Of a stretch of DNA of 64,000 nucleotides, positions 1 through 64,000 are shown in pieces. Each line of letters begins with the position of its first letter. The first letter of the stretch is position 1. The position numbers and the translations under genes were made by a program. Below the pieces are notes generated by a model. It had not been told where the DNA came from. It did no database searches and saw nothing but the letters and a program-made list of their open reading frames with translations. The stretch is from Gammaproteobacteria bacterium. GTDB taxonomy: Bacteria > Pseudomonadota > Gammaproteobacteria > GRL18. The stretch spans positions 24,146 to 88,145 of the forward strand of contig JADGEK010000005.1 of NCBI GenBank assembly GCA_016744395.1. The letters run 5' to 3'.

Positions 1-365
1 ATATGTTCACTGGAAAGAAATTTAAAGATAGTATGGCCAATTTGGATTAAATCACCTGAGCATAATTTCTGTTGAGTGACTTTGATATCATTAATGAAGG
101 TTGAATTGGAACTATTGAGATCGTTTATTGTAAAGCCAGACTGAGAAAACTCAATTCGTGCGTGTTGGCGTGAAACAGAAGGGTCGTTTAATTCAATATG
201 ACAGTTTTTTTCACGGCCTATAGAAATGGTTTCATGAGGCAAATGAATAATACCCTCACCAATACTATGTGGATAGATACGCACCAGGCAGGCTTCAGAA
301 GAGTCATCAAGAACACGGGGCGGTGTGTGTGTAATGCATGTGGTTTGGAGGTCAGTATCAATCAT
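1..365 (-). CDS. FHA-domain protein, N-terminal part (runs off the left edge)
   Basis: Reading leftwards from an ATG at 365 the frame stays open to the window edge (121 codons). The product starts MIDTDLQTTC and contains a forkhead-associated phosphothreonine-binding domain from about residue 28: the core ISIGREKNCHIELNDPSVSRQHARIEF holds the GR, the S-R-H cluster and, further on, the N-S-S-N-S-T-F-IND strand that define FHA domains. In many gammaproteobacteria such an N-terminal FHA domain is followed by a GGDEF domain (diguanylate cyclase), but the downstream part lies outside the window, so the effector is not known. The FHA call is firm; the GGDEF idea is inference. Confidence 0.85.
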   Translation of the reverse strand, partial: MIDTDLQTTCITHTPPRVLDDSSEACLVRIYPHSIGEGIIHLPHETISIGREKNCHIELNDPSVSRQHARIEFSQSGFTINDLNSSNSTFINDIKVTQQKLCSGDLIQIGHTIFKFLSSEH

Positions 366-464
366 GGTGTCAACAGTTTATTTTTATTTTCAGTTCATAA
401 AATAATAGCACAAAAATGACAGAAGGAAATGAATGGCTTAACAGTCGCATCAATAATAAGAAAT

Positions 465-513
465 AGAGGCAACCACTACCCTGAAACAGGGGCATGTAGT
501 ACCTCTCTTTTTT
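465..513 (-). terminator. imperfect hairpin after the DUF1015 gene
   Basis: Three nested complementary arms (AGAGG 465-469 with CCTCT 502-506, ACTAC 475-479 with GTAGT 496-500, CCTG 480-483 with CAGG 487-490) form a long interrupted hairpin just past the stop of the leftward DUF1015 gene. A T run follows on the plus strand and a weaker T-rich stretch on the minus strand, so it may end transcription in either direction. Confidence 0.5.
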
Positions 514-527
514 GCACAGCGTAAACC

Positions 528-1862
528 TTATTTGATTTTGCGAGCTTCCAGATAAAAACGCTTTTCATCAGCTTCACCCATAGAAAATGTTTTTCTAGGC
601 AGTGCACCATCAAAGATGATGGTTTTAAATAAGCTGTGCTTTGAAATAGGAGGAAAGAAGAAACCCATATTCCCTTCTTTCACTCCCAACTCATTAACGA
701 CATCATCACCGTGAATAAAGTCAACTTTTCCGCCATTTTCTTCCAGGTAATCATTTAAAAATGATTCAATTGTGGCTAATTCCAAAGTGAAAACAGGATT
801 CTCTATTTGAATATAACCGTAACCAGAAGCATCATTAAAAGGAATAACATGAACATTTTCAATGTTTGAAACTTCTGTTGAGCGTTTCTTCATTTCTTCT
901 TCACTATCACAGCGACAAACATTGCAATTACCAGAAAAATGAGAATGCATATCTTTAAGAAGCTGTTCTGGATCGACATTAAAAATCACCCGATGGATAG
1001 GTTCAAATTGTAAACCCTCATCATGAATATTGACCAGTTCAACTAAGGCATAGCGTGCAGGATTATCCATCTCAGTAAGAGAATTATCAGCATCCTCTTT
1101 GATTTTTTCCCATATGGCTTTTGCCGTGGCTAAAGAATGATTGCCATCTCCCATGGCATATAAAAGTACCTCTTTATCCTCAGCATTATATTTTTTTGAA
1201 AAGACTTCTGGTGAGGCTAAGTGAGTGAGTGCATCGGCAACCTGTTGAACCAGTTCAGGTGTGTCAATGGCATATCCTTTAAGATGGCCACTCTCCATCA
1301 TTAAGTCAAAATCATAAAGTGGCTCAGGGTTTTTATTAAATAATGGTTCAATAACGGTACGCTCAGGATCATCAATTAAAACCATAATATGTGGTAATTC
1401 AATGGCTGCATCTTGTCTGACTTTAATGCGTGGCGGCAGACGATCAACAATAGTTCCCTCAGTGGCACGAATTAACGTTTGTGAACCTTTATTGAAGTCG
1501 TATTGTTCTAAGTCGATTGCCACAACCAGACCTTTGCGTGAATCAGCTTGTGATGTTTTTCTATCAACCAGTACAAAGCCTTTGTTTTTCATCGCAGTTA
1601 ATACACCATCATCAAGATATTGCTGCATGGTCGTATTGATGTTCTTAATGCGTTCATCACCGTCACTGTCTTCAAGAAAAACTTCTGGAAAAATAACATT
1701 GAGAGTTGAAGGTTCATTATTAGTGGTTTCTTTAGACTCGCTCCAATACTCTGGCTGAGAAGTATACTGGTCACAAGCAACAACAGACCACTTGTGTAAA
1801 TCAATGTCCTGGTTAGGTAATAAAATTTCAGGTACTTGTAAACCAATTTTATCTAAATTCAT
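528..1862 (-). CDS. DUF1015 family protein
   Basis: This 444-residue protein belongs to the DUF1015 family (PF06245). The family contains the conserved stretch seen here as LLYAMGDGNHSLATAKAIWE, and a C-terminal HGDDVVNELG block. These proteins are distantly related to ParB/sulfiredoxin-fold kinases such as archaeal ADP-dependent serine kinase, but the function of the bacterial members is not established. No signal peptide or membrane segment is visible, so it is probably cytosolic. I start at the ATG at 1862 (MNLDKIGLQ), preceded by GGAG at good spacing. A longer reading begins 7 codons upstream without a better ribosome site. It lies 87 bp downstream of purC on the same strand and may be cotranscribed with it. 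Confidence 0.8.
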   Translation of the reverse strand: MNLDKIGLQVPEILLPNQDIDLHKWSVVACDQYTSQPEYWSESKETTNNEPSTLNVIFPEVFLEDSDGDERIKNINTTMQQYLDDGVLTAMKNKGFVLVDRKTSQADSRKGLVVAIDLEQYDFNKGSQTLIRATEGTIVDRLPPRIKVRQDAAIELPHIMVLIDDPERTVIEPLFNKNPEPLYDFDLMMESGHLKGYAIDTPELVQQVADALTHLASPEVFSKKYNAEDKEVLLYAMGDGNHSLATAKAIWEKIKEDADNSLTEMDNPARYALVELVNIHDEGLQFEPIHRVIFNVDPEQLLKDMHSHFSGNCNVCRCDSEEEMKKRSTEVSNIENVHVIPFNDASGYGYIQIENPVFTLELATIESFLNDYLEENGGKVDFIHGDDVVNELGVKEGNMGFFFPPISKHSLFKTIIFDGALPRKTFSMGEADEKRFYLEARKIK

Positions 1863-1949
1863 ATTTATCTCCGACACGACCAATGGTGATTAAGTCTTGG
1901 TGTTAAACAATTTGTTATTTGTTAAAAATTTTTAAATTCGGGTATTACT

Positions 1950-2843
1950 TTAATGTGTGAGTCTGTCCAAAGCCTCAGAGTATTTAGCGGAAGTATTTTG
2001 TACTACTTCATCAGGTAACTCAGGTCCAGGAGATGTTTTATCCCAATCCAGTGTTTCAAGATAATCTCGCACATATTGTTTATCAAAACTGTGTGGGTTT
2101 GAACCAGGCTGATAAGCATCGGCCAACCAAAAACGTGAAGAGTCAGGTGTGAGTGCCTCATCAATCAAAGTCAGTTGATTATTAGCATCAACCCCAAATT
2201 CAAACTTAGTATCAGCAATGATAATACCACGAGGTAAAGCATATGCCGCAGCCTCAGTGTAGAGTTTTAGGCTGATGTCTTTAATTTGCTGTGCTAAATC
2301 ATTTCCGATAATGGCAACAGTAGCATCATAATCAATATTTTCATCATGTTCACCGACAGCAGCTTTGCTAGAGGGCGTATAGATGGCCTCAGGTAACTTA
2401 TCAGCTAACTGCAGTCCTTTAGGTAACTCTATACCGCAAATTGCACCGTTGGCCTGATAATCTTTCCAGCCAGAACCAATAATATAACCACGGACAATTG
2501 CCTCAACGGGTAATGCTTTGAGTTTTTTAACAACAATGGCTCGCCCTTCCACTAATTCGCGCTCCGTTTTGTCAGGGATTGCATCGGCCAATGATATTGC
2601 AGAAACCTGATTAGGAACGGTTGAGCTAAAGTGATTAAACCAGAAATTGGAAACACTGGTTAAAATAGCGCCTTTACCAGGAATGGCAGTGGGTAAAACG
2701 ACATCAAATGCTGATAAGCGATCAGTCGTGACGATCAGCATGTGGTCGTCACCGACAGCATAAATGTCCCTGACTTTTCCACGATGGATTAAAGGCAGGC
2801 TTTTTAAATCAGTATCAAAGAGTATAGGAACCATAGTATTCAT
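1950..2843 (-). CDS. purC: phosphoribosylaminoimidazole-succinocarboxamide synthase
   Basis: SAICAR synthase joins aspartate to CAIR with ATP hydrolysis in de novo purine synthesis. The 297-residue length and the N-terminal signature HRGKVRDIYAVGDDHMLIVTTDRLSAFD fit the longer, yeast Ade1-like form of the enzyme. The downstream VEAIVRGYIIGSGWKDY and the DEALTPDSSRFW motif are also typical (the latter is the PurC signature 2 region). It is a single cytosolic domain and appears complete. Two possible ATG starts lie three codons apart (MNTMVP) and neither has a strong Shine-Dalgarno sequence; a TATAAT hexamer lies upstream (2869-2874, minus strand). It is divergent from the flavin reductase gene. 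Confidence 0.96.
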   Translation of the reverse strand: MNTMVPILFDTDLKSLPLIHRGKVRDIYAVGDDHMLIVTTDRLSAFDVVLPTAIPGKGAILTSVSNFWFNHFSSTVPNQVSAISLADAIPDKTERELVEGRAIVVKKLKALPVEAIVRGYIIGSGWKDYQANGAICGIELPKGLQLADKLPEAIYTPSSKAAVGEHDENIDYDATVAIIGNDLAQQIKDISLKLYTEAAAYALPRGIIIADTKFEFGVDANNQLTLIDEALTPDSSRFWLADAYQPGSNPHSFDKQYVRDYLETLDWDKTSPGPELPDEVVQNTSAKYSEALDRLTH

Positions 2844-2989
2844 CAGTTGTTTTGATAAGAGATTGATAATTATAAAACATTGCCCATAAAAAAGCAGGAA
2901 TTAATTAAACTTGAATAATGTGGTCAGTGTACCCATCACTAAACTATTAATTTTTTAAATTCTAAAGCTAATTGACAGGAATGAAGGGT

Positions 2990-3607
2990 ATGAAAATAGG
3001 AATTATCAGTGGCAGTCATCGGCAAAACTCCCAAAGTTTAAAAGTGGGTACCTATATTCAGGAAACACTGGGCAAAGAGAATGCTTGTGAAACATGGCTT
3101 TATTCTCTTGAAGGTAATCCACTACCTTTCTGGGATGAAGGTGTATGGAATGGAGAGCAAAAATGGCTGGATATATTGACTCCAATGCAAGAGCAATTGG
3201 CAAGTTGTGATGCTCTGGTGGTTATTACGCCAGAGTGGCATGGTCAAGTGCCTGCAGGCTTAAAAAACTTTTTTTTACTTTTTGGAAAAAATGAATTAGC
3301 GGATAAGCCCGCTTTGATTGTTTCGGTTTCATCTGGAATCGGTGGCAGTTATCCTGTTGCAGAGTTGCGTATGAGCAGCTATAAAAACAGTCGAATTTGC
3401 TATATCCCTGAACATGTTATTATCCGTGAAGTTGAATCGGTGCTTAATAAAGAGGGTGCTGAAGCGAAAAATAATGAACGTTCTGATGGTTACATTCGTG
3501 AGCGCTTACAGTGGTCATTAGACATACTCAAAGAGTATGCAAAAGCCTTGAAAGGCGTTCGTGATAGTGGTGTGACACAAACTGATAAATTTGGCAACGG
3601 GATGTAG
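2990..3607 (+). CDS. NAD(P)H-dependent FMN reductase family flavoprotein
   Basis: The protein has the flavodoxin-like fold of the NADPH-dependent FMN reductase family (PF03358). It opens KIGIISGSHRQNSQSLKVG, where the GSxRxxSxS loop binds the FMN phosphate, and continues with VVITPEWHGQVPAGLKNFFL, the conserved region that packs on the flavin. Such enzymes reduce FMN, quinones, chromate or azo compounds in the cytosol; the true substrate cannot be read here. About 205 residues is normal. The start is taken at ATG 2990 because AGGA (2977-2980) is spaced 9 nt from it; a TTG at 2972 and an ATG at 2981 are in frame but worse placed. Confidence 0.85.
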   Translation: MKIGIISGSHRQNSQSLKVGTYIQETLGKENACETWLYSLEGNPLPFWDEGVWNGEQKWLDILTPMQEQLASCDALVVITPEWHGQVPAGLKNFFLLFGKNELADKPALIVSVSSGIGGSYPVAELRMSSYKNSRICYIPEHVIIREVESVLNKEGAEAKNNERSDGYIRERLQWSLDILKEYAKALKGVRDSGVTQTDKFGNGM

Positions 3608-3668
3608 AAGGTTATGTTGAATTGACAGCAATAGCATAAAGAAGCTTAAGCCTTTTAATTCAAGAGAG

Positions 3669-4115
3669 TCATTTATTCTTTGTTAAGAATGTATCCAGGT
3701 GATTGGCAAAAGCTTGTCGATCACTTTGACTTAAAGGAGGAGGGCCTCCAGTCTGGACGCCGCTGCTTCTTAGAGTATCCATAAAATCCCTCATGTTTAG
3801 AATGGATTTGATGGTACTTGCCGAATAGAGTTCACCTCTGGGGTTTAGTGCATGAGCCCCTTTTTCAATGATTTCAGCTGCCAGTGGAATATCACTGGTG
3901 ATGACCAAATCACCCTCTTGAGCGCGTTTAACAATTTCATTATCAGCGACATCAAAGCCAGGTGGTACTTTGACTGTTTTTATAAATTCGGATTGTGGTA
4001 CCTGTAAATACTGGTTTGCAACCAGAGTGACTAAAATTTCAGTACGCTTGGCTGCCCGATATAAAATGTCTTTGATCACCACTGGACAAGCATCCGCATC
4101 AACCCAAATTTTCAT
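3669..4115 (-). CDS. YaiI/YqxD family (DUF188) protein
   Basis: A 148-residue member of the UPF0178/DUF188 family (E. coli YaiI, Bacillus YqxD). The start [21 protein letters not shown] carries the conserved DADACP motif, followed by [20 protein letters not shown] and [14 protein letters not shown]. The fold is PIN-like with conserved acidic residues, suggesting a nuclease, but I know of no firmly established activity. The ATG at 4115 has GAGG at good distance; a TTG four codons upstream is in frame. It is convergent with the flavin reductase gene. Confidence 0.9.
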
Positions 4116-4232
4116 TTGAAACCTCAAATCTCAAGAAAAATGCCTTTATGTAATAAGAATCACAGAATAGGAATAGAACAATAATAGATAATCCCGCTAC
4201 TTTAACATCTTGCAATAAAAAAGGTTATCTTA

Positions 4233-4820
4233 ATGAAACAAGTTATGCATAAAATTGGTCTTTCCATTATCTTGTCAGCAATTGTACTATCACCAGTCTC
4301 TGCAGCAACGGATGAAGACAGTCAGAAAAAAATACTCCTGGAAAGCCGTTCAACCATACAAAAATTTGCCAAACACCTTAAAGGTGAATTAAAAGGCGCC
4401 ATGAAGCAAGGCGGACCTGTCAATGCCATTCAAGTGTGTAATGACAAAGCAATGGATATTACTTCAAGTGAAAGTCAGCAAAGTGGTGTCAGTCTGAGAA
4501 GAACGTCACTGAAAATTCGAAATCCTAAGAATCAGTCTGAAGCATGGGAAAAAGATGTATTGCAACAGTTTTCAGAAAGAAAAACCAAGGGTGAATCACT
4601 TAAAAAAATGGAATATAGTGAAATTGTTGAAGTGGATGGAAAAAAGCAATTTCGTTATATGAAAGCAATGGGGATTTCGCAACCGTGTTTGCATTGTCAT
4701 GGTGGAAAGTTACTGCCTGATGTGATGGCTAAACTCAATCAATTGTACCCTGATGATAAAGCAATTGGGTATAAATTAGGTGATCTTCGAGGTGCTATTG
4801 TTCTTATAAAAGATCTTTAA
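4233..4820 (+). CDS. periplasmic haem protein with DUF3365/Tll0287-like domain
   Basis: The 195-residue product starts with a Sec signal peptide (hydrophobic IGLSIILSAIVLSP, likely cleavage after VSA). The mature part resembles the DUF3365/Tll0287-like domain (PF11845). That domain is PAS-like and often forms the sensor part of membrane kinases, but here it is a stand-alone secreted protein. It has one c-type haem attachment motif, CLHCH, near residue 150, in the PCLHCHGG context typical of the family. It probably acts as a periplasmic redox or gas-sensing haem protein; the electron partner is unknown. Its 3' end overlaps the 3' end of the convergent polB by 4 bp. Confidence 0.82.
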   Translation: MKQVMHKIGLSIILSAIVLSPVSAATDEDSQKKILLESRSTIQKFAKHLKGELKGAMKQGGPVNAIQVCNDKAMDITSSESQQSGVSLRRTSLKIRNPKNQSEAWEKDVLQQFSERKTKGESLKKMEYSEIVEVDGKKQFRYMKAMGISQPCLHCHGGKLLPDVMAKLNQLYPDDKAIGYKLGDLRGAIVLIKDL

Positions 4821-7264
4821 AAAAGCTCATATTGTGCTTGTATGATTTTTTCCAGTGAGGTGTCAACGACCGAAAGTAATGCGTCAACGGCAGGAGCAAT
4901 TTGTTTTTCAATATAGTGCTCATAATCCAGAGGATGTTGATTAAACTCTATGGGTTCTGGGCCTGAAGTTGTAATGACATATTCAATCCAGCCACCAAAT
5001 TCATAGCGAGTTCTTTGTGATGATTGTTGTGCAGAAGCTTGTTCAGAGTGATGGGATGCATTTAATATATATTCTTCTGCTTTTTTAGCCGCTTGGGCAT
5101 GAGGTGGTCTATTTTTTATATAATCGGATAATTTTTGCCTTAGGCGTTTTCGATAAATCAATTGGTCATCAAATTCACCTTGCTTTAATCGCATAATAAT
5201 GTTTTTTAAATAGTCTTCATATGGAATTTCATTAAAGACACGGTGATAAATTTCTTGCTGAACTTCTCTGGCAAGACTGGTCCAGTCGGTACGAACTGTT
5301 TCAAGCCCTTTATAAATGATTTTTTGATCATTATTATCGAGCATTCCTGCATAGCGTTTTTTACTGCCTTTGTCAGAGCCTCTGACGGTAGGCATAAAAA
5401 AACGAATATAATGCGTTTCATATTCCATTTCTAAAAAAGATTCAATCTGATATTGTTCTCGGAGTACTTCTTTCCAATGGCTGTTGATTTTACCCGTCAG
5501 TTTATGACCAATTTTATCCGCTTCCTGTGCCTTTATTGCCCTCCCTAATGAGACAAAAACAGAGTCAGTATCACCATAAATGACGTCATAGCCTTCGGCT
5601 TCAATCATGATAGCTGTTTGTTTCATTAGCTCATGTCCTCTGAGTGTAATTGAGCTGGTTAAACGTGAATCATGAACACGACAACCTGCAGTGCCAAGTA
5701 CGCCATAAAATGAATTCATGATGATTTTTATTGCTTGAGAAAGGGCTTTATTCTCTTCTTCTTTTGCTTTATCTCGGGCCTGCCATAATGATTTAATGAT
5801 ACCAGGCAATATTGAATCGTCACGTGAAAAACGGATGCCATTAAAACCTGGAATGCATTCTGTTTCTTTTAATGTTTCTGCTTTGATTCTTGCATAAGGA
5901 TCTACTCTAAAGGTTCGGATAATACTGGGATATAAGCTTTTATAGTCCAGAACAAGTACGCTGTCGTACAGGCCAGGTTTTGAGTTCATGACATAACCAC
6001 CAGGTGCAGACAAGCCAGATTCTTGATCGTTAATATTGGGTGCCACAAAACCTTTTCGGTGTAATCTGGGGAGGTATTGATTGTCAAATGCTGCGACTGA
6101 GCCACCAGTGCGATCCATTTCAAGTCCTGTCAGTCGGGCTCGTTCTATGGCAAATTCAATTAGGTGAGTGTGTTTGAATATATCCAGTACCAGCTGACAA
6201 TCTTCAAGGTTATAGGCTGCTAAAGAAAGTTTATCTTCATAGAATTGGCGCTTTATTTCTTTTGCTTTTTTTAAAGGGTCATAATTTTTTTTGTCATTGT
6301 CAGCTTCTGATTTTATTAACTTGCCTCTGCCTAACAGCTCATTACCGACAGACTCTAATGAAAAGCTTCTAAAATTCCAGGTCGCACTTTTTAAAGTATC
6401 AATGCCATCTAAAACTACTCGTCCAGGAATGAGTAAAAAATAATGGCTTTGTTCAGTTTGTGCTTTTCGCCAAAGGGGTAAACTTTCTGCACGGCCAATG
6501 GCCAGCGAAATTTTAAGGCGGTCTGCTGTTTTTTGTAAAAATCTAAAATCAAAATTGATGACATTCCAACCGATTAAGATATCAGGATCTTGCTGTATGA
6601 TCAGTTCAATAAAGCGTAACATTAACTTTTTTTCAGTTGCATAGCACTCAATGTTTTGAGAGTTCTTTTCTTCAATTTCCCCTTTCATTAAAGTGACATG
6701 CCAATTTTCAGATAATAGTGATATGGAATAAAGTTCCTCAGAGTCATATGCTGTTTCAATGTCTAAAGAGATGACTTTGAATTTTGGCTTATAGTGACTT
6801 GCTTTAACTTTAGGATTGAGAATCAAGCCAAATGAATCATTTTTAATGGTCATTTGTTTGTGAGACAGATCAATGGCAACAGGACCTGTCAGGAATCGTT
6901 CAGTTAAATAACGTTCAACGGGCCTGATATCAGCTTCATAGTGTCTTATCTTCAAGCTCTGTAGTAATTCTCTTGCCTGATATAAACTGTGTTGAGAATT
7001 GAAATAAAGAGCTGAAACAGGCTTGTGTTCGAAGTCCTTCAATTGCAGTGGTTTGATGCTTATTTCTGTAAAGGATTGCAGTGCTTTAAGCACAGTTTGA
7101 GAGTCTTCCTGACGGATAAAGAATATGGCCTGCTGATTTTCTATTAGGACATGAATAGGACCCGAATCACTTGAAAACCAGAAATCCAGGATGATGCCTT
7201 TGGCAGTGTCTCGCCATTGGCGAGTCAATAAGAATGCATCGACTGATGCTTTAATCTCAGGCAT
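4817..7264 (-). CDS. polB: DNA polymerase II (family B)
   Basis: At 815 residues this is slightly longer than E. coli Pol II (783). The 3'-5' exonuclease domain is intact, with Exo I (SLDIETAYDSE), Exo II (NVINFDFRFL) and Exo III (YNLEDCQLVL). The polymerase domain has DYKSLYPSII, IIMNSFYGVLG and YGDTDSVFVSL with the catalytic aspartates, plus KKRYAGM. The enzyme takes part in replication restart and lesion bypass and in E. coli is SOS-induced; I see no LexA-type CTGT-N8-ACAG site upstream. The ATG at 7264 has only a weak ribosome site. Upstream lies a decayed regulator. Confidence 0.96.
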   Translation of the reverse strand: MPEIKASVDAFLLTRQWRDTAKGIILDFWFSSDSGPIHVLIENQQAIFFIRQEDSQTVLKALQSFTEISIKPLQLKDFEHKPVSALYFNSQHSLYQARELLQSLKIRHYEADIRPVERYLTERFLTGPVAIDLSHKQMTIKNDSFGLILNPKVKASHYKPKFKVISLDIETAYDSEELYSISLLSENWHVTLMKGEIEEKNSQNIECYATEKKLMLRFIELIIQQDPDILIGWNVINFDFRFLQKTADRLKISLAIGRAESLPLWRKAQTEQSHYFLLIPGRVVLDGIDTLKSATWNFRSFSLESVGNELLGRGKLIKSEADNDKKNYDPLKKAKEIKRQFYEDKLSLAAYNLEDCQLVLDIFKHTHLIEFAIERARLTGLEMDRTGGSVAAFDNQYLPRLHRKGFVAPNINDQESGLSAPGGYVMNSKPGLYDSVLVLDYKSLYPSIIRTFRVDPYARIKAETLKETECIPGFNGIRFSRDDSILPGIIKSLWQARDKAKEEENKALSQAIKIIMNSFYGVLGTAGCRVHDSRLTSSITLRGHELMKQTAIMIEAEGYDVIYGDTDSVFVSLGRAIKAQEADKIGHKLTGKINSHWKEVLREQYQIESFLEMEYETHYIRFFMPTVRGSDKGSKKRYAGMLDNNDQKIIYKGLETVRTDWTSLAREVQQEIYHRVFNEIPYEDYLKNIIMRLKQGEFDDQLIYRKRLRQKLSDYIKNRPPHAQAAKKAEEYILNASHHSEQASAQQSSQRTRYEFGGWIEYVITTSGPEPIEFNQHPLDYEHYIEKQIAPAVDALLSVVDTSLEKIIQAQYELF

Positions 7265-7300
7265 TATTAGGTTTAACTTGTATGTTATCAGGAAGAAAAT

Positions 7301-7507
7301 TTAAATTTTGAACACTGACCATTTGATAAAGTTGCTCAAATTCATTGGCTCGATTGTGGGAATGACCCTCAGGGTATTTTCTAAGGCAGTAATACCGCTG
7401 CTTAGGGTCGACTGACGGACAAAACAGGTTTTGACTACCTCATCAAGATATTGATATTTATGATTATTAATCAAACATTATCAATGTTTTAGGCTGGCTA
7501 ATCGCAT
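7301..7507 (-). pseudogene. decayed N-terminus of an OxyR/LysR-type regulator
   Basis: From an ATG at 7507 the frame reads MRLASLKH, two stop codons (codons 9-10), then about 58 more codons to a TAA at 7301. Residues 28-45 read CFVRQSTLSSGITALENT, almost the canonical helix-turn-helix of OxyR-like LysR proteins (family pattern ACFVSQSTLS-GI-LE). Everything stays in the frame of the ATG. After about residue 48 the similarity fades and the ligand-binding domain is absent. The fragment faces away from the hybrid peroxiredoxin gene, the position oxyR commonly takes next to such genes. It is therefore best read as a dead oxyR. There is no intergenic gene otherwise in 7265-7667. Confidence 0.72.
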
Positions 7508-7592
7508 ATCAAACTCACTCTAGTGCAGCCCAACAATAGTATAATCGATTTTTTCAATCATATCATTCTAATTAATCTGTTTTATTAATTTA

Positions 7593-7598
7593 TATAAT
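7593..7598 (+). promoter_or_regulatory. candidate -10 box for the hybrid peroxiredoxin gene
   Basis: A perfect TATAAT lies 70 bp before the start codon in a very A+T-rich stretch. No convincing -35 hexamer is seen at 17 bp, which would fit an activator-dependent promoter, but this is weak evidence. Confidence 0.35.
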
Positions 7599-7667
7599 TC
7601 TCGTAAAATGTCTCCATCAGCTACATAATAGCGACAAAAATTATTCTTATATCAGACGGAGAAAAAA

Positions 7668-8396
7668 ATGTTAGAAAATCGCGAAGGACAAAAAGTTCCA
7701 GCAGTGACTTTTAAAACACGTGAGAACAGTGATTGGGTTGATGTGACCAGCAGTGATTTATTTGATAATAAAAGAGTGGTCGTATTTGCTCTACCAGGTG
7801 CATTTACACCCACTTGTTCTTCAAGCCATTTACCAAGATACAACGAATTGTATCCTGTTTTTAAAGATAATGGCATTGATGATATCTATTGTCTTTCAGT
7901 TAATGACACATTTGTTATGAACGCTTGGCAGGACGACCAAAGCGCTGAGAAAATCACTATGATTCCTGATGGCAATGGTGAATTTTCAAAGGGTATGGGT
8001 ATGTTGGTTGATAAGAAGAATTTGGGCTTTGGTGACCGTTCATGGCGTTATGCAATGATTGTCAACAACGGCGAGATAGAAAAAATGTTTATCGAACCTG
8101 AAGTTGATGGTGACCCATTTGGCGTTTCTGATGCAGATACTGTATTGAAACATGTAAACCCAGAAGCCAAAGCTTTACCAACAGTGAGTGTGATTAGCCG
8201 CAGAGGTTGCCCTCATTGTACTCGTGCTAAAGAAATGCTGGATGCTAAAGGCTTGCCTTATGAAGAGATTGAACTGAGTCAGACTGTCACGAATCGTTCT
8301 TTAACGGCTTTAAGTGGATCACATTCCACGCCACAAATCTTCATGGATGGTCAGTTGATTGGTGGTGCCGATGATTTAGAGGCATTTTTCAAATAA
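7668..8396 (+). CDS. hybrid peroxiredoxin-glutaredoxin
   Basis: A two-domain peroxidase of 242 residues. Residues 1-160 form a Prx5-type peroxiredoxin with the peroxidatic cysteine at C50 in GAFTPTCSSSHLPRY. Residues 170-242 form a glutaredoxin with the active site CPHC (181-184) and the glutathione-binding STPQIF and GGADDL elements. In Haemophilus influenzae and other gammaproteobacteria such fusions reduce H2O2 and alkyl hydroperoxides directly with glutathione. The start has a clear CGGAG ribosome site. In relatives the gene is often divergent from oxyR; here only a decayed fragment of such a regulator remains, so control of this gene may be altered. Confidence 0.96.
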   Translation: MLENREGQKVPAVTFKTRENSDWVDVTSSDLFDNKRVVVFALPGAFTPTCSSSHLPRYNELYPVFKDNGIDDIYCLSVNDTFVMNAWQDDQSAEKITMIPDGNGEFSKGMGMLVDKKNLGFGDRSWRYAMIVNNGEIEKMFIEPEVDGDPFGVSDADTVLKHVNPEAKALPTVSVISRRGCPHCTRAKEMLDAKGLPYEEIELSQTVTNRSLTALSGSHSTPQIFMDGQLIGGADDLEAFFK

Positions 8397-8436
8397 ATTG
8401 TTTGTTATTTGAAGCACAGATACACTTCATGTAAAT

Positions 8437-8466
8437 GGTAGAGACAAGGCATGTTTTGTCTCTACC
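8437..8466. repeat. palindromic repeat, copy 1
   Basis: GGTAGAGACAA and its near complement TTGTCTCTACC flank GGCATGTT. It is one of six similar palindromes in this window. Lying between the convergent peroxiredoxin and rhodanese genes, it may also act as a terminator. Confidence 0.7.
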
Positions 8467-8500
8467 TTATACAATCGCTCAGTAATGGTTATCAACCGTA

Positions 8501-8974
8501 TTATTTAACGGGCTTGCGCTGATAATCCAGTAGTTTATTGGCAAAGTATCGATCACCAATTTCAGGATCAACAGGCTTTCCTTCCATATCCACTAATGGC
8601 AGATCATATTCATTCCAGCCACGCAGTCCAGTCTTTAACGAAGAGACATTGGTATATCCCATTTGCATGAGAGTATAGGCTGCAAAAATACTGCGGCTTC
8701 CAGAGCGGCACACAACTACTATTTCTCTATTACGTGCTTCAACCAGTTCGGGTTCTGTTTCTTCATGATCCCATTCCACGGCTGTTTCCAGAATACCGCG
8801 TGGTACATGCAATGAATTTTCAATGTACATGGTATCGTATTCCTGATTTTCTCTGACATCGAGGAATAAGAGATCATCATCATTATTCATCTTTTCTTCA
8901 ATATCCCACGGGAAGTATTCTTTAATCTGAGGTGCAATTTTTGCCACCAGATCTTTATAAGTCACTTGTTTCAT
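8501..8974 (-). CDS. rhodanese-like sulfurtransferase
   Basis: A single rhodanese domain of 157 residues. LLFLDVRENQEYDTMYIENSLHVPRG is the CH2A-like region, and the active-site loop is CRSGSRS with the persulfide-forming cysteine at C89. The loop is six residues long, as in sulfur-specific rhodaneses rather than Cdc25-like phosphatases. No signal peptide is seen, so it should be cytosolic. The sulfur donor and acceptor are unknown. It is convergent with the peroxiredoxin hybrid and divergent from phoX. Confidence 0.9.
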   Translation of the reverse strand: MKQVTYKDLVAKIAPQIKEYFPWDIEEKMNNDDDLLFLDVRENQEYDTMYIENSLHVPRGILETAVEWDHEETEPELVEARNREIVVVCRSGSRSIFAAYTLMQMGYTNVSSLKTGLRGWNEYDLPLVDMEGKPVDPEIGDRYFANKLLDYQRKPVK

Positions 8975-9176
8975 ATTATATTATGGCTTCGCTCTTAATA
9001 AATTAAATTAAGAATAGGAAATTTAAGCACAGTTTACAAGTGACATAGTCACTCTCAATATAAAAAACTATCATTATGCTTGTAGCCTGGCTCAATGATT
9101 ATGTTCCCGTTGAATTTTTGACCATTTTGGTCATAGGTACCTGAAGCACCCTTTATTTTTAAATGATAAAATTGCT

Positions 9177-9194
9177 TTGTAATGAAACAGTCAT
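9177..9194 (+). promoter_or_regulatory. candidate PhoB box upstream of phoX
   Basis: TTGTAAT-GAAA-CAGTCAT matches the PhoB direct-repeat consensus (two CTGTCAT-like heptamers separated by 4 bp) at 5 of 7 and 6 of 7 positions. A weak -10 (TCTTAT) starts 10 bp after the box, the spacing PhoB-activated promoters use. The gene it serves is a phosphatase. Confidence 0.6.
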
Positions 9195-9273
9195 TTTTTA
9201 GCAATCTTATTTTAATAGTGTGTTGATATGCTCATCTACTTCAATATTCTCAACTTTATAAAAGGAAGCACAC

Positions 9274-11148
9274 ATGAGTGTAGATGATCAAATTTCTAAC
9301 AAATCTAACAATCAACCTTTCCATAAAATACTTGAAAAAAACACCTCGCGCCGTACCGTATTAAAAGGCGGTCTTGCTGCTGCAGCCACAACATTCTTTG
9401 CTACTGGAGCAGGTACTGTTCTTGCGCGTAACCATTTTGGTGATAAAGGCGACTCTTTTTTTAAGAGAAAAAAAGGTGGTCTAATCGGTTTTAAGGCTGT
9501 TTCTGTCGCTGATGGTAATGGGGCAATGCCAACGATTTCAGAAGATTATGAATATCAGGTTTTGATCCCATGGGGTGAACCGATTCAACCTTATGGCCCT
9601 TCATTTACTTGGCCGCCTATTTCAAGTCATCAGGAACAGCAAATAGGTATTGGCCATGATGGTATGACTTTTTTTCCAATTAAAAAAGGAAAAAAAGGAT
9701 ATGGGATAGATAAAAAACGTGGTCACCGTGCACAAAACAGTCATGGCTTGTTAGCCATAAATCATGAATTTGGACAAAATAATCATGTGCTTGGTAAGTC
9801 TCAACCTGGTAGCCTGGAAGATGTTCTGGTATCACAACATGCCCATGGTGTTTCTGTCATTGAGATTAAAAACTGTGGCGGCAGTTGGATGCGCGTTCAA
9901 AGTGATATGAATCGACGTATTCATGTGAATACACCCGTTGCATTTAGTGGTCCGGTGGCTGATCATGAATTGTTGCAAACGCCTGATGGCAATATTCCTC
10001 TTGGTACTGTTAACAACTGCTCTAATGGTCAAACGCCATGGGGAACCTATTTGACCTGTGAAGAAAATTTTAATGGCTATTTTGGTGCAACTGGAGCATG
10101 GACTGCGACGGAAGAACAAGAGCGCTATGGTTTTTCTTCATCTGGTTTTGGATATGGCTGGGAAAAATTTGATACTCGTTTTGATCTTTCTAATCCCAAC
10201 TTTAAAAATGAAGAAAATCGCTTTGGTTGGGTCGTTGAAATTGACCCCATGAATCCTGATAGTGTACCGACAAAACGAACAGCATTGGGTCGAGTGAAGC
10301 ATGAAGGTGTCGCAATAACGGTTGGAAAAGGCGGACGGGTTGTGGCCTATATGGGAGATGACCAACGCTTCGATTACATCTATAAATTTGTATCCTCGGG
10401 TAACTGGCGCCGTATGCGTGCTCAAGGCATTAATCCTCTTGATGAAGGCACCCTCTATGTTGCTAAGTTTAACGATGATGGCAGTGGTAACTGGCTTGAG
10501 CTCAGCATAGATAATCCCGTTCTGGCTGCAAGATTTTCTGATCAGGCTGAGTTATTAACTTATACTCGTATTGCAGCGGATCTGCTAGGTGCAACCCCAA
10601 TGGATAGACCGGAATGGACAACTGTTGCACCCAATGGCGATGTTTATTGTACGCTGACCAATAATAGTAAACGTATTGCATCAAATGCGGCTAATCCTTT
10701 AATACCGAATCCTGACGGCCATATTATTAAGTGGCACGATACGCGTAAACATACGGGCACTCAATTCGAGTGGGAGATCTTTTTACTTTCAGAAGATACA
10801 CATGGAACAGAAGATACTTTAAGTTCACCCGATGGCATTTTGGCTGATCCTGATGGACGTCTGTTTATCCAGACAGATGGAGGACAAAAAGACGGCCTGA
10901 ATAATCAGATGTTGGTCGCTGATACTTTAACAGGTGAAATTCGTCGTTTATTTACTGGCGTAACAAAGGATGAAATCACAGGAATTACTATGACTCCTGA
11001 TCGTCGGACAATGTTCATCAATACTCAACATCCTGGCAATGGTGATCCATCCCTGACAAATTTTCCTGCGCCAGTTGATGGAGTAAGCATACCTCGTGAT
11101 GCGACCATTGTGATAACGAAAAAGGATGGCGGTGTGATTGGCTCTTAA
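9274..11148 (+). CDS. phoX: PhoX-family alkaline phosphatase, Tat-exported
   Basis: The 624-residue protein is a member of the PhoX/DUF839 family, periplasmic phosphatases that use Ca2+ and Fe3+ to release phosphate from phosphomonoesters. A twin-arginine signal is clear: SRRTVLKGG at residues 25-33 followed by AAAATTFFATGAGTVLA. Conserved family blocks include GLLAINHEFG, YLTCEENFNGYFG, VGRVKHEGVAI-like sequence and YMGDDQRFDYIYKFVS, and SSPDGILADPDGRLFIQTDGG near the C-terminus. The start ATG has AAGGAAG before it. It stands alone, preceded by a candidate PhoB box and followed by a strong terminator, as expected of a phosphate-starvation gene. Confidence 0.93.
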   Translation: MSVDDQISNKSNNQPFHKILEKNTSRRTVLKGGLAAAATTFFATGAGTVLARNHFGDKGDSFFKRKKGGLIGFKAVSVADGNGAMPTISEDYEYQVLIPWGEPIQPYGPSFTWPPISSHQEQQIGIGHDGMTFFPIKKGKKGYGIDKKRGHRAQNSHGLLAINHEFGQNNHVLGKSQPGSLEDVLVSQHAHGVSVIEIKNCGGSWMRVQSDMNRRIHVNTPVAFSGPVADHELLQTPDGNIPLGTVNNCSNGQTPWGTYLTCEENFNGYFGATGAWTATEEQERYGFSSSGFGYGWEKFDTRFDLSNPNFKNEENRFGWVVEIDPMNPDSVPTKRTALGRVKHEGVAITVGKGGRVVAYMGDDQRFDYIYKFVSSGNWRRMRAQGINPLDEGTLYVAKFNDDGSGNWLELSIDNPVLAARFSDQAELLTYTRIAADLLGATPMDRPEWTTVAPNGDVYCTLTNNSKRIASNAANPLIPNPDGHIIKWHDTRKHTGTQFEWEIFLLSEDTHGTEDTLSSPDGILADPDGRLFIQTDGGQKDGLNNQMLVADTLTGEIRRLFTGVTKDEITGITMTPDRRTMFINTQHPGNGDPSLTNFPAPVDGVSIPRDATIVITKKDGGVIGS

Positions 11149-11180
11149 ATCAGTATTCTCAAATATTTGATTTTTGATAA

Positions 11181-11215
11181 GTCCTTTCCCTTTGTACATC
11201 AGGGAAAGGGCTTTT
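11181..11215 (+). terminator. Rho-independent terminator of phoX
   Basis: CCTTTCCCT pairs with AGGGAAAGG around TTGTACATC and is followed by GCTTTTT, about 35 bp after the phoX stop codon. Confidence 0.85.
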
Positions 11216-11403
11216 TCCATTTTACCAGCTAAAGTTGGATTTTAGTTTTAAGACATATATAGAAAGGATGAATAACTGCTTAAAGGGAAAGGTTAAATTT
11301 GTGGAGATTATTCAGGCTAATTGGTAAGGTTATGAAATAAATCTTTTATCCTATACTTGGATATTATTTTTGATAGATATAAAACAGTCTTTTCAATTGA
11401 AGC

Positions 11404-12246
11404 TTAATTGATATAATTTACGCCTGAATCGACTTCATCCATGTAGAAATAATCAGGGATTACAGGTTTATTTTGCAATGGGTAGTGAATAAAAATCTCT
11501 GCACAATTAGAGTCATGATTCCAATGAGCATCGCCACAAAGTTTACAGCCTTTTTCAAAAAATAATTCAATGAGAGGATTGCAAAACTTGATGTTTTTTT
11601 CTGCTTTCTCTGCGAGCAATATTTGATAGGGAGACACTTGATATTGATGCTTACTACTGTATTTTTCTTTTAAATGGTTAATAATTGAGCCCGTTTCTAC
11701 AGGCTCAATCACTGGTAAGGTAAATGTGCCAATTAATGAGTCAAGGCCATTAATCTGACAATAACCCACTAACGCAGACCAAATTAGCTGGGCTGTTTCT
11801 TGACCATTATATTCGGGATCAATGACCACTCGACTCATTTCCAGTGAGTAAGAATAAGTGTTCTGACTGAATAGTTTATTTAAATTAAATTGGGTTTCAC
11901 TATAATAGCCGCCTATTTTATAGGCGACATTCGCATCAATTAAGCGCATATAAGCAATGATTTTATTTTGTTTATGATCAATGACTATTAAATGTTCAGC
12001 GAAACGATCATATCCATCATCAACAGCTGATTTTTGTCCAAGCTGTATTGGAGTCAGTGAACCATTGATGTGTTCCTTTTGGGTTGGGCAAACTTTTGCT
12101 TGAAATGACTGATAATATTTTTGTCGTAGATGTTTTGCTCTTTTTAGCTCTTCAGGTTCTTTGGTAATTTTAACTTCCAGATGAGGTTTATAATACGAAT
12201 ATATATTTTTTAATTTTTCATCTATTGGATTGATTTTATCCATCAT
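11404..12246 (-). CDS. OlsB-like N-acyltransferase (GNAT/hemolysin-type acyltransferase)
   Basis: The 280-residue protein resembles L-ornithine N-alpha-acyltransferase OlsB and related acyl-ACP-dependent GNAT enzymes (PF13444). Visible blocks are LRQKYYQSF, DDGYDRFAEHLIVID, GGYYSETQFNLNKLF, and LEMSRVVIDPEYNGQETAQLIWSALVGY, the motif of the acyl-binding site. The tail LCGDAHWNHDSNCAEIFIHYPL is also family-like. OlsB makes the lyso form of ornithine lipid, a phosphorus-free membrane lipid; a second acyltransferase (OlsA) is not in the window. A strong candidate PhoB box with a well-spaced -10 lies upstream, supporting a role in replacing phospholipids when phosphate is short. The substrate amino acid is inferred. 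Confidence 0.7.
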   Translation of the reverse strand: MMDKINPIDEKLKNIYSYYKPHLEVKITKEPEELKRAKHLRQKYYQSFQAKVCPTQKEHINGSLTPIQLGQKSAVDDGYDRFAEHLIVIDHKQNKIIAYMRLIDANVAYKIGGYYSETQFNLNKLFSQNTYSYSLEMSRVVIDPEYNGQETAQLIWSALVGYCQINGLDSLIGTFTLPVIEPVETGSIINHLKEKYSSKHQYQVSPYQILLAEKAEKNIKFCNPLIELFFEKGCKLCGDAHWNHDSNCAEIFIHYPLQNKPVIPDYFYMDEVDSGVNYIN

Positions 12247-12292
12247 TATTTGTTCTCTTTTCTTTTTAGTAGGAACAATATAAGTTTTTTTT

Positions 12293-12310
12293 ATGTCAGC
12301 TTGATGACAA
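12293..12310 (-). promoter_or_regulatory. candidate PhoB box upstream of the OlsB-like gene
   Basis: Read on the minus strand, TTGTCAT-CAAG-CTGACAT fits the PhoB box at 6 of 7 positions in both heptamers. Exactly 10 bp after it comes TATATT, a good -10, so both site and spacing fit a PhoB-activated promoter. Confidence 0.7.
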
Positions 12311-12438
12311 AAGCTAAGTTAATAATGACTGCTATTAACTATTATCGTCAGTGTGCTAATAGAGTCTATGTGCAAAAAATAAGCTATAAACCTGTAAGAT
12401 GATATTTGATTTTTCAGCGGAGATACTTGCGGATTGAT

Positions 12439-12963
12439 TTAGGGTTGAAAGGCATGGTGTTTTTCAAGAAAACGAGTAGAAACTGCAGAAATTAACATCG
12501 AAAGTAGCACCGCACCTAAAAATAAATACAGGCCATAGTGAATTTTCATCTCAGCCATTTGGTCAAATTTAATACTAACAACCAGTAAAGCAACTACAAA
12601 AACATCCAGCATAGACCATTTGCCTAAATGATGTATTAAGGTTAATAATTTTTGTATGATGGCACCTGCCTCAGAGTTCCAGATATACAGCATGACGATG
12701 AGTTTAAAGAGAGGAAATGCAATACTGAAAATAAAAATAATAAAGAAAAGAAAGATATGTCCCTCATTCAGTAAGCTTATTAGCGCGGATAAAACGGATA
12801 CTGTATTTGAAAAAAAATAAAACTTTTCTAAGGTAAATAATGGAGAGAATAAACTGGTGATGAATAATGCCAAAGTCATTAGCCCAGCGATATTAATCAG
12901 TGTTCTTATCCAGGGATAGGTCACAGCAAAATTTGTCATTGACATTGATTGATTGTCTGGCAT
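12439..12963 (-). CDS. PqiA-like inner-membrane protein (single domain)
   Basis: The 174-residue protein has four predicted membrane helices: about residues 15-43, 68-90, 108-128 and 140-160. The segment KWSMLDVFVVALLV is the hallmark of paraquat-inducible protein A domains (PF04403). E. coli PqiA and LetA carry two such domains and pair with MCE proteins in lipid transport. This one has a single domain and no MCE partner nearby, and it lacks the cysteine motif of the full-length proteins. It lies 11 bp downstream of nnr on the same strand. Its substrate is unknown. Confidence 0.75.
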   Translation of the reverse strand: MPDNQSMSMTNFAVTYPWIRTLINIAGLMTLALFITSLFSPLFTLEKFYFFSNTVSVLSALISLLNEGHIFLFFIIFIFSIAFPLFKLIVMLYIWNSEAGAIIQKLLTLIHHLGKWSMLDVFVVALLVVSIKFDQMAEMKIHYGLYLFLGAVLLSMLISAVSTRFLEKHHAFQP

Positions 12964-12974
12964 GTTTTTAATTG

Positions 12975-14591
12975 TTACTCATTCATTAATTGTCGTATTT
13001 TGGGTAGTAAATCGCTGACAATCATACCATTTTTACCCTCAAGTGCAGCAAGATCACCTGCTTTGGCATGAAGACAAACACCTAATTGTGTGGCATCTGG
13101 TGTCGATAATTTTTGTGCTAATAAAGCACCAATGATTCCAGTGAGACAATCCCCCATACCTGCACTGGCCATACCTTCATTACCATAGGGACAAATATAA
13201 ATCTCATCGTCCAAATTGACCAAAGTGCCAGCACCTTTTAAAATAAAAGTACCATAATACTTTTGTTTCAGGTTTCGAATCATGGAAAATCGATCGGTTT
13301 CCACGGTAGGGTTTTCAGAGGTGTGTTTAAGTAAGCGTGCGGCTTCACCAAAGTGTGGTGTATAAATAATATCAGGATTTTGAATCACCAGGTTATGTTG
13401 AGCCATAATATTTAAGGCATCAGCATCAATAACACACGCTACTTTTTTTTCATCAGTGTTGCTCTGGTTTTTCAATAATTTTATGACTTTATCCAGTAAT
13501 GCCATACCCCATTGATTGGTTCCAAGCCCTGGTCCAATAGCAATGGCGGTGGCTTTTTTTAATAAGGGCTCCAGATCCTGAGCGGTTTCGACACCATGTA
13601 CCATGAGTTCAGGACGCGCACTATTCACAGCATTAATGTTTTCTTTTCGAGTGGCAACACTGACCAGTCCTGCTCCTGATCTTAAAGCGGCTTCACCTGC
13701 GATGCGACAGGCACCTGACATGCCATAGTCACCACCAATAATTAACAAATGACCGTGATCACCTTTGTGGCTGGTTGGGCTGCGACAGGGTAATTTATTC
13801 GCCAGTGTATTCCATTCCATCAAAGTAGCACTGTGCTCAATTTGATTATAAAGCGTATCTGCCACGCCTAATGAGGCGAAATGAATTTCTCCGCAATGGT
13901 GACGGGCAAGTGCTGTATACATCCCCATCTTTTGACCAATGAATGTCAGAGTGTGTTCAGCATTGACTGCAATGCCATGAATCGCGCCTGTATTGGCATC
14001 CAAACCAGAGGGTATATCAACGGCTAATATAGGTTTAAGGCTGGCATTCATGGCTTCAACAGCGTCATACCACTCATCTTCTAATGACCGGTTTAAGCCT
14101 GTGCCAATGAGGGCATCAATAATTAAATCAGTGGCAGGAAAATGGGCATTGTCCATGGTGTCAACAATGCCATCACATTCGAGCCAATCATTATAGGATT
14201 GGAGGGCATCCCCAGAGAGTATTTCCGGATCGGCAATGGAAATCACATGGACTTTTAGCTTAGGTTCTTTTTCCTGTAGCTTGGCCAGTCGTGCCAGAAC
14301 ATAGCCATCGCCTGCATTATTACCTGCACCGCAGATAATCGTTATGTGTTCAATGTGAGAATAATTTCTGTTGATGAAATTTAAAAGGGCTTGGGCTGCG
14401 CGGTTCATTAACTCATAACTATTGTCAACAAAGCCCTGTTCAACCATAAGGTAATCCATATTATGCACCGCCTCACGGGCATAGCAGTAATGAACATAGC
14501 CATAACGGTCATCTGTTTGAGTCGTTTCAGAATCTGAGTGATGACAATTTTTTCGGGCAGTTTGCTTATAAGAAGAGTTCTTGTAATTCAT
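12975..14591 (-). CDS. nnr: bifunctional NAD(P)H-hydrate epimerase / ADP-dependent dehydratase
   Basis: This metabolite-repair enzyme converts damaged NAD(P)H hydrates (NADHX) back to NAD(P)H. The N-terminal YjeF_N epimerase domain (about residues 30-240) shows ITIICGAGNNAGDGYVLARL, IIDALIGTGLNR and AVDIPSGLDANTG. The C-terminal ribokinase-like dehydratase domain shows HKGDHGHLLIIGGDYGMSGA, IAIGPGLGTNQWG and GNEGMASAGMGDCLTGIIGALLAQ. I start at the ATG at 14591 (MNYKNSSYKQ), which overlaps the end of hemW by about 26 bp. A reading 18 codons longer would run further into hemW, and shorter starts are also possible, so the N-terminus is uncertain. Confidence 0.93.
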   Translation of the reverse strand: MNYKNSSYKQTARKNCHHSDSETTQTDDRYGYVHYCYAREAVHNMDYLMVEQGFVDNSYELMNRAAQALLNFINRNYSHIEHITIICGAGNNAGDGYVLARLAKLQEKEPKLKVHVISIADPEILSGDALQSYNDWLECDGIVDTMDNAHFPATDLIIDALIGTGLNRSLEDEWYDAVEAMNASLKPILAVDIPSGLDANTGAIHGIAVNAEHTLTFIGQKMGMYTALARHHCGEIHFASLGVADTLYNQIEHSATLMEWNTLANKLPCRSPTSHKGDHGHLLIIGGDYGMSGACRIAGEAALRSGAGLVSVATRKENINAVNSARPELMVHGVETAQDLEPLLKKATAIAIGPGLGTNQWGMALLDKVIKLLKNQSNTDEKKVACVIDADALNIMAQHNLVIQNPDIIYTPHFGEAARLLKHTSENPTVETDRFSMIRNLKQKYYGTFILKGAGTLVNLDDEIYICPYGNEGMASAGMGDCLTGIIGALLAQKLSTPDATQLGVCLHAKAGDLAALEGKNGMIVSDLLPKIRQLMNE

Positions 14592-15834
14592 TGAGATACT
14601 GAAGCCCCCGTTTGGTTGGTTTAATGTGGTCTCGATGCCACTCAATCAATTCCAGTTGAACAGCCTTCTTTAGCCCTTTCTCAATCTGAGTAATGGGCAG
14701 ACCTGTATGCTGGTAAAATAACTGACTCGAAAACCCTTCGGTTAAGCGGCTGGCATTTAGCATAAACTCAAAACCAATATCGTTGCGAGAAAGTAATGCC
14801 TCACCTCCAATCATAGACGATTTTTTATTTGATGTAGAGCCTTTAGCCAGTAAAGAGTCTTTAGTTGGCAGTGAGCCTTCTGCTAACAGAGAGCCTTCTG
14901 CTGGCAAAAAATCTTCAGCCAGCAAAGAGTTCAAATAGCTCTGGGGATGCTTAATTTTCCAGTGTCGTGTGATGCTTTGTTGGGCAGCATCACTGATTTT
15001 CCCATGTGCCCCGGCACCAATACCGACATAATCACCAAACTGCCAATAGTTAAGGTTATGAGCGCACTGCTTACCTGTTTTGGCATAGGCTGAGACTTCA
15101 TAATGATTAAAGCCTGAATGGGCTAATAAATGTTGACATTGAATTTGCATCTCATAACTGAGATCATCATCAGGTAATTGAGGTGGTTGATTCGCAAATA
15201 AAGTATTCGGCTCAAGCGTTAATTGATAGTGTGACAGGTGGTTGGTTTCAAAGTCAATGGCTTGTTGCACATCATCGATTGCGCCTTGTAGGGTTTGTCC
15301 TGGCAGTGCATACATTAAATCCAGATTGATATTATCAAATCCAGCCTGTTGCGCACGATGTATTGCCTGACAAGCTTGCTGACCATCATGTATACGGCCA
15401 ATTTTTTGCAATAACTGATCGTCAAAGCTTTGAATGCCCATAGAGAGACGGTTAATTCCAGCGGAATGAAACTCAGAAAACTTAACTTGATCAACTGTCC
15501 CTGGATTGGCCTCCATTGTGATTTCAGCCATAGGAGAGATATTGAGTAATGCATTGAGCTGGCTCAATAAGTATTGCATCGATTCTGGTTGGATTAAACT
15601 GGGTGTGCCTCCACCAATAAAAATACTCTGTATGGTCCGCCCCCAGATGCCAGGTATTTCCTGTTCGAGATCCCTAATTAAAGCCCTAACGTATTGTTCA
15701 TCTCTTTGCTTGTCAGTCTGTTTGTTTATTTTAGATACAGTATGAGAATTAAAGTCACAATAGGGACATTTTTGGGCGCACCAGGGGTAGTGAATATAGA
15801 GTGATAATGGCGGTAATGTGGTAAAGTTTAGCAT
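14566..15834 (-). CDS. hemW: HemW, radical-SAM haem chaperone
   Basis: HemW binds a [4Fe-4S] cluster and SAM and delivers haem to membrane cytochromes. The signature is CAQKCPYCDFNSH (cysteines at about 19, 23 and 26, plus the FNSH tail that separates HemW from HemN), followed by FIGGGTPSL, EANPGTVD and NLDLMYALPGQT. At 422 residues it is about 40 longer than usual. The excess is a hexapeptide repeat insert between YLNSLL and the C-terminal domain (see the repeat at 14837-14926). It overlaps the start of nnr downstream and is divergent from dinB. Confidence 0.93.
   Translation of the reverse strand: MLNFTTLPPLSLYIHYPWCAQKCPYCDFNSHTVSKINKQTDKQRDEQYVRALIRDLEQEIPGIWGRTIQSIFIGGGTPSLIQPESMQYLLSQLNALLNISPMAEITMEANPGTVDQVKFSEFHSAGINRLSMGIQSFDDQLLQKIGRIHDGQQACQAIHRAQQAGFDNINLDLMYALPGQTLQGAIDDVQQAIDFETNHLSHYQLTLEPNTLFANQPPQLPDDDLSYEMQIQCQHLLAHSGFNHYEVSAYAKTGKQCAHNLNYWQFGDYVGIGAGAHGKISDAAQQSITRHWKIKHPQSYLNSLLAEDFLPAEGSLLAEGSLPTKDSLLAKGSTSNKKSSMIGGEALLSRNDIGFEFMLNASRLTEGFSSQLFYQHTGLPITQIEKGLKKAVQLELIEWHRDHIKPTKRGLQYLNELQELFL
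14837..14926. repeat. five tandem 18-bp units inside hemW
   Basis: Five 18-bp units encode SLLAED, FLPAEG, SLLAEG, SLPTKD and SLLAKG in the HemW reading frame. The DNA units are diverged but aligned without gaps, and unit length is a multiple of three, so copy number can change without breaking the frame. Confidence 0.85.
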
Positions 15835-15890
15835 CCGTTCATTCTACTATAGATTTAAACCCAGAAAACATTTCTATTTGATCAGGCTAA

Positions 15891-16994
15891 ATGACCAGAA
15901 AAATCATTCACATCGATATGGATGCCTTCTTTGCTTCTGTTGAGCAAAGAGATAATCCTGCTCTGCGCCACAGGCCCGTGGTTGTGGGTGGCAACCCAAA
16001 TAGTCGAGGCGTGGTGGCCGCAGCCAGCTATGAGGCCAGACAATTTGGCGTGCATTCTGCTATGCCCTGTTCACAAGCGTATCGAAAATGTCCGCAGGCT
16101 GTTTTTGTTCGGCCCAGGTTTGAAGCGTATCGTGAAGTATCGCAACAAATTCATATCATTTTTGCACAATACAGTGATGTAATTGAACCTTTATCATTAG
16201 ATGAAGCCTATTTAGATGTTACTCACAACAAAGTAAGCAATCCATCAGCGACTCGTATTGCCCAAGCGATTTGTCAGAAAATACATCAAGCTACGGACTT
16301 AACTGCATCTGCAGGTGTGTCCTACAACAAGTTTATTGCCAAAATAGCATCGGATATTAACAAACCCAACGGCATCAAGGTCGTTCTACCTGAGGAAGGT
16401 GAAGCGTTTGTGGCCAAATTGGCCATTGGTCAGTTTTATGGTATTGGTCGGGCAACTGAGAAGAAAATGCAAGATTTGAACATTGAAAATGGCGCTCAAT
16501 TAAGAGAAAAATCACTGGATTTTTTACTGCAAAATTTTGGCAAAGCAGGTTCTTTTTACCATCAAATTGCTCGCGGTATTGATGAACGTGAAGTGAACAG
16601 TACCCGAATTCGAAAGTCTTTAGGCAGTGAAACGACCTTTGCAAAGGATATATTAAATCGGGATGAATTACTAAAATATTTATCTCAGTTATCAAAGGAG
16701 GTAAGTGAGGACTTACTTAAAAAAAATATAAGAGGTAAAACCATTACTCTTAAAGTCAAATTTGATGATTTTGTGCAAGTGACTCGAAGTAAAACCATTG
16801 AGCGTAAAATTAATGACTATGATACTATCTATTCACTGTGTAGAATGTTGCTGACAAAGACCGAGGCAGGTGACAGAAAAGTCAGGCTCTTGGGTGTGAG
16901 TGTTTCCTCTTTTACTGAGCATTTAGATGAAAATGGCTCAGCAAAAAGAGCAATGCAACAGTTAGAATTAGATTTGTCGCACAATTTTCAATAG
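15891..16994 (+). CDS. dinB: DNA polymerase IV (Y family)
   Basis: The translesion polymerase starts RKIIHIDMDAFFASVEQRDNP with the metal-binding aspartates, continues with VVAAASYEARQFGVHSAMPCSQA, and has SLDEAYLDVT with the second catalytic acidic pair. ASAGVSYNKFIAKIASDINKPNG and the helix-hairpin-helix GIGRATEKKMQDL follow, with a little-finger domain to about residue 355. Length (367) is standard. A C-terminal clamp-binding peptide (QLELDL near residue 359) is visible. No LexA box is evident in the 56-bp gap to the divergent hemW. Confidence 0.95.
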   Translation: MTRKIIHIDMDAFFASVEQRDNPALRHRPVVVGGNPNSRGVVAAASYEARQFGVHSAMPCSQAYRKCPQAVFVRPRFEAYREVSQQIHIIFAQYSDVIEPLSLDEAYLDVTHNKVSNPSATRIAQAICQKIHQATDLTASAGVSYNKFIAKIASDINKPNGIKVVLPEEGEAFVAKLAIGQFYGIGRATEKKMQDLNIENGAQLREKSLDFLLQNFGKAGSFYHQIARGIDEREVNSTRIRKSLGSETTFAKDILNRDELLKYLSQLSKEVSEDLLKKNIRGKTITLKVKFDDFVQVTRSKTIERKINDYDTIYSLCRMLLTKTEAGDRKVRLLGVSVSSFTEHLDENGSAKRAMQQLELDLSHNFQ

Positions 16995-17106
16995 AGTGAA
17001 TCGTTATACTCACACCCTATTATTGCTTTTAGTAAAAGCTCTTAACATAGAGAAGGAAGCCTGCATTTTCTAAGATAATGGTTATAGTGATATCGGATAG
17101 ACAAAC

Positions 17107-17964
17107 ATGCAATTAGATTTTACAAAAATGCATGGCTTGGGTAATGACTTTGTTGTTATTGATGCCATCTCTCAACACGTTGAACTGACGCCTGAACAAG
17201 TGCAATTTATTGCTGATCGACGTTTTGGTATAGGCTGTGATCAAGTCTTAATTGTTGAACGCTCAGAGACTCAAAGTGTTGATTTTAAATACTGTATTTT
17301 TAATGCCGATGGCAGTGAAGTTGAGCAATGTGGAAATGGTGCACGCTGTTTTGCGCGCTTTGTGCGGGGAAAAAATCTAACCACTAAAAATTCTATCATT
17401 GTTGAAACTAATGGCGGAACTATTCGTTTGATGATCAACGCTGAGGAAATGGTTACTGTTGATATGGGCAAACCTGCTTTTGAACCAGAACAACTACCAT
17501 TTGTGCCTACAGCAGGTGATTCTCAAACTAATAATCGTTATACTTTAGAAATAGAGCCAGCGGTGAAAGAAATCAATTCAGTTGAATTTTCTGCGGCTTC
17601 TATGGGGAATCCACATATTACGATTAAAGTGGATGATGTGGACACTTACCCCGTCCAACAAATTGGAAACATACTGGAGTCACACCCCAGCTTCCCAAAT
17701 CGAGTGAATGTCGGCTTTATGCAGATCGTTGATCGGGAGCACATAAGACTTCGGGTTTATGAAAGAGGTTCAGGGGAAACTCTGGCCTGTGGCACAGGGG
17801 CTTGTGCAGCTGTTGCCAATGGTATTTCACAGGGTTGGCTGGCCGAACAGGTTGAAGTGGTTTTACCTGCAGGCAGCTTACACATACAATGGCATAAGGG
17901 AGAGCACTCTCTGATGATGACTGGCCCAGCCAGTTTTGTTTATGAAGGTCAAATAATACTATGA
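17107..17964 (+). CDS. dapF: diaminopimelate epimerase
   Basis: Converts LL- to meso-diaminopimelate for lysine and peptidoglycan synthesis. Both catalytic cysteines are present: the first in NADGSEVEQCGNGARCFARF and the second in GSGETLACGTGACAAVANGI. The start FTKMHGLGNDFVVIDA is typical. Length 285 is slightly above E. coli (274). The stop overlaps the start of the next gene (ATGA), the usual dapF-DUF484-xerC arrangement of gammaproteobacteria. Confidence 0.97.
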   Translation: MQLDFTKMHGLGNDFVVIDAISQHVELTPEQVQFIADRRFGIGCDQVLIVERSETQSVDFKYCIFNADGSEVEQCGNGARCFARFVRGKNLTTKNSIIVETNGGTIRLMINAEEMVTVDMGKPAFEPEQLPFVPTAGDSQTNNRYTLEIEPAVKEINSVEFSAASMGNPHITIKVDDVDTYPVQQIGNILESHPSFPNRVNVGFMQIVDREHIRLRVYERGSGETLACGTGACAAVANGISQGWLAEQVEVVLPAGSLHIQWHKGEHSLMMTGPASFVYEGQIIL

Positions 17965-18716
17965 ATTCAAGCAGTGAATTAGAAAAAGATGCAATTAAAT
18001 TAGATGAAAAAGAAGATGCTTTAAAACATGGAAAAGCAGCCGAAGCAGCAAAAAATGAAGAACAAATCACGGCTGACTATTTATCGGCACATCCTGATTT
18101 TTTTAATCAGCATTCCGCCCTGTTAGCGTCTCTAGAGGTTGCCCATGATAGTGGTTCGGCTGTCTCTTTGATTGAACGACAGGTGAGCATTCTTAGAGAA
18201 CAAAATGCCCAACATAAATCTCAACTGGTTGAATTGGTTGAAATTGCAAAAGATAATGAGCAATCTAATCAAAGAATGCATAAGTTAACTTTGTCTTTGA
18301 TGAGCTGCGGGGGTGTCGATGCCTGTGAAGTTGCCCTGGATGAAGTTTTATGTGATGATTTCTCTGTGGATGCCATTGCTCTGAAACTATTTGTTGAGCC
18401 AATAGAGGATCAACCTGAACACCTTTTCGTAAAAACAGATTCTATTTTAGGTCATGAATTAGACAAACTCCTTAATACTCGTAAGCCCATGTGCGGTTTT
18501 TTCAAAAAGTTACCTCTGGATGAATTGTTTGAAGAAAAATCACAATCCATTTCTTCATTGGCAGTGATACCGCTGTTTATTGAGAAGAATAATTGCTTTG
18601 GTGCTTTAGTTTTAGGTAGCCATAATGTTCGTCGTTTTAATGCGGAAATGGGGACACTCTTTTTAGAAAGACTGGGTGAAACTTTGAGCTATAAATTAAA
18701 CCTTTCTATTAAATAG
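17961..18716 (+). CDS. DUF484 family protein
   Basis: A 251-residue member of the DUF484 family (PF04340, E. coli YigA-like), always found between dapF and xerC. It begins with a charged stretch, then the conserved ADYLSAHPDFFNQHSALLASLEVAH and SAVSLIERQVSILREQN, followed by a GAF-like C-terminal domain (VIPLFIEKNNCFGALVLGSHNVRRF). Its function is not established. It starts within the dapF stop codon (4-bp overlap), so translation is probably coupled. Confidence 0.9.
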   Translation: MNSSSELEKDAIKLDEKEDALKHGKAAEAAKNEEQITADYLSAHPDFFNQHSALLASLEVAHDSGSAVSLIERQVSILREQNAQHKSQLVELVEIAKDNEQSNQRMHKLTLSLMSCGGVDACEVALDEVLCDDFSVDAIALKLFVEPIEDQPEHLFVKTDSILGHELDKLLNTRKPMCGFFKKLPLDELFEEKSQSISSLAVIPLFIEKNNCFGALVLGSHNVRRFNAEMGTLFLERLGETLSYKLNLSIK

Positions 18717-18752
18717 TATGAGTTTCATTCAATTCATATAACGGGTATAAAG

Positions 18753-18782
18753 AATAGCGACGTTGCGTGCAATGTCTCTACC
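18753..18782. repeat. palindromic repeat, copy 2
   Basis: A diverged copy: arms TAGCGACGTTGC and GCAATGTCTCTA around GT. It lies between DUF484 and xerC within the operon. It is followed by a small CCATT/AATGG hairpin (18781-18797). Confidence 0.6.
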
Positions 18783-18816
18783 ATTGCATACGAATGGCTA
18801 TAAATTAGGGTAAACA

Positions 18817-19731
18817 ATGAAAACAATCGTTGATTCATTCATTCATTATCTTAAAGTCGAACGTCAACTTTCTGCAAATACCCTCTCCAGTTACCAGCGT
18901 GATTTAACTCAGTTTATTGACTATTTTAGCGAATTAGCTGAAAATTCTAATGTTGAAAAAATGACCTGGCAACAAATTAACAGCCATCAATACCGTGCCT
19001 ATGTTGCTCGGCAGCATCGAAAAAATTTGTCGGGTAAAACCATTCAGCGACAATTATCCTCATTACGGCGTTTATACGAATACCTGATTAAAGAACAACG
19101 GGTTAGCCATAATCCGCTTAAGGGTGTTACAGCACCTAAAAGTGGGCGAAAACTGCCTAAAGCACCCGATATAGAACAGCTCGAACAACTTCTTCATGAC
19201 GATGACAATGAGCCTCTGCTTCAGAGAGACAGGGCGATGTTTGAACTGTTTTATTCTTCAGGCTTACGTTTATCTGAATTAACCAATATTGATTGTTTCG
19301 ATCTTAAATTAGCTGACCATCAACTCAGAGTCTTAGGAAAAGGCAATAAAGAGCGGGAATTGCCTATTGGGGAAAAAGCCATTGAGGCACTGAAGACTTG
19401 GTTAAAAGTTAGAAGTGAGCTGGCTAAACCAGGTGAACAGGCCGCTTTTGTGTCCCGTTTTGGTACCCGAATCACTCAACGAGGCGTGCAGCAACGGTTG
19501 GAAAAAATGGCCATTGATCAGGACTTGCCAATTCATTTGCACCCTCATATGCTACGCCATGCTTTTGCCAGCCACTTGCTAGAATCCAGTGGTGATTTAC
19601 GAGCAGTGCAAGAGCTTTTGGGGCATGCCGATATTTCCACCACACAAATATACACTCACCTGGACTTTCAACATCTTGCTGAGGTCTATGATAAAGCCCA
19701 TCCCAGAGCGAGAAAAAAGAAACATTCTTAA
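18817..19731 (+). CDS. xerC: tyrosine recombinase XerC
   Basis: With XerD this recombinase resolves chromosome dimers at dif. The N-terminal SAM-like core-binding domain (residues 1-90) is followed by the catalytic domain with R (SSGLRLSEL), K (GKGNKERELPI), H-x-x-R (HPHMLRHAFASH), H (LGHADISTTQIYTH) and the nucleophile Y in QIYTHLDF. Length 304 is standard. The ATG at 18817 is preceded by AGGG. It ends the dapF-DUF484-xerC cluster. Confidence 0.95.
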   Translation: MKTIVDSFIHYLKVERQLSANTLSSYQRDLTQFIDYFSELAENSNVEKMTWQQINSHQYRAYVARQHRKNLSGKTIQRQLSSLRRLYEYLIKEQRVSHNPLKGVTAPKSGRKLPKAPDIEQLEQLLHDDDNEPLLQRDRAMFELFYSSGLRLSELTNIDCFDLKLADHQLRVLGKGNKERELPIGEKAIEALKTWLKVRSELAKPGEQAAFVSRFGTRITQRGVQQRLEKMAIDQDLPIHLHPHMLRHAFASHLLESSGDLRAVQELLGHADISTTQIYTHLDFQHLAEVYDKAHPRARKKKHS

Positions 19732-19767
19732 AATGAGAGTATATGAAAGGGAGGATATCCTTTCATA

Positions 19768-20934
19768 TCAGTTACTTTGCTTTTCCCGCAAACTGCTTAG
19801 CTTCTCAATTACTTTTTCAGAGCGACGAATGTTCTTTTTTGCTATCAAATTATCAGGCTCAAACATCAGCACTTGCTGCCACAGGTTTATTGCATCCTGA
19901 AACTCACCGTCAGTATAATTTTTGTTGGCTTTGGACATTAATTTCTTAACAGTATAATTAATGGAACGATTCAGTTCTTGCTTTATTTGGATAAGTTGAA
20001 TATCGTTTTGACCATTTTCATCAAGTCTTGAAATTAACTGTCGTGTCCTTAAGAAATCGCCCGTGTTATAGCTCTTTTCAATTTCCTGCAGAAGAATAGT
20101 TTGTTGTTCTTTTCGGGTTTTTTCTTGAGATTTTTGTTTCTTTATTTTTTTCTTTTTGTAATATTGTCTGGAACGCCCTTTTAGTTGAGCTGCAATGTCT
20201 TCACGTTCTTTGTTTGACTCTAATGTAATGGCCTGCTTGATTCTTATTTTTGCCGTTTTGTAATGTTTTTTATCAATGGCTTGTCTCGCAAGCAGGGTAA
20301 GCTCTTGAGATAATTGTTTTGCTTCTTTATCTAAACTGTTTATTTGATGTTGTAATGATTCATTCCTTGGATCAGTCTTTAATTTTTCATGATAAACGGG
20401 CAAGGTCTCTATCATCCATTGACTGCGTTTGATCATGAGCTTTTGATTGATGGATGTGAGTAATTGTTGTTGCTCTGAAAGAAGGTTTTTTTCTGTTTTT
20501 ATCAAGTCTCGATTTTTAGAGTCACCAAGAGGATATTTTTCTTTAGCTTGATCGATTAAGTCCAGAGCTTCTGCCCACTGATTTGCTTTAATGAAGGATT
20601 TGATTTGTTTATCTATGGACTGTTCGTATTCATTCGCCTGTATGACTAAAGACTTTTTACGTATTTGAAGTGCTTTGTATTGTGGATGAGATTCTTTAAC
20701 ATAAGTCATTGTGTTAAAGGCTTTTCCATATTCATTTTCAGCAGACCAGACGTCAATTTGAGTCAGCAGATCATCTTGCTTTGATGCAACAAAAGCGGTA
20801 CCACAGCCTGACAAAAAAGAGATAATTAAAATAATGGCAATAAAAGAAGTGTTTAATGGAATCTTGTGTGTGAGTTTTTTATAGTTGATAATGGCATCAA
20901 AAATAGGTGACTCTTTATTTTTCATTACTATCAT
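19768..20934 (-). CDS. lipoprotein with coiled-coil and TPR-like repeats
   Basis: The 388-residue protein has an N-terminal cytoplasmic tail, a hydrophobic segment and the lipobox LSGC near residue 43, so it should be a lipoprotein. The body is charged, helical and rich in Lys, Gln and Glu. Its last 60 residues (KANKNYTDGEFQDAINLWQQVLMFEPDNLIAKKNI) read as a TPR unit. The start overlaps the end of the adenylate cyclase by 20 bp, so the two are cotranscribed and translationally coupled. It may be the envelope partner of the cyclase's periplasmic sensor; that is inference. I do not recognise a named family. Confidence 0.8.
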   Translation of the reverse strand: MIVMKNKESPIFDAIINYKKLTHKIPLNTSFIAIILIISFLSGCGTAFVASKQDDLLTQIDVWSAENEYGKAFNTMTYVKESHPQYKALQIRKKSLVIQANEYEQSIDKQIKSFIKANQWAEALDLIDQAKEKYPLGDSKNRDLIKTEKNLLSEQQQLLTSINQKLMIKRSQWMIETLPVYHEKLKTDPRNESLQHQINSLDKEAKQLSQELTLLARQAIDKKHYKTAKIRIKQAITLESNKEREDIAAQLKGRSRQYYKKKKIKKQKSQEKTRKEQQTILLQEIEKSYNTGDFLRTRQLISRLDENGQNDIQLIQIKQELNRSINYTVKKLMSKANKNYTDGEFQDAINLWQQVLMFEPDNLIAKKNIRRSEKVIEKLSSLREKQSN

Positions 20935-22393
20935 AATTGATTAATTTATCCATGTTTTTAGTTAAATTCAACTGACTTTTATTGGTGCATGTCTTGACTC
21001 GATAGAGAATGACTTCTTTTTCATGGCCTCGAATTTTTATACTGTCTTTTCTCTCAAGTTCAAAATATTCTTTAACGCCTCTATAGGCTAACATCGTTTC
21101 AGGTATGATAACTTCATTATCTTTTGCATGGCTGGCAATGCGCGATGCCAGGTTGACTGCATCACCAATCACGGTATATTCCATTCTTTGTGTTGAGCCC
21201 ATATTGCCTGCGAGTACTAGACCGCTATTGGCTGCAATATGGAAGTTGACAGGGGTCATTTTTTGGGATATGCGTTTGCTGTTGATGTTGGAAATGATTT
21301 TTTGTATCAATAAAGCACATGAAATGGCTTGATAAGAATGATGCTCGTCTTTGTTAGGTACTCCAAAAACTAACATAATACAATCTCCCATAAATTTATC
21401 AACATGTCCCCCATAAATACCAGCCGCCTGAGATAAATATGAAAAATAATGATTTAATAATTGATTTGTTTTTTCGGGTTCCATCGTTTGGGATAGTTCT
21501 GTAAAACCAATAATGTCAACAAATAAGACACTGGCTTCAACTTGCTCTCCACCTAAATCAATGCTTTCTAAATTACCAAGAATTTCCTGCGCAACGGTGG
21601 GTGATAGATATCGAGAAAAGGCTTTCTCAACAGATTCTTTGTGTAATAAACCATCGGCCATAATGTTAAGGGATTTCATTAACAAGCCAAACTCATCATT
21701 TCTACGTTCGTTGAAACGAAATTTATAATCTCCTTTTGAAATGGCCTTGCTGGCACTCACCAGCTCATTGATGGGACGAGATAAACGTTCACCCAGCATA
21801 ATGGCAAAAATAACACTCAGAGCCATTAAGACAATGGTTGTAAAAATAATGGTATAGAGTGTTTTATTTCGAGCCTGAATAAACAAGGATTGATCGAAGG
21901 TGAGTAACACATAGCCAATAGTAACCTCCTGATAATTGACACTGCCAATATAGGATAAATAGGGTAAATTTGAACTGAATATAAAAGTCTGATTGATTGG
22001 TTTTGATATTTCTGCATCAGAGGGGCTTGGCAGCCAGGCCAGGGTTGAAATTTCGTTGACTGATTTAGGGAAATTCAGAACGGTTGGAATTAAGCCATGA
22101 GAACTTCGTGCTTGTTTTTCATCGGAATAAAAGGCAATTCCTAAGATTTCTGAGTGCTGGGCAATATTCTTAACTAATACATCCAGATCCAGAGTGTCTG
22201 ATGTTAAGAAACCTTCAGTGGCTGATGCAGACAGTTGATGAATTAAAATTTTGGCATAAGAATGCATTTGCTTTTCAAGTAATTTATTTTGATCATGAAT
22301 GACCATGCCTCCAAGAATTAACATACCTGACACGATGAGTGCAATCATGGAAAGTGCAAGTTTATGAGCAAATGGAAAACTAACTTTTTGCAT
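20915..22393 (-). CDS. membrane adenylate/guanylate cyclase (class III) with HAMP
   Basis: The 492-residue protein has a membrane helix (about 10-30), a periplasmic sensor region (about 30-165), a second helix, a HAMP linker (GERLSRPINELVSASKAISKGDY) and a class III nucleotide cyclase domain. Metal-binding aspartates are in VLFVDIIGFTEL and KFMGDCIMLVFG; the substrate-contact region EYTVIGDAVNLASRI is intact. The Lys in VDKFMGD suggests ATP as substrate. A strong AAGGAG ribosome site precedes the start. It forms an operon with the downstream TPR-like lipoprotein and is divergent from hslVU. Confidence 0.92.
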   Translation of the reverse strand: MQKVSFPFAHKLALSMIALIVSGMLILGGMVIHDQNKLLEKQMHSYAKILIHQLSASATEGFLTSDTLDLDVLVKNIAQHSEILGIAFYSDEKQARSSHGLIPTVLNFPKSVNEISTLAWLPSPSDAEISKPINQTFIFSSNLPYLSYIGSVNYQEVTIGYVLLTFDQSLFIQARNKTLYTIIFTTIVLMALSVIFAIMLGERLSRPINELVSASKAISKGDYKFRFNERRNDEFGLLMKSLNIMADGLLHKESVEKAFSRYLSPTVAQEILGNLESIDLGGEQVEASVLFVDIIGFTELSQTMEPEKTNQLLNHYFSYLSQAAGIYGGHVDKFMGDCIMLVFGVPNKDEHHSYQAISCALLIQKIISNINSKRISQKMTPVNFHIAANSGLVLAGNMGSTQRMEYTVIGDAVNLASRIASHAKDNEVIIPETMLAYRGVKEYFELERKDSIKIRGHEKEVILYRVKTCTNKSQLNLTKNMDKLINYDSNEK

Positions 22394-22494
22394 TGTGCTC
22401 CTTACATAAAGATTTAATATTTCGAATTGCCATTATAGACAAGCCTTCCTGATAGTAAAAAGAGTGGAATTGGCAACAAAATATCCAGTGTAAC

Positions 22495-22523
22495 CTTGAT
22501 TTTAGTATAAATAAGCCCTATTT
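22495..22523 (+). promoter_or_regulatory. candidate sigma32 heat-shock promoter for hslVU
   Basis: CTTGAT (22495-22500), a 15-bp spacer and CCCTATTT (22516-22523) match the sigma32 consensus (CTTGAA / CCCCATnT) in both elements. hslVU is a classic sigma32 operon in E. coli. Confidence 0.6.
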
Positions 22524-22565
22524 CAAAGAATTCTTATGGAACATAAAAGGGTCTACTGCCGTGCA

Positions 22566-22584
22566 TTAGGGATAAACGCCCTAA
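22566..22584 (+). promoter_or_regulatory. stem-loop in the hslVU 5' leader
   Basis: TTAGGG pairs with CCCTAA around a 7-nt loop, about 40 nt after the predicted start site and 46 nt before hslV. The E. coli hslVU leader is also reported to contain an inverted repeat that stabilises the mRNA, so this may be an analogous element. Confidence 0.45.
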
Positions 22585-22630
22585 ATAGTCACAAGTGACC
22601 ATAATGTGTTTTGACTGAAGACTTAATAGA

Positions 22631-23203
22631 ATGAGCAGGAAAAAGACATTGGATCAATATAGAGGGACAACAATCCTTTCAGTACGACGTGGCAACCAGG
22701 TGGTGATTGGCGGAGATGGTCAGGTATCGTTGAGTAACACGGTCATGAAAGGAAATGCCCGTAAAGTTCGTCGATTGTTTCACGATAAAGTCATTGCGGG
22801 TTTTGCTGGCGGAACTGCAGACGCGTTCACACTTTTTGAACGCTTTGAGGCTAAGCTGGAAAAACACCGTGGCCAACTGGTACGTGCTGCAGTTGAATTA
22901 GCCAAAGATTGGCGTACCGAGCAATCATTAAGAAAATTAGAAGCATTATTGGCAGTGGCTGATCAAAATGCATCGCTTATCATTACGGGTAATGGTGATG
23001 TCATTGAGCCAGAGGAAGGTCTTATGGCTATCGGTTCAGGCGGTCCCTATGCTCAATCTGCCGCCCGAGCTTTGCTTGATAATACTGAGCTCAGTGCTGA
23101 AGAAATTGTAAAAAAAGGCCTCACCATTGCGGGTGATATATGTATTTACACCAATCATAACCACACCATTGAAGTGTTGGATTTAGATAGCCCGACGAGT
23201 TGA
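22631..23203 (+). CDS. hslV: HslV, peptidase subunit of the HslUV protease
   Basis: A proteasome-like threonine peptidase. The mature N-terminal threonine should be in [10 protein letters not shown] (after about residue 12 of the precursor). [22 protein letters not shown] and [14 protein letters not shown] are family hallmarks, and [14 protein letters not shown] follows. The N-terminal extension [10 protein letters not shown] is somewhat longer than in E. coli but would be removed. Located 56 bp before hslU. Confidence 0.97.
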
Positions 23204-23259
23204 TTGTCTCAAGGGTCATACACAGAACAAAATAGCCTAAACAGGAGTTGATAGAGTCA

Positions 23260-24609
23260 ATGTCTCAAATGACACCAAGAGAAATTGTTCAGGAACTGGA
23301 TAAACACATCATCGGTCAGGCCGATGCCAAACGGGCAGTCGCTATTGCACTGCGTAATCGCTGGCGTAGAAGCCAGGTGGAAGAGCCTTTATGCAGTGAA
23401 ATTACACCTAAAAATATATTAATGATTGGCCCAACAGGCGTTGGTAAAACAGAAATTGCCCGGCGATTAGCGAGATTGGCCAATGCCCCTTTCATTAAAA
23501 TTGAGGCCACCAAATTCACAGAAGTGGGTTATGTGGGTCGCGATGTTGAATCGATTATTCGTGACTTGCTTGATGTGTCCATAAAAATGACTCGTGAACA
23601 GGCCATGGAAAAAGTTCAAAATCGTGCCATGGATGCCGCAGAGGAACGTGTTTTGGACATTTTATTGCCACCTGCACGAGGCAATGAGGGCGATGACTGG
23701 CAAAAAGATGCTGCTCAAGAAGATGGCTCATCAACACGTCAAAAATTCCGTAAAATGTTACGTGAAGGTAAGCTGGACGACAAAGAAATCGAAATTGAAG
23801 TCAGTGCCCCCAGTGTTGGTGTTGAAATTATGGCTCCTCCAGGCATGGAAGAAATGACCAATCAGCTCCAGGGGATGTTTCAGAACTTGGGTAGCAGCGG
23901 CAAAACAAAACGTCGTCAAACGCCTGTTAAAGATGCTCTGAAGGTTTTAACCGAAGAAGAAGCTGCCAAATTGGTTAATGATGATGATATTAAGCAGCAA
24001 GCGGTGCACAGTGTTGAACAAAACGGTATTGTGTTTCTTGATGAAATCGACAAAATTGCGACACGCAGTAGTGGCGGAGGTGGTCCAGAAGTTTCCCGTG
24101 AAGGTGTACAGCGTGATTTACTACCTTTAGTCGAGGGCAGTACGGTATCTACCAAGCATGGTATGATTAAAACCGATCACATATTATTTATCTGTTCAGG
24201 TGCTTTTCATGTGTCCAAGCCTTCTGACTTGATTCCTGAATTGCAGGGGCGATTACCGATTCGAGTTGAGCTTAATGCACTGGACGTAAAAGATTTTAGC
24301 CGTATTCTGGTTGAGCCTGATGCGTCGCTGACAGAACAATATACGGCACTGATGAAAACAGAGTCACTGGATTTGACCTTTGAAACCAGCGCTGTTGAGC
24401 GAATTGCAGAAGTGGCTTTTACTGTGAATGAATCCACTGAAAATATTGGTGCCAGACGTCTGCATACCATTATGGAGCGTTTATTGGAGTCCATTTCCTA
24501 TGAAGCATCAGATAAACCAGGAGAAAGTCTGGTTATTGATGGTCAATACGTAGATGAGCAGCTAGGTGAATTAGCGATTAATGAAGATTTATCTCGTTAT
24601 ATACTATAG
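23260..24609 (+). CDS. hslU: HslU, ATPase/unfoldase subunit of HslUV
   Basis: An AAA+ unfoldase that feeds HslV. It begins [20 protein letters not shown], has the Walker [18 protein letters not shown], the pore motif GYVGRDVE, a long I-domain (about 110-240), Walker [12 protein letters not shown] and the sensor-2 region [16 protein letters not shown]. The end SRYIL matches the conserved C-terminal tail that inserts into HslV. I start at ATG 23260; a TTG four codons upstream abuts the AGGAG and is unlikely. Confidence 0.97.
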
Positions 24610-24674
24610 TCTGCTTGCTACTTTGTAAGATGAATTATACCCATGATACGAGTAAAAAAATTAGAGAATAAGAT

Positions 24675-25046
24675 ATGTCTGAAAAAAATAAGCCGACACC
24701 CACAGAAATTAATTTACATCAGAAATCACACGAATTGGAAATCGCCTTTGATGATGGCAGTCGATTTCACTTTTCCAGTGAATTTCTAAGAGTTCACTCA
24801 CCTTCTGCGGAAGTCAGAGGCCATGCTCCTGGTGAAGAAACACTTCAGCTTGGCAAAGAAAATGTGAATATTAAAACATTAGAACCTGTAGGGAATTATG
24901 CGGTTAAGATTGTTTTTACCGATGGTCATGACAGTGGTATTTTCTCATGGGATCTTTTTCATGAGTACGGTCATAAGCAGGAAAAAATGTGGCAGGATTA
25001 CTTACAAAAGCTAAAAGATGCAGGCCATGAGCGTCAATTAAACTAG
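24675..25046 (+). CDS. DUF971 protein (gamma-butyrobetaine hydroxylase N-terminal-like domain)
   Basis: A 123-residue DUF971 protein with the family pattern SHELEIAFDDGSRFHFSSEFLRVHSPSAEVRGH, NVNIKTLEPVGNYAVKIVFTDGHDSGIFSWDLFHEYG. This small fold occurs alone and at the N-terminus of gamma-butyrobetaine and trimethyllysine hydroxylases. In Fe-S proteins such as ApbC it is also fused as an accessory domain. Stand-alone copies directly after hslVU are common in beta- and gammaproteobacteria; their role is not known. Confidence 0.88.
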   Translation: MSEKNKPTPTEINLHQKSHELEIAFDDGSRFHFSSEFLRVHSPSAEVRGHAPGEETLQLGKENVNIKTLEPVGNYAVKIVFTDGHDSGIFSWDLFHEYGHKQEKMWQDYLQKLKDAGHERQLN

Positions 25047-25113
25047 CACCTCAACTCATGAGTCGAGATACTAGGCCTATTAGTCCAGGGTGTTGCTTCA
25101 GGCGACAATCTGG

Positions 25114-25316
25114 CTATGATCCAATAGACTTATTTTTTTCAATGTCTACTGCAGTCACATCACATTCGTACACAAAAATTCATCAATAATGTGATAACGC
25201 TGTTTAGGCAGTTTATCAGGCGTATAAATTTTTTGCACCTGAAGCAGTTCTTTCCCAGTCACCAGTTCAGTGGCTATAATCTCAACGACTTCACCATTGT
25301 CTATTAACGTTGACAT
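25114..25316 (-). pseudogene. small unknown gene, probably frameshifted
   Basis: From an ATG at 25316 a 53-codon frame begins MSTLIDNGEVVEIIATELV and ends at a TGA at 25155. Just before it, in a run of five T (DEF then LCTN), one extra T would restore a longer frame that reads FVYECDVTAVDIEKNKSIGS and stops at 25114 (about 67 residues). The composition looks coding, but there is no clear ribosome site and I recognise no family. It could be a real 53-residue gene, a recent pseudogene or a sequencing slip. It occupies much of the 540-bp gap 25047-25587; the rest of that gap holds only the promoter region of the next operon. Confidence 0.35.
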
Positions 25317-25587
25317 TTTTCATCATACATTTCTGTGGTTGTTAATTAAATATTCAAAACATAAGGTGTTAGTGAGCAATTTTTTGCTCTAAATTGCAGT
25401 GCGTACTGTCATTGATCAAGAAAATTTATCTTTTTTGTAATACTGATTGTAAGTAATGTCAGTAATAGTGTATCTTAAAATGCTTATGTATGATCGGTTG
25501 AGTTGTAACAGGTCACTGAATTCTTAGAATAGCATGCGCTTCCTGAGGGTTTCATCAATAATTTATCACTTTTTAAAGGAGAGTGTC

Positions 25588-25785
25588 ATGTCGGATTCTG
25601 TGGATACCAAACCTCTGAATATGACTGAGCGTCAAACCACTATTGAGGAATTTACTCATTTTTGTCGTGAAGAAAAAGAGCGCCAAATGAATTCGGGTGA
25701 AAATTTTGATGAGCAAGCCTTTGAAGAAGCGAAAGAGCTGACATTACGTAAGCTACAAGTTCTAGAAGATGAGGGCTGGGTATGA
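25588..25785 (+). CDS. small acidic protein coupled to the membrane Rad50-like ATPase
   Basis: A 65-residue acidic protein (MSDSVDTKPLNMTERQ...) with a predicted helical body rich in Glu and Lys and a C-terminal LEDEGWV. The ATG at 25588 is preceded by AAAGGAGAG; an earlier in-frame ATG at 25534 lacks such a site. Its stop codon overlaps the start of the ATPase gene (ATGA), so the two are almost certainly made together and may form a complex. I do not recognise the family. Confidence 0.7.
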   Translation: MSDSVDTKPLNMTERQTTIEEFTHFCREEKERQMNSGENFDEQAFEEAKELTLRKLQVLEDEGWV

Positions 25786-27593
25786 TTATTCATAGTATTG
25801 AAGCAAAAAACATCCTTAAGTATGAATCCCTTTCTTTACAGGATGTACCACAAGAGGGTGTGATTGCCATCAGTGGTTTTAATGAATCAGGCAAAAGTAC
25901 AATTGGTGAAACTATTTGTTTTGCCTTGTTTGGCCGTACATTTTCCATTAATGAAGATGATTTGGATAAAATCATACGCTGGGGTGAAAGTGACTGCAGC
26001 GTCACGATACGTTTTAGTAATCATAAGTCTGATAGCACAAGTGATGAACTGTTTGCGATTACTCGAATGCTGGATTGTGATGGTAACCATTCAGCGAAGC
26101 TTTATAAAGTTTATAATGAAGAAAACCCTATTGCCCGTGGAATTGAACGAGTAGAAGAAGCACTCTATGAACTCACGTCGGTTGAATTTGATGAATTTAT
26201 TGAGTCTTTCTATCTGGCGCAAAGAGAAATCACTACACCACATCCTCACAGTTATGCTCTCAAAACGATGGCTGGCATTGCCACCATGGAATATTGTGAC
26301 AGCGGCATCCATGAAGACATTCAGCAAGATATTGAAGTTGCCGAGGAACTCAGTGGTCGAATTGAGCAAGTGGCAGAAGAAATTGATGAATTAGAAATGG
26401 AGGCGGGTCATCTGGATTCACTGACGACCCAACATGATAAAGTTCTTGAAGAAAAAGCAAAAACGGATGAGACTCGTGCTGACTACCAAAATTCAATTGA
26501 TGAATATATTGAGACAGCCCCTAAGCTCAGTCGCTATGTGAGTAAAAAAGGTAGAGGTTCATTTTGGCGCTTTATTTATTTTATCATTGCAGGGGCTTCA
26601 TTTGGCTTGTGGTGGATTTTAATGAAAATGCCTGGTGAATCGATTCATAGTCAAGTGACTGAGTTGCTGCAGACCAATCTACCTCAGGTCACGGCTGAGT
26701 ATTATCCCTACTTACTTTATATCGGTGGTGCGGCCACTCTCTTCTTTCTTTTCTTATGGGCAGCCATTATTAGCCATAAAGGTAATATTGCTCGTTTGAG
26801 CATGGCAGGTCAGGACCTTGCAGAAAAAATGGAGGCGCTAAGCGAAGAGTCTCCATCTGCTGAAGGCGTCTTAAACGAAGCCAGAAAACACCAAATTACA
26901 TTAGTCGCAAGCTCTCAAATGAAAGAGAAACAATTATCTGAAGTGACTCAGTTGGACATCGATGGGCTCACTGAACAGCAGGATCAACAAGCTGAGAATA
27001 TCGGTAAATTATCGGCTGAATTAGTGGTTGAACGTGAACGAGTGAAACGTGCGGGTGACTTGCAGGAAAAAATTGATGGTTTGCAATCTCAGATTACAGA
27101 CAAGGAATCCAGAAATCAAACCAGAACTTTGGCAACTGAATTGCTAAGTGGTGCGACTCGACACCTTTCAAAACGCTTTAATCACATCATTCGTGATCAT
27201 GTGGGTAAAACCTTGCCACTTTTTACTGAAAATCGTTATGAACACCTGCAGATTGATGATGACCTCACGGTGAGAGTTTTTTCCAATGAAAAGCATGACT
27301 TTATGGATTTGGATGAAATTTCCAGTGGTACACAGCGTCAAATCATGCTGGCAGTCCGTTTAGCTCTTTCACAGGAAATGGTGAGTCGGAAAGTTCATAG
27401 TAAACAGTTTCTCATACTGGATGAACCCTTTGCATTTTTTGATGAAGAACGTACAGAGCGCTCATTATCTGTTTTGCCTGAACTAAGCGATGACCTGCCG
27501 CAAATTTGGATCATTGCCCAGTCATTCCCTGAAAATATGAATTTTCAGCACACAATTTATTGTGAGCGAGAAATGGTTTCCAAAGCAGAGTGA
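25782..27593 (+). CDS. membrane-anchored Rad50/SMC-like ATPase
   Basis: The 603-residue protein has a Rad50/SbcC-type split ABC ATPase. The N-terminal lobe starts MIIHSIEAKNILKYESLSL with Walker A GFNESGKST (32-40) and a Q-loop-like SFYLAQREIT. The C-terminal lobe has signature DEISSGTQRQIM (about 511-522) and Walker B FLILDEPFAFFDEE (about 543-556). Between them are two coiled-coil arms. At the apex, where Rad50 has a zinc hook, there are two membrane helices (about 261-283 and 310-332) joined by a short loop. No CxxC hook is present. No Mre11/SbcD-like nuclease gene is adjacent. Bacillus YhaN is a comparable membrane-inserted relative. The likely role is DNA handling or stress response at the membrane, but this is inferred. 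Confidence 0.82.
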   Translation: MIIHSIEAKNILKYESLSLQDVPQEGVIAISGFNESGKSTIGETICFALFGRTFSINEDDLDKIIRWGESDCSVTIRFSNHKSDSTSDELFAITRMLDCDGNHSAKLYKVYNEENPIARGIERVEEALYELTSVEFDEFIESFYLAQREITTPHPHSYALKTMAGIATMEYCDSGIHEDIQQDIEVAEELSGRIEQVAEEIDELEMEAGHLDSLTTQHDKVLEEKAKTDETRADYQNSIDEYIETAPKLSRYVSKKGRGSFWRFIYFIIAGASFGLWWILMKMPGESIHSQVTELLQTNLPQVTAEYYPYLLYIGGAATLFFLFLWAAIISHKGNIARLSMAGQDLAEKMEALSEESPSAEGVLNEARKHQITLVASSQMKEKQLSEVTQLDIDGLTEQQDQQAENIGKLSAELVVERERVKRAGDLQEKIDGLQSQITDKESRNQTRTLATELLSGATRHLSKRFNHIIRDHVGKTLPLFTENRYEHLQIDDDLTVRVFSNEKHDFMDLDEISSGTQRQIMLAVRLALSQEMVSRKVHSKQFLILDEPFAFFDEERTERSLSVLPELSDDLPQIWIIAQSFPENMNFQHTIYCEREMVSKAE

Positions 27594-27793
27594 GATGGCT
27601 AAAGCAATTTTTAGTGATGAATTTTGAATGTTAAATTAACAGAATGATATTACCTATGCTGTAAAGCGGACTTTATTATTAAGGATGGAAGCTAACAGGA
27701 AAGCATCCTGGTGTGATTTTTTTGCCAATTCATCGTATAATCTTCAGATCATATCGAGTTTTTATAGCCTTATGGCTACTAAGTAGGAAAATC

Positions 27794-28555
27794 ATGGAAA
27801 ATCAGAAGCATTCAGAAGAAACCACCCATTTTGGCTATAAAACCGTTAAAACGGGTGACAAAGTTGAAAAAGTTGCAGAAGTGTTTCACTCGGTGGCAAA
27901 TAAATACGACATGATGAATGATGTGATGTCCATGGGCGTTCATCGGATATGGAAGCGTTTAACGATTGAAAAAAGTGGCGTTCGACGTGGCCACCATGTG
28001 CTGGATTTAGCGGGTGGTACGGGTGATTTGACCATAAAATTTTCCAAAATGGTGGGGGAGACGGGTCAGGTTATTTTAAGTGATATTAATGATTCGATGT
28101 TAAAAGTGGGCCGTGCCCGTTTACTGGATAAAGGCATTGTCGGTAATGTCGAATATGTTCAGGGCAATGCAGAATGTTTGCCTTTTCCTGATAATAGCTT
28201 TGATTGTATAACAATTGCCTTTGGCTTACGCAATGTGACGGATAAAGATGCGGCACTGGCATCCATATTTCGCGTATTAAAGCCAGGTGGGCGCTTGCTG
28301 ATTTTAGAATTCTCGAAACCCATTGCCCCGGGGCTCAGCCCTCTTTATGATTTTTATTCATTCAACATTTTGCCTTTTATGGGCAAAATGATCGCCAATG
28401 ATTCTGAAAGCTATCGTTATCTGGCAGAATCCATTCGTATGCACCCTGATCAGGAAACATTAAAAGAGATGATGGGTAATGCAGGTTTTGAACGCTGTGA
28501 ATACAATAATCTGACGGGTGGAATTGTTGCTCTGCATCGTGGCTTTAAATTCTGA
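27794..28555 (+). CDS. ubiE: UbiE, demethylmenaquinone / 2-methoxy-6-polyprenyl-1,4-benzoquinol methyltransferase
   Basis: C-methyltransferase of ubiquinone (and menaquinone) synthesis. SAM motif I is [15 protein letters not shown]; the UbiE signatures [18 protein letters not shown] and LNEFSKP-like LILEFSKP are present, and the end [12 protein letters not shown] matches the family. Start at ATG 27794, preceded by AGGA; an upstream extension to 27713 lacks similarity. First gene of a ubiE-ubiJ-ubiB cluster. Confidence 0.96.
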
Positions 28556-28585
28556 GCTTTAACTTTTTAAGTAAAAAATGAATTT

Positions 28586-29251
28586 ATGAATCAAAAAAAA
28601 TACGCTGAAGACATCAATCCTCTTCTGATACCGTTATTGGCGGTCATGGAAACCGCCTTAAATCAGTTATTTACCATGGACCCTGAAACCTTTGAACGGC
28701 TGGTACGTTTTAAAGGTCGAATTATTGCTTTTCATATTACCGATATGGAGCAGACTCTTTATTTTTTTCCTGATCAGCAAGGCATTCAGATTGTCGGTCA
28801 TTATGAAGGGGATGCCGATACGGTGATCAGCGGATCCATGATGGCTTTTGCTCGTATGGCGATGGCAGATGAGAAAGCGAAAACAAGTGCTGTTTTTAAG
28901 GGTGACATTAGCATTGCTGGAGACATTGCTTTAGGCCAACACTTTCAATCTTTATTCAAACAGTTGGATATTGATTGGGAAGAACATTTGTCACATATTA
29001 CAGGTGATGTGATTGCTCACTCTCTGGGTAATATGGCACGAGGTTTTTTAGGCTGGGGTAAAGATACCCTGAATTCATTGACGATGGATGCCAGCGAATA
29101 TGTGCAATATGAAACACGTGATGTGGCATCGGGGCCTGAAGTGAATCATTTTAACCGCCAGATTGATCAAATCCGCAGTGATGTTGATCGAGCAGAAGCG
29201 CGAATTAACCGTCTTTTTGAAACTTTAGCCAAGAAGAAGTCCGCCGAGTGA
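28586..29251 (+). CDS. ubiJ: UbiJ, ubiquinone biosynthesis accessory factor (SCP2 domain)
   Basis: A 221-residue protein with an SCP2 lipid-binding domain (about residues 15-120; [37 protein letters not shown]) and a coiled C-terminus. UbiJ helps hold the hydrophobic intermediates in the soluble Ubi complex. It stands between ubiE and ubiB as in E. coli. Its TGA stop overlaps the GTG start of ubiB. Confidence 0.93.
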
Positions 29252-30873
29252 AAAGTATTACCCATTTTTTTCATCTCATGTTTATCAGTCGAGTGCTGCT
29301 ACGCCATGGATTAGATGAACTGCTTCTGAGTACACACCTTTTTAGACCCATGCGTTTAATTCGATTTTTCTCCCCTTCTTTTTGGTTAAGACACCGAACG
29401 CGCCGTCCCCGTGGTGAAAGAATTCGCATGGCATTGGAAGATTTGGGGCCCATTTTTGTTAAATTTGGTCAAATTCTCTCAACTCGAAGAGATCTGCTTC
29501 CAGATGACCTGGCTGAAGAACTCGCCAAATTACAAGATCAGGTGCCCCCTTTTCCTGGGGATAAAGCCGTGGCGATCATTGAAGAGTCATTTAAATTACC
29601 CATTGATAAAATTTTCAAAGAATTTGATAAAACACCATTGGCATCAGCCTCCATTGCACAGGTGCACAAGGCCACTTTGCTTGATGGTAGAGAAATGGTG
29701 GTTAAAGTGGTTCGGCCTGACATCGAAAAAGTCATTCGCCGCGATTTGGCCTTACTGTATGCGATTGCTGATAAAGTAGAACAGTTCTGGTCAGAAGGCA
29801 AACGTCTACGTCCTCATGAAGTGGTTGAAGAATTTGATAAAAATATTATTGATGAGTTGGATTTACTTAGAGAAGCAGCCAATGCCTCCGAATTAAGACG
29901 TAATTTTAAAGATTCACCTTTGCTGTATATCCCAGAAGTAGACTGGGATCATTGCCGTAAGAAAGTCATGGTTATGGAGCGCATTCATGGTATGCCTGTA
30001 ACCAATATGAATGAACTAAAAGCACTTGATATTGATTTTAAACGTCTGGCAGAAATGGGCGTCGAAATCTTTTTTACTCAGGTGTTTCGTGATAACTTCT
30101 TTCATGCCGATATGCATCCGGGTAATATTTTTGTCTCCAATACTGGACAATACATAGCGATTGATTTTGGAATTATGGGCAGTCTGAGTACGGACGATCA
30201 ACGTTATCTGGCAGAAAACTTTCTGGCCTTTTTTAATCGTGACTATTATCGAGTTGCGGAACTGCATGTGGAATCAGGTTGGGTCCCACCTGATACCCGA
30301 GTCGATGACTTTGAGTCGGCCATTCGTTCAGTCTGTGAGCCTATTTTTGAAAAGCCATTGCATGAGATTTCATTCGGACAACTCTTGCTGCGTTTATTTC
30401 AAACGGCACGACGTTTTAATATGGAAGTACAACCACAGCTCGTGTTACTGCAAAAGACATTATTAAATATAGAGGGACTTGGGCGTCAGTTATATCCTCA
30501 ATTAGATCTCTGGGACACTGCTAAACCGTTTCTGGAAAACTGGATGAAAGAACAATTAGGGGTTCGTTCTTTTGCTAAACAGGTTAAGCATCATGCGCCA
30601 CTCTGGCTGGAGCAATTACCTGAATTTCCAGGGCAGCTCTTTGATGTGGTTCATCAAGCACGCCATGGTAAGCTGCGCATTAATTACCAAAGTGAAACCC
30701 TGAATCGAATTGAGCAAAAAATTGAGCATCAGAGCAAGAATAATATTCAGGCTATTATCAGTGCGTCATTGTTGATTGGGGGGGCTATCCTTTATTCGGG
30801 TAATATGGTATTTGAGGCACAGATTGTGGCGGGTGCTGGCGGAATAGGCGCGCTTTGGGCTTATTTCAGGTAG
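29248..30873 (+). CDS. ubiB: UbiB, atypical kinase/ATPase of ubiquinone synthesis
   Basis: A 541-residue member of the ADCK/UbiB family. The KxGQ motif is in [16 protein letters not shown]; the Ala-rich loop [14 protein letters not shown], the catalytic lysine in VVKVVRP, and [11 protein letters not shown] with IAIDFGIMG form the kinase core. Two membrane helices close the protein (about 505-540). The GTG start overlaps the ubiJ stop (GTGA). The TAG stop lies inside a copy of the palindromic repeat. Confidence 0.96.
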
Positions 30874-30897
30874 AGGCAAGACATGCCTTGCTTCTAC
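30869..30897. repeat. palindromic repeat, copy 3
   Basis: GGTAGAGGCAAG and CTTGCTTCTAC flank ACATGC; it starts 2 bp before the ubiB stop codon and contains that TAG (30871-30873). It may also serve as the ubiB terminator facing ung. Confidence 0.7.
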
Positions 30898-30973
30898 AAT
30901 AACTCCAAAAAAAATCAAGCGTAAAAAATAAGCTTGTATTGTAAATAAAATACTTAAGTCTGGGAAAACCGAG

Positions 30974-31654
30974 TTAATCTGCTATTTGCCAGTTAATCAC
31001 AGGCTGATTTTGTTGCTTTAAAAACTGGTTAATTTGAGAAAAGGGCTTACTACCAAAAAAACCGCGATAGGCGGAAAGTGGTGATGGGTGTGGGGAGCGT
31101 AGAACAAAATGGCGATTAGTATCAATGATCGCACCTTTTTTTTGTGCATAAGCGCCCCATAGAACAAAGGCAATTGGGCGAGATTGATTATTCAACTCAT
31201 TAATGATTGCATCAGTAAAGGTTTCCCAACCTTTAGCCTGATGAGAGTTTGCCTGACCACTTTCAACGGTTAACACACTGTTCAGTAAAAGTACTCCCTG
31301 TTCAGCCCAGGATTGCAAATGACCGCTGTGATTTGTGATGCCTAAATCATCATATAATTCTTTATAGATATTAATTAATGATTTAGGGATGGGCTTCACA
31401 TCAGGTAGCACTGAAAAACATAAGCCATGGGCATGGCCTGGTGTTGGATAAGGATCCTGGCCTAAAATAACAACTTTGACCGCATCGGGTGGTGTGCTAT
31501 TGAGGGCATTAAACCAGAGGCTGGAATGGGGTAAAATGGCTTTACCTGAATTTTTTTCACTGCGCAAAAAAGATTTTAACTTCGCCATTGACTCTGATTC
31601 AAAAGTATTTTGCAGCCGTATTTTCCAGGCATCATCCAATAATATCTCGCTCAT
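30974..31654 (-). CDS. ung: uracil-DNA glycosylase (family 1)
   Basis: Removes uracil from DNA at the start of base-excision repair. The water-activating loop [18 protein letters not shown] contains Asp67, and the DNA-minor-groove loop [18 protein letters not shown] contains His189. [10 protein letters not shown] and [11 protein letters not shown] are also conserved. Length 226 is normal. Convergent with ubiB. Confidence 0.97.
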
Positions 31655-31727
31655 AGTTTATCCTTAGGCACCGTTACTGTTCATGAATTACTGATAAAAA
31701 GGGTGCGCATAGATTAGCGAGTTTAGT

Positions 31728-32450
31728 TTAAATTATCCAGTTTAAATGTTGATCAATGTTTTGGCGGGTCTTTTCGATGGCCTCTATCTGCTCTGATGCA
31801 ACAGCGATACTGCCCTTTTTAGACGGGTAAATAATACCACTGAGTTGCTTGTCATTCAGCATGAATTCATGACTAATTCTCTGGCTTGGTAAAAGTAAGA
31901 CGGTAACAACACCATTAGATGTTTGCAGTACCATGTGAACGCCCGTATGACCTCCCACAATACAATGACCAAGAAAAGAAACCTGGCCAATAGGACCATT
32001 AAGTTTACCACCATAAGAAGCCAGCATAGTGTCTATGCGGGATTTCGGCACACTCATCTGTACATTTAAGGCATGGGTATCATTTTTCACATGCTCAACA
32101 ACCTGCCGGGCAAGCAAAGCACTGTTCTGTGTTCCAGGGAAAATCAGGTTTAAGCTGAATGCCAAAATTAATGACGCTGCAACACTACCAACTAACCAGT
32201 TTCGCCATTGATGGTGTCGTTTTTGAGTCGTATGGTGTTTATGTTGGAAAAGCTGCTGGTTAAGAATAATTCGATCACTTAAGTTCTCAGGTGTTGAAAG
32301 TTTGAGGGTATTCTGAATTTGTTGATTGAAAGACTGTTGCTGCTCAACAAATCGACGATTGTTTTGGCTTTGTCGGGTCTTTTTAAGAAACTTTGGATCT
32401 TGACTGTTTGGATCAATAACCGCTTTTTTTCGAAACTCAAGATCGTCCAC
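31728..32450 (-). CDS. DUF3379 membrane protein, probable anti-sigma factor
   Basis: A 240-residue DUF3379-type protein. The cytoplasmic N-terminus (VDDLEFRKKAVIDPNSQD) is followed by one membrane helix (NWLVGSVAASLILAFSLNLIF, about residues 86-106) and a periplasmic domain. I start at a GTG at 32450, which has GGGGG at good spacing and gives the usual DDLEFR N-terminus; a longer in-frame ATG exists at 32522. It lies 102 bp after an ECF sigma gene. That arrangement, with one membrane span, suggests it holds the sigma factor at the membrane; this is inference from context. Confidence 0.72.
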   Translation of the reverse strand: MDDLEFRKKAVIDPNSQDPKFLKKTRQSQNNRRFVEQQQSFNQQIQNTLKLSTPENLSDRIILNQQLFQHKHHTTQKRHHQWRNWLVGSVAASLILAFSLNLIFPGTQNSALLARQVVEHVKNDTHALNVQMSVPKSRIDTMLASYGGKLNGPIGQVSFLGHCIVGGHTGVHMVLQTSNGVVTVLLLPSQRISHEFMLNDKQLSGIIYPSKKGSIAVASEQIEAIEKTRQNIDQHLNWII

Positions 32451-32552
32451 TCTACAAATCCCCCTAACACGACTCTGAAAATTAATGATTGATGCAATTC
32501 TTCTGTTAATAAATGAGTGCATTTCCAGTCGCTTGAGGCACCTATATTCTGT

Positions 32553-33140
32553 TTAGGTGCTTATCCCACTTACTTGTTCTAACTCTTTACACAACTTATG
32601 TCTGAGTTGCTCTCTGGCTCTGAATAAACGAGTATTGACTGTATTCAGATTTAAATTTAATGTTTTTGCAATTTCACTGGTTTTAAAACCACCAATGGTT
32701 TGCAGAATCAAAGGCTCACGATAATCAACATCCAGTGCAAGAATTGCCTGGTGAAGTTGTTGCTGTTCCAATGATTGCTCAGGGCTGAGGCTTATTTTAT
32801 CCTCAACAACAACCTCTTCTATATCAACCAGTTCAAACCTTTTTCGTTCAAAACGACGTGCATTTTCTCGGCGTAAAATGGTGATCAGCCAGCTTTTTGC
32901 TTTTTTCTCATCTTCCAGTTTGTCTAAGGCTTTCCATGCCCTTAGAAAGGTTTCCTGAACGAGATCATCGGCAATTGAATGATTACTGCAAAGCCAATAT
33001 GCAAAGCGGTAAAGATCGCTGGAATAGGCTTTGACCAGTGTTTCAAAACGTTTTTGTCTACTTACCTCTTCATAGACCGTGGGTTTGACTATTTTCTTCC
33101 CAATTGCTGTTTTTTTTATACTGAACATATTCAAATCCAT
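32553..33140 (-). CDS. ECF-type sigma-70 family sigma factor
   Basis: A 195-residue extracytoplasmic-function sigma factor. Region 2 is YSSDLYRFAYWLCSNHSIADDLVQETFLRAWKALDKL, with the DDLVQETFLRAW core; region 4 is LDVDYREPLILQTIGGFKTSEIAKTLNLNLNTVNTRLFRAREQLR. The acidic linker between them is normal. The first 20 residues (KKTAIGKKIVKP) are an unusual basic extension, and the start could instead be the ATG four codons later. It is followed by a probable anti-sigma gene and is divergent from the bufferin gene, which could be a target. No ECF-type GGAAC promoter stands out. Confidence 0.9.
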   Translation of the reverse strand: MDLNMFSIKKTAIGKKIVKPTVYEEVSRQKRFETLVKAYSSDLYRFAYWLCSNHSIADDLVQETFLRAWKALDKLEDEKKAKSWLITILRRENARRFERKRFELVDIEEVVVEDKISLSPEQSLEQQQLHQAILALDVDYREPLILQTIGGFKTSEIAKTLNLNLNTVNTRLFRAREQLRHKLCKELEQVSGIST

Positions 33141-33320
33141 AGATTTAATGTAAGGCTTTGATTAAAGATGAATGCTATTTAAGTAATAGCTTCAGTTTAA
33201 AATAAACACCTATGTATTGATATTTCGGAAAATACCTACTATTTATTTAAAGATTTTACAGTTATTGTACTCATTAATTATCTCAGCTTGACCTGAATAA
33301 GGGGTGAACATTGTCCTATT

Positions 33321-33340
33321 TATTCACTTTAAAGTGAATA
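33321..33340. promoter_or_regulatory. perfect 20-bp palindrome overlapping a -10 box
   Basis: TATTCACTTTAAAGTGAATA is a perfect palindrome in the 436-bp gap between the ECF sigma gene and bufA. A TATAAT (33339-33344) overlaps its right end. This is the layout of a repressor operator; the regulator is unknown. The rest of this gap holds only a short 12-bp direct repeat (around 33460-33485) and the bufA ribosome site. Confidence 0.55.
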
Positions 33341-33576
33341 TAATTTAAAAATGAATAAAAATGAAATTTTTTTATTTCTTCGCAGGTCTAGTAAATTAAG
33401 CCAGTCACTGGTAAATTTTACTTAGGTTTTTTCTATTTGAGCGCTATGGTTTTAAAGAAGGATTCAATGAAGGCTTCAATGAAACTATCGTATCAATGGA
33501 GATTTACCTGAATGTATTATGAAGAGAGCCAATTTTGGTTTTCTTCTTTTCCATCCAATCATACAAGGAAATTAAA

Positions 33577-33828
33577 ATGGGAAACACTAAAAAAACAGCT
33601 ATCGTTGGTTTATTCGCTTTAGCTTTTGCAGCTCTAGGTGCAACTGCTCACGCAGGTAAGCCAGGCTTTGAAAAATGCCAGGGTATTGCTAAAGCAGGTA
33701 TGAATGACTGTGGTACCAGCAAGCATGCTTGTGCTGGTATGGCTAAGACTGATGCTGATCCAGAAGAGTGGGTTTATGTTCCAGAAGGTACATGTGCCAA
33801 GATTGCTGGTAATCAAGGTAAAAAATAA
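33577..33828 (+). CDS. bufA: BufA1-family bufferin (DUF2282), periplasmic copper-binding peptide
   Basis: An 83-residue precursor with a Sec signal ([17 protein letters not shown], cut before GKPGFEKC) and a mature part with four cysteines at 34, 45, 52 and 73, including the [12 protein letters not shown] and PEGTC contexts of DUF2282. Bufferins are ribosomally made peptides; in characterised systems a DUF692 enzyme (BufB) with BufC modifies the cysteines so the product sequesters copper. No bufB or bufC follows here; DoxX does. Codons are strongly biased to GGT, GCT and GCA, unlike neighbours, suggesting very high expression. AAGGAA is the ribosome site for ATG 33577. Confidence 0.88.
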
Positions 33829-33865
33829 TAGCTAAGAAATAAGAGTCACATCTTATTGGTTGCTT

Positions 33866-33901
33866 GAGAAGAGAGCCAGAACAATGCCTGATTCTCTTCT
33901 C
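33866..33901 (+). terminator. hairpin after bufA
   Basis: GAGAAGAGA and TCTCTTCTC form a 9-bp stem 38 bp after the bufA stop. The following sequence is pyrimidine-rich rather than a clean T run, so termination is likely but not certain. It would let bufA be transcribed at a higher level than doxX. Confidence 0.55.
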
Positions 33902-34038
33902 TTCTACCCTTTATTTTTATGCTTGGTTGTGAAATAAAGTAATTGATAAATACCATAGCTTACACCTTCATTTCTAGTTTAACTGCTACTATCAAGTAGT
34001 GTCGTTACTAATAATTCTAAATAACAAGATATAATAAA

Positions 34039-34476
34039 ATGATTAAGAAATTTTTGTTTTCACGAAGCGACATTATGGTCCATGGTTTTGATTTAGTGGT
34101 TCGTTTATATTTGCTAAAAGTTTTTTTTCAATCAGGCCTGACTAAAATTCAATCGTGGCAATCCACAATCGACTTATTTGCATATGAGTACTCAGTCCCT
34201 TTATTACCACCAGAAGTCGCAGCTTATATGGCTACTGCGGGTGAATTAATTTTACCTGTTTTGATTTTATTTGGTTTGATGACTCGCCCTGCAGCCATTG
34301 GTTTATTTATCCTGAATGCAGTTGCTGCTTACGCATATGCACTGACTGATTTCTATAATTTTACAGGCATGCTCGATCACATCTTATGGGGCGCAATGAT
34401 TCTGGTTTATGTGCTTTATGGACCAAGTCCTTTATCCATTGATAATTTATTATCAAAAAAATCCGCAGATTCTTAA
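34039..34476 (+). CDS. DoxX family membrane protein
   Basis: A 145-residue protein with four membrane helices and DoxX-family features: LKVFFQSGLTKIQSW in the first, and PLLPPEVAAYMATAGELILPVLILFGL in the next two. DoxX proteins are often the last gene of bufferin operons, and related proteins act in thiosulfate:quinone reduction or thiol redox in the membrane. Here it follows bufA by 210 bp with a hairpin between, so it may have its own start of transcription. Confidence 0.88.
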   Translation: MIKKFLFSRSDIMVHGFDLVVRLYLLKVFFQSGLTKIQSWQSTIDLFAYEYSVPLLPPEVAAYMATAGELILPVLILFGLMTRPAAIGLFILNAVAAYAYALTDFYNFTGMLDHILWGAMILVYVLYGPSPLSIDNLLSKKSADS

Positions 34477-34495
34477 ACTGAAATTGGATAAGCGA

Positions 34496-34867
34496 TTAGG
34501 GAAGTGGTACTTTTATTTCCTTATTGCCATATTGATGTACACTGTCATGTCCCCTTACAATAACGTGTTTTAAGTGGCCTGGCAGGGTGACACTCAATGA
34601 GCGTGTAAATGGCTGTTCATTAACATGAGGGTGATGCAGCGTCCGGGTTGCTAATAAGTTGCCTTCAAGATCTAAAACCTCCCACCGATTTGCATAGTGT
34701 TCCCAGCCCGCATCATCGTGTCGCAATGTGACATCAAAACGATATTGATTCTTTCCCTGAGCTTTTATGCTGACATCGACCACTTCAACAGAGTTTGAAA
34801 ATGCCTTTGATGTAAAAGTGCTGATGACTAAAGCAAGCAATAAAAAGCTGAAAAAATGATGTTTCAT
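34496..34867 (-). CDS. secreted protein of unknown function
   Basis: A 123-residue protein with a clear signal peptide (KHHFFSFLLLALVISTFTSKAFS). The mature part has an Ig-like, beta-rich look (VEVVDVSIKAQGKNQYRFDVTLRHDDAGWEHYANRWEVLDLEGNLLATRTLHHPH) and is rich in histidine (12 or so), which may mean metal binding. The ATG at 34867 is preceded by AGGA. No family name comes to mind. It is convergent with doxX. Confidence 0.7.
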   Translation of the reverse strand: MKHHFFSFLLLALVISTFTSKAFSNSVEVVDVSIKAQGKNQYRFDVTLRHDDAGWEHYANRWEVLDLEGNLLATRTLHHPHVNEQPFTRSLSVTLPGHLKHVIVRGHDSVHQYGNKEIKVPLP

Positions 34868-34990
34868 GTACTCTTTCCTCAAAAATTAGAATATTATTGT
34901 GTGAGTCTTGGTATTATATTTTCTTCTTCTTTCATAAGAAAGACGACTAGTCCTTAAATCCTGAAAATAACAAAAAAAGGAAAACATTAA

Positions 34991-35773
34991 ATGCGTTGTC
35001 ATGAAGTAGATTACAAAATTATTGGTCACGATATGCAGATGGTTGAAGTCGAACTTGATCCCGATGAAACCGTCATAGCAGAAGCAGGTGCTATGAATTA
35101 CATGGAAGATGGGATCAGTTTTGATACCAAAATGGGAGATGGTTCAGAACCAGATTCAGGTTTTATGGGGCAGCTTTTTAGTGCAGGCAAGCGTATGATT
35201 ACGGGTGAATCACTGTTTATGACGCATTTTACGAATCAAGGTGCTGGTAAGAAACATGTTGCTTTTTCTGCGCCATTTCCAGGCAGTATTATTGCTGTTG
35301 ACATGAATCAAAAAGGAGGGGAAATCATTTGCCAGAAAGACTCCTTTTTAGCGGCTGCTCTGGGCACAAAAATTGATATTGCCTTCAGCAAAAAACTGGG
35401 CAGAGGCTTTTTTGGCGGTGAAGGTTTTATTTTGGAAAAGCTACAAGGTGATGGCATGGCCTTTATCCATGCAGGTGGTACCGTGGTTGAAAAACGGCTG
35501 AATAATGAAACTTTGCGCCTGGATACAGGCTGTCTTGTGGCTTTCAGCAGTGGCATTGATTATGATATAGAAATGGCCAAGGGTTTGAAAAGCATGTTCT
35601 TTGGTGGCGAAGGCCTGTTCTTGGCAACTCTCAAGGGCACTGGGACCGTGTGGATTCAAAGTTTGCCCTTTTCACGGCTTGCCGATAGAATTATAGAACA
35701 AGCACCTTCTCATGGTGGCAGTTCGCAAGGTGAAGGTTCCGTACTCGGTGGTTTCGGCCGCTTGATCGATTAA
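34991..35773 (+). CDS. TIGR00266/AIM24 family protein
   Basis: A 260-residue member of the TIGR00266 (AIM24, PF01987) family, with the start [37 protein letters not shown] and glycine-rich [25 protein letters not shown] and [25 protein letters not shown] repeats. The family forms trimers of beta-sandwich domains; its role is not known. No signal or membrane segment is evident. It is followed 21 bp later by a small membrane protein, probably in the same operon. Confidence 0.88.
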
Positions 35774-35794
35774 ACAAAGAAGGTAAGGTATATT

Positions 35795-36148
35795 TTGGAT
35801 AGTGGTATTACATCAGTTGCAGTCCTATTAGTCTCAATCGTTTTTTACTTTGTGTTTATCTGGTATGTTAGAAAATGGATGATTAAACAAGAAGTGCCAT
35901 GCGTCTGGAGAAGCCTGTTTCTAGCCCTCTTTTTAGCCCCGGGCTTATTGCTCTATGGTGAACATGCAGGCATTCCATTACCGTCATTTGCCTGGATGTC
36001 AGCAGCCAGTAATGCTTATAATTGCATTGAAAAGTCTCTATTTTGTTCGATTAAATTAAATTTGTATATTTCAGTCTTACCTTTCTTCGCGACTTGGGTC
36101 TTTGCCTACATGATGTGCAAAGGACCTGTAAAAGGTAATGTTGAATGA
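35795..36148 (+). CDS. small membrane protein, unknown
   Basis: A 117-residue protein with three predicted membrane helices (about 3-25, 35-55 and 88-110). It probably starts at the TTG at 35795, with AAGG 9 bp upstream; the first in-frame ATG would remove helix 1. The segment between helices 2 and 3 contains two cysteines (YNCIEKSLFCS). I do not recognise the family. It follows the TIGR00266 gene closely and is convergent with msrA. Confidence 0.6.
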   Translation: MDSGITSVAVLLVSIVFYFVFIWYVRKWMIKQEVPCVWRSLFLALFLAPGLLLYGEHAGIPLPSFAWMSAASNAYNCIEKSLFCSIKLNLYISVLPFFATWVFAYMMCKGPVKGNVE

Positions 36149-36152
36149 TAAG

Positions 36153-36689
36153 TTATCTCTTCAGGTAGTTTCTGTATTTGTTTTCAAGTTTTTCCAGTTT
36201 GGGAGAGATGACTGCCTGACAATAGCGGTTGCCTGGGTTGAGCTGGAAATAATTCTGGTGGTAATCCTCGGCTTTATAGAATATATCCAGTGGTTTGAGC
36301 TCTGTGACAATTGGATTGGGCCATTCGCCGCTGGTGTTCAGTTCCTGGATGTATTTTTCTGCTTCTAATTGTTGGCTCGGTGTGTGATAGAGGATTGTTG
36401 AACGGTATTGTGTCCCTGTGTCGGCACCTTGTCGATTGAGAGTAGTTGGATCATGGATGGTGAAAAATACCTTTAATAATTCAGCAAAACTGATAATATC
36501 CGCGTCAAAAGTGATTTGAATGACTTCGGCATGACCAGTGGTTCCAGTACAAATTTGTTCATAAGTAGGGTTTTTAATGTCACCATCGGCATAGCCTGAA
36601 ACCACGTCACTGACACCATTGAGCTTATTAAGTGTTGCCTCGACACACCAAAAACATCCGCCGCCAAGCGTTACTGATTCAATTGACAT
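36153..36689 (-). CDS. msrA: peptide-methionine (S)-S-oxide reductase
   Basis: Repairs oxidised methionine. The active-site motif GCFWC has the catalytic Cys12. VVSGYADGDIKNPTYEQICTGTTGHAEVIQITFD and HDPTTLNRQGADTGTQYRSTI are family hallmarks. The 178-residue length fits a cytosolic single-domain MsrA; MsrB is not in the window. Confidence 0.96.
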   Translation of the reverse strand: MSIESVTLGGGCFWCVEATLNKLNGVSDVVSGYADGDIKNPTYEQICTGTTGHAEVIQITFDADIISFAELLKVFFTIHDPTTLNRQGADTGTQYRSTILYHTPSQQLEAEKYIQELNTSGEWPNPIVTELKPLDIFYKAEDYHQNYFQLNPGNRYCQAVISPKLEKLENKYRNYLKR

Positions 36690-36729
36690 GATTTACTTCC
36701 TGAGTTGTTAGATTATTTTTATATTGTAT

Positions 36730-36757
36730 GTAGAGATGATGCATGCAATTTTTCTAC
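36730..36757. repeat. palindromic repeat, copy 4
   Basis: GTAGAGATGATGCATGCAAT and TTTTCTAC; it contains the TAG stop (36754-36756, minus strand) of the response-regulator gene in its right arm. Confidence 0.65.
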
Positions 36758-38052
36758 TGAGTCACGGCTTCAGAAGAAGAATAGGTAATTGTCTGATTAC
36801 GGCCGCTTTCTTTGGCATGATATAAAGCAGTATCAGCCTGATTGAACATGTGTTCAAAGTTAGAATGACTATCGGCGCAAGCAACACCAATACTGATCGT
36901 TACTTTCAATCCTTCAATTAAATGTTGCTCAATATGAGTTCTAAGCAGCTCTGCTTTCTCAATGGCATCTTTATTGGTTGAGTTAGCCATAATGACAACA
37001 AACTCTTCGCCACCATAGCGTGCGATTAAATCTTCTGAACGAAAGTTAGTGGTGATCAGCTGGCCAAACTTTCTGAGGACATCATCTCCTTTACTATGAC
37101 CATAATTATCGTTAATGTGTTTAAAATGATCAATATCCAGAACCAGCAAGCTTAATGGCGTTGAATGTCTCATGGAATGGCTGAAATATTTAGGTAATAG
37201 TTGCACCAGTGAATGGCGATTATAGAGTCCTGTGAGTTGGTCAGTCATGGCAAGTTGAAACAATTGTTCTTGCTGCATTTTTACCTGATCAAATAATTGT
37301 TTTGTGGTGACCAGATTACTGAGTCGTGCAACTAATTCTTCTTTAACAATGGGCTTTACAATGTAGTCATTAGCGCCCATGTTTAATAATTCAATGCGGC
37401 GAGTGACATCATCAAAGCCTGAAATAACCAAAATAGGCAGTTTGGAACGATCAGGAATGATTTTTCGTATTTCACGAACAAAGCCCATACCGCTCAGAGT
37501 ACCCTCAACCAATAAGTCTGTGATGACAATATCAAATTCAATATGGGACTCTTTAAATTTCTCTAACGCTTCAGAAGCACTGAAAAAGTGTTCAACCGTC
37601 ATTTTCATTGATTCCATCTGTCGCTTCATCATTGTGGCGACCGTTTTACTGTCTTCAATAAATAACACTTGGGCATTAATTTCATTTTTCTTTGTTTGAA
37701 TGGAGTGTTTCAAATCTTTAGAAAGTGCATTGATGTCTGAGCGGTTGTAAATTTCTGTGACACCGGCATAGTAGGCATGATCAAATGAATGATCAATCTG
37801 ATTTGAGGTCAATAAAATAACAGGCACATCTTTTGTTTTGGGAGTGGTTCGAATCAATTGCGCCAGCTTAATGCCATCCAGACCGCATGGCAGGTGGTAG
37901 GCTGTACATACAAAGTCCATTGTCTCATTATCAAGTGCTTCAATTGCTTCATCGCAATTGCTGGCGATGCGAACAACCAGACCTTCATTATTGAAGATTT
38001 GCGAAACCATTATTTGATGGAAGCGTGAGCTCTCAACGACAAGTACTTTCAT
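36754..38052 (-). CDS. REC-REC-GGDEF diguanylate cyclase
   Basis: A 432-residue response regulator with two receiver domains (about 1-120 and 125-245) and a GGDEF domain (about 260-425) that carries RYGGEEFVVIM, so it should make c-di-GMP. The second receiver is normal (IVITDLLVEG, Lys in ISGFDD...VKPI). In the first, the phospho-acceptor position reads VCTAYHLP, with no aspartate where most receivers have D-x-x-M/L-P, so it probably cannot be phosphorylated. No cognate kinase is adjacent. Confidence 0.9.
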   Translation of the reverse strand: MKVLVVESSRFHQIMVSQIFNNEGLVVRIASNCDEAIEALDNETMDFVCTAYHLPCGLDGIKLAQLIRTTPKTKDVPVILLTSNQIDHSFDHAYYAGVTEIYNRSDINALSKDLKHSIQTKKNEINAQVLFIEDSKTVATMMKRQMESMKMTVEHFFSASEALEKFKESHIEFDIVITDLLVEGTLSGMGFVREIRKIIPDRSKLPILVISGFDDVTRRIELLNMGANDYIVKPIVKEELVARLSNLVTTKQLFDQVKMQQEQLFQLAMTDQLTGLYNRHSLVQLLPKYFSHSMRHSTPLSLLVLDIDHFKHINDNYGHSKGDDVLRKFGQLITTNFRSEDLIARYGGEEFVVIMANSTNKDAIEKAELLRTHIEQHLIEGLKVTISIGVACADSHSNFEHMFNQADTALYHAKESGRNQTITYSSSEAVTQ

Positions 38053-38442
38053 AACGTTCTCAGTATCGTAGAAGATTGGATTAATGCTTATGATTGTTCT
38101 AATTGAAACAATTATGGTTGCGGTAATATTGTAGCATTGACCGCATTAAAAAAGGCTGGCTGTACTATATCGACATAATGACTGTCCATAAATAGGATTT
38201 ATATGACTTTAAGTGTAGGTAACTACTTACAATTACCTCGTTAGGCTGAGAACTTATTCTAGGACATGCCCTGTAAATTCTATTGCATTGTTACTGTTGT
38301 TTGCCTATCATATTGAAAATATTGAATAAATACAAATGCATTGCTCGCTCATGATGAATTGATTTTAAATGTGTGAAGCAGTGCTCATGCAGGAAAATAA
38401 TCCCCTTTTCTATTCAGTATCAATAAAAGAGATACGAAGTTA
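38053..38442. other. intergenic region without a recognised gene
   Basis: This 390-bp gap between the divergent response regulator and dioxygenase genes is A+T-rich and holds both promoters. I see no open reading frame longer than about 20 codons, no tRNA and no strong hairpin. Confidence 0.6.
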
Positions 38443-39372
38443 ATGCCATTTAAAACAATACACTCTGAATCCAATTTCGATTCGAATTCTGCTTTTAAAC
38501 AAAGTCCTTTTCATTGTGACAATGAGACTGCTTATCGGCAATGGAAAGAAAATAAACTCTCCAACTATCCTCAGTGCATTGAAGATTTAATGGTTCCGTT
38601 GAATGATCCAAAAAACCTGAGTGCACATGAAGTCCAGCAATTAAAGGGACTTTTATTAAAAACAAATATGGTCATTTATGCGATTGATGGTGAGGCCGTT
38701 GAGGATAAATCCATTCCTGAACAAATCGGTTTGCAATTAGGCATTCAATCACTGGATAAAAATGAATGTGCTGATGAAGACGGCTTTACCTCAATCCAGG
38801 TCGTTGATGATGGCCTGCATGCTATTTACATTCCTTATAGTGAAAAAGGGATCAACTGGCATACTGATGGTTACTATAATCGCCTGTCAGAACAGATTTA
38901 TAGTATGATTTTGCATTGTATTCGCCCCTCCCAGGAAGGTGGTGAAAATCAGCTTTGGGATCCTGATATTATTTATATGATGCTCAGAGATGAAAATGTG
39001 GATTATATACGGGCATTGATGGCCGCTGATGCGATGACAATTCCAAAAAATGTTCTTAATGGTGAGCTTGTCCGGCCTGATCGCAGTGGACCTGTTTTTA
39101 TGATCACCGAAGAAGGGCGGTTGCACATGCGTTATACTGCCAGAGCACGAAATGTGATTTGGAAGGAGGATGAGCTGACGCAAAAAGCCCAGAAAACCCT
39201 ACGTGAGATATTGAATAGCGAATCCAGTTATAAATTTCAAGGGGCTCTGAAAGCAGGACAAGGCTTGCTTTGTAACAATACTTTGCATACTCGAACGGCT
39301 TTTATAGATGACAAACATAAGCCAAGATTACTGTATCGGGGGCGCTACTTCGATAAAATCCAGTTACTTTGA
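38443..39372 (+). CDS. TauD/TfdA-family Fe(II)/2-oxoglutarate dioxygenase
   Basis: A 309-residue protein of the TauD/CsiD-like oxygenase superfamily. The iron ligands are the HxD pair in INWHTDGYYN (His140, Asp142) and a distal histidine in CNNTLHTRTAF (about His282), with arginines nearby (PRLLYRGRY) to bind 2-oxoglutarate. The substrate cannot be told; the sequence is not close enough to taurine or carnitine-type enzymes to name it. It stands alone. Confidence 0.8.
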   Translation: MPFKTIHSESNFDSNSAFKQSPFHCDNETAYRQWKENKLSNYPQCIEDLMVPLNDPKNLSAHEVQQLKGLLLKTNMVIYAIDGEAVEDKSIPEQIGLQLGIQSLDKNECADEDGFTSIQVVDDGLHAIYIPYSEKGINWHTDGYYNRLSEQIYSMILHCIRPSQEGGENQLWDPDIIYMMLRDENVDYIRALMAADAMTIPKNVLNGELVRPDRSGPVFMITEEGRLHMRYTARARNVIWKEDELTQKAQKTLREILNSESSYKFQGALKAGQGLLCNNTLHTRTAFIDDKHKPRLLYRGRYFDKIQLL

Positions 39373-39393
39373 TGGTTTCTTCATATTAACCCA

Positions 39394-39421
39394 GTAGAGG
39401 CAAGGCATGCTTTGTTTCTAC
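39394..39421. repeat. palindromic repeat, copy 5
   Basis: GTAGAGGCAAG and CTTTGTTTCTAC flank GCATG between convergent genes. Its right arm contains the TAG stop (39418-39420, minus strand) of the next gene. Confidence 0.7.
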
Positions 39422-39705
39422 CACTTAGCAGTGGTATAAAATTTTTCCAGACGACGAATTTTGCCGCTTGCTTCTGCATACGCTTCAGGACTCAGGTTTT
39501 CTTTGCTGACTTCACAATGGGCATAAACATCGGTTTGTCTGGCTTGTAAATTATCTTCTGCTTTGAGTACCTTGCGCATCACAATACTGGTTTGCACACA
39601 TTCTTCAATACTTGTGTATTCTTTTTCCATCAGGTGTTGAAACTCAGTGTCAGAACCATTGCTAATGCCAGAAATGACTAAAAATAAAATGACTTTCATT
39701 AGCAT
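39418..39705 (-). CDS. small secreted protein of unknown function
   Basis: A 95-residue product with a short signal peptide (KVILFLVISGISNGS) and a mature part holding two cysteines (EECVQTS, AHCEVSK), which could form a disulfide. The start overlaps the end of the rhodanese gene upstream (7 bp), so the two are coupled. No family recognised. Confidence 0.65.
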   Translation of the reverse strand: MLMKVILFLVISGISNGSDTEFQHLMEKEYTSIEECVQTSIVMRKVLKAEDNLQARQTDVYAHCEVSKENLSPEAYAEASGKIRRLEKFYTTAKW

Positions 39706-40124
39706 TGTTCCCAGGGCAAATTATGGTAACGCCAGCCACCTTGAGTGCTGCGTTGATGCTTTTCATCTAACTCACCTTCAAAACCTTCATCAATATTAAA
39801 GACATTGCTCAGGCCAGAATCAAGAAGCAGTTGACCTGCTTCCAATGAGCGATTACCACTGCGACAGATTAAAACGATATTGGGGTGTTGGGCATCTTCT
39901 CCACACACTCCTCCCAGGACCAGCTTGCGTATTTCAGTGACAAAGTTAGGATTGATATCCCAATCTGGCTCATCAATCCAGGCAATATGTATAGCCCCTT
40001 GAGGATGACCCACAAATAGGAACTCCATAGAAGATCGGACATCAATTAAAAGACAATTAGGATGATCGCTCATCATTTGAGAGGCTTCATTCGGTGAAAT
40101 AGAAACTGGGGCTGGTTTATTCAT
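39699..40124 (-). CDS. rhodanese-like protein
   Basis: A 141-residue single rhodanese domain (SPNEASQMMSDHPNCLLIDVRSSMEFLFVGHPQGAIHI) with active-site loop CRSGNRS. The family is the short PspE/GlpE-like group, but with an insertion (WIDEPDWDINPNFVTEIRKLVLGGVCGED) that is common in rhodaneses of sulfur-oxidising bacteria. I start at the ATG at 40124; a GTG 13 codons upstream is in frame. It is cotranscribed with the small secreted protein. Confidence 0.85.
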   Translation of the reverse strand: MNKPAPVSISPNEASQMMSDHPNCLLIDVRSSMEFLFVGHPQGAIHIAWIDEPDWDINPNFVTEIRKLVLGGVCGEDAQHPNIVLICRSGNRSLEAGQLLLDSGLSNVFNIDEGFEGELDEKHQRSTQGGWRYHNLPWEQC

Positions 40125-40252
40125 AGCATTATTTATCTCTTCTACTGGACGCTTTATTTTCACTTAAAGACTCACACCTTGTGATTATGGATAATATAGA
40201 AGTATTATAGGTAACTTTCATAGAAACTGATATAAAACCATGGGAAATAAAG

Positions 40253-40648
40253 ATGGTCGGCAGGCGTAAAGATAAAAAGAAAAAAATGGATACAGGTAAG
40301 TTGGATGCTCTTGTTAAAAAAGCTCACACCGATGTGGGTGAACGAGAAAAAGGTTATCGTGAACAATCATTGAAAATACACCCATGGGTTTGTGGGCGCT
40401 GTGGTAAAGCATTCACCAGAGAAAACCTACAATTATTGACGGTGCATCATATTGATCATAATCATAATAATAATCCCCCTGACGGCAGCAATTGGGAAAA
40501 TCTATGCATCTATTGCCATGATAATGAACACCAGAAAATGAATGAGTTTGAGGCCTATGGCGACGTAAATGCAGATGCAGATGCACAAACGGAAGCAGCA
40601 ACTCATAATCCATTTGCTGATCTGAAATCATTGATCAATAAAGATTAA
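40253..40648 (+). CDS. YajD-like HNH nuclease
   Basis: A 131-residue HNH-family protein close to E. coli YajD. It has a basic N-terminus (GRRKDKKKK), the zinc ribbon CGRCGKAF ... CIYCHDNEH and the HNH core TVHHIDHNHNNNPPDGSNWENL. The real target is unknown. It is not near the methyltransferase cassette, so there is no reason to tie it to restriction. Confidence 0.85.
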   Translation: MVGRRKDKKKKMDTGKLDALVKKAHTDVGEREKGYREQSLKIHPWVCGRCGKAFTRENLQLLTVHHIDHNHNNNPPDGSNWENLCIYCHDNEHQKMNEFEAYGDVNADADAQTEAATHNPFADLKSLINKD

Positions 40649-40738
40649 GTAAGTTTCAGGCACAGTATTAGCGATTAAAATTTGTCTGAGGTAAAATATG
40701 TCCCTATTTTAAGCGGCTAAAAAGCAAGGGATGTGGTT

Positions 40739-41374
40739 ATGAGTAAAGAAGAAGAGGCTTACCCGGCTCCACGGCGTGTCAGTTTTGCTGAACATGAAGA
40801 ACGCCTGCCTTGGTTAAGCACGCTTATGGATGCCTATATGGTGACTGACCAAGGCATTACTGAATCTATCAAACGTGAAGAAAAACAAGGCAAAAAATTA
40901 GCCTGTGCCCGAGGGTGTGCCAGCTGTTGCAAATCTCATGAGACAATTCCTGTTTATCCTCTGGAATTAATGGGGATGTCATGGTATGCGACTGAGATTA
41001 TTGATGGAGAACTTCGAGAAAAGCTAAAAACACAATTAAGAAATTTGGACACTTTTCAATCATGCCCTTTTTTAATTGATAATGCCTGCTCTATACATGC
41101 TGTCAGACCCATGGCCTGCCGTAGTTTTAACGTATTTAATAAACAATGTGCCGAAGGTGAAGATGCCTACTATTCTCGACGTGAGGATGTGTTGACACCC
41201 ATAAAAAAATACAATGATGAAGCCTTTAATATTATGCTGCCTTTTTATGGCGTTAAAAATAAAACAGAACGGCGAAAAATGATAAAAACAGGTGGTATGC
41301 ACCAGATGGCAAAAGTGATGCGTGAGTTAAACTGGTCTTCACTGGCAGATAAGATGGATGCCTTTGAGAAATAA
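40739..41374 (+). CDS. YkgJ family cysteine cluster protein
   Basis: About 211 residues with the cysteine pattern of the YkgJ/CxxCxxCC family (PF03692): CARGCASCCKSHETIPVYPLE, CPFLIDNACSIHAVRPMACRSFNVFNKQC. The cysteines are thought to bind zinc or a Fe-S cluster. The start is the ATG at 40739, 8 bp after AAGGG. Function is not established. Confidence 0.85.
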   Translation: MSKEEEAYPAPRRVSFAEHEERLPWLSTLMDAYMVTDQGITESIKREEKQGKKLACARGCASCCKSHETIPVYPLELMGMSWYATEIIDGELREKLKTQLRNLDTFQSCPFLIDNACSIHAVRPMACRSFNVFNKQCAEGEDAYYSRREDVLTPIKKYNDEAFNIMLPFYGVKNKTERRKMIKTGGMHQMAKVMRELNWSSLADKMDAFEK

Positions 41375-41480
41375 TTATAAGCTCATATTTCAAAGCACAC
41401 TGATTTCATACAAGCGTGCTTGCATACCACCAGTGCTTCATACAGCCAGTGCTTAGTGCATCAAAGACAAATGACCCGCC

Positions 41481-42635
41481 CTACCAGTACTCGGTCTTAA
41501 TTGGATCGCCCAAATCTGCATTAATAAGACGCTGTCTTACCTCTAATAGTCTTTCAATTAAAGCAGGCTCAGATTTTTCATAAGCCTCAGCATCAGGCAC
41601 TCTTCGTACCACCACACCTAATAATTCAGTAATTGCATTACCAATTGAATTTTGGCTGATGGTCACAATGAGTTTGCCTTGCTCATTGCGATAAATTAGT
41701 TGTTTAAACGCAGGCTGCCAGCGAATAGAGTTTGCATATTTTGCATCATGAACACACATATCACGTACTTTTTTAGCACTGGCCAGGAAGTCATTGTTGA
41801 ATAATAAAGTATCTTCAATCTGATCTGGGAAATAAGTTTTTGGTGGAATAGGTGCATTGCGTGTTGAAACCTGACTGAAAAAGGTCCGATAAAAATCCAG
41901 AAAACCTTTTAGAATTAAATCATATTCTTTCCAGAAGTGGGTGCTTTTAAGCATATCAACACCACCCTGAATTTCCCAACTGGGCAAGCCTTGGGGATAG
42001 CCTGTTAGAGATAATTGTGAGGCTTTTCCTTCAATTGGCTTGAGGATCTGTAAATCCAGAGATTCAAAAAACAGGCGGTAAACATGGCGCATATGAGCCT
42101 GAAATAAACTATTTTGGCCACCATCGGTTAAGTTGGGGTTCTTCGGATCAGCATTTTCAGCATCGCGTAACTGATCCATATTAAAGACAATAAAATGGTT
42201 ATGCAGCATGCGAATACTGGGCACACCAGGAGCGGTTAGTGGCCAGGTGGCATCCAGACTGGCTTCTCCAGCTAAAACCAGTGCATCTTCAGGATCAGGG
42301 TATTTTTCCAGCATGTATTCAATCATGATTTGATTCATGCGGTTCCAGACCGTTTTGGTCTGTTCAGGTAATTGGGTTCGACGAACAGGGCGACCTAGAG
42401 GATTAAGAATACACTCCGAGGAATTGAAAATAATTGAAGTATCAAATTCATTACTATGCCCTAATGCTTTTCGGTACATTAATAGGTGTTCAGGATTGCG
42501 CAAGAGGCCGTTATTTTGTGTTAAATCCTGGAGATTTTCAGTGCTATTAAAAAACTCATTAGGCTTCATGCCTTCGGGAACATCCAGTGGAATAGGACGA
42601 AACGGGGTGATAATTTCTTTTGGGCCAGCCTTCAT
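41481..42635 (-). CDS. 384-residue protein, family not recognised
   Basis: A soluble-looking protein with no signal peptide or membrane helix. Notable stretches are a proline-rich start (EIITPFRPIPLDVPEGMKP), NPLGRPVRRTQLPEQTKTVWNRM, SIRMLHNHFIVFNM with an H-x-H in a hydrophobic strand, and SLTGYPQGLPSWEIQGGVDML. The H-x-H could be a metal or HIT-like site, but I cannot match the rest to that superfamily. It stands alone between YkgJ and cheV, with a palindrome upstream (42696-42717). The reading frame is long and has good codon use, so it is a real gene. Confidence 0.8.
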   Translation of the reverse strand: MKAGPKEIITPFRPIPLDVPEGMKPNEFFNSTENLQDLTQNNGLLRNPEHLLMYRKALGHSNEFDTSIIFNSSECILNPLGRPVRRTQLPEQTKTVWNRMNQIMIEYMLEKYPDPEDALVLAGEASLDATWPLTAPGVPSIRMLHNHFIVFNMDQLRDAENADPKNPNLTDGGQNSLFQAHMRHVYRLFFESLDLQILKPIEGKASQLSLTGYPQGLPSWEIQGGVDMLKSTHFWKEYDLILKGFLDFYRTFFSQVSTRNAPIPPKTYFPDQIEDTLLFNNDFLASAKKVRDMCVHDAKYANSIRWQPAFKQLIYRNEQGKLIVTISQNSIGNAITELLGVVVRRVPDAEAYEKSEPALIERLLEVRQRLINADLGDPIKTEYW

Positions 42636-42695
42636 AAATTTTCCTTGAACAAATAACGAAACGACTATATTACCATCGTCTTATGATTTATGTCT

Positions 42696-42717
42696 TGATG
42701 TTTGTCATAAAACATCA
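42696..42717. promoter_or_regulatory. inverted repeat upstream of the 384-residue protein
   Basis: TGATGTTT-gtcata-AAACATCA is an 8-bp perfect inverted repeat about 61 bp before the start codon; it may be an operator. Confidence 0.35.
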
Positions 42718-42780
42718 TGGCATTCTGTTCAAAATTAGAAGTGCAGCTGGGTAAATAAAGTGGGTTTAATCCATGAAGAT

Positions 42781-43761
42781 CTACTTTTGTTCCAATTGTT
42801 TCAGTTTATCTTGTGCGTTTGAAATATTTTTTTCAATCGTGGCTGATAAATTAGTCGGATCAAATTTGGGTACATAGTCATCAGCACCGACATTTCTACC
42901 CAGGTTTTGATTTGAGTCAGCGGATAGAGATGAATGCATGATGACAGGTATTCCATTAAAGCGAATGTCGGCTTTGATTTTTTTGGTTAATACAAAGCCA
43001 TCCATTTCAGGCATTTCAACATCCGTTAAAATGAGTTGTATGAAATGGGAAACAGGCTTTTGGCTTGTTTCTGCACGTTGAGCGATCTCTTTGAGTTTTT
43101 CCCATGCTTCGAGGCCATTATTGGCACTGACATGGGTAAAACCCATGTGATCTAAGGTGCGTGAAATTTGTTTTCTGGCCACCAGAGAATCATCAGCAAA
43201 GAAAATGGTGACTTCGCGGTTTTCAGAAGCTTCATTGTCATGAAACCAGGAGTCTTTTGTGACGTCCTGAGTTGTGTCTGCCAATACTTTTTCAACATCC
43301 ATTATCATCACGATGCGATTATCTTCCAGCTCTGTGACAGCAGTGACAACGCCTCCCATTTGCTCAGATAACATTTCAGGCGGTGTTTTGACCACATTCC
43401 AGTCAAGACGCAGAATAGTATCAACAGAATGAACCATGTAGCCTTGCATCATATTGTTATATTCAGTCACAATCATGATTTGTGGCGGCTCATCAATTTG
43501 TAGACCACAAAATTTGGCTAAATTGACGACAGGAATCAGGTGTCCCCGTAGACTGATCATACCCTCAACAGACGGAGGCATGTCAGGTGCCTGAGTGATG
43601 TCGGGTATGGACATCACTTCTCGTACTTTGAAGACATTGATACCGAACACTTCTTCTCGACCCGTATTGGAATCGTGGCCCAGACTGAACAATAATAATT
43701 CCAGACGATTGGTGCCTGCAAGATTGGTTCGCTCATCAACAGATTGAATAAAATTGGTCAT
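42781..43761 (-). CDS. cheV: CheV-type chemotaxis coupling protein (CheW-REC)
   Basis: A 326-residue protein with an N-terminal CheW domain (about 18-165; FKVREVMSIPDITQAPDMPPSVEGMISLRGHLIPVVNLAKF) and a C-terminal receiver (about 185-315) with the phospho-acceptor in LILTDVEMPEMDG and the lysine in YVPKFD. CheV couples receptors to CheA and can be phosphorylated. No other che genes are in the window. Confidence 0.93.
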   Translation of the reverse strand: MTNFIQSVDERTNLAGTNRLELLLFSLGHDSNTGREEVFGINVFKVREVMSIPDITQAPDMPPSVEGMISLRGHLIPVVNLAKFCGLQIDEPPQIMIVTEYNNMMQGYMVHSVDTILRLDWNVVKTPPEMLSEQMGGVVTAVTELEDNRIVMIMDVEKVLADTTQDVTKDSWFHDNEASENREVTIFFADDSLVARKQISRTLDHMGFTHVSANNGLEAWEKLKEIAQRAETSQKPVSHFIQLILTDVEMPEMDGFVLTKKIKADIRFNGIPVIMHSSLSADSNQNLGRNVGADDYVPKFDPTNLSATIEKNISNAQDKLKQLEQK

Positions 43762-43950
43762 AATTTACTCGAAATTCGTGATTAAAAAGACAATTAATAG
43801 GGCATTTAAGTGATTAAATCTCACTTGCATTAATTTTTATATCGGCAATGGGATAAATTTATTTAGTTTGTCAATATAATGTGACTGTTAAACGAGTATA
43901 GTAGAAAGTGACCATTATTCCATAAGCTAAGAGTCACTTTAGTCATTTTG

Positions 43951-45456
43951 TTAAGCGATAAGGGGGATAAGCTGTGTGAGAACTGATTTATCGAGGTGTT
44001 TTTCTAATGTGTCTGCCAATAAATCAATTCCCTGCTCTTGAAGTTCTCGATAATCATATTGGTGTTGAATGCTTAAACCTGCCCATTTAAGAAAATGCCG
44101 GCAGGCCTGGGGATGGTCGAAGAGGCCATGTAAATATGTGGCCATTATTTGGCCATCCTCAGAGAGGCTACCATCGAACTGGTTTTGAATTTTATCTCCT
44201 GTCAACAATAGAAGGGCGGACTGTTGGTTGATGCCTTTTGTAACACCCGCATGAATTTCATAGCCTGTTATCTGAACGGAAGGATCTGCCTGAAAACAAC
44301 CCTGAACCTGCTTAAGTTGTTTTTCAGTTTCTAAGGTTGTTTCATACTTGAAATATCCCAACCCATGACTGCTGCCAGGTGTACCCTCAAGGCCAAGTGG
44401 ATCATGAATTTGACTGCCCAGCATCTGTAATCCTCCACAGATACCCAAGAGTTTGCCACCATAACGCAGGTGTTTATTTATGGCACCATCCCAACCATTT
44501 TCTCTGAGCCAATGGAGATCAGGACGCACACTTTTAGTGCCTGGAATAATAATTAAATCAGCACTGGGAATGACTTGCCCTTCTCGAATAAAATGCAGTT
44601 CAACCTGAGGGTGCAATCGTAAAGCATCAAAATCCGTATGATTTGATATACGTGGCAGCACAGGGACTACGATGATAATTTTATCCATACTGGAAGCTTC
44701 ATTCTTAAAGTGAGCCTGGTATGAAATGGCATCTTCAGCTTCAATGTGCAGGTTGTGTAAATAAGGCAAGACCCCTATAACAGGTATTTCTGTGGTGTCT
44801 TCCAACCATTGATTACCGGGTTCCAATAGAGTGACATCACCACGAAATTTATTGATAATAAACCCTTTAATGCGTTGCTGTTCTGATGGTGATAATAATT
44901 TTAAAGTACCGTAAAGATGTGCAAAAACGCCACCCTTATCAATATCAGAAACAATTAAGACAGGGCAATCAACCGCTTCGGCAAATCCCATATTGGCAAT
45001 ATCATGTTCACGCAAATTAATTTCAGCGGGGCTGCCTGCCCCTTCAACAATAATTAAATCATATTGTTGACAAAGACGCTGATGGGATTGCAGAACATAA
45101 GACATCGCTTCTTTTTTATAGGCATGATAGGACGTTGCGTCCATTTCTGTCGTTGCTTTGCCATGGATAATTACTTGAGCACCCGTATCTGAATTGGGCT
45201 TAAGCAAAATAGGATTCATATCTGTGTGAGGCTCAAGATGACAAGCCTGAGCTTGTACTGCCTGGGCTCTGCCTATTTCTCCACCATCAGGGGTAACGGC
45301 ACTATTGAGTGCCATATTCTGTGGTTTAAACGGTGCTACACGATACCCCATGCGGTAAAAAAGGCGGCACAAACCAGCAACAAGGACACTTTTACCTGCA
45401 TCCGATGTGGTACCCTGAATCATCAGGGTGATAGCCTGTTTCTTATTGTTTTGCAT
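43951..45456 (-). CDS. cobQ: cobyric acid synthase
   Basis: Amidates four carboxylates of adenosylcobyrinic acid a,c-diamide using glutamine. The N-terminal P-loop-like domain starts [23 protein letters not shown], and the C-terminal class I glutaminase-like domain contains [10 protein letters not shown] with the catalytic cysteine and the later histidine (YLHGLFDHP). Length 501 is typical. It is divergent from cbiB across a 16-bp tandem repeat. No cobalamin riboswitch is recognisable upstream. Confidence 0.96.
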
Positions 45457-45484
45457 GGTAGAATGGATCCGTCATTTTTCATAG

Positions 45485-45580
45485 CACTTAGAAATCATAG
45501 CACCTAGAAATCAAAGTACTTAGAAATCAAAGTACTTAGAAATCAAAGTGCTTAGAAATCAAAGTGCTTAGAAATAGCAC
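45485..45580. repeat. six tandem 16-bp units between cobQ and cbiB
   Basis: Six units of the form YRCTTAGAAATCAAAG follow one another without gaps (45485-45500, then every 16 bp to 45580); the two middle units are identical. They fill the region just upstream of cobQ, within the 206-bp divergent promoter area. Confidence 0.9.
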
Positions 45581-45662
45581 TATGAATAAAAAAGTGCTCA
45601 GAATAAATAAAAAGTAAAAAGAAAAGCTGATTTCTTTAGAGTTTGATATTAAGAGGTTCAAA

Positions 45663-46667
45663 ATGCTTATTGTACTATTATGCGCCCTGCTTCTCGATCA
45701 TTATTATGGTGAACCCAATAAATACCATCCACTGATAGGTTTTGGGCTCATTGCGAGCTGGCTTGAAGAACGACTTAATGAAAGTTTGTTAAAAATTCGT
45801 TCAGAAAATAATTTTGAGCTCAGTTCAGAATTTATTTCTGAAGCTTCTGACTCGTTTAATCCAGAATCACTGACTTCAAATGATTCTCAGCAGAATCGAC
45901 TCAATGGCTTTATTGCTACTTTGATTTGTCTTATTCCTGCAGCTTGGCTGACGTATTCAATTATTCCTGATGGCATTTTGGGGTCAATTTTCGAGGTGAT
46001 TATCCTCTATTTTGCAATTGGACTGAGCAGTTTGAAGCAACACGCTCAGGAAGTATTAAGCCCCTTGCTGAAACATCAACTTGAACAATCTCGCCATGCA
46101 CTGTCCATGATAGTGAGTCGTGATATACAAGATATGGATGAAGAGGGTATTTGCAGAGCCACGACAGAATCCGTTTTAGAAAATGGTAATGATGCTGTTT
46201 TTGCGACCATTTTCTGGTTTATTATCGCTGGAGCACCAGGTGTTGTTATTTATCGATTAGCCAATACTCTTGATGCTATGTGGGGTTATAAAACCGAACG
46301 CTTTAACAGCTTTGGTTTCTTTGCTGCAAAACTGGATGATGGTCTTAACTTTATACCTGCACGCTTGACGGCATTAACTTATGCGCTGATGGGCAATTGG
46401 AAAAATGCAATGCAATGTTGGTCTCTTCAGGGGGCATTATGGGAGAGTCCAAATTCAGGTGTTGTTATGGCTGCAGGTGCAGGTGCTTTGGATGTGCAAT
46501 TAGGGGGTGCAGACCGATATCATGGAGAGTATAAAGACCGTTCTGAATTAGGCTGTGGCCAAAAAGCAAAACCTGAAATCATTCATCAGGCTTGTGAGCT
46601 GCTGAATCGTTCAACCATTCTCTGGGTGATTGTTATTGGCTTACTCACTGTTCCTGGCTGGCTATAA
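45663..46667 (+). CDS. cbiB: CbiB, adenosylcobinamide-phosphate synthase
   Basis: An integral membrane enzyme (334 residues, several helices) that attaches aminopropanol phosphate to cobyric acid. It begins LIVLLCALLLDHYYGEPNKYHPLIGFG and has RDIQDMDEEGICRATTESVLENGNDAVFATIFW, PGVVIYRLANTLDAMWGYKTERF and GAGALDVQLGGADRYHG. A roughly 40-residue polar stretch near residues 40-75 is longer than usual. AGAGGT precedes the start. Confidence 0.95.
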   Translation: MLIVLLCALLLDHYYGEPNKYHPLIGFGLIASWLEERLNESLLKIRSENNFELSSEFISEASDSFNPESLTSNDSQQNRLNGFIATLICLIPAAWLTYSIIPDGILGSIFEVIILYFAIGLSSLKQHAQEVLSPLLKHQLEQSRHALSMIVSRDIQDMDEEGICRATTESVLENGNDAVFATIFWFIIAGAPGVVIYRLANTLDAMWGYKTERFNSFGFFAAKLDDGLNFIPARLTALTYALMGNWKNAMQCWSLQGALWESPNSGVVMAAGAGALDVQLGGADRYHGEYKDRSELGCGQKAKPEIIHQACELLNRSTILWVIVIGLLTVPGWL

Positions 46668-46708
46668 TAAGCAGATATTGTTGGCTTATACGAAAAATTT
46701 AACATCTG

Positions 46709-47932
46709 ATGGACAGTCATAAAATAAAAAATTCATCTTTTCAAAAACAGCCCACAGAACAGTTGCCTCAGCATGGTGGTGGTTTAAACGATGCTATAAA
46801 ACAATATGGCAATGACTTACCGTGCCTTGAAAAAGAATTCTGGCTTGATTTGTCAACAGGGGTTAATCCAAAGAGCTGGCCTGTTCCTGAAATACCAGCC
46901 AGTGTTTATAATCGACTGCCAGAGAAAGAGGATGGGCTGATTGAAATAGCACAAACTTATTATAGGGCAAGCAATATCCTTCCTGTTGCAGGTTCCCAGG
47001 AAGCAATACAATTGCTGCCTATGATTTTTCAGCAGTACTCCTTATTTCAAAAGAACAATCAAGCAAATACTCAATCGAAAAAACAAGCCAAAGTGGGCAT
47101 TATCACTCCCTGTTATTCTGAGCATGAATTTCAATGGAAAAAAAATAATTTTTCAGTTGTTCATTTGACGACAGCAACCGTCGATATGGTCATTGATGAG
47201 CTGGATGTTCTGGTATTAATTAATCCCAATAATCCAACAGGAGAAGTGATTGAACCCAGCATTATTAAAGGCTGGCAAGCACAACTTAATGATGACAGAA
47301 GAAAAAGTAAAGGCTATTTAATTGTTGATGAAGCTTTTATGGATGCGACACCTGAAAATAACATGCCATGCAACAATAACATGCAAAACCTGATTGTCTT
47401 ACGCTCCGTTGGAAAGTTTTTTGGTCTGGCAGGCATTCGTTGTGGTTTTGTGATTGCTCACCCTTCCGTATTATCTTTGATTGAATATCATCAAGGCCCC
47501 TGGTCTGTCAGTGGTCCAACACGTTGGATGATGAAAAAAGCATTTCGGGATAAGCAATGGATCATTGATAACAAAGTCTATCTGAATCAGGCTTCAATGC
47601 GATTAGAAAAGTTGTTGAAAAAACACTTGAAGAAGAAGCGAATCGAGTTCTCGATTTCAGGAACCGTATTATTTAAAACAATTTATTTCAATAGTTCAGA
47701 ATATTTATTTAAACAGTTGGCAAAGCAGGGTGTTTTAGTGCGTTTGTTGGATAAAAGTTGTACCTGTCCATCTTGTACTTCACAATTTAAAACCATTAAA
47801 GAACAACATAAGGGAATACGTTTCGGCCTGCCCTCGAATGAAAAGCAATGGTGTCGACTGGAGACGGTTCTTGATAGTATTGACTACGATTTGCCATGTA
47901 ATCAATATCCGTTAATAAAAAAAATGTCATGA
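46709..47932 (+). CDS. cobD: threonine-phosphate decarboxylase (PLP-dependent)
   Basis: Makes (R)-1-amino-2-propanol phosphate, the CbiB substrate, from threonine phosphate. It is a fold-type I aminotransferase-like protein: GGGLNDAIKQYG and FWLDLSTGVNPKSWPVP at the start, VLINPNNPTGEV, and the PLP lysine in VLRSVGKFFGLAGIRCGFVIA. At 407 residues it is longer than usual (about 360). The last 60 residues include CTCPSC. Called CobC in the aerobic-pathway naming. It follows cbiB by 41 bp and the two are probably one operon. Confidence 0.92.
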   Translation: MDSHKIKNSSFQKQPTEQLPQHGGGLNDAIKQYGNDLPCLEKEFWLDLSTGVNPKSWPVPEIPASVYNRLPEKEDGLIEIAQTYYRASNILPVAGSQEAIQLLPMIFQQYSLFQKNNQANTQSKKQAKVGIITPCYSEHEFQWKKNNFSVVHLTTATVDMVIDELDVLVLINPNNPTGEVIEPSIIKGWQAQLNDDRRKSKGYLIVDEAFMDATPENNMPCNNNMQNLIVLRSVGKFFGLAGIRCGFVIAHPSVLSLIEYHQGPWSVSGPTRWMMKKAFRDKQWIIDNKVYLNQASMRLEKLLKKHLKKKRIEFSISGTVLFKTIYFNSSEYLFKQLAKQGVLVRLLDKSCTCPSCTSQFKTIKEQHKGIRFGLPSNEKQWCRLETVLDSIDYDLPCNQYPLIKKMS

Positions 47933-48586
47933 ACAATCACAGTTTAATGAAAAAAGTAAACCTTATCATTGTCATTGCAGAATAAAGTTTTTAACTCAAT
48001 GGATATAAAATCCGCGAATTAATTGCTTATAAGTACAAATTCACAAAAAGGATGATAATAAAAATTTTTACTAAATTTTCCGTAGTAGCCATTTCAAATA
48101 GCTAATAATTTGATGGAGTAAATTGTCCCAATTCAACATATAAGAGACAATTAGTCCCTTTTTATAAAGTGACAGCTTACCGATTTAGAGCTGTCATTCT
48201 ATGTGTCTGTGACCTAGTACTTTCGTCCCATTGCAGCCAGTCGGTATTTTTTAGATACTAACGTCCAACAGTAAAAAGCCGAAATTCAGGAACAATAACT
48301 TCACAGGTTTTTTTTGACTTTAGCTTGCTTTTTCAGCTAAAGATAAAAAATTTCAGTGGAAGTTCTGGTTAGAATTATCTTTTATTTGTTTAAATATATT
48401 AACAGTATACTCAAATAGCACCTAATCCAATACCATTCTCTCCATCACCTTCATTTTTTTCTCTTTCTATACCTGCCATGCAGGTTTTCCTTTTCTTCCC
48501 ATTTCAATTCCAGCTCACAGCATTGTTTTGCCGAGCAATTTTCCAAACATCTCAAATAACTTGTGCATCATAAATTTTTTCCAAAA

Positions 48587-48617
48587 AAAAGCCCATCAAT
48601 TTCTTGATGAGCTTTAT
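48587..48617. terminator. bidirectional Rho-independent terminator
   Basis: GCCCATCAA pairs with TTGATGAGC, with a run of A before and TTTATTT after; it would stop transcription coming from cobD and also from the right. Confidence 0.75.
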
Positions 48618-48751
48618 TTAGACATAAAAAAACCGCTAAAAAACAAAATCTTTGCAGGCTCACGTTTTTTCAGGGCATACTAATCACTGCAATCTAAAAC
48701 CCTAATATGATAATATCAAATTAGGGCAACTTCATTCATATCATGGCTCAG

Positions 48752-48780
48752 AGGGGCAACCATTGAGGCAGGTTGCCCCT
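48752..48780. repeat. strong GC-rich hairpin in the intergenic region
   Basis: AGGGGCAACC and GGTTGCCCCT form a perfect 10-bp stem around a 9-nt loop. It has no following T run, so it is more likely an operator, RNA structure or mobile-element end than a terminator. Confidence 0.6.
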
Positions 48781-49016
48781 TAGAAAAACTTATACTATAT
48801 GTCCTAAAAATATACAAGTTAAATTCGTAACTATTTAGTTCTAACGCCCCAGTCTTCGTTTTTTGTTCATTTTTTGCTATGCTAAACAAGATACTACATA
48901 AGCAACTTGAGTGTCAAAAATGAACAATACATCTTTTTGTATCAAAAATGCTCGAGTAATGCATACCTACATGATAAAATCATTGACCTGACTGATTATA
49001 ATAGAAGAGGCAAATT

Positions 49017-50054
49017 TTGAATATTTTTGCAGTTGATCTATTCTGTGGTGTTGGAGGCTTAACTCATGGCCTTGAGCAAAGCGGGATTGATGTTATTGCT
49101 GGTTATGACATTGATGAAAAATGTCGCATTCCGTATGAACGCAATAATAGTGCGAAATTTATAAACCGAAGCATTACGGATTTAACATCAAAAGAATTGG
49201 CATCAAAATACCCAAACAAGAGTTTAAAAATTCTTGCGGGCTGCGCACCTTGCCAACCCTTTTCAAAATACACACAAGCTCAACCAAAAGATAGTCGCTG
49301 GAGCTTATTAGAAGAATTTGGTCGTCTCGCAAAAGAGGTAAACCCCGAACTTATTACAATGGAGAACGTTCCAGATTTATATAGGCATACAGTATTCACA
49401 GATTTTGTGAAAACATTAGAAAAAAATGGATATTATGTATCACACTCTATTGTCTATTGTCCTGATTACGGTATTCCTCAAAGCAGAAAACGACTTGTAC
49501 TGCTGGCGTCAAAATTTGGAAAGCTTGCACTGATAGAGCCAACACACCAACCAAATGAATATGTAACACTAAAACATACCATTGGAAATTTACCTCAATT
49601 AAGAGCAGGAAAATCCCACAAGTCTGACCCGCTACACCGTTCAGCAGGACTATCAGATATAAATATGAGAAGAATAAAAGTATCCAAACAAGGCGGATCA
49701 TGGAAAGACTGGCCAAATGAGCTATTAACTGCCTGTCACAAAAAAGAAAGCGGCAAAAAATATACAGCAATTTATGGAAGAATGCAGTGGGATAAGCCAA
49801 GCCCAACAATTACTACGCAATTTTATAACTATGGTAGTGGAAGACACGGGCACCCGACTCAATCAAGAGCAATTAGCTTAAGGGAGGCTGCGCTACTGCA
49901 ATCATTTCCAGCAGACTATCAGTTTACCGATGAAAGTAGTTTTTCCATTACAGATATATCAAGAATGATTGGAAACGCGGTTCCCGTTCGTTTAGGTGAA
50001 GTAATCGGCCGAAGCTTTTCAAAACATTTAACAGAGTTACAAATCAATTATTGA
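49017..50054 (+). CDS. DNA (cytosine-5) methyltransferase
   Basis: A 345-residue m5C methyltransferase. Motif I is FAVDLFCGVGGLTHGLE; motif IV is GCAPCQPFS with the catalytic Cys79; motif VI is MENVPD (Glu116); motif VIII is QSRKRLVLLA; motif X is RMIGNAVPVRLGEVI. The target-recognition region lies at about residues 185-260 and does not reveal its site. The start is TTG with GAGG 6 bp upstream. It probably marks host DNA for the convergent DUF262-HEPN operon, whose last gene it overlaps by 7 bp at the 3' end. No cognate restriction endonuclease of a known type and no Vsr gene is present. Confidence 0.94.
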   Translation: MNIFAVDLFCGVGGLTHGLEQSGIDVIAGYDIDEKCRIPYERNNSAKFINRSITDLTSKELASKYPNKSLKILAGCAPCQPFSKYTQAQPKDSRWSLLEEFGRLAKEVNPELITMENVPDLYRHTVFTDFVKTLEKNGYYVSHSIVYCPDYGIPQSRKRLVLLASKFGKLALIEPTHQPNEYVTLKHTIGNLPQLRAGKSHKSDPLHRSAGLSDINMRRIKVSKQGGSWKDWPNELLTACHKKESGKKYTAIYGRMQWDKPSPTITTQFYNYGSGRHGHPTQSRAISLREAALLQSFPADYQFTDESSFSITDISRMIGNAVPVRLGEVIGRSFSKHLTELQINY

Positions 50055-50710
50055 TATTTTTTGTTATCTACGCAATCCATAATATTATCTACTATTTCAT
50101 ATATGTAGTGAATAATTGTACTATACAAATCTTCTAGCTCGGAAATAGTATTAACAGAACCTACACCTGAAAATGTTTTGTTTCCGTGAGCTAAATCATT
50201 TCTATTATTTTTCACCTCTTCTAATCGTTCTCCTTTTGCGGTTTTTCTTGCGTCAGTTCTTTCCGTAAACCCGTAGATTTTTGCAATTTTTTTTATTTCG
50301 GCTCGAGTAATGTTTCCAGAAAATAGATTTTTTGCATTGAATGTAGCGATATGAAAGTTTATAGATACCCCTCCAGCCGTCTCAGAAACAATATCGTCCA
50401 GAGTGATATTATTATTTCGCGCTCGTCGCCATAGCTCTTTTTGTAATTCAGTTCTAACATCATCGTAGCCTTGATTAGACGAAGAAATAGAGTCATGTAT
50501 AGCAGAAATTGCTTCTCTCATTGTAGATTCAATAAGATTATATAAGAGAAGAAAAACCGTCCCTTTAAGAGTTTTTATTAATAATGGACTCACATCAAAT
50601 TGTTCACCATTACTATTTGATAGTGTTTCGCCCTCAACAAAATTAATTAATTTAAAATATTCTTCTATTTCTTTTTCTCGATTTCCTAAATCATCAAGCA
50701 AGTCATCCAT
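50048..50710 (-). CDS. HEPN ribonuclease-like protein (MAE_28990/MAE_18760 type)
   Basis: A 220-residue, mostly helical protein. It carries the HEPN catalytic motif R-x4-H in NNRNDLAHGNKTF (Arg170, His175), the pattern of toxin and Abi ribonucleases. KGTVFLLLYNLIESTMREAI is another conserved helix of the MAE_28990/MAE_18760 group, which is often found next to DUF262 genes. It starts 3 bp after the DUF262 stop with GGTGAGG as ribosome site, so they are one operon. It is a likely effector (RNA cleavage leading to growth arrest), inferred from the motif and context. Confidence 0.75.
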   Translation of the reverse strand: MDDLLDDLGNREKEIEEYFKLINFVEGETLSNSNGEQFDVSPLLIKTLKGTVFLLLYNLIESTMREAISAIHDSISSSNQGYDDVRTELQKELWRRARNNNITLDDIVSETAGGVSINFHIATFNAKNLFSGNITRAEIKKIAKIYGFTERTDARKTAKGERLEEVKNNRNDLAHGNKTFSGVGSVNTISELEDLYSTIIHYIYEIVDNIMDCVDNKKYQ

Positions 50711-50713
50711 TAG

Positions 50714-51865
50714 TTATTCCTCACCTAACAACTTATCTCTCACATATTCAATTCGATTTTTAACTTTAACTCGACTATTAGCTCCATCACCAGTTGTTAA
50801 TATTTTAAATTCTTCCGAAAATAGCCAGTCATCAATACCTTTCACAACTAAGTCAGGATTTTCTCTAAGTGCCAACGCAACACCGACGGAAATGGCTTCA
50901 AACCGAACTCGAGGTGTGGTTTTCGATCCTTTTGACTTTCTAAATCCAAAAGGAAAATTATCTTGAACAAAGCTCATTACCGCTGTGAATTCATCAACCA
51001 TATCTTGATGTGGATTGTTTTGTAGCTCTGAATTTTGTTCAAGATACGAGTCTAGGAAATCCCGAACTGAATGATCAAATGTTTCATAATTTTCTAGATA
51101 TGCAAAGAATCTCAATACGAACTCCATTGCCTCACCACGTTTTGCTTTAGTAAGACCTAAAGGCGCAGCTTCTGTAAAGGCACGAATATCAGCACATACT
51201 TCTAAGACTTGCTTATACAAAGGAGAATTACCATGTTTCGATCCTTTCCTTTTTTCCATATCTTTAAGCTCATCACTCCCTGTATTAATACGCCCCCAAA
51301 GATCTCGTCTAGTAGATTCTGTGCAGTCACTCAATTCAATTATTCTAATTGAAATTCGTTTAAATCTCCGTTGTCGAGAACTAGGAAGATCGCTAAACAT
51401 AAATCCATTTATTTCAGGAACTAATTTTAATCCTTTTAATCTTAGTTCATTTTTTACGAATGCATGTAGTGTTCTTATTCTTTGAGAACCATCGACAATT
51501 TCAATTCTTCCATCATGATCGGGATCGTCAGATTTGACATCAGCGATAAATATATAAGGTATAGGAAGGCCAATCATTAAAGATTCGATTAATCTGCTTT
51601 GATTTTCAATTAGCCAAACAAAGTCACGCTGATAATCTGGAACAAATAATTCATTTTCATCGGTATCCTTTCCCTCATGGTATTTGTCAACGACCATCTC
51701 TACGGTAAATTCCTTTGTATCGTAACTTACCTCTCGTTGATGCTTTCTAATAGCACTTTCAGCCTTTTCCTTAAAAGACTCTATTTGTCCTCTAAGCTCA
51801 ACTCTCCTTGCATCACTATTTGAAGATGCAAGGTCATTTGTCAGCTCTTCTATTGTTTTATCCAT
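50714..51865 (-). CDS. DUF262 (ParB-fold) protein
   Basis: A 383-residue protein with the DUF262 domain found in the GmrSD type IV restriction enzyme and other defence proteins. FVPDYQRDFVWLIENQSRLIESLMIGLPIPYIFI and the motif IEIVDGSQRIRTLHAFV (DGxQR, about 125-129) are visible; this fold hydrolyses nucleotides in GmrS-like proteins. The N-terminal 40 residues form a coiled coil. The C-terminal DUF1524 (HNH) nuclease of GmrSD is absent. It therefore may act as sensor/NTPase and leave cutting to the HEPN partner. The ATG at 51865 has GAGG upstream; four codons of upstream frame are ignored. Confidence 0.85.
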   Translation of the reverse strand: MDKTIEELTNDLASSNSDARRVELRGQIESFKEKAESAIRKHQREVSYDTKEFTVEMVVDKYHEGKDTDENELFVPDYQRDFVWLIENQSRLIESLMIGLPIPYIFIADVKSDDPDHDGRIEIVDGSQRIRTLHAFVKNELRLKGLKLVPEINGFMFSDLPSSRQRRFKRISIRIIELSDCTESTRRDLWGRINTGSDELKDMEKRKGSKHGNSPLYKQVLEVCADIRAFTEAAPLGLTKAKRGEAMEFVLRFFAYLENYETFDHSVRDFLDSYLEQNSELQNNPHQDMVDEFTAVMSFVQDNFPFGFRKSKGSKTTPRVRFEAISVGVALALRENPDLVVKGIDDWLFSEEFKILTTGDGANSRVKVKNRIEYVRDKLLGEE

Positions 51866-51892
51866 TAGTAACCTCACTGTATGTAAATACTA

Positions 51893-52113
51893 CTACTTAA
51901 CGAAATGATTAATTGTCAGCTTCTTTTTAATTTTGGAAATTGTATGCTCAGAAAAACCTAGCAGACTTTTTATATAGTTATAGCTTTTTCCATCACATAG
52001 AAGCCCTTCAATATCATCATGTAATTTTGGTTTATAGGACGCCACCGATATTTACCAGCATCTTTGGCTTTTTTGAAGCCCCAAGCTTGTCGCTTACGTC
52101 TATTGTCAAAGTC
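51893..52113 (-). pseudogene. C-terminal remnant of a serine recombinase (resolvase), frameshifted
   Basis: On the minus strand one frame reads FDNRRKRQAWGFKKAKDAGKYRWRP, matching the linker of Tn3-type resolvases and invertases (pattern RxRQxxGIxKAKxxGKYKGRxP). A frameshift then joins YKPKLHDDIEGLLCDGKSYNYIKSLLGFSEHTISKIKKKL, matching the C-terminal helix-turn-helix, and ends at a TAG at 51893. The catalytic N-terminal domain is not found. It starts just outside the DUF262 gene. About 220 bp between here and 52333 contains decayed sequence in other frames with no start codon. Confidence 0.7.
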
Positions 52114-52332
52114 TTTTTAAGTAAATCTAAGACACCTATCTCGATTTTTACTGATTTTATAGTTAAATCGTGTGTGAGTCTTCGTTTTTCACTGGGGGGG
52201 ATTTCAACGGAAACATGATGATTAGAAAAACAAGCTTCCGTATTTCTTTTTTTAACATTATTGCCTATTACAATAAAAATAACACTAATACGATGGTATT
52301 TATTTGATATTAAAACGAATTATTGGTAAACA

Positions 52333-52578
52333 ATGGCAAATATCACACTAGAAAAACAAGAATCTTTATATGTTAGATATTTCCGCTTTAGAGGATTTAA
52401 CTCAAAAGGTGAATTGTCTTTAATAGCAGGTATGTCAAAGTGTACCGAGCGAAATGATTCTTCCCATCTAAAGAAGCCATTTTTTAACTATCTTTACATC
52501 AATCCAAAATGGTCGTTATTTGTACAATCCACCCATTTTACGGGACGAAAAATATTAATGATCATAGGTAATAAATGA
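52333..52578 (+). other. 81-codon open frame, doubtful gene
   Basis: The frame MANITLEKQESLYVRYFRFRGFN... has no ribosome site, no recognisable family and A+T-driven codon use. It may be a fragment of decayed mobile DNA. The flanks 52219-52332 and 52579-52718 hold nothing I can name. Confidence 0.2.
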
Positions 52579-52718
52579 CTGTTTTTTTAAATTTCAAACT
52601 TAGAAAAACACATCAAAATTACAAAAATATATAATAACCTCCATTCTAGTAAAGAACTTTATTGTCCAGTTAAAGACTTTATTAATCAGTCACAATCATT
52701 AAAAATTCAACCTTAAGC

Positions 52719-54872
52719 CTAACTCCTTCTCCATTGATGGAATTTTTTTAACCATTGAAGGATTTTTTCTGGTTTATGGGCTTGTTTCCATTGACCCGCG
52801 ACATATTTATTAGCTTCGGCAAGAGTCGGGTAAATGTGGATGGTGCCCAGAATTTTGTTGAGGCCAATGCCATGGCGCATGGCCATGACGTATTCTGCAA
52901 TTAAATCACCTGCATGCTCGCCAACAATGGTCACGCCCAGGATCTTATCTTTACCTGGTACGGTTAATACTTTAATAAACCCATGTGCTTCTTCGTCAGC
53001 AATGGCTCTGTCCAGATCATCAATATCAAACTGACTGACTTCATAGGCAATATTCTGTTCCTTTGCTTCCAGTTCATTTAAGCCCACACGAGCGACTTCA
53101 GGATCAGTAAACGTCGCCCATGGAATGACAGAATAATCCACTTTGAATGCTTTAAATCCTCTAAAAAGACCATTAACAGAAGCATACCAGGCCTGATGAG
53201 CCGCCGTATGGGTAAACTGATAAGGGCCAGCAACATCGCCACAGGCATAAATATTGGGGTACTTAGTTTGTAAGTATTCATTGACTTCAATGGTTTTTTT
53301 CGCAGTCAATGGAATATCCAGATTTTCTAAGCCAAAGCCGCTGACATTGGCTGAGCGACCTAAAGCAATGAGTACTTCATCAAAAACAATTGAAACTGTT
53401 TCACCATCTTTGTTGGTGCAAATCAGTGTTTTATTACCATCAATGATTTCAAATCGTTGTGCCTGATGATTTAAACAGACGTCAATACCTCCTTGTCTGA
53501 ATTTGTTTTGAACAATTTCTGAAACCTCAGGATCTTCACGCTTCATTAAGCGCCCATTACGTTCAACCTGAGTGACTTGACTGCCCAGACGAGCAAAGCT
53601 TTGAGCCAGTTCACAACCAATGGCACCACCACCGAGAACTAAGAAGCGAGGCGGTAAATAGTCTAAATCCCAAAGAGTATCAGAGCTTAAATAACCGACT
53701 TCTTCCAATCCTTCTAAGGGGGGAATAAATGGTCGGGCACCCGTTGCAATCACAATGTTTTTAGTGGTTAGTGTTTTGCCATTGATGTTAACGGTAAAGG
53801 GAGAAGTAATTCTGGCTTCTCCCTGAAGACACTCAACACCGAGTTTTGTGTAGCGTTCAACAGAGTCATGAGGTTCAACCTGATGAATGACTCGTTGGAT
53901 GCGTTGCATGATTTCTTTAAACTCAAACTGGGTCTCGGTTTCTTGAAACCCAAATTCTTTAGCACGAGCAATGTGAGATTTAAACTTAGCAGAGCGGATC
54001 AAAGCCTTCGATGGGACACAGCCTGTATTGAGACAGTCTCCACCCATTTTATGTTTTTCAATTAAGGTGACTTGAGCCTTAACTGCGGCGGCAATGTAAG
54101 AGGTCACCAGGCCAGCAGCACCTGCTCCAATGACCACCATATTTCGGTCAAATGATTGGGGTTTTTTGTAGCCTTTGTATACCTGATTGGCCTTTAATAG
54201 TGTGAGGATTTTTTTGGCAATCAGAGGAAAAATGCCTAATAAAGTAAAAGAAATGATTAATGGCAGAGATAAAATGCCTGAAACTGATTCTAACTGCCCA
54301 AGTTGAGTACCTGCGTTAACATAAACTGCAGTGCCTGCCAGCATACCTAACTGACTGACCCAATAGAATGTCCGTGTCTTAATTGGCGTGAGTGCCATTA
54401 CCAGGTTGATCATAAAAAATGGGAAGGCAGGTACTAATCGTAAAGTGAATAAATAAAAAGCCCCTTCTTTTTCAACACCAGCATTGATTCGTTCAAGATG
54501 GCTACCAAAGCGGTTTTGCACACTATCCCGCAGTAAAAACCGAGAAGCGAGAAAGGCCAGTGTGGCGCCAATAGTGCTGGCGAAGGAAATCAGAATCAGT
54601 CCCCAAACAAAACCAAAAACGGCACCGCCCATTAAAGTGAGCAAGGTGGCACCAGGTACAGACAAGGCAACTGAAATGACATAAAGAATAAAAAATCCCA
54701 GAGAAGCAGCTACAGGGTTCGCTTGATAGTAATTATTAAGCAAGAGCTGGTTTTCTTTTAAATATGAAAAACTGAGATATTGGGATAAATCAAAAGCAAA
54801 AAAAGTAATGATGGCAGATGCAATCAGAGCAAGGACTACTAATTTTTGAAGAGAAGCTTTCTTTAAGGGCAT
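52719..54872 (-). CDS. TVP38/VTT membrane domain fused to FAD disulfide reductase
   Basis: A 717-residue fusion. Residues 1-230 are a TVP38/TMEM64 (VTT/DedA-like) domain with six or so helices and the PGATLLTLMGGAVFGFVWGL and RFLLRD motifs. Residues 240-717 are a pyridine-nucleotide-disulfide oxidoreductase with FAD motif VIGAGAAGLVTSYIAAAVKA, the redox pair GGDCLNTGCVPSKAL, an NAD motif (VLGGGAIGCELAQSFARLG) and a C-terminal dimerisation domain ending in HIYPTLAEANKYVAG with the His-Glu-like HxYPT. It lacks the extra C-terminal cysteines of mercuric reductase, so the Hg label is not supported. The substrate is unknown. Confidence 0.9.
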   Translation of the reverse strand: MPLKKASLQKLVVLALIASAIITFFAFDLSQYLSFSYLKENQLLLNNYYQANPVAASLGFFILYVISVALSVPGATLLTLMGGAVFGFVWGLILISFASTIGATLAFLASRFLLRDSVQNRFGSHLERINAGVEKEGAFYLFTLRLVPAFPFFMINLVMALTPIKTRTFYWVSQLGMLAGTAVYVNAGTQLGQLESVSGILSLPLIISFTLLGIFPLIAKKILTLLKANQVYKGYKKPQSFDRNMVVIGAGAAGLVTSYIAAAVKAQVTLIEKHKMGGDCLNTGCVPSKALIRSAKFKSHIARAKEFGFQETETQFEFKEIMQRIQRVIHQVEPHDSVERYTKLGVECLQGEARITSPFTVNINGKTLTTKNIVIATGARPFIPPLEGLEEVGYLSSDTLWDLDYLPPRFLVLGGGAIGCELAQSFARLGSQVTQVERNGRLMKREDPEVSEIVQNKFRQGGIDVCLNHQAQRFEIIDGNKTLICTNKDGETVSIVFDEVLIALGRSANVSGFGLENLDIPLTAKKTIEVNEYLQTKYPNIYACGDVAGPYQFTHTAAHQAWYASVNGLFRGFKAFKVDYSVIPWATFTDPEVARVGLNELEAKEQNIAYEVSQFDIDDLDRAIADEEAHGFIKVLTVPGKDKILGVTIVGEHAGDLIAEYVMAMRHGIGLNKILGTIHIYPTLAEANKYVAGQWKQAHKPEKILQWLKKFHQWRRS

Positions 54873-54997
54873 GTCGTTTTTTCTCGTTTCAGGTTATAGC
54901 AAGGCGGCCTGAATGATAATTTTTATTGTTGCAGAGAATTTTAACGACTATTATGGATGAAATATAGCGGTATTACTACAGCTCTAAGTTACGGTAA

Positions 54998-55936
54998 TTA
55001 CTTATCTTTTTTCAATAGTTTTTTATCAAAAGCGGGTGCGTTTCTATCCACATCTTGTGCTTTTTTGTCTGTCACCCAATTAATGATACGGCCATCTGGG
55101 TTGTCAGCTTGAACCTGATCGCAGGTATTGAGACATTGACCACATTGTGTGCAGGTAAATTTTGCACGCTTAATGCTGCGAGTGTGCAGGCGCATGGGAC
55201 AGGCTCGGTCACATTCCCGATCACAGGACTGACAGGAATGTGCTCGGGACTTATCAAAGCTGACCACCATTGCTTTACTATTGCCCATCCAGATCAAGCT
55301 TTGAAAGACGCCAACGGCACAGCCAAACTTACAAAATAGATGACGGGCAAAAAAGAAATCCAGAGTAAAGATTGTCGTTGCAACCAATAAAAATCGAGTT
55401 GAGCCAGCGCCCAGTTCAAAATGCAGCAAGTCAGGGATCAGTTCTTTGGGGGGCAGTAAGTAACTGAGCAAACTAAAAGCCCAGACGAAGGCCATTAATG
55501 CACATGAAAAAAAGACCAGCATCCAGGGTAAGACTCCCCGGGTTTTCTTGCTGGCTTTTTCCCAAATGGTGACACGATTGAGATACTTAAGCATCATGTC
55601 ATTAAAGATTTCAACAATTGAAAAATGAGGGCAAAGCCAGCCGCAGTAAATACGCCCCATTTTCCAGATAATAATGGCAATAATCACAATAAAACTGAGC
55701 ACGGGAAGAAAAGCGTGTGTGAGCAGAGTGATTGCAGCAGATGTGGCATCGCCTTGTCCTTGTTGAAAGGATTCCAGTCCTAAAGTCCAGGGCTGGCCAA
55801 AAATTATAAAATGTCCCAGTGTGAGATCAAGTCGAAAAATATCCAGAAAAGGAGCAAAAATAAACAGTAAAAAAAAGCTGGTGCGAGTCAGCATTCGAAT
55901 TTTTTCACGTCTGGGTTTAGGTTGAGCGTTTATCAT
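54998..55936 (-). CDS. membrane polyferredoxin (CcoG/NapH-like)
   Basis: A 312-residue protein with four or five helices and two [4Fe-4S] clusters. The motif YCGWLCPHFSIVEIFND is the NapH/CcoG membrane signature, and the C-terminus has CQSCDRECDRACPMRLH and CTQCGQCLNTCDQVQADNPDG. Such proteins move electrons from quinol to Fe-S partners or assist cytochrome oxidase maturation. Here no cco, nap or nos genes are near, so the partner is unknown. It follows the fusion oxidoreductase on the same strand, 125 bp upstream in transcription order. Confidence 0.88.
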   Translation of the reverse strand: MINAQPKPRREKIRMLTRTSFFLLFIFAPFLDIFRLDLTLGHFIIFGQPWTLGLESFQQGQGDATSAAITLLTHAFLPVLSFIVIIAIIIWKMGRIYCGWLCPHFSIVEIFNDMMLKYLNRVTIWEKASKKTRGVLPWMLVFFSCALMAFVWAFSLLSYLLPPKELIPDLLHFELGAGSTRFLLVATTIFTLDFFFARHLFCKFGCAVGVFQSLIWMGNSKAMVVSFDKSRAHSCQSCDRECDRACPMRLHTRSIKRAKFTCTQCGQCLNTCDQVQADNPDGRIINWVTDKKAQDVDRNAPAFDKKLLKKDK

Positions 55937-56108
55937 TCAGAGTCGTTTTTTTAGTGCTTTATTGATATCAATAATTGTTATTTAAATTATGAACAAGTAA
56001 AAAGGCAAATCTGTATAAGAGTAATATTTATCATTTTATTAATAGGATCTAACGTATATAAGACTAGTTTATAATGTTCAGACTTGCATTATTTTAAATC
56101 AAGATTCT

Positions 56109-56480
56109 TTAATCAACAATATCTGAGCGAGTGCTTTCAATGAATGCCAAAACATCACCTTGCTCTGTATCGGGTACCTTGAAAAAATTTAATGTCTCTT
56201 GTATATGGCCAATAAAAACTAACCAATCACTGTGAGTGATCCCCATTCCACGATGAGATGTCTTATTATCTCGGCCCGTATAGGGCATTGGACCGCCCGC
56301 ATTGGCACAAAGATAATCGATAAGAAGCTGTTTTTCTCGATTGATGCCATCTTCGCCTCGATTGTCCCAAAATCGACTCAGCTGTTTATCAGACATAAGG
56401 CGTGATATGAGCTCATTGACCACCGCTGAAATGGCATCATATCCACCCAGGCGAGAATAAAGAGTATTGTTCGTTGTCAT
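56109..56480 (-). CDS. group 1 truncated haemoglobin
   Basis: A 123-residue 2-over-2 globin. It begins TLYSRLGGYDAISAVVNELISRLMSD with the phenylalanine-cap region, and has the proximal histidine in TSHRGMGITHSDWLVF. GGPMPYTGRD fits the family. Such globins bind O2 and NO. No NO-responsive operator (NsrR or NorR type) is evident upstream. Confidence 0.92.
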   Translation of the reverse strand: MTTNNTLYSRLGGYDAISAVVNELISRLMSDKQLSRFWDNRGEDGINREKQLLIDYLCANAGGPMPYTGRDNKTSHRGMGITHSDWLVFIGHIQETLNFFKVPDTEQGDVLAFIESTRSDIVD

Positions 56481-56593
56481 GATGGGCTCCAGAAATGTTG
56501 TTTTGAATACTGGGCAACAGTATAACGTTCAAGAGAAATATCGTTGTGATAGGAGAGTGGTTTATTTGTGATATTTTTGTGACAAGACGATAG

Positions 56594-57496
56594 TCATTTG
56601 GGACTGATGAGCATGTAGCCAATACCAGAGATTGTTTTTATATTTATATTGGGGAGCTTATTCCGAAGGCGGCGTAATAATGAGCGTAAAGAGGATTCCC
56701 CTACAATGACATTTTCCCATATGTGTTTTTCAATCGTGACATATTGCGTGGGCTTGTCACGGTTAATGATTAATATTTCTAAAAGTTGTAATTCTTTCTT
56801 AGTTAATAAAATGGGTTTACCATTTTGAGTCAGGGTGAGAAGAGAGTGATTAAACTCATAATTTGAACCCAACAAACTATTTTTATCCAGGACTAATAAG
56901 CGCTCCTTATATCGGCACAGTTCTTTTTCAATTTGCTCGTGTTTAATATTGTTTTGGTAAGCTTGTATTAAATTACCACAGCTGATTAGAAAGGGCTGCA
57001 ATGATTCAGCCAGAGATTTATGGTATGCATTTTTTTTATTTGCCAGGCCAACCATACCCAATAATTTTCCACCACCATAAAAGGGGATGCCCATAAAAGC
57101 ATTGAGTGGTGGGTGGCCTTTGGGTAACCCATAGCGGCGAGGGTCTATCGAAGGTGTGTTTGAAATAACGAGCTGCCCCGTTTTTAAGACAGAGCCATAG
57201 AGTGAATCAATTTTAGAAAAGATCATGCCTTTGCGTTTTGTTTTTTCATAAAGGCTTTTTGTTTGTTGACTCCAGGCAATATTGGTTGTTGCATAACTTT
57301 TAATATAGGGGGTCTTTTCATCCGTATAAAAAACTTCACCAATGAATCCATACTCGCTGTCTGTGATTTCAAGTAATACTTCCAGAAGACCATTAAATAA
57401 AATATAGGGATCAGTTTCTGTAATATAATGTGAAAGCACATTGGTGATTGCATTGAGTAATAATTTTTCAGGTATTTTTTGCTCAGCTTGATTCAT
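56594..57496 (-). CDS. GAF domain-winged-helix transcriptional regulator
   Basis: A 300-residue protein. An N-terminal helix and GAF domain (about 25-175; EYGFIGEVFYTDEKTPYIKSYATTNIAWS, NAFMGIPFYGGGKLLGMVGLANKK) are followed by a linker and an OmpR/PhoB-type DNA-binding domain (LTKKELQLLEILIINRDKPTQYVTIEKHIWENVIVGESSLRSLLRRLRNKLPNINIKTISGIGYML). There is no receiver domain, so the GAF part probably senses a ligand or partner directly. The ATG at 57496 is chosen over a TTG eight codons upstream. Next to the large hybrid kinase on the same strand, it may be its output, but there is no Asp receiver to accept phosphate. Confidence 0.85.
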   Translation of the reverse strand: MNQAEQKIPEKLLLNAITNVLSHYITETDPYILFNGLLEVLLEITDSEYGFIGEVFYTDEKTPYIKSYATTNIAWSQQTKSLYEKTKRKGMIFSKIDSLYGSVLKTGQLVISNTPSIDPRRYGLPKGHPPLNAFMGIPFYGGGKLLGMVGLANKKNAYHKSLAESLQPFLISCGNLIQAYQNNIKHEQIEKELCRYKERLLVLDKNSLLGSNYEFNHSLLTLTQNGKPILLTKKELQLLEILIINRDKPTQYVTIEKHIWENVIVGESSLRSLLRRLRNKLPNINIKTISGIGYMLISPK

Positions 57497-57674
57497 AGTT
57501 AAAGGTGACTTGAGATGCAAATATTGATGTAATGGTTGGGTAGATATTTAAACGATACAAAGGACTGTGTATTTTAATATCAACAGATTACAGTAGCTTG
57601 AGTGAGTTTGCATTATTTCATATCAAGACTTTTTTCTAAAATGCAGGCTCTTGATACTGAACAAGGTATTTATT

Positions 57675-60600
57675 TTATGTATTCTCAAGTTCACTTATTA
57701 TTTCATTGAGTGTGATTTGCGCATTGTTTGAATCAAACTGAGAGAGTTGGGATAGCAATCGTTCTGTCAGTGCCTGTATTTTCATACCTGAAAGTATTTT
57801 GAAATGATCGGTTTTTAAAAATAAGAGCTCATCTGAATTAATATAGTCACCTTGATGTATCTTTTCTGCGAGCTCATGGAGCATCATTTTTAACTGCTCA
57901 TGACTCATTTCTATTGTTAATTTTGTTTCTGTGGTGTTATCTTTCTGAAGAGCTGAGGATTTATTGTGATATTCAGTCATTTGTTGAGATAAACAATGAT
58001 AGGCTGCAACCAGAGCAGGCATTTGTTTTGCCAAGAATTCGCTTTTATTTAATTTGACAGCTGCCTCTATTTCAGTTGCTAAAGCGCATACCTTTAAGCC
58101 ACTGAGATTGGCAGCAACTCCTTTAATGGTATGGGCAGCCTGCTGGGCAACTTTATTATCCTGTGCTTCAATTGCCTGTTGTAATTCCTCTAATCGTATG
58201 GGCATATCCTCAAGAAAGACTTCAATGAGTGCTAAGAGTTGTTTTGTTTCACCTGTGACACGCTTTAATGCTGCTTTTTCATCCCAGTCGATGGTTTTAT
58301 CTGGCTGCTGAGGATTGTCAGTGTGGTTATCACCAGTGTGCTTATTGATTTCTTCAGGTATTAATGAATTGTCAACCGAGAGCCAATCACATAATTTATT
58401 ATGGATATGTTTTGAATCAATTGGTTTGCTTAAGTAGTCACTCATCCCAGCAGCCAAACATTTTTCTTTATCTCCCTGCATGGCATTGGCTGTCATTGCA
58501 ATAATTGGGATGTTTTTATAACGTTCTCCTGCATTGCCTGCACGAATATTTTGACTGGTTTCATAGCCATCCATCTCAGGCATCTGACAATCCATAAAAA
58601 CTAATGTATAGGGTGCGTCATCAGGGCTATTATTCAATGATGAAAGTGCTTCAATGCCATTAGCAGAAATATCTGTTTGCAAGCCAAGCTCTTTTAAAAT
58701 GCCGCTGGCAACCAGTTGATTGACGCGGTTATCCTCGACCAGTAATAAGCGTGTCTCTTTGGGCCAGTTTGTTGAACAGTGTTTTCTTAAATCGATTTTA
58801 TTAGGGGTTGGGCTATTGTCATTATGAGAATTATTTCTTTTCAGTGTTTTTAAATAAGGATGAGTGCTCGAAGAGCTGGTCTGTTTTAAAGCTTGACCTT
58901 TATCAATCACGACCAATAGCGCATCAAAAAGGTCGGAGGTGGTTGCGGGTTTAGGAAAATAAGCGCTGACTCCTAAATCAGCAAAAAATTGGCCATTATA
59001 ACGCTGGCTCATTGAGGTCATCATGATTAATTTCATCTCATCAAAGTGTTTATCAAAGCGTATTTTTTTACTTAATTCAATGCCATTCATTTCTGACATT
59101 TGCATATCCAAGAGTGCTATGTGAAATAAATCCTGTTCGGCCTGAGCATCATGACATAATTGTAATGCACAGGCACCGCTATCCGCTTCCAGTACAGTGG
59201 CTCCCCAATGCTCCAGCTGCCTCTTGATGACTTTTCTATTGGTTTTGTTATCATCAACGATGAGTATACGCAGTGCACTAATATCGGATGTTGGCATGAC
59301 TTGTTGTGATGCTTCACTGGGTTCAAGTAATAAGTGAAACTCAAAGCAACTGCCCTGGCCATCATGGTTATTGAGTTTGATACCACCCTGCATTAATTCA
59401 CACAGTTTTTTTGCAATGGCTAAACCCAGACCCGTGCCACCATATTTTCGAGTGGTTGAAGCATCAACCTGACTAAAAGAATTGAATAACTGTGCTTGTT
59501 TTTCTTTTGGGATGCCAATTCCCGTATCACGGACTTTACAAATTAATTGAAGTGGGTTCTGTTTTTGCTTTGGCAGTGATTCAAAAGGTTTAAGAGAGAC
59601 CGATATAAGCACTTCTCCCTCATTGGTGAATTTAATGGCATTACTGACTAAGTTGGTCATAATTTGACGTAAGCGACCAGGATCACCTTTGACCATAGAA
59701 TGCTCAATTTCTCGGGTGTCAAGAATGACTTCCAGTCCTTTGTCCTGAGCTTGAAGTGCCATGCCTTCAGCAAAATCACCCAGCATATTGCGTAAGTTGA
59801 AATCGATTTGTTCTAAATCAAGTTTACCAGCTTCGACTTTTGAGAAATCCAAAATATCATTTATCAGTGTTAACAGGGCATTTGCACTGCCTTGCGCGAC
59901 GTTAACACGATGACGTTGTTCATCGTTTAAGGAAGTGTTTAATAATAAACCCAACATACCAAGGACACCATTCATTGGAGTGCGAATTTCATGACTCATA
60001 CGGGCCAAAAATTCACTTTTAGCACGTACGGCTTCTTCAGCAAGCTCTTTTGCTCTAATCAGTGATTTTTCAGCCAGGCTTCTTTGAGTAATATCTCTAT
60101 AATTCCAAACCCGTCCTGTTTGCTTACCTGAAATGTTTATTGGCATTGAGAGACGTTCATAAATGCGGCCATCTGAAAAATTTAGAATATCAAATGCTTG
60201 CCCATTTTCATTGAGGTGAAAGTCTTCAACATCGGATATAAATCTTTTTGGCTTAAGCAACTGGCTCATGATATGTTCCTGCATGGCTTTTTCATTGCCG
60301 CTGGTCATCATTTCTTCAGAAATATTCCACAATTCAGTAAAACGTCGATTACTTCTTATGGTATGACCGTATTCACTGGTGACGAGAATACCGTTATCTG
60401 TGGAATCTAATATGGCTTCTAATAAGGACATGGCCTCTGTTGTGGCAAGTTCTATCTGTTTACGTTGGGTGATATCTGCACGAATGGCAATGTAACTTTG
60501 TGGCTTGCCATCAGCATCCTTAATCATAATAATCGTGGTATCGACCCAATAGAGTGAACCGCTTTTTGCTTTATTACAAACTTCATTATGCCAAACTTCG

Positions 60601-62111
60601 CCATGAGACACGGTGTCGTACATTTTTTTCCAGAATTTTTTATTATGAACCCCAGAACTGAGTAGGCTATGATTCTGACCAATGAGCTCTTCTTTTGAGT
60701 AACCACTAATTTGGACAAAAAGATCATTGACATATGTAATTGTCCCATCAATATCTGTAGTGGCGACGATTGAATGCTGATCCAGAGCATACTTTTGCTC
60801 AGCTAATTCAGCTAACGCTTTTTGAGCCTCTTTTGAACTGTCTAATAGAGCCTGTTCATGCATTTGGCGTACATGTAACATGTGTTCAAATGCTTCAGCT
60901 AACTGACGGATTTCATTTTTTTCAGAAAATTCTTTACTGATTTTGAAATCATGATCAGCTTCTCCAGAGGAGACTTTCATCACATATTGTGACAGTTTAA
61001 TAATGGGTTGGGTAATACGTTTTGCCTGATAAAAGGCGAGTATAAAAACCAGTACAATCGTTAGAGTCACTAAGGAAAAAGTGACGTTCGCTAACCAGGT
61101 TGCAGCAGCTAATGCTTCGTCAAGATCAATTTCACTGATTAATAGCCAATTGATGCCTGGTGCTCTTACTTCGTGATGAATACCGATAACGGAATTGCCC
61201 ATGGTGTTTGGATATATAAAAGAAGTCTCCTCCATGTTTACCAGGTGTTGGCTATGAGCTTTAGATTTAAGTGTCGAATGTTCTGACTTCCATAGCTTAA
61301 ACTGTTCACTCTGGATGGGTTGCTTAAGAACATCGGCCATATTATTCTTTTCGGTAGAGTTTAAGGAGCTGCGCAATATACTGTCTTCACCTACTAAATA
61401 ATGAGTTAAGGATGTTTTATCATGCTTTATATTGCCCAGATTCATGACAGAAAAAATGCGATCAAACCTGAGCTGTATCGCCAGAACACCTGCTTTTTCA
61501 CCCTGTCCATCTAAAATGGGAGCGGTAAGAAATCCTGTGATGTTATTATTAGAGGGCTCATAACGTTCTAAATCAGAAAAATTAGCTTTACCTGTTGCCT
61601 GAGTGAATTGGACGCTTTTGGCAAAGCGAGTTTGTGCGTAGGGACCATGCTTTAAGTTTGTACCTAAATCTGATTCATGGACTACGCTGAAGAGTATATT
61701 GCTCTGTGTATCAATTAAAAATATGTCATAAATATAATCATAGTGATGAGTGGCACTGATAAACTTATGTTGCATTATATCGATGCGTTGAGCCCAATCG
61801 TTACTTTTGACGTATTGATTTAAAGGTGTCTTGCTGGTTTGCAGTCCTTGGATGAGTTCCATAAGCAGTTTTTGGCTATCAATTTCTTCAGCGAGTGAAT
61901 TGATGTCCACAAAACGATATTCAAACCAGTTTTGAATAAAGCTGACATTGAGGCGTGCTGATTGTTCCAGTTTTTCAGATGCGGCCTGGGTCAGACTGCT
62001 TTTTGCCTGTTGATAACTGATCCATGAGACCAGTAATAGTGGTAATATTGACAATAATAAAAACCAGATAACTAGATTTTTACCAATAGAAGTCGACTGT
62101 TTCTTCATCAA
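57675..62111 (-). CDS. large hybrid sensor histidine kinase (Cache-HAMP-PAS-PAS-HK-REC-REC-Hpt)
   Basis: A 1478-residue BarA/ArcB-type phosphorelay kinase. Order: N-terminal helix (about 12-32), periplasmic dCache-like sensor, second helix near 350, HAMP (RITQPIIKLSQYVMKVSSGE), two PAS domains (about 440-560 and 565-690), HisKA with the phosphate-accepting His in ARMSHEIRTPMNGVLGM, ATPase with NLVSNAIKFTNEGEV, DTGIGIP and GGTGLGLAI, two receivers (ILIVDDNKTNRK with LLDMQM, and LLLVEDNRVNQ with FMDCQMPEMDG), then an Hpt domain with AHTIKGVAANL. It lies 36 bp downstream of the cytochrome c lipoprotein gene. Its signal is unknown. Confidence 0.95.
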   Translation of the reverse strand: MMKKQSTSIGKNLVIWFLLLSILPLLLVSWISYQQAKSSLTQAASEKLEQSARLNVSFIQNWFEYRFVDINSLAEEIDSQKLLMELIQGLQTSKTPLNQYVKSNDWAQRIDIMQHKFISATHHYDYIYDIFLIDTQSNILFSVVHESDLGTNLKHGPYAQTRFAKSVQFTQATGKANFSDLERYEPSNNNITGFLTAPILDGQGEKAGVLAIQLRFDRIFSVMNLGNIKHDKTSLTHYLVGEDSILRSSLNSTEKNNMADVLKQPIQSEQFKLWKSEHSTLKSKAHSQHLVNMEETSFIYPNTMGNSVIGIHHEVRAPGINWLLISEIDLDEALAAATWLANVTFSLVTLTIVLVFILAFYQAKRITQPIIKLSQYVMKVSSGEADHDFKISKEFSEKNEIRQLAEAFEHMLHVRQMHEQALLDSSKEAQKALAELAEQKYALDQHSIVATTDIDGTITYVNDLFVQISGYSKEELIGQNHSLLSSGVHNKKFWKKMYDTVSHGEVWHNEVCNKAKSGSLYWVDTTIIMIKDADGKPQSYIAIRADITQRKQIELATTEAMSLLEAILDSTDNGILVTSEYGHTIRSNRRFTELWNISEEMMTSGNEKAMQEHIMSQLLKPKRFISDVEDFHLNENGQAFDILNFSDGRIYERLSMPINISGKQTGRVWNYRDITQRSLAEKSLIRAKELAEEAVRAKSEFLARMSHEIRTPMNGVLGMLGLLLNTSLNDEQRHRVNVAQGSANALLTLINDILDFSKVEAGKLDLEQIDFNLRNMLGDFAEGMALQAQDKGLEVILDTREIEHSMVKGDPGRLRQIMTNLVSNAIKFTNEGEVLISVSLKPFESLPKQKQNPLQLICKVRDTGIGIPKEKQAQLFNSFSQVDASTTRKYGGTGLGLAIAKKLCELMQGGIKLNNHDGQGSCFEFHLLLEPSEASQQVMPTSDISALRILIVDDNKTNRKVIKRQLEHWGATVLEADSGACALQLCHDAQAEQDLFHIALLDMQMSEMNGIELSKKIRFDKHFDEMKLIMMTSMSQRYNGQFFADLGVSAYFPKPATTSDLFDALLVVIDKGQALKQTSSSSTHPYLKTLKRNNSHNDNSPTPNKIDLRKHCSTNWPKETRLLLVEDNRVNQLVASGILKELGLQTDISANGIEALSSLNNSPDDAPYTLVFMDCQMPEMDGYETSQNIRAGNAGERYKNIPIIAMTANAMQGDKEKCLAAGMSDYLSKPIDSKHIHNKLCDWLSVDNSLIPEEINKHTGDNHTDNPQQPDKTIDWDEKAALKRVTGETKQLLALIEVFLEDMPIRLEELQQAIEAQDNKVAQQAAHTIKGVAANLSGLKVCALATEIEAAVKLNKSEFLAKQMPALVAAYHCLSQQMTEYHNKSSALQKDNTTETKLTIEMSHEQLKMMLHELAEKIHQGDYINSDELLFLKTDHFKILSGMKIQALTERLLSQLSQFDSNNAQITLNEIISELENT

Positions 62112-62147
62112 TTGCCCTGATTTAATTAAATATAGATGAGATTAGGT

Positions 62148-62540
62148 TTATCTTTTTAAAAGTACCTTGCCTTTATTGTCAGGATTGTTGAAGTATTTAT
62201 TTTTTAAATGCAGTAAATAGTTTGCAATTTTTTTTGCTTCATCATCAGGCATATTGGGAAATATGGGCATTTGTGAATGTTTGTCCTGACTGCCTCGCTT
62301 GATGTGCAAAATGATTTCGGTTTTATTTTTATTGGTGGCAATATTTGCAGGAATCCCTTTAAGAAAGGTGCCTGAACCCTCTTTGTTATGACATGCGGTA
62401 CAATGTTCATTGTAATATTCTTCACCAGTGCTTAAATTCTGGTGATTATGCTTGTCTTTAGTACAAGCATTCAAACAGAATGATATCAATGCTATTAATA
62501 TAAAAAGTGGCAGTTTTTGTGTTAAATTGAATGCATTCAT
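62148..62540 (-). CDS. cytochrome c lipoprotein
   Basis: A 130-residue protein with a signal ending in the lipobox LNAC (Cys26) and one haem motif CTACH (47-51) in GEEYYNEHCTACHNKEGSGTFLKGIP. The axial methionine should be in HSQMPIFPNMPDDE. It is a small class I cytochrome c anchored to a membrane face. It is upstream of the hybrid kinase on the same strand with 36 bp between, so the two may be linked in function. Confidence 0.9.
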   Translation of the reverse strand: MNAFNLTQKLPLFILIALISFCLNACTKDKHNHQNLSTGEEYYNEHCTACHNKEGSGTFLKGIPANIATNKNKTEIILHIKRGSQDKHSQMPIFPNMPDDEAKKIANYLLHLKNKYFNNPDNKGKVLLKR

Positions 62541-62714
62541 CGAAATTTTTTACTTGTTTCCTGTTTATGCTTGAATACGTTGAACACAAAGTGTTGTTTA
62601 TGCTTAATTAATAGGCGATTTATTGACTTCCGTCAAGGAATATTTTCAACAAAAAAGACAGAATATAATGATGTCGTAACCCTTATAATCACTATCATTA
62701 AATAGGATGGAATC

Positions 62715-63185
<471 letters not shown>

Positions 63186-63190
63186 ATAGC

Positions 63191-63216
63191 TTAGAGACGT
63201 TGCATGCAACGTCTCA
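63191..63216. repeat. palindromic repeat, copy 6
   Basis: GAGACGTTGCA and TGCAACGTCTC form a perfect palindrome (63194-63215) between the convergent HhH and fumarase genes; it may be the terminator of both. Confidence 0.8.
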
Positions 63217-63239
63217 GGCTTGGTGCTACTACTAACACC

Positions 63240-64000
63240 TTATTTTTTAATCAATTTGGACCATTTTTCTGGTCCAGTCTGGTGCACCGATTCACCCAGT
63301 ACATCAACGCCAACAGTGACAGGCATATCCTTGACTTCAAACTCATAAATGGCTTCCATCCCTAATTCTTCATAGGCGATAACCGTTGATTTTTCAATGG
63401 CTTTAGATATTAAGTAAGCCGCACCACCAACCGCGGTGAGATACACTGCTTTATGCTTTTTGATGGCTTCAATTGCAATTGGACCACGCTCTGCTTTACC
63501 GACCATGCCAATAAGACCTGTTTCAGCCAACATGGTTTCTGTATATTTGTCCATCCGAGTTGAAGTCGTTGGTCCTGCAGGTCCCACTGACTCATTTTCA
63601 GTCGCATCCACAGGGCCGACATAATAAATAAACCGGTTTTTAAAGTTTACACCATCAGGCAGTGCTTCTCCTTTGGCCAGAGTGTCAACAATTCGCTTGT
63701 GAGCAGCATCACGACCTGTCAATAATTTACCGTTAAGTAATAATTGTTCGCCAGGCTTCCAGCTCTGAATGTCCTCGTGAGTAATACTGTCTAAATTGAC
63801 CTGACGTGCTTTAGGTGATGCTGACCAAGTCACTTCAGGCCAGTCTTCCAGTTTCGGAGGTATTAAAACAGCGGGACCTGAACCATCTAAGGTGAAATGA
63901 GTATGTCGTGTGGCAGCGCAATTAGGAATTATGGCAACAGGCAGAGATGCTGCGTGGGTTGGATAATCCAGTACTTTGACATCAACGACTGTTGTGAGTC
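63240..64000 (-). CDS. class I fumarate hydratase, C-terminal part (cut by right edge)
   Basis: The frame is open from the right edge to a stop at 63240 (253 codons). It includes part of the alpha region (KVLDYPTHAASLPVAIIPNCAATRHTHFTLDGSGPAVLIPPKLEDWPEVTW) and the whole beta domain (GRDAAHKRIVDTLAKGEALPD, YYVGPVDA, GPAGPTTSTRMDKYT, MVGKAERGPIA). This is the FumA/FumB single-chain form with an oxygen-sensitive [4Fe-4S] cluster; CAATRHTHF contains one ligand cysteine. Converts fumarate to malate. The N-terminal part lies beyond the window. Confidence 0.93.
   Translation of the reverse strand, partial: LTTVVDVKVLDYPTHAASLPVAIIPNCAATRHTHFTLDGSGPAVLIPPKLEDWPEVTWSASPKARQVNLDSITHEDIQSWKPGEQLLLNGKLLTGRDAAHKRIVDTLAKGEALPDGVNFKNRFIYYVGPVDATENESVGPAGPTTSTRMDKYTETMLAETGLIGMVGKAERGPIAIEAIKKHKAVYLTAVGGAAYLISKAIEKSTVIAYEELGMEAIYEFEVKDMPVTVGVDVLGESVHQTGPEKWSKLIKK

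Follow-up and report, generated by a model that had tools for sequence, protein, structure and literature searches.

A Rad50-type ATPase with a predicted membrane hairpin at its coiled-coil apex, encoded together with a small acidic protein

The gene pair and its products

Within the window, which is the whole 64,000-nucleotide stretch of gammaproteobacterial DNA that was analysed, two overlapping genes encode a small acidic protein and a Rad50-type ATPase (Table 1). The end of the small-protein gene and the start of the ATPase gene share the sequence ATGA. Upstream of the pair lies a gap of approximately 490 bases to the next gene, inside which a hairpin terminator is predicted on the minus strand.

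Table 1. Features of the gene pair in the window
Feature	Position	Strand	Basis or remark
Small acidic protein of 65 aa, pI 4.4, predicted to form a helical hairpin	25588..25785	+	ORF, AAAGGAG upstream of ATG
603-aa Rad50-type ABC ATPase with apical predicted membrane hairpin	25782..27593	+	Pfam, PDB and fold search, AlphaFold2
N-terminal head half: Walker A GFNESGKST (32-40), Q-loop YLAQRE (Q147)	25782..26276	+	invariant or nearly invariant columns
Ascending arm of the coiled coil (residues 166-260)	26277..26561	+	model helices H166-203, H210-282
Predicted membrane helix 1, residues 261-283	26562..26630	+	dG -0.5; counterpart in nearly all homologues
Interhelical loop (residues 284-310), free of K/R and predicted to be periplasmic	26631..26711	+	positive-inside pattern
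Predicted membrane helix 2, residues 311-333	26712..26780	+	dG -1.5
Descending coiled-coil arm, residues 334-481, breaks near 357-381	26781..27224	+	model helices H310-356, H363-376, H382-481
C-terminal head half: SSGTQ (514-518), Walker B FLILDEP (543-549), D-loop FAFFD, Q580	27225..27590	+	invariant or nearly invariant columns

Because the dN/dS ratio of the small-protein gene is about 0.1 (0.07-0.13 against six relatives, with changes falling mostly at third codon positions), we count this ORF as a real gene under purifying selection. Of the 104 distinct ATPase loci that have enough upstream sequence, 103 carry a homologue of the small ORF ahead of the ATPase. The small-protein profile matched no more than 120 bases upstream of the ATPase in 96 of these loci, 84 of them with the same 4-base overlap, and five further loci carry a recognisable small ORF with the same end position; in two, the small ORF lies 212 and 290 bases upstream, and in the last one the ORF in this position has no recognisable similarity to the small protein. 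These counts uphold the claim of the first-pass annotation that a 65-residue acidic protein is translationally coupled to the ATPase, and they answer its question of whether the small protein is always present in homologues. Judged by this conservation, the small protein is an obligate neighbour of the ATPase, and the pair a conserved module.

Profile searches with the small protein returned no significant match in Pfam or the PDB. Marginal PDB matches to cullin-3 (best 0.045) and Pfam matches to RbcX and others (above 0.01) were treated as noise. A fused model of a homologue was built from L047, whose two frames are in register, by reading through the TGA to give one chain (P0003); the small protein forms a two-helix hairpin in it, with a pLDDT of about 95. 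The alignment for this model (A7) had six residues per ATPase row misplaced, and the output consisted of confidence values, with no interface data. An exploratory, single-run covariation analysis links the small protein with ATPase residues 140-160 and 460-475 and with the head, which is a weak hint given an effective number of 56 and phylogeny handled by APC only.

The ATPase matched the Pfam families SMC_N (3e-13) and AAA_23 (4e-11) above their cut-offs, Rad50 chains topped the PDB sequence search, and Rad50 entries were also the best in the fold search, in agreement with the first-pass description of a Rad50-like ATPase. Its AlphaFold2 model has a mean pLDDT of 85.5; global TM-scores in the fold search were low owing to differences in the arms. 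Walker A, the Q-loop, the SSGTQ signature, Walker B and the D-loop are invariant or nearly so (over 26 sequences the ABC motifs do not vary), and Q580 is a glutamine close to the H-loop position; the head motifs (signature, Walker B, D-loop, H-loop position) were assigned as in other ABC ATPases. The arms are about 95 residues long (roughly 14 nm) and reach nearly 190 residues in other family members. The heads are unusually acidic for a DNA binder: with crude head boundaries throughout, the net head charge is -25 for the window's ATPase and -14.5 on average for the family, compared with -3 for the SbcC of the same genome and -3 to +2 for three YhaN heads. This net acidity may be compatible with a local DNA-binding patch.

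The predicted membrane hairpin

Known Rad50 and SMC proteins join their arm tips through a zinc hook or a hinge. The window's ATPase has no CxxC motif, and the few found in homologues are never at the hairpin; in the position of the zinc hook, at the apex of the coiled coil, a membrane hairpin is predicted instead. We scored membrane insertion with our own re-implementation of a Hessa-type scale. By this scale no remaining segment of the ATPase falls below a dG of +1.5, and when the coiled-coil region was shuffled 401 times, two segments below 0 arose only once.

The proposal that two membrane helices replace CxxC at the apex held up across the family as well, in that both hairpin segments score below 0.8 in 88 of the 97 distinct members and below 0 in 69 of them, a set that leaves out a 98th row, the soluble viral outlier L088. 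The segments are weaker in some members from a second class of the phylum (see below). Over the 97 homologues, the density of lysine plus arginine is 0.25 before the helices, 0.04 between them and 0.19 after them, and such basic flanks around a K/R-poor loop, a strong positive-inside signal, predict cytoplasmic arms and a periplasmic loop.

Distribution and neighbourhood of the module

Of the 369 gammaproteobacterial genomes sampled, 36 contain the ATPase, and these represent 17 families; among the 314 good-quality genomes the count is 30. Within the window's own family it is present in 22 of 24 genomes, or in 17 of 18 of good quality. Sampling of the phylum outside the Gammaproteobacteria added 33 genomes from nine families; their sequences, all from one second class, form a single clade (100/97) that nests with a few of the long-armed sequences from Gammaproteobacteria. 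Carriers of the module are many bacteria, mostly sulfur-oxidising, and the relatives include Sedimenticola, Candidatus Thiodiazotropha and Thiohalomonas. The gene dsrA occurs in 27 of the 36 module genomes versus 91 of the 333 without the module (p 3e-8, relatedness ignored), an association that may reflect lineage or habitat. Co-occurrence was profiled for two genes in all, dsrA and SbcD (see below).

The ATPase is mostly single copy, and the second matches in two genomes are possible assembly duplicates. One genome has, beside an intact ATPase gene, a further incomplete copy that is interrupted by a TGA (G098:C73:199-645). An apparent 1093-aa ATPase with a C-terminal extension (L047/L048) was rejected, the extension being a read-through of an assembly gap (a run of N). 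The plasmid search returned no ATPase match, and phage or viral matches, of which the phage search gave one, were weak and partial, to a soluble Rad50-like protein or to a head fragment only. At L088, which is the only locus on a viral contig, the encoded protein carries a CxxC motif and lacks a membrane segment.

Gammaproteobacterial flanking genes differ by clade: hslVU and ubiE flank the module in the window, and other clades have RNase II, HrpB or any of many further genes; the position of the module is fixed within clades, and across families only the pair itself is common. The first-pass annotation had regarded a nuclease gene consistently adjacent in homologues as evidence against its reading, and no such gene recurs in the homologue neighbourhoods examined; nor does any DNA-metabolism gene consistently adjoin the module there.

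In the second class, a gene for a PstS-like periplasmic binding protein lies directly downstream of the ATPase in 26 of 28 testable loci (among L090-L118), overlapping the ATPase stop region at some of them. Its product matches PBP_like_2, and TIGR02136 below the cut-off of that model. No PstC/PstA permease was found among the recurrent second-class neighbours, and no PstS-like gene stands beside the ATPase at any gammaproteobacterial locus, the window included. The product of this third gene has the fold of PstS-family substrate-binding proteins, whereas the ATPase coupled to it is of the Rad50 type and not the transporter ATPase PstB. The PstS-like partner points to the cell envelope and is the strongest functional clue, confined to one class.

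Relation to known ATPases and possible function

The module ATPase has in common with Rad50/SbcC an ABC head that a coiled coil divides in two and that carries Walker A, the Q-loop, the signature, Walker B and the D-loop; it differs in that a predicted apical membrane hairpin is present and a zinc hook is not, and in that its neighbour is the obligate 65-aa partner and not Mre11/SbcD. An extremely long branch separates the two in a tree of the heads. An ordinary SbcD gene adjoining that of a 1121-aa SbcC, with CxxC at 547, is encoded on another contig of the window's genome (G000:C20; L177:3873-8581), so the earlier statement that there is no Mre11-like nuclease stands for the surroundings of the ATPase and fails for the genome.

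YhaN (PF13514) is likewise a Rad50-like ATPase with a coiled coil, but the sampled YhaN relatives in the phylum are 1153-1180 aa long, lack membrane segments when scored on the same insertion scale and mostly follow directly after a metallophosphatase (YhaO) gene, which the module ATPase does not have upstream. PF13514 matched the window's ATPase below its cut-off of 22 (E=0.4, 10.7 bits) and found no match in the window's own genome; several second-class genomes have both genes, the YhaN-type one being distinct from that of the module ATPase. SMC, MukB, RecN and RecF share the ABC head fold, and SMC also the long arms, but the SMC hinge is missing, the apex consisting of two helices and a 27-residue loop, and no kleisin partner was recognised in the PDB and Pfam searches with the small protein; RecF, unlike the module ATPase, has no long coiled coil. 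The profiles of the Lamassu LmuB and MADS mad3/mad8 ATPases matched in part, over segments of the head or of the arms; the module differs from these systems in its stable vertical distribution and in having no adjoining effector, nuclease or system genes. No published description of the pair was found in the open-access literature searched; the module is apparently an undescribed variant, within that literature, of the Rad50/SMC-like ATPases.

Our tentative reading, to which we give somewhat less than an even chance, is that the two genes encode one inner-membrane machine, whose likeliest role would be in the cell envelope and not in DNA end processing. The Rad50-type heads would lie in the cytoplasm, with the coiled-coil arms leading to the membrane hairpin and its short loop facing the periplasm, and the membrane itself would stand in for a zinc hook or SMC hinge. 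ATP binding would join two heads and hydrolysis would release them, and the arms would relay head movement to the hairpin, or the periplasmic state to the heads. As a dedicated subunit, the 65-residue helical hairpin would most likely sit at the heads or necks. In a more specific form, which we consider rather unlikely, a periplasmic binding protein or the loop would be coupled through hairpin and arms to the heads of a transenvelope ATPase, and the small protein would regulate the heads.

The motifs, the hairpin with its topology signal, the obligate coupling, the nuclease-free neighbourhood and the PstS-like partner in one class are read from sequence comparison, and prediction together with sequence leaves the architecture and its conservation well supported. 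From these we infer function and mechanism, that is, dimerisation, the coupling of arms to the membrane, the binding site of the small protein and the envelope role. We counted the invariant motifs, the conserved hairpin, the coupled small ORF, the varied neighbourhoods with just the pair in common, the PstS-like partner, the acidic heads and the covariation in favour of an envelope machine. Against it count the gammaproteobacterial loci, where the PstS-like neighbour is absent, and the relatives among SMC and Rad50 proteins, which to our knowledge all act on DNA.

A rival reading is the nuclease-independent DNA tether suggested in the first-pass annotation, in which chromosomal or incoming DNA would be gripped by the heads and kept at the inner membrane by the hairpin. 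DNA-bound Rad50 complexes are the nearest solved relatives and the head architecture is intact, but the acidity of the heads, the periplasmic partner in one class and the lack of a consistently adjoining DNA-metabolism gene make such a tether unlikely in our view. It is improbable that the ATPase is instead a repair enzyme whose nuclease, SbcD or some other metallophosphatase, is encoded at another locus, even though SbcD is commoner with the module (12 of 36 genomes) than without it (32 of 333; p 3e-4, relatedness ignored); an SbcD match is missing from 24 of the 36 module genomes, so SbcD is not required by the module, and in the window's genome SbcD already has a zinc-hook SbcC of its own as partner.

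Still less probable is that the hydrophobic segments form a non-inserted coiled-coil apex or a dimerisation interface. One segment scores above 0.8 in some second-class members and a few others, and the scale is our own version; this reading is opposed by the negative values of both segments in most members, by the charge asymmetry between flanks and loop and by the secreted-type partner in one class. The defence role also put forward in the first-pass annotation, against phages or plasmids, is disfavoured, and we regard it as very improbable. LmuB of Lamassu is among the fold matches, and PADLOC yielded weak, partial matches to mad3, LmuB and other ABC ATPases, yet no PADLOC defence ATPase matched over its full length and no system neighbours occur at the module loci. 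Because the module is chromosomal, mostly single copy, syntenic within clades, near-universal in its own family and off plasmids, its vertical distribution is unlike that of a defence system.

If the envelope machine is real, a membrane-ended, vertically inherited branch with an obligate small partner and, in one class, a periplasmic binding protein would represent a Rad50/SMC architecture turned to envelope work; if the DNA tether is, DNA-handling ATPases can be membrane-anchored.

Other genes of the window include those for a PhoX-type alkaline phosphatase (9274-11148), for a C-5 cytosine methylase (49017-50054) and, close to it, a restriction-type protein of the GmrSD_N kind (50714-51877), some 22 kb from the module, and for a 717-aa protein with a VTT membrane domain and a pyridine nucleotide-disulphide oxidoreductase joined in one chain (52719-54872).

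Follow-up and report, generated by a model that had tools for sequence, protein, structure and literature searches.

A decayed piece of a serine recombinase lies directly upstream of a three-gene candidate defence cassette in this gammaproteobacterial genome, and the question is whether the recombinase brought the cassette to its present site. The sequence-only reading of the locus had offered two explanations, namely that mobile DNA delivered the cassette or that the site is an insertion hotspot. We examined both in the 64-kb stretch of DNA analysed here (hereafter the window) and in related genomes, plasmid records and viral contigs. The features concerned are as follows.

46709..47932, plus strand: cobD-like aminotransferase, the left flank (Pfam PF00155)
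49017..50054, plus strand: C5 cytosine DNA methyltransferase, convergent to the other two cassette genes (Pfam PF00145, 3e-61; TIGR00675 above cut-off)
50048..50710, minus strand: HEPN_MAE_28990 protein with an invariant RNDLAH (Pfam PF18737, 6.6e-35; alignment)
50714..51877, minus strand: DUF262 / GmrSD_N protein with a DGSQR motif, likely ATG start at 51865 (Pfam PF03235, 6.9e-23; alignment with three relatives)
51893..52045, minus strand: resolvase remnant frame A, C-terminal helix-turn-helix ending in a stop at 51893-51895, with 50 open codons running from a GTG at 52045 (tblastn with intact resolvases, frames read)
52035..52116, minus strand: resolvase remnant frame B, end of the linker helix and arm (KDFDNRRKRQAWGFKKAKDAGKYRWRP), frame-shifted against frame A (tblastn; DNA alignment with five intact genes)
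52204..52287, no strand: piece of a dispersed noncoding genus repeat, lying upstream of where the remnant is truncated (repeat searches)
52719..54872, minus strand: VTT/TVP38 domain fused to a pyridine nucleotide-disulphide oxidoreductase, the right flank (Pfam)

A truncated small serine resolvase

The minus strand at 51893-52116 holds, split over two reading frames, a small serine resolvase reduced to its C-terminal third. When the whole window was searched by tblastn with an intact Shewanella resolvase of 202 aa, its residues 166-202 matched 52024-51914 (37 aa, 76% identity, E 9e-13), and its residues 135-175 matched 52116-51994 in another frame (41% identity over 41 aa, E 1e-6), with most of the similarity in the latter lying in the first 27 residues. 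The two pieces match one resolvase in consecutive order and in register. A Vibrio plasmid resolvase used as the query recovered the same two matches, and for the intact queries both were the best by far in the window. The Shewanella query reached 58.2 bits in the real sequence and at best 21.9 bits in 1000 dinucleotide-preserving shuffles of 51880-52340, none of which came near; for the Vibrio query the two values were 57.0 and 19.6 bits. The translated search of this region that the sequence-only reading had proposed thus returned resolvase matches far above the shuffles, and its description of two frameshifted pieces, a resolvase linker and a C-terminal helix-turn-helix belonging to a decayed serine recombinase, was confirmed by tblastn and DNA alignment.

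The remnant shares the linker end, the arm and the C-terminal helix-turn-helix with plasmid and Tn3-type small serine resolvases such as WP_011979501.1 of Shewanella baltica plasmids, and differs from them in keeping approximately residues 135-202 of about 202, in two frames and with no catalytic domain detected. The joined peptide of both pieces found matches in 4028 of 72,556 plasmid records, the best with 63.6% identity over 66 aa (E 2e-16). At the DNA level, 37 plasmid records matched the remnant site with 60-80% identity, and most of the matches listed fell under genes annotated as recombinases or resolvases.

We found no convincing match to the N-terminal catalytic domain carrying the active serine (PF00239) in 52117-52420. 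A profile of residues 1-134, which hold this domain, scored below shuffles there, and DNA alignment of the same part stayed at shuffle level for four of the five intact genes. Codons 68-83 of the fifth gene, from Vibrio campbellii, aligned further upstream at 52303-52356 with a score reached in 2 of 200 shuffles; we did not count this alignment because the other four genes failed. A longer remnant extending to about 52214, at which the DNA alignment hinted, was rejected as not above shuffles, and a match of residues 98-202 that crosses nine stops in one frame was not taken as support for it. Since the catalytic domain is missing from this region, we regard the sequence as a remnant rather than a working member of the resolvase family. 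These results identify it as a pseudogene that retains the final third of a small serine resolvase of the plasmid or Tn3 type, with its 5' side cut off and its frame broken. The 5' loss and the frame change leave it unable to make an active recombinase, and as a recombinase it is dead.

Elsewhere in the same genome, PF00239 matched on contig 14 alone, where a TGA breaks the resolvase gene ahead of an open stretch of 139 aa. Judged only by eye, the gene adjoining it is similar to one in the corresponding interval of G012 (L034, 12872-13468), a relative compared below.

A variable interval between conserved flanks

We compared the interval between the cobD-like gene and the TVP38-oxidoreductase gene using one genome per species. 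Relatives of the right flank gene were found in 39 of 40 genomes, our own included, and both flanks shared a contig in 4 of the 15 genus relatives (G004, G005, G012 and G013), which together with our genome gave five intervals of 4786, 980, 5870, 11956 and 3540 bp, our own first. No similarity was found between any two of them at the DNA or the protein level. The interval of 980 bp, in G004, contains a PilJ-domain gene and neither cassette nor resolvase, that of G005 a thioredoxin-TPR gene among others, that of G012 sensor and chemotaxis-like genes (read from ORFs), and that of G013 an eCIS-core protein among others, cobD being immediately preceded there by an IS1595-type transposase (both genes in L035, 8759-9721 and 12491-13795). 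None of these four intervals yielded a resolvase match. In G009, G010 and G011, the right flank gene is followed by 5-7 kb in which no cobD was found; the gene order is therefore not universal.

Conserved flanks around mutually unrelated content in five species are what an insertion hotspot predicts, and the suggestion of a hotspot is borne out in the sense of a variable interval. Given that the content differs completely among the five species, the interval seems tolerant of DNA gain and loss. The comparison with an empty site gave a mixed outcome: in G004 the two flank genes are separated by 980 bp that hold an unrelated gene, yet the noncoding DNA next to them cannot be aligned. Because the noncoding DNA of the interval is unalignable and consists in part of short dispersed genus repeats, the exact joints and the insertion point cannot be placed.

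Three noncoding stretches in our interval (47981-48294, 52204-52287 and 52482-52694) recur, scattered, in the same genome and in other species of the genus, with about 70-96% identity over 26-223 bp. One repeat family, found in 1-6 copies per genome, was noted, and one family of about 115 bp has a recurring start and end and is possibly a small non-autonomous element. No known RNA family matched the interval above the Rfam gathering score.

The cassette and its distribution

The HEPN protein scored 121.7 bits against PF18737 (cut-off, 26.8), with PF18735 as its second family (1.6e-13), and its R-x4-6-H motif, present as RNDLAH, is invariant in the four aligned sequences. DUF262/ParB-type and DNA methylase genes adjoin it. 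Alignment with three relatives favours the ATG at 51865 as the start of the DUF262 gene, the GTG at 51877 being the start of the longest ORF. From this ATG, the stop codon of the remnant is 27 bases away, close to the 28 bp first reported, and remnant and DUF262 gene are co-directional. Scanning around the DUF262 start for promoters and terminators gave nothing above shuffles.

The cassette is sparsely distributed. DUF262 was found in 2 of the 39 other genomes, at 33-36% identity, so the relatives do not all carry the cassette, and 10 genomes out of 369 in the class, ours among them, have HEPN_MAE_28990. From this distribution, the cassette appears to have been gained in the present lineage. 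A scan of genome contigs recovered 15 DUF262 relatives, 14 of them with the HEPN gene directly behind; four (L063, L064, L069 and L076; 48-66% identity) also have the convergent methyltransferase as arranged in the window. DNA similarity to the three closest cassettes (L063, L064 and L076) covers about 49023-51825 and ends before the remnant. Two of the closest cassettes have ordinary neighbours, radical-SAM and chaperonin genes in Aliivibrio and BON-domain and alpha-amylase genes in Pseudoalteromonas.

Viral contigs of IMG/VR hold 28 DUF262 loci, 21 of them with all three genes, many of these 21 being nearly identical to one another. With queries from the viral locus L161, in which the cassette sits between the portal and replication-A genes, both P2-type genes were found on the same piece in 14 of the 21 complete cassettes. 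Among 72,556 plasmid records, 33 also carry relatives of DUF262, and one of these, from Klebsiella, has the full cassette. Beside the copy in the window no phage genes were seen with nine proteins from two cassette-bearing proviral loci as queries, the single match being to a XerC-like gene at 19 kb. The names cobD, P2 gpA/gpQ and XerC are presumed ones, given in part by family match, with gpA and portal backed by family checks. Judged from these comparisons, the DUF262-HEPN-methyltransferase module is likely an anti-phage cassette that moves on its own, often aboard P2-like prophages and occasionally on plasmids.

Did the resolvase bring the cassette?

No resolvase-like protein was found at any of the 17 DUF262 loci in genomes (including the distant L054 and L055) or the 28 in viral contigs, in a test that used three query proteins by tblastn and could miss distant recombinases. 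Its absence from all 45 loci speaks against the resolvase as part of the cassette. Considering this together with the DNA similarity that ends inside the cassette, the resolvase was probably a separate, decayed arrival and not the vehicle. Of the proposal that mobile DNA brought the cassette, the horizontal mobility of the cassette is supported, and the recombinase as its part or carrier is not. Most likely, resolvase and cassette arrived separately and their closeness reflects a permissive site. Taken as a whole, we consider it probable that the locus combines the dead end of a plasmid- or Tn3-type resolvase, a variable interval and an independently mobile cassette that came on its own.

Alternatively, the cassette could have been a passenger beside the resolvase on a plasmid or Tn3-family transposon, the rest of which decayed after landing. 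We consider this unlikely. The 27-base spacing and the shared direction of remnant and DUF262 gene, a layout that would suit a passenger following its resolvase, count against a separate arrival and are the main points for a passenger. The closest intact resolvases, encoded on plasmids of Shewanella, Vibrio, Xenorhabdus and Providencia, belong to the plasmid and Tn3 types, consistent with such an origin: in the eight resolvase regions that we read, a Tn3 transposase adjoins in two (L144 and L145), a plasmid ParA gene lies within the piece in three (L056, L143 and L146), and neither is present in the remaining three (L057, L141 and L142). The presence of DUF262 relatives on plasmids likewise fits a passenger. 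Nevertheless, the window gave no significant match to a Tn3 transposase remnant (one TnpA query), the one Tn3 inverted-repeat core searched for was not found, and no resolvase stands beside the cassette at the 45 other loci. A 13-base direct repeat flanks the cassette on both sides (48851 and 52177), each copy being single in the window when up to one mismatch is allowed, but a repeat of this length was reached in 25 of 300 shuffles and we did not use it. The longest inverted match between the flanks, of 11 bases, was reached in 163 of 300 shuffles. A Tn3 terminal repeat suspected by eye near 52160-52200 was rejected, as that repeat core was not found there and no TnpA match was seen.

Several further observations concern the relatives of the resolvase. 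In the Shewanella plasmid region L056, an ApeA-like HEPN protein is encoded (1748-3151) upstream of the closest intact resolvase; no other known defence genes were noted in the eight regions, where most neighbours were judged by annotation only. The intact Shewanella protein matched in 5 of the 16 genus genomes searched, including our own, with 28-37% identity apart from the remnant, and no close intact copy was found among these 16. A protein search of 274 genomes of the class with the joined remnant returned our own genome and three distant matches (33-35%), and phage records returned none. The transposase family PF13358 has one match in our genome, on another contig.

It is also conceivable that the 50-codon helix-turn-helix frame survives as a small DNA-binding protein regulating the DUF262-HEPN operon, whose start lies 27 bases on, in which case a dead recombinase would have been captured as the controller protein of a defence operon. 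The frame is open from its GTG, reads into the operon and is the best kept part of the remnant (76% identity to the intact resolvase over 37 aa). On the other hand, inspection by eye revealed no ribosome-binding site, different genes lie upstream of the three closest cassettes, and a single copy gives no selection test; we regard a regulatory role as very improbable. Lastly, we give practically no credence to the resolvase match being due to chance or to a different helix-turn-helix protein, since, even though neither piece alone has a Pfam match over the curated cut-off and the joined peptide has no NCBIfam match, the pieces are consecutive and in register with the E values given above in 64 kb, and none of 1000 shuffles approached them.

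Relation to known defence systems

An association of MAE_28990 HEPN, ParB-type nuclease and DNA methylase genes was published in 2013, in a table of PMC3710099. As far as that table shows, the module has the same three components as the window, the DUF262 protein being called ParB-type there, and the HEPN active motif is conserved; the methyltransferase in the window differs in being convergent and not in one operon with the others. DUF262 proteins are described in PMC10952713 as nucleotide-driven sensors or nuclease parts in GmrSD, BrxU and SspE, and the same paper lists both DUF262 and HEPN for PD-T4-2, a system that protects its native host against T4 according to PMC9519451. The pair of DUF262 and HEPN proteins is common to PD-T4-2, as listed there, and our cassette, and the DUF262 protein matched the PADLOC model PD-T4-2_A (2.8e-28). 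The cassette differs from PD-T4-2 in that PF18737 ranks ahead of PF18735 for the HEPN protein, NsnA is the best model for the DUF262 protein (1.1e-53), and a C5 methyltransferase is added; PD-T4-2 B gave no PADLOC match to the HEPN protein at E 0.01. Our search of the open-licence literature, for the terms used, found no experimental study of a HEPN, DUF262 and methyltransferase module.

By analogy with these families, the cassette may be a restriction-modification-like or abortive defence system, and it probably works as an abortive system linked to restriction-modification. The methyltransferase would mark self DNA, the DUF262 protein would sense or cut unmarked DNA using nucleotides, and the HEPN RNase would be the effector.

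A defence hotspot lies between gpA and gpQ in P2-like phages, according to PMC9122126, and the viral-contig cassettes accompanied by both genes, above all the one situated between them, correspond to this hotspot. The copy in the window differs in residing on a chromosome contig with no phage genes detected beside it.

The locus is an example of a defence module that seems to have been moved by the neighbouring recombinase, while the comparison points to prophages and plasmids. In this genus, accessory genes could be sought in the variable interval between cobD and the TVP38-oxidoreductase gene. The remnant beside the cassette is an ordinary trace of gene traffic, next to a cassette that usually travels without such a recombinase.
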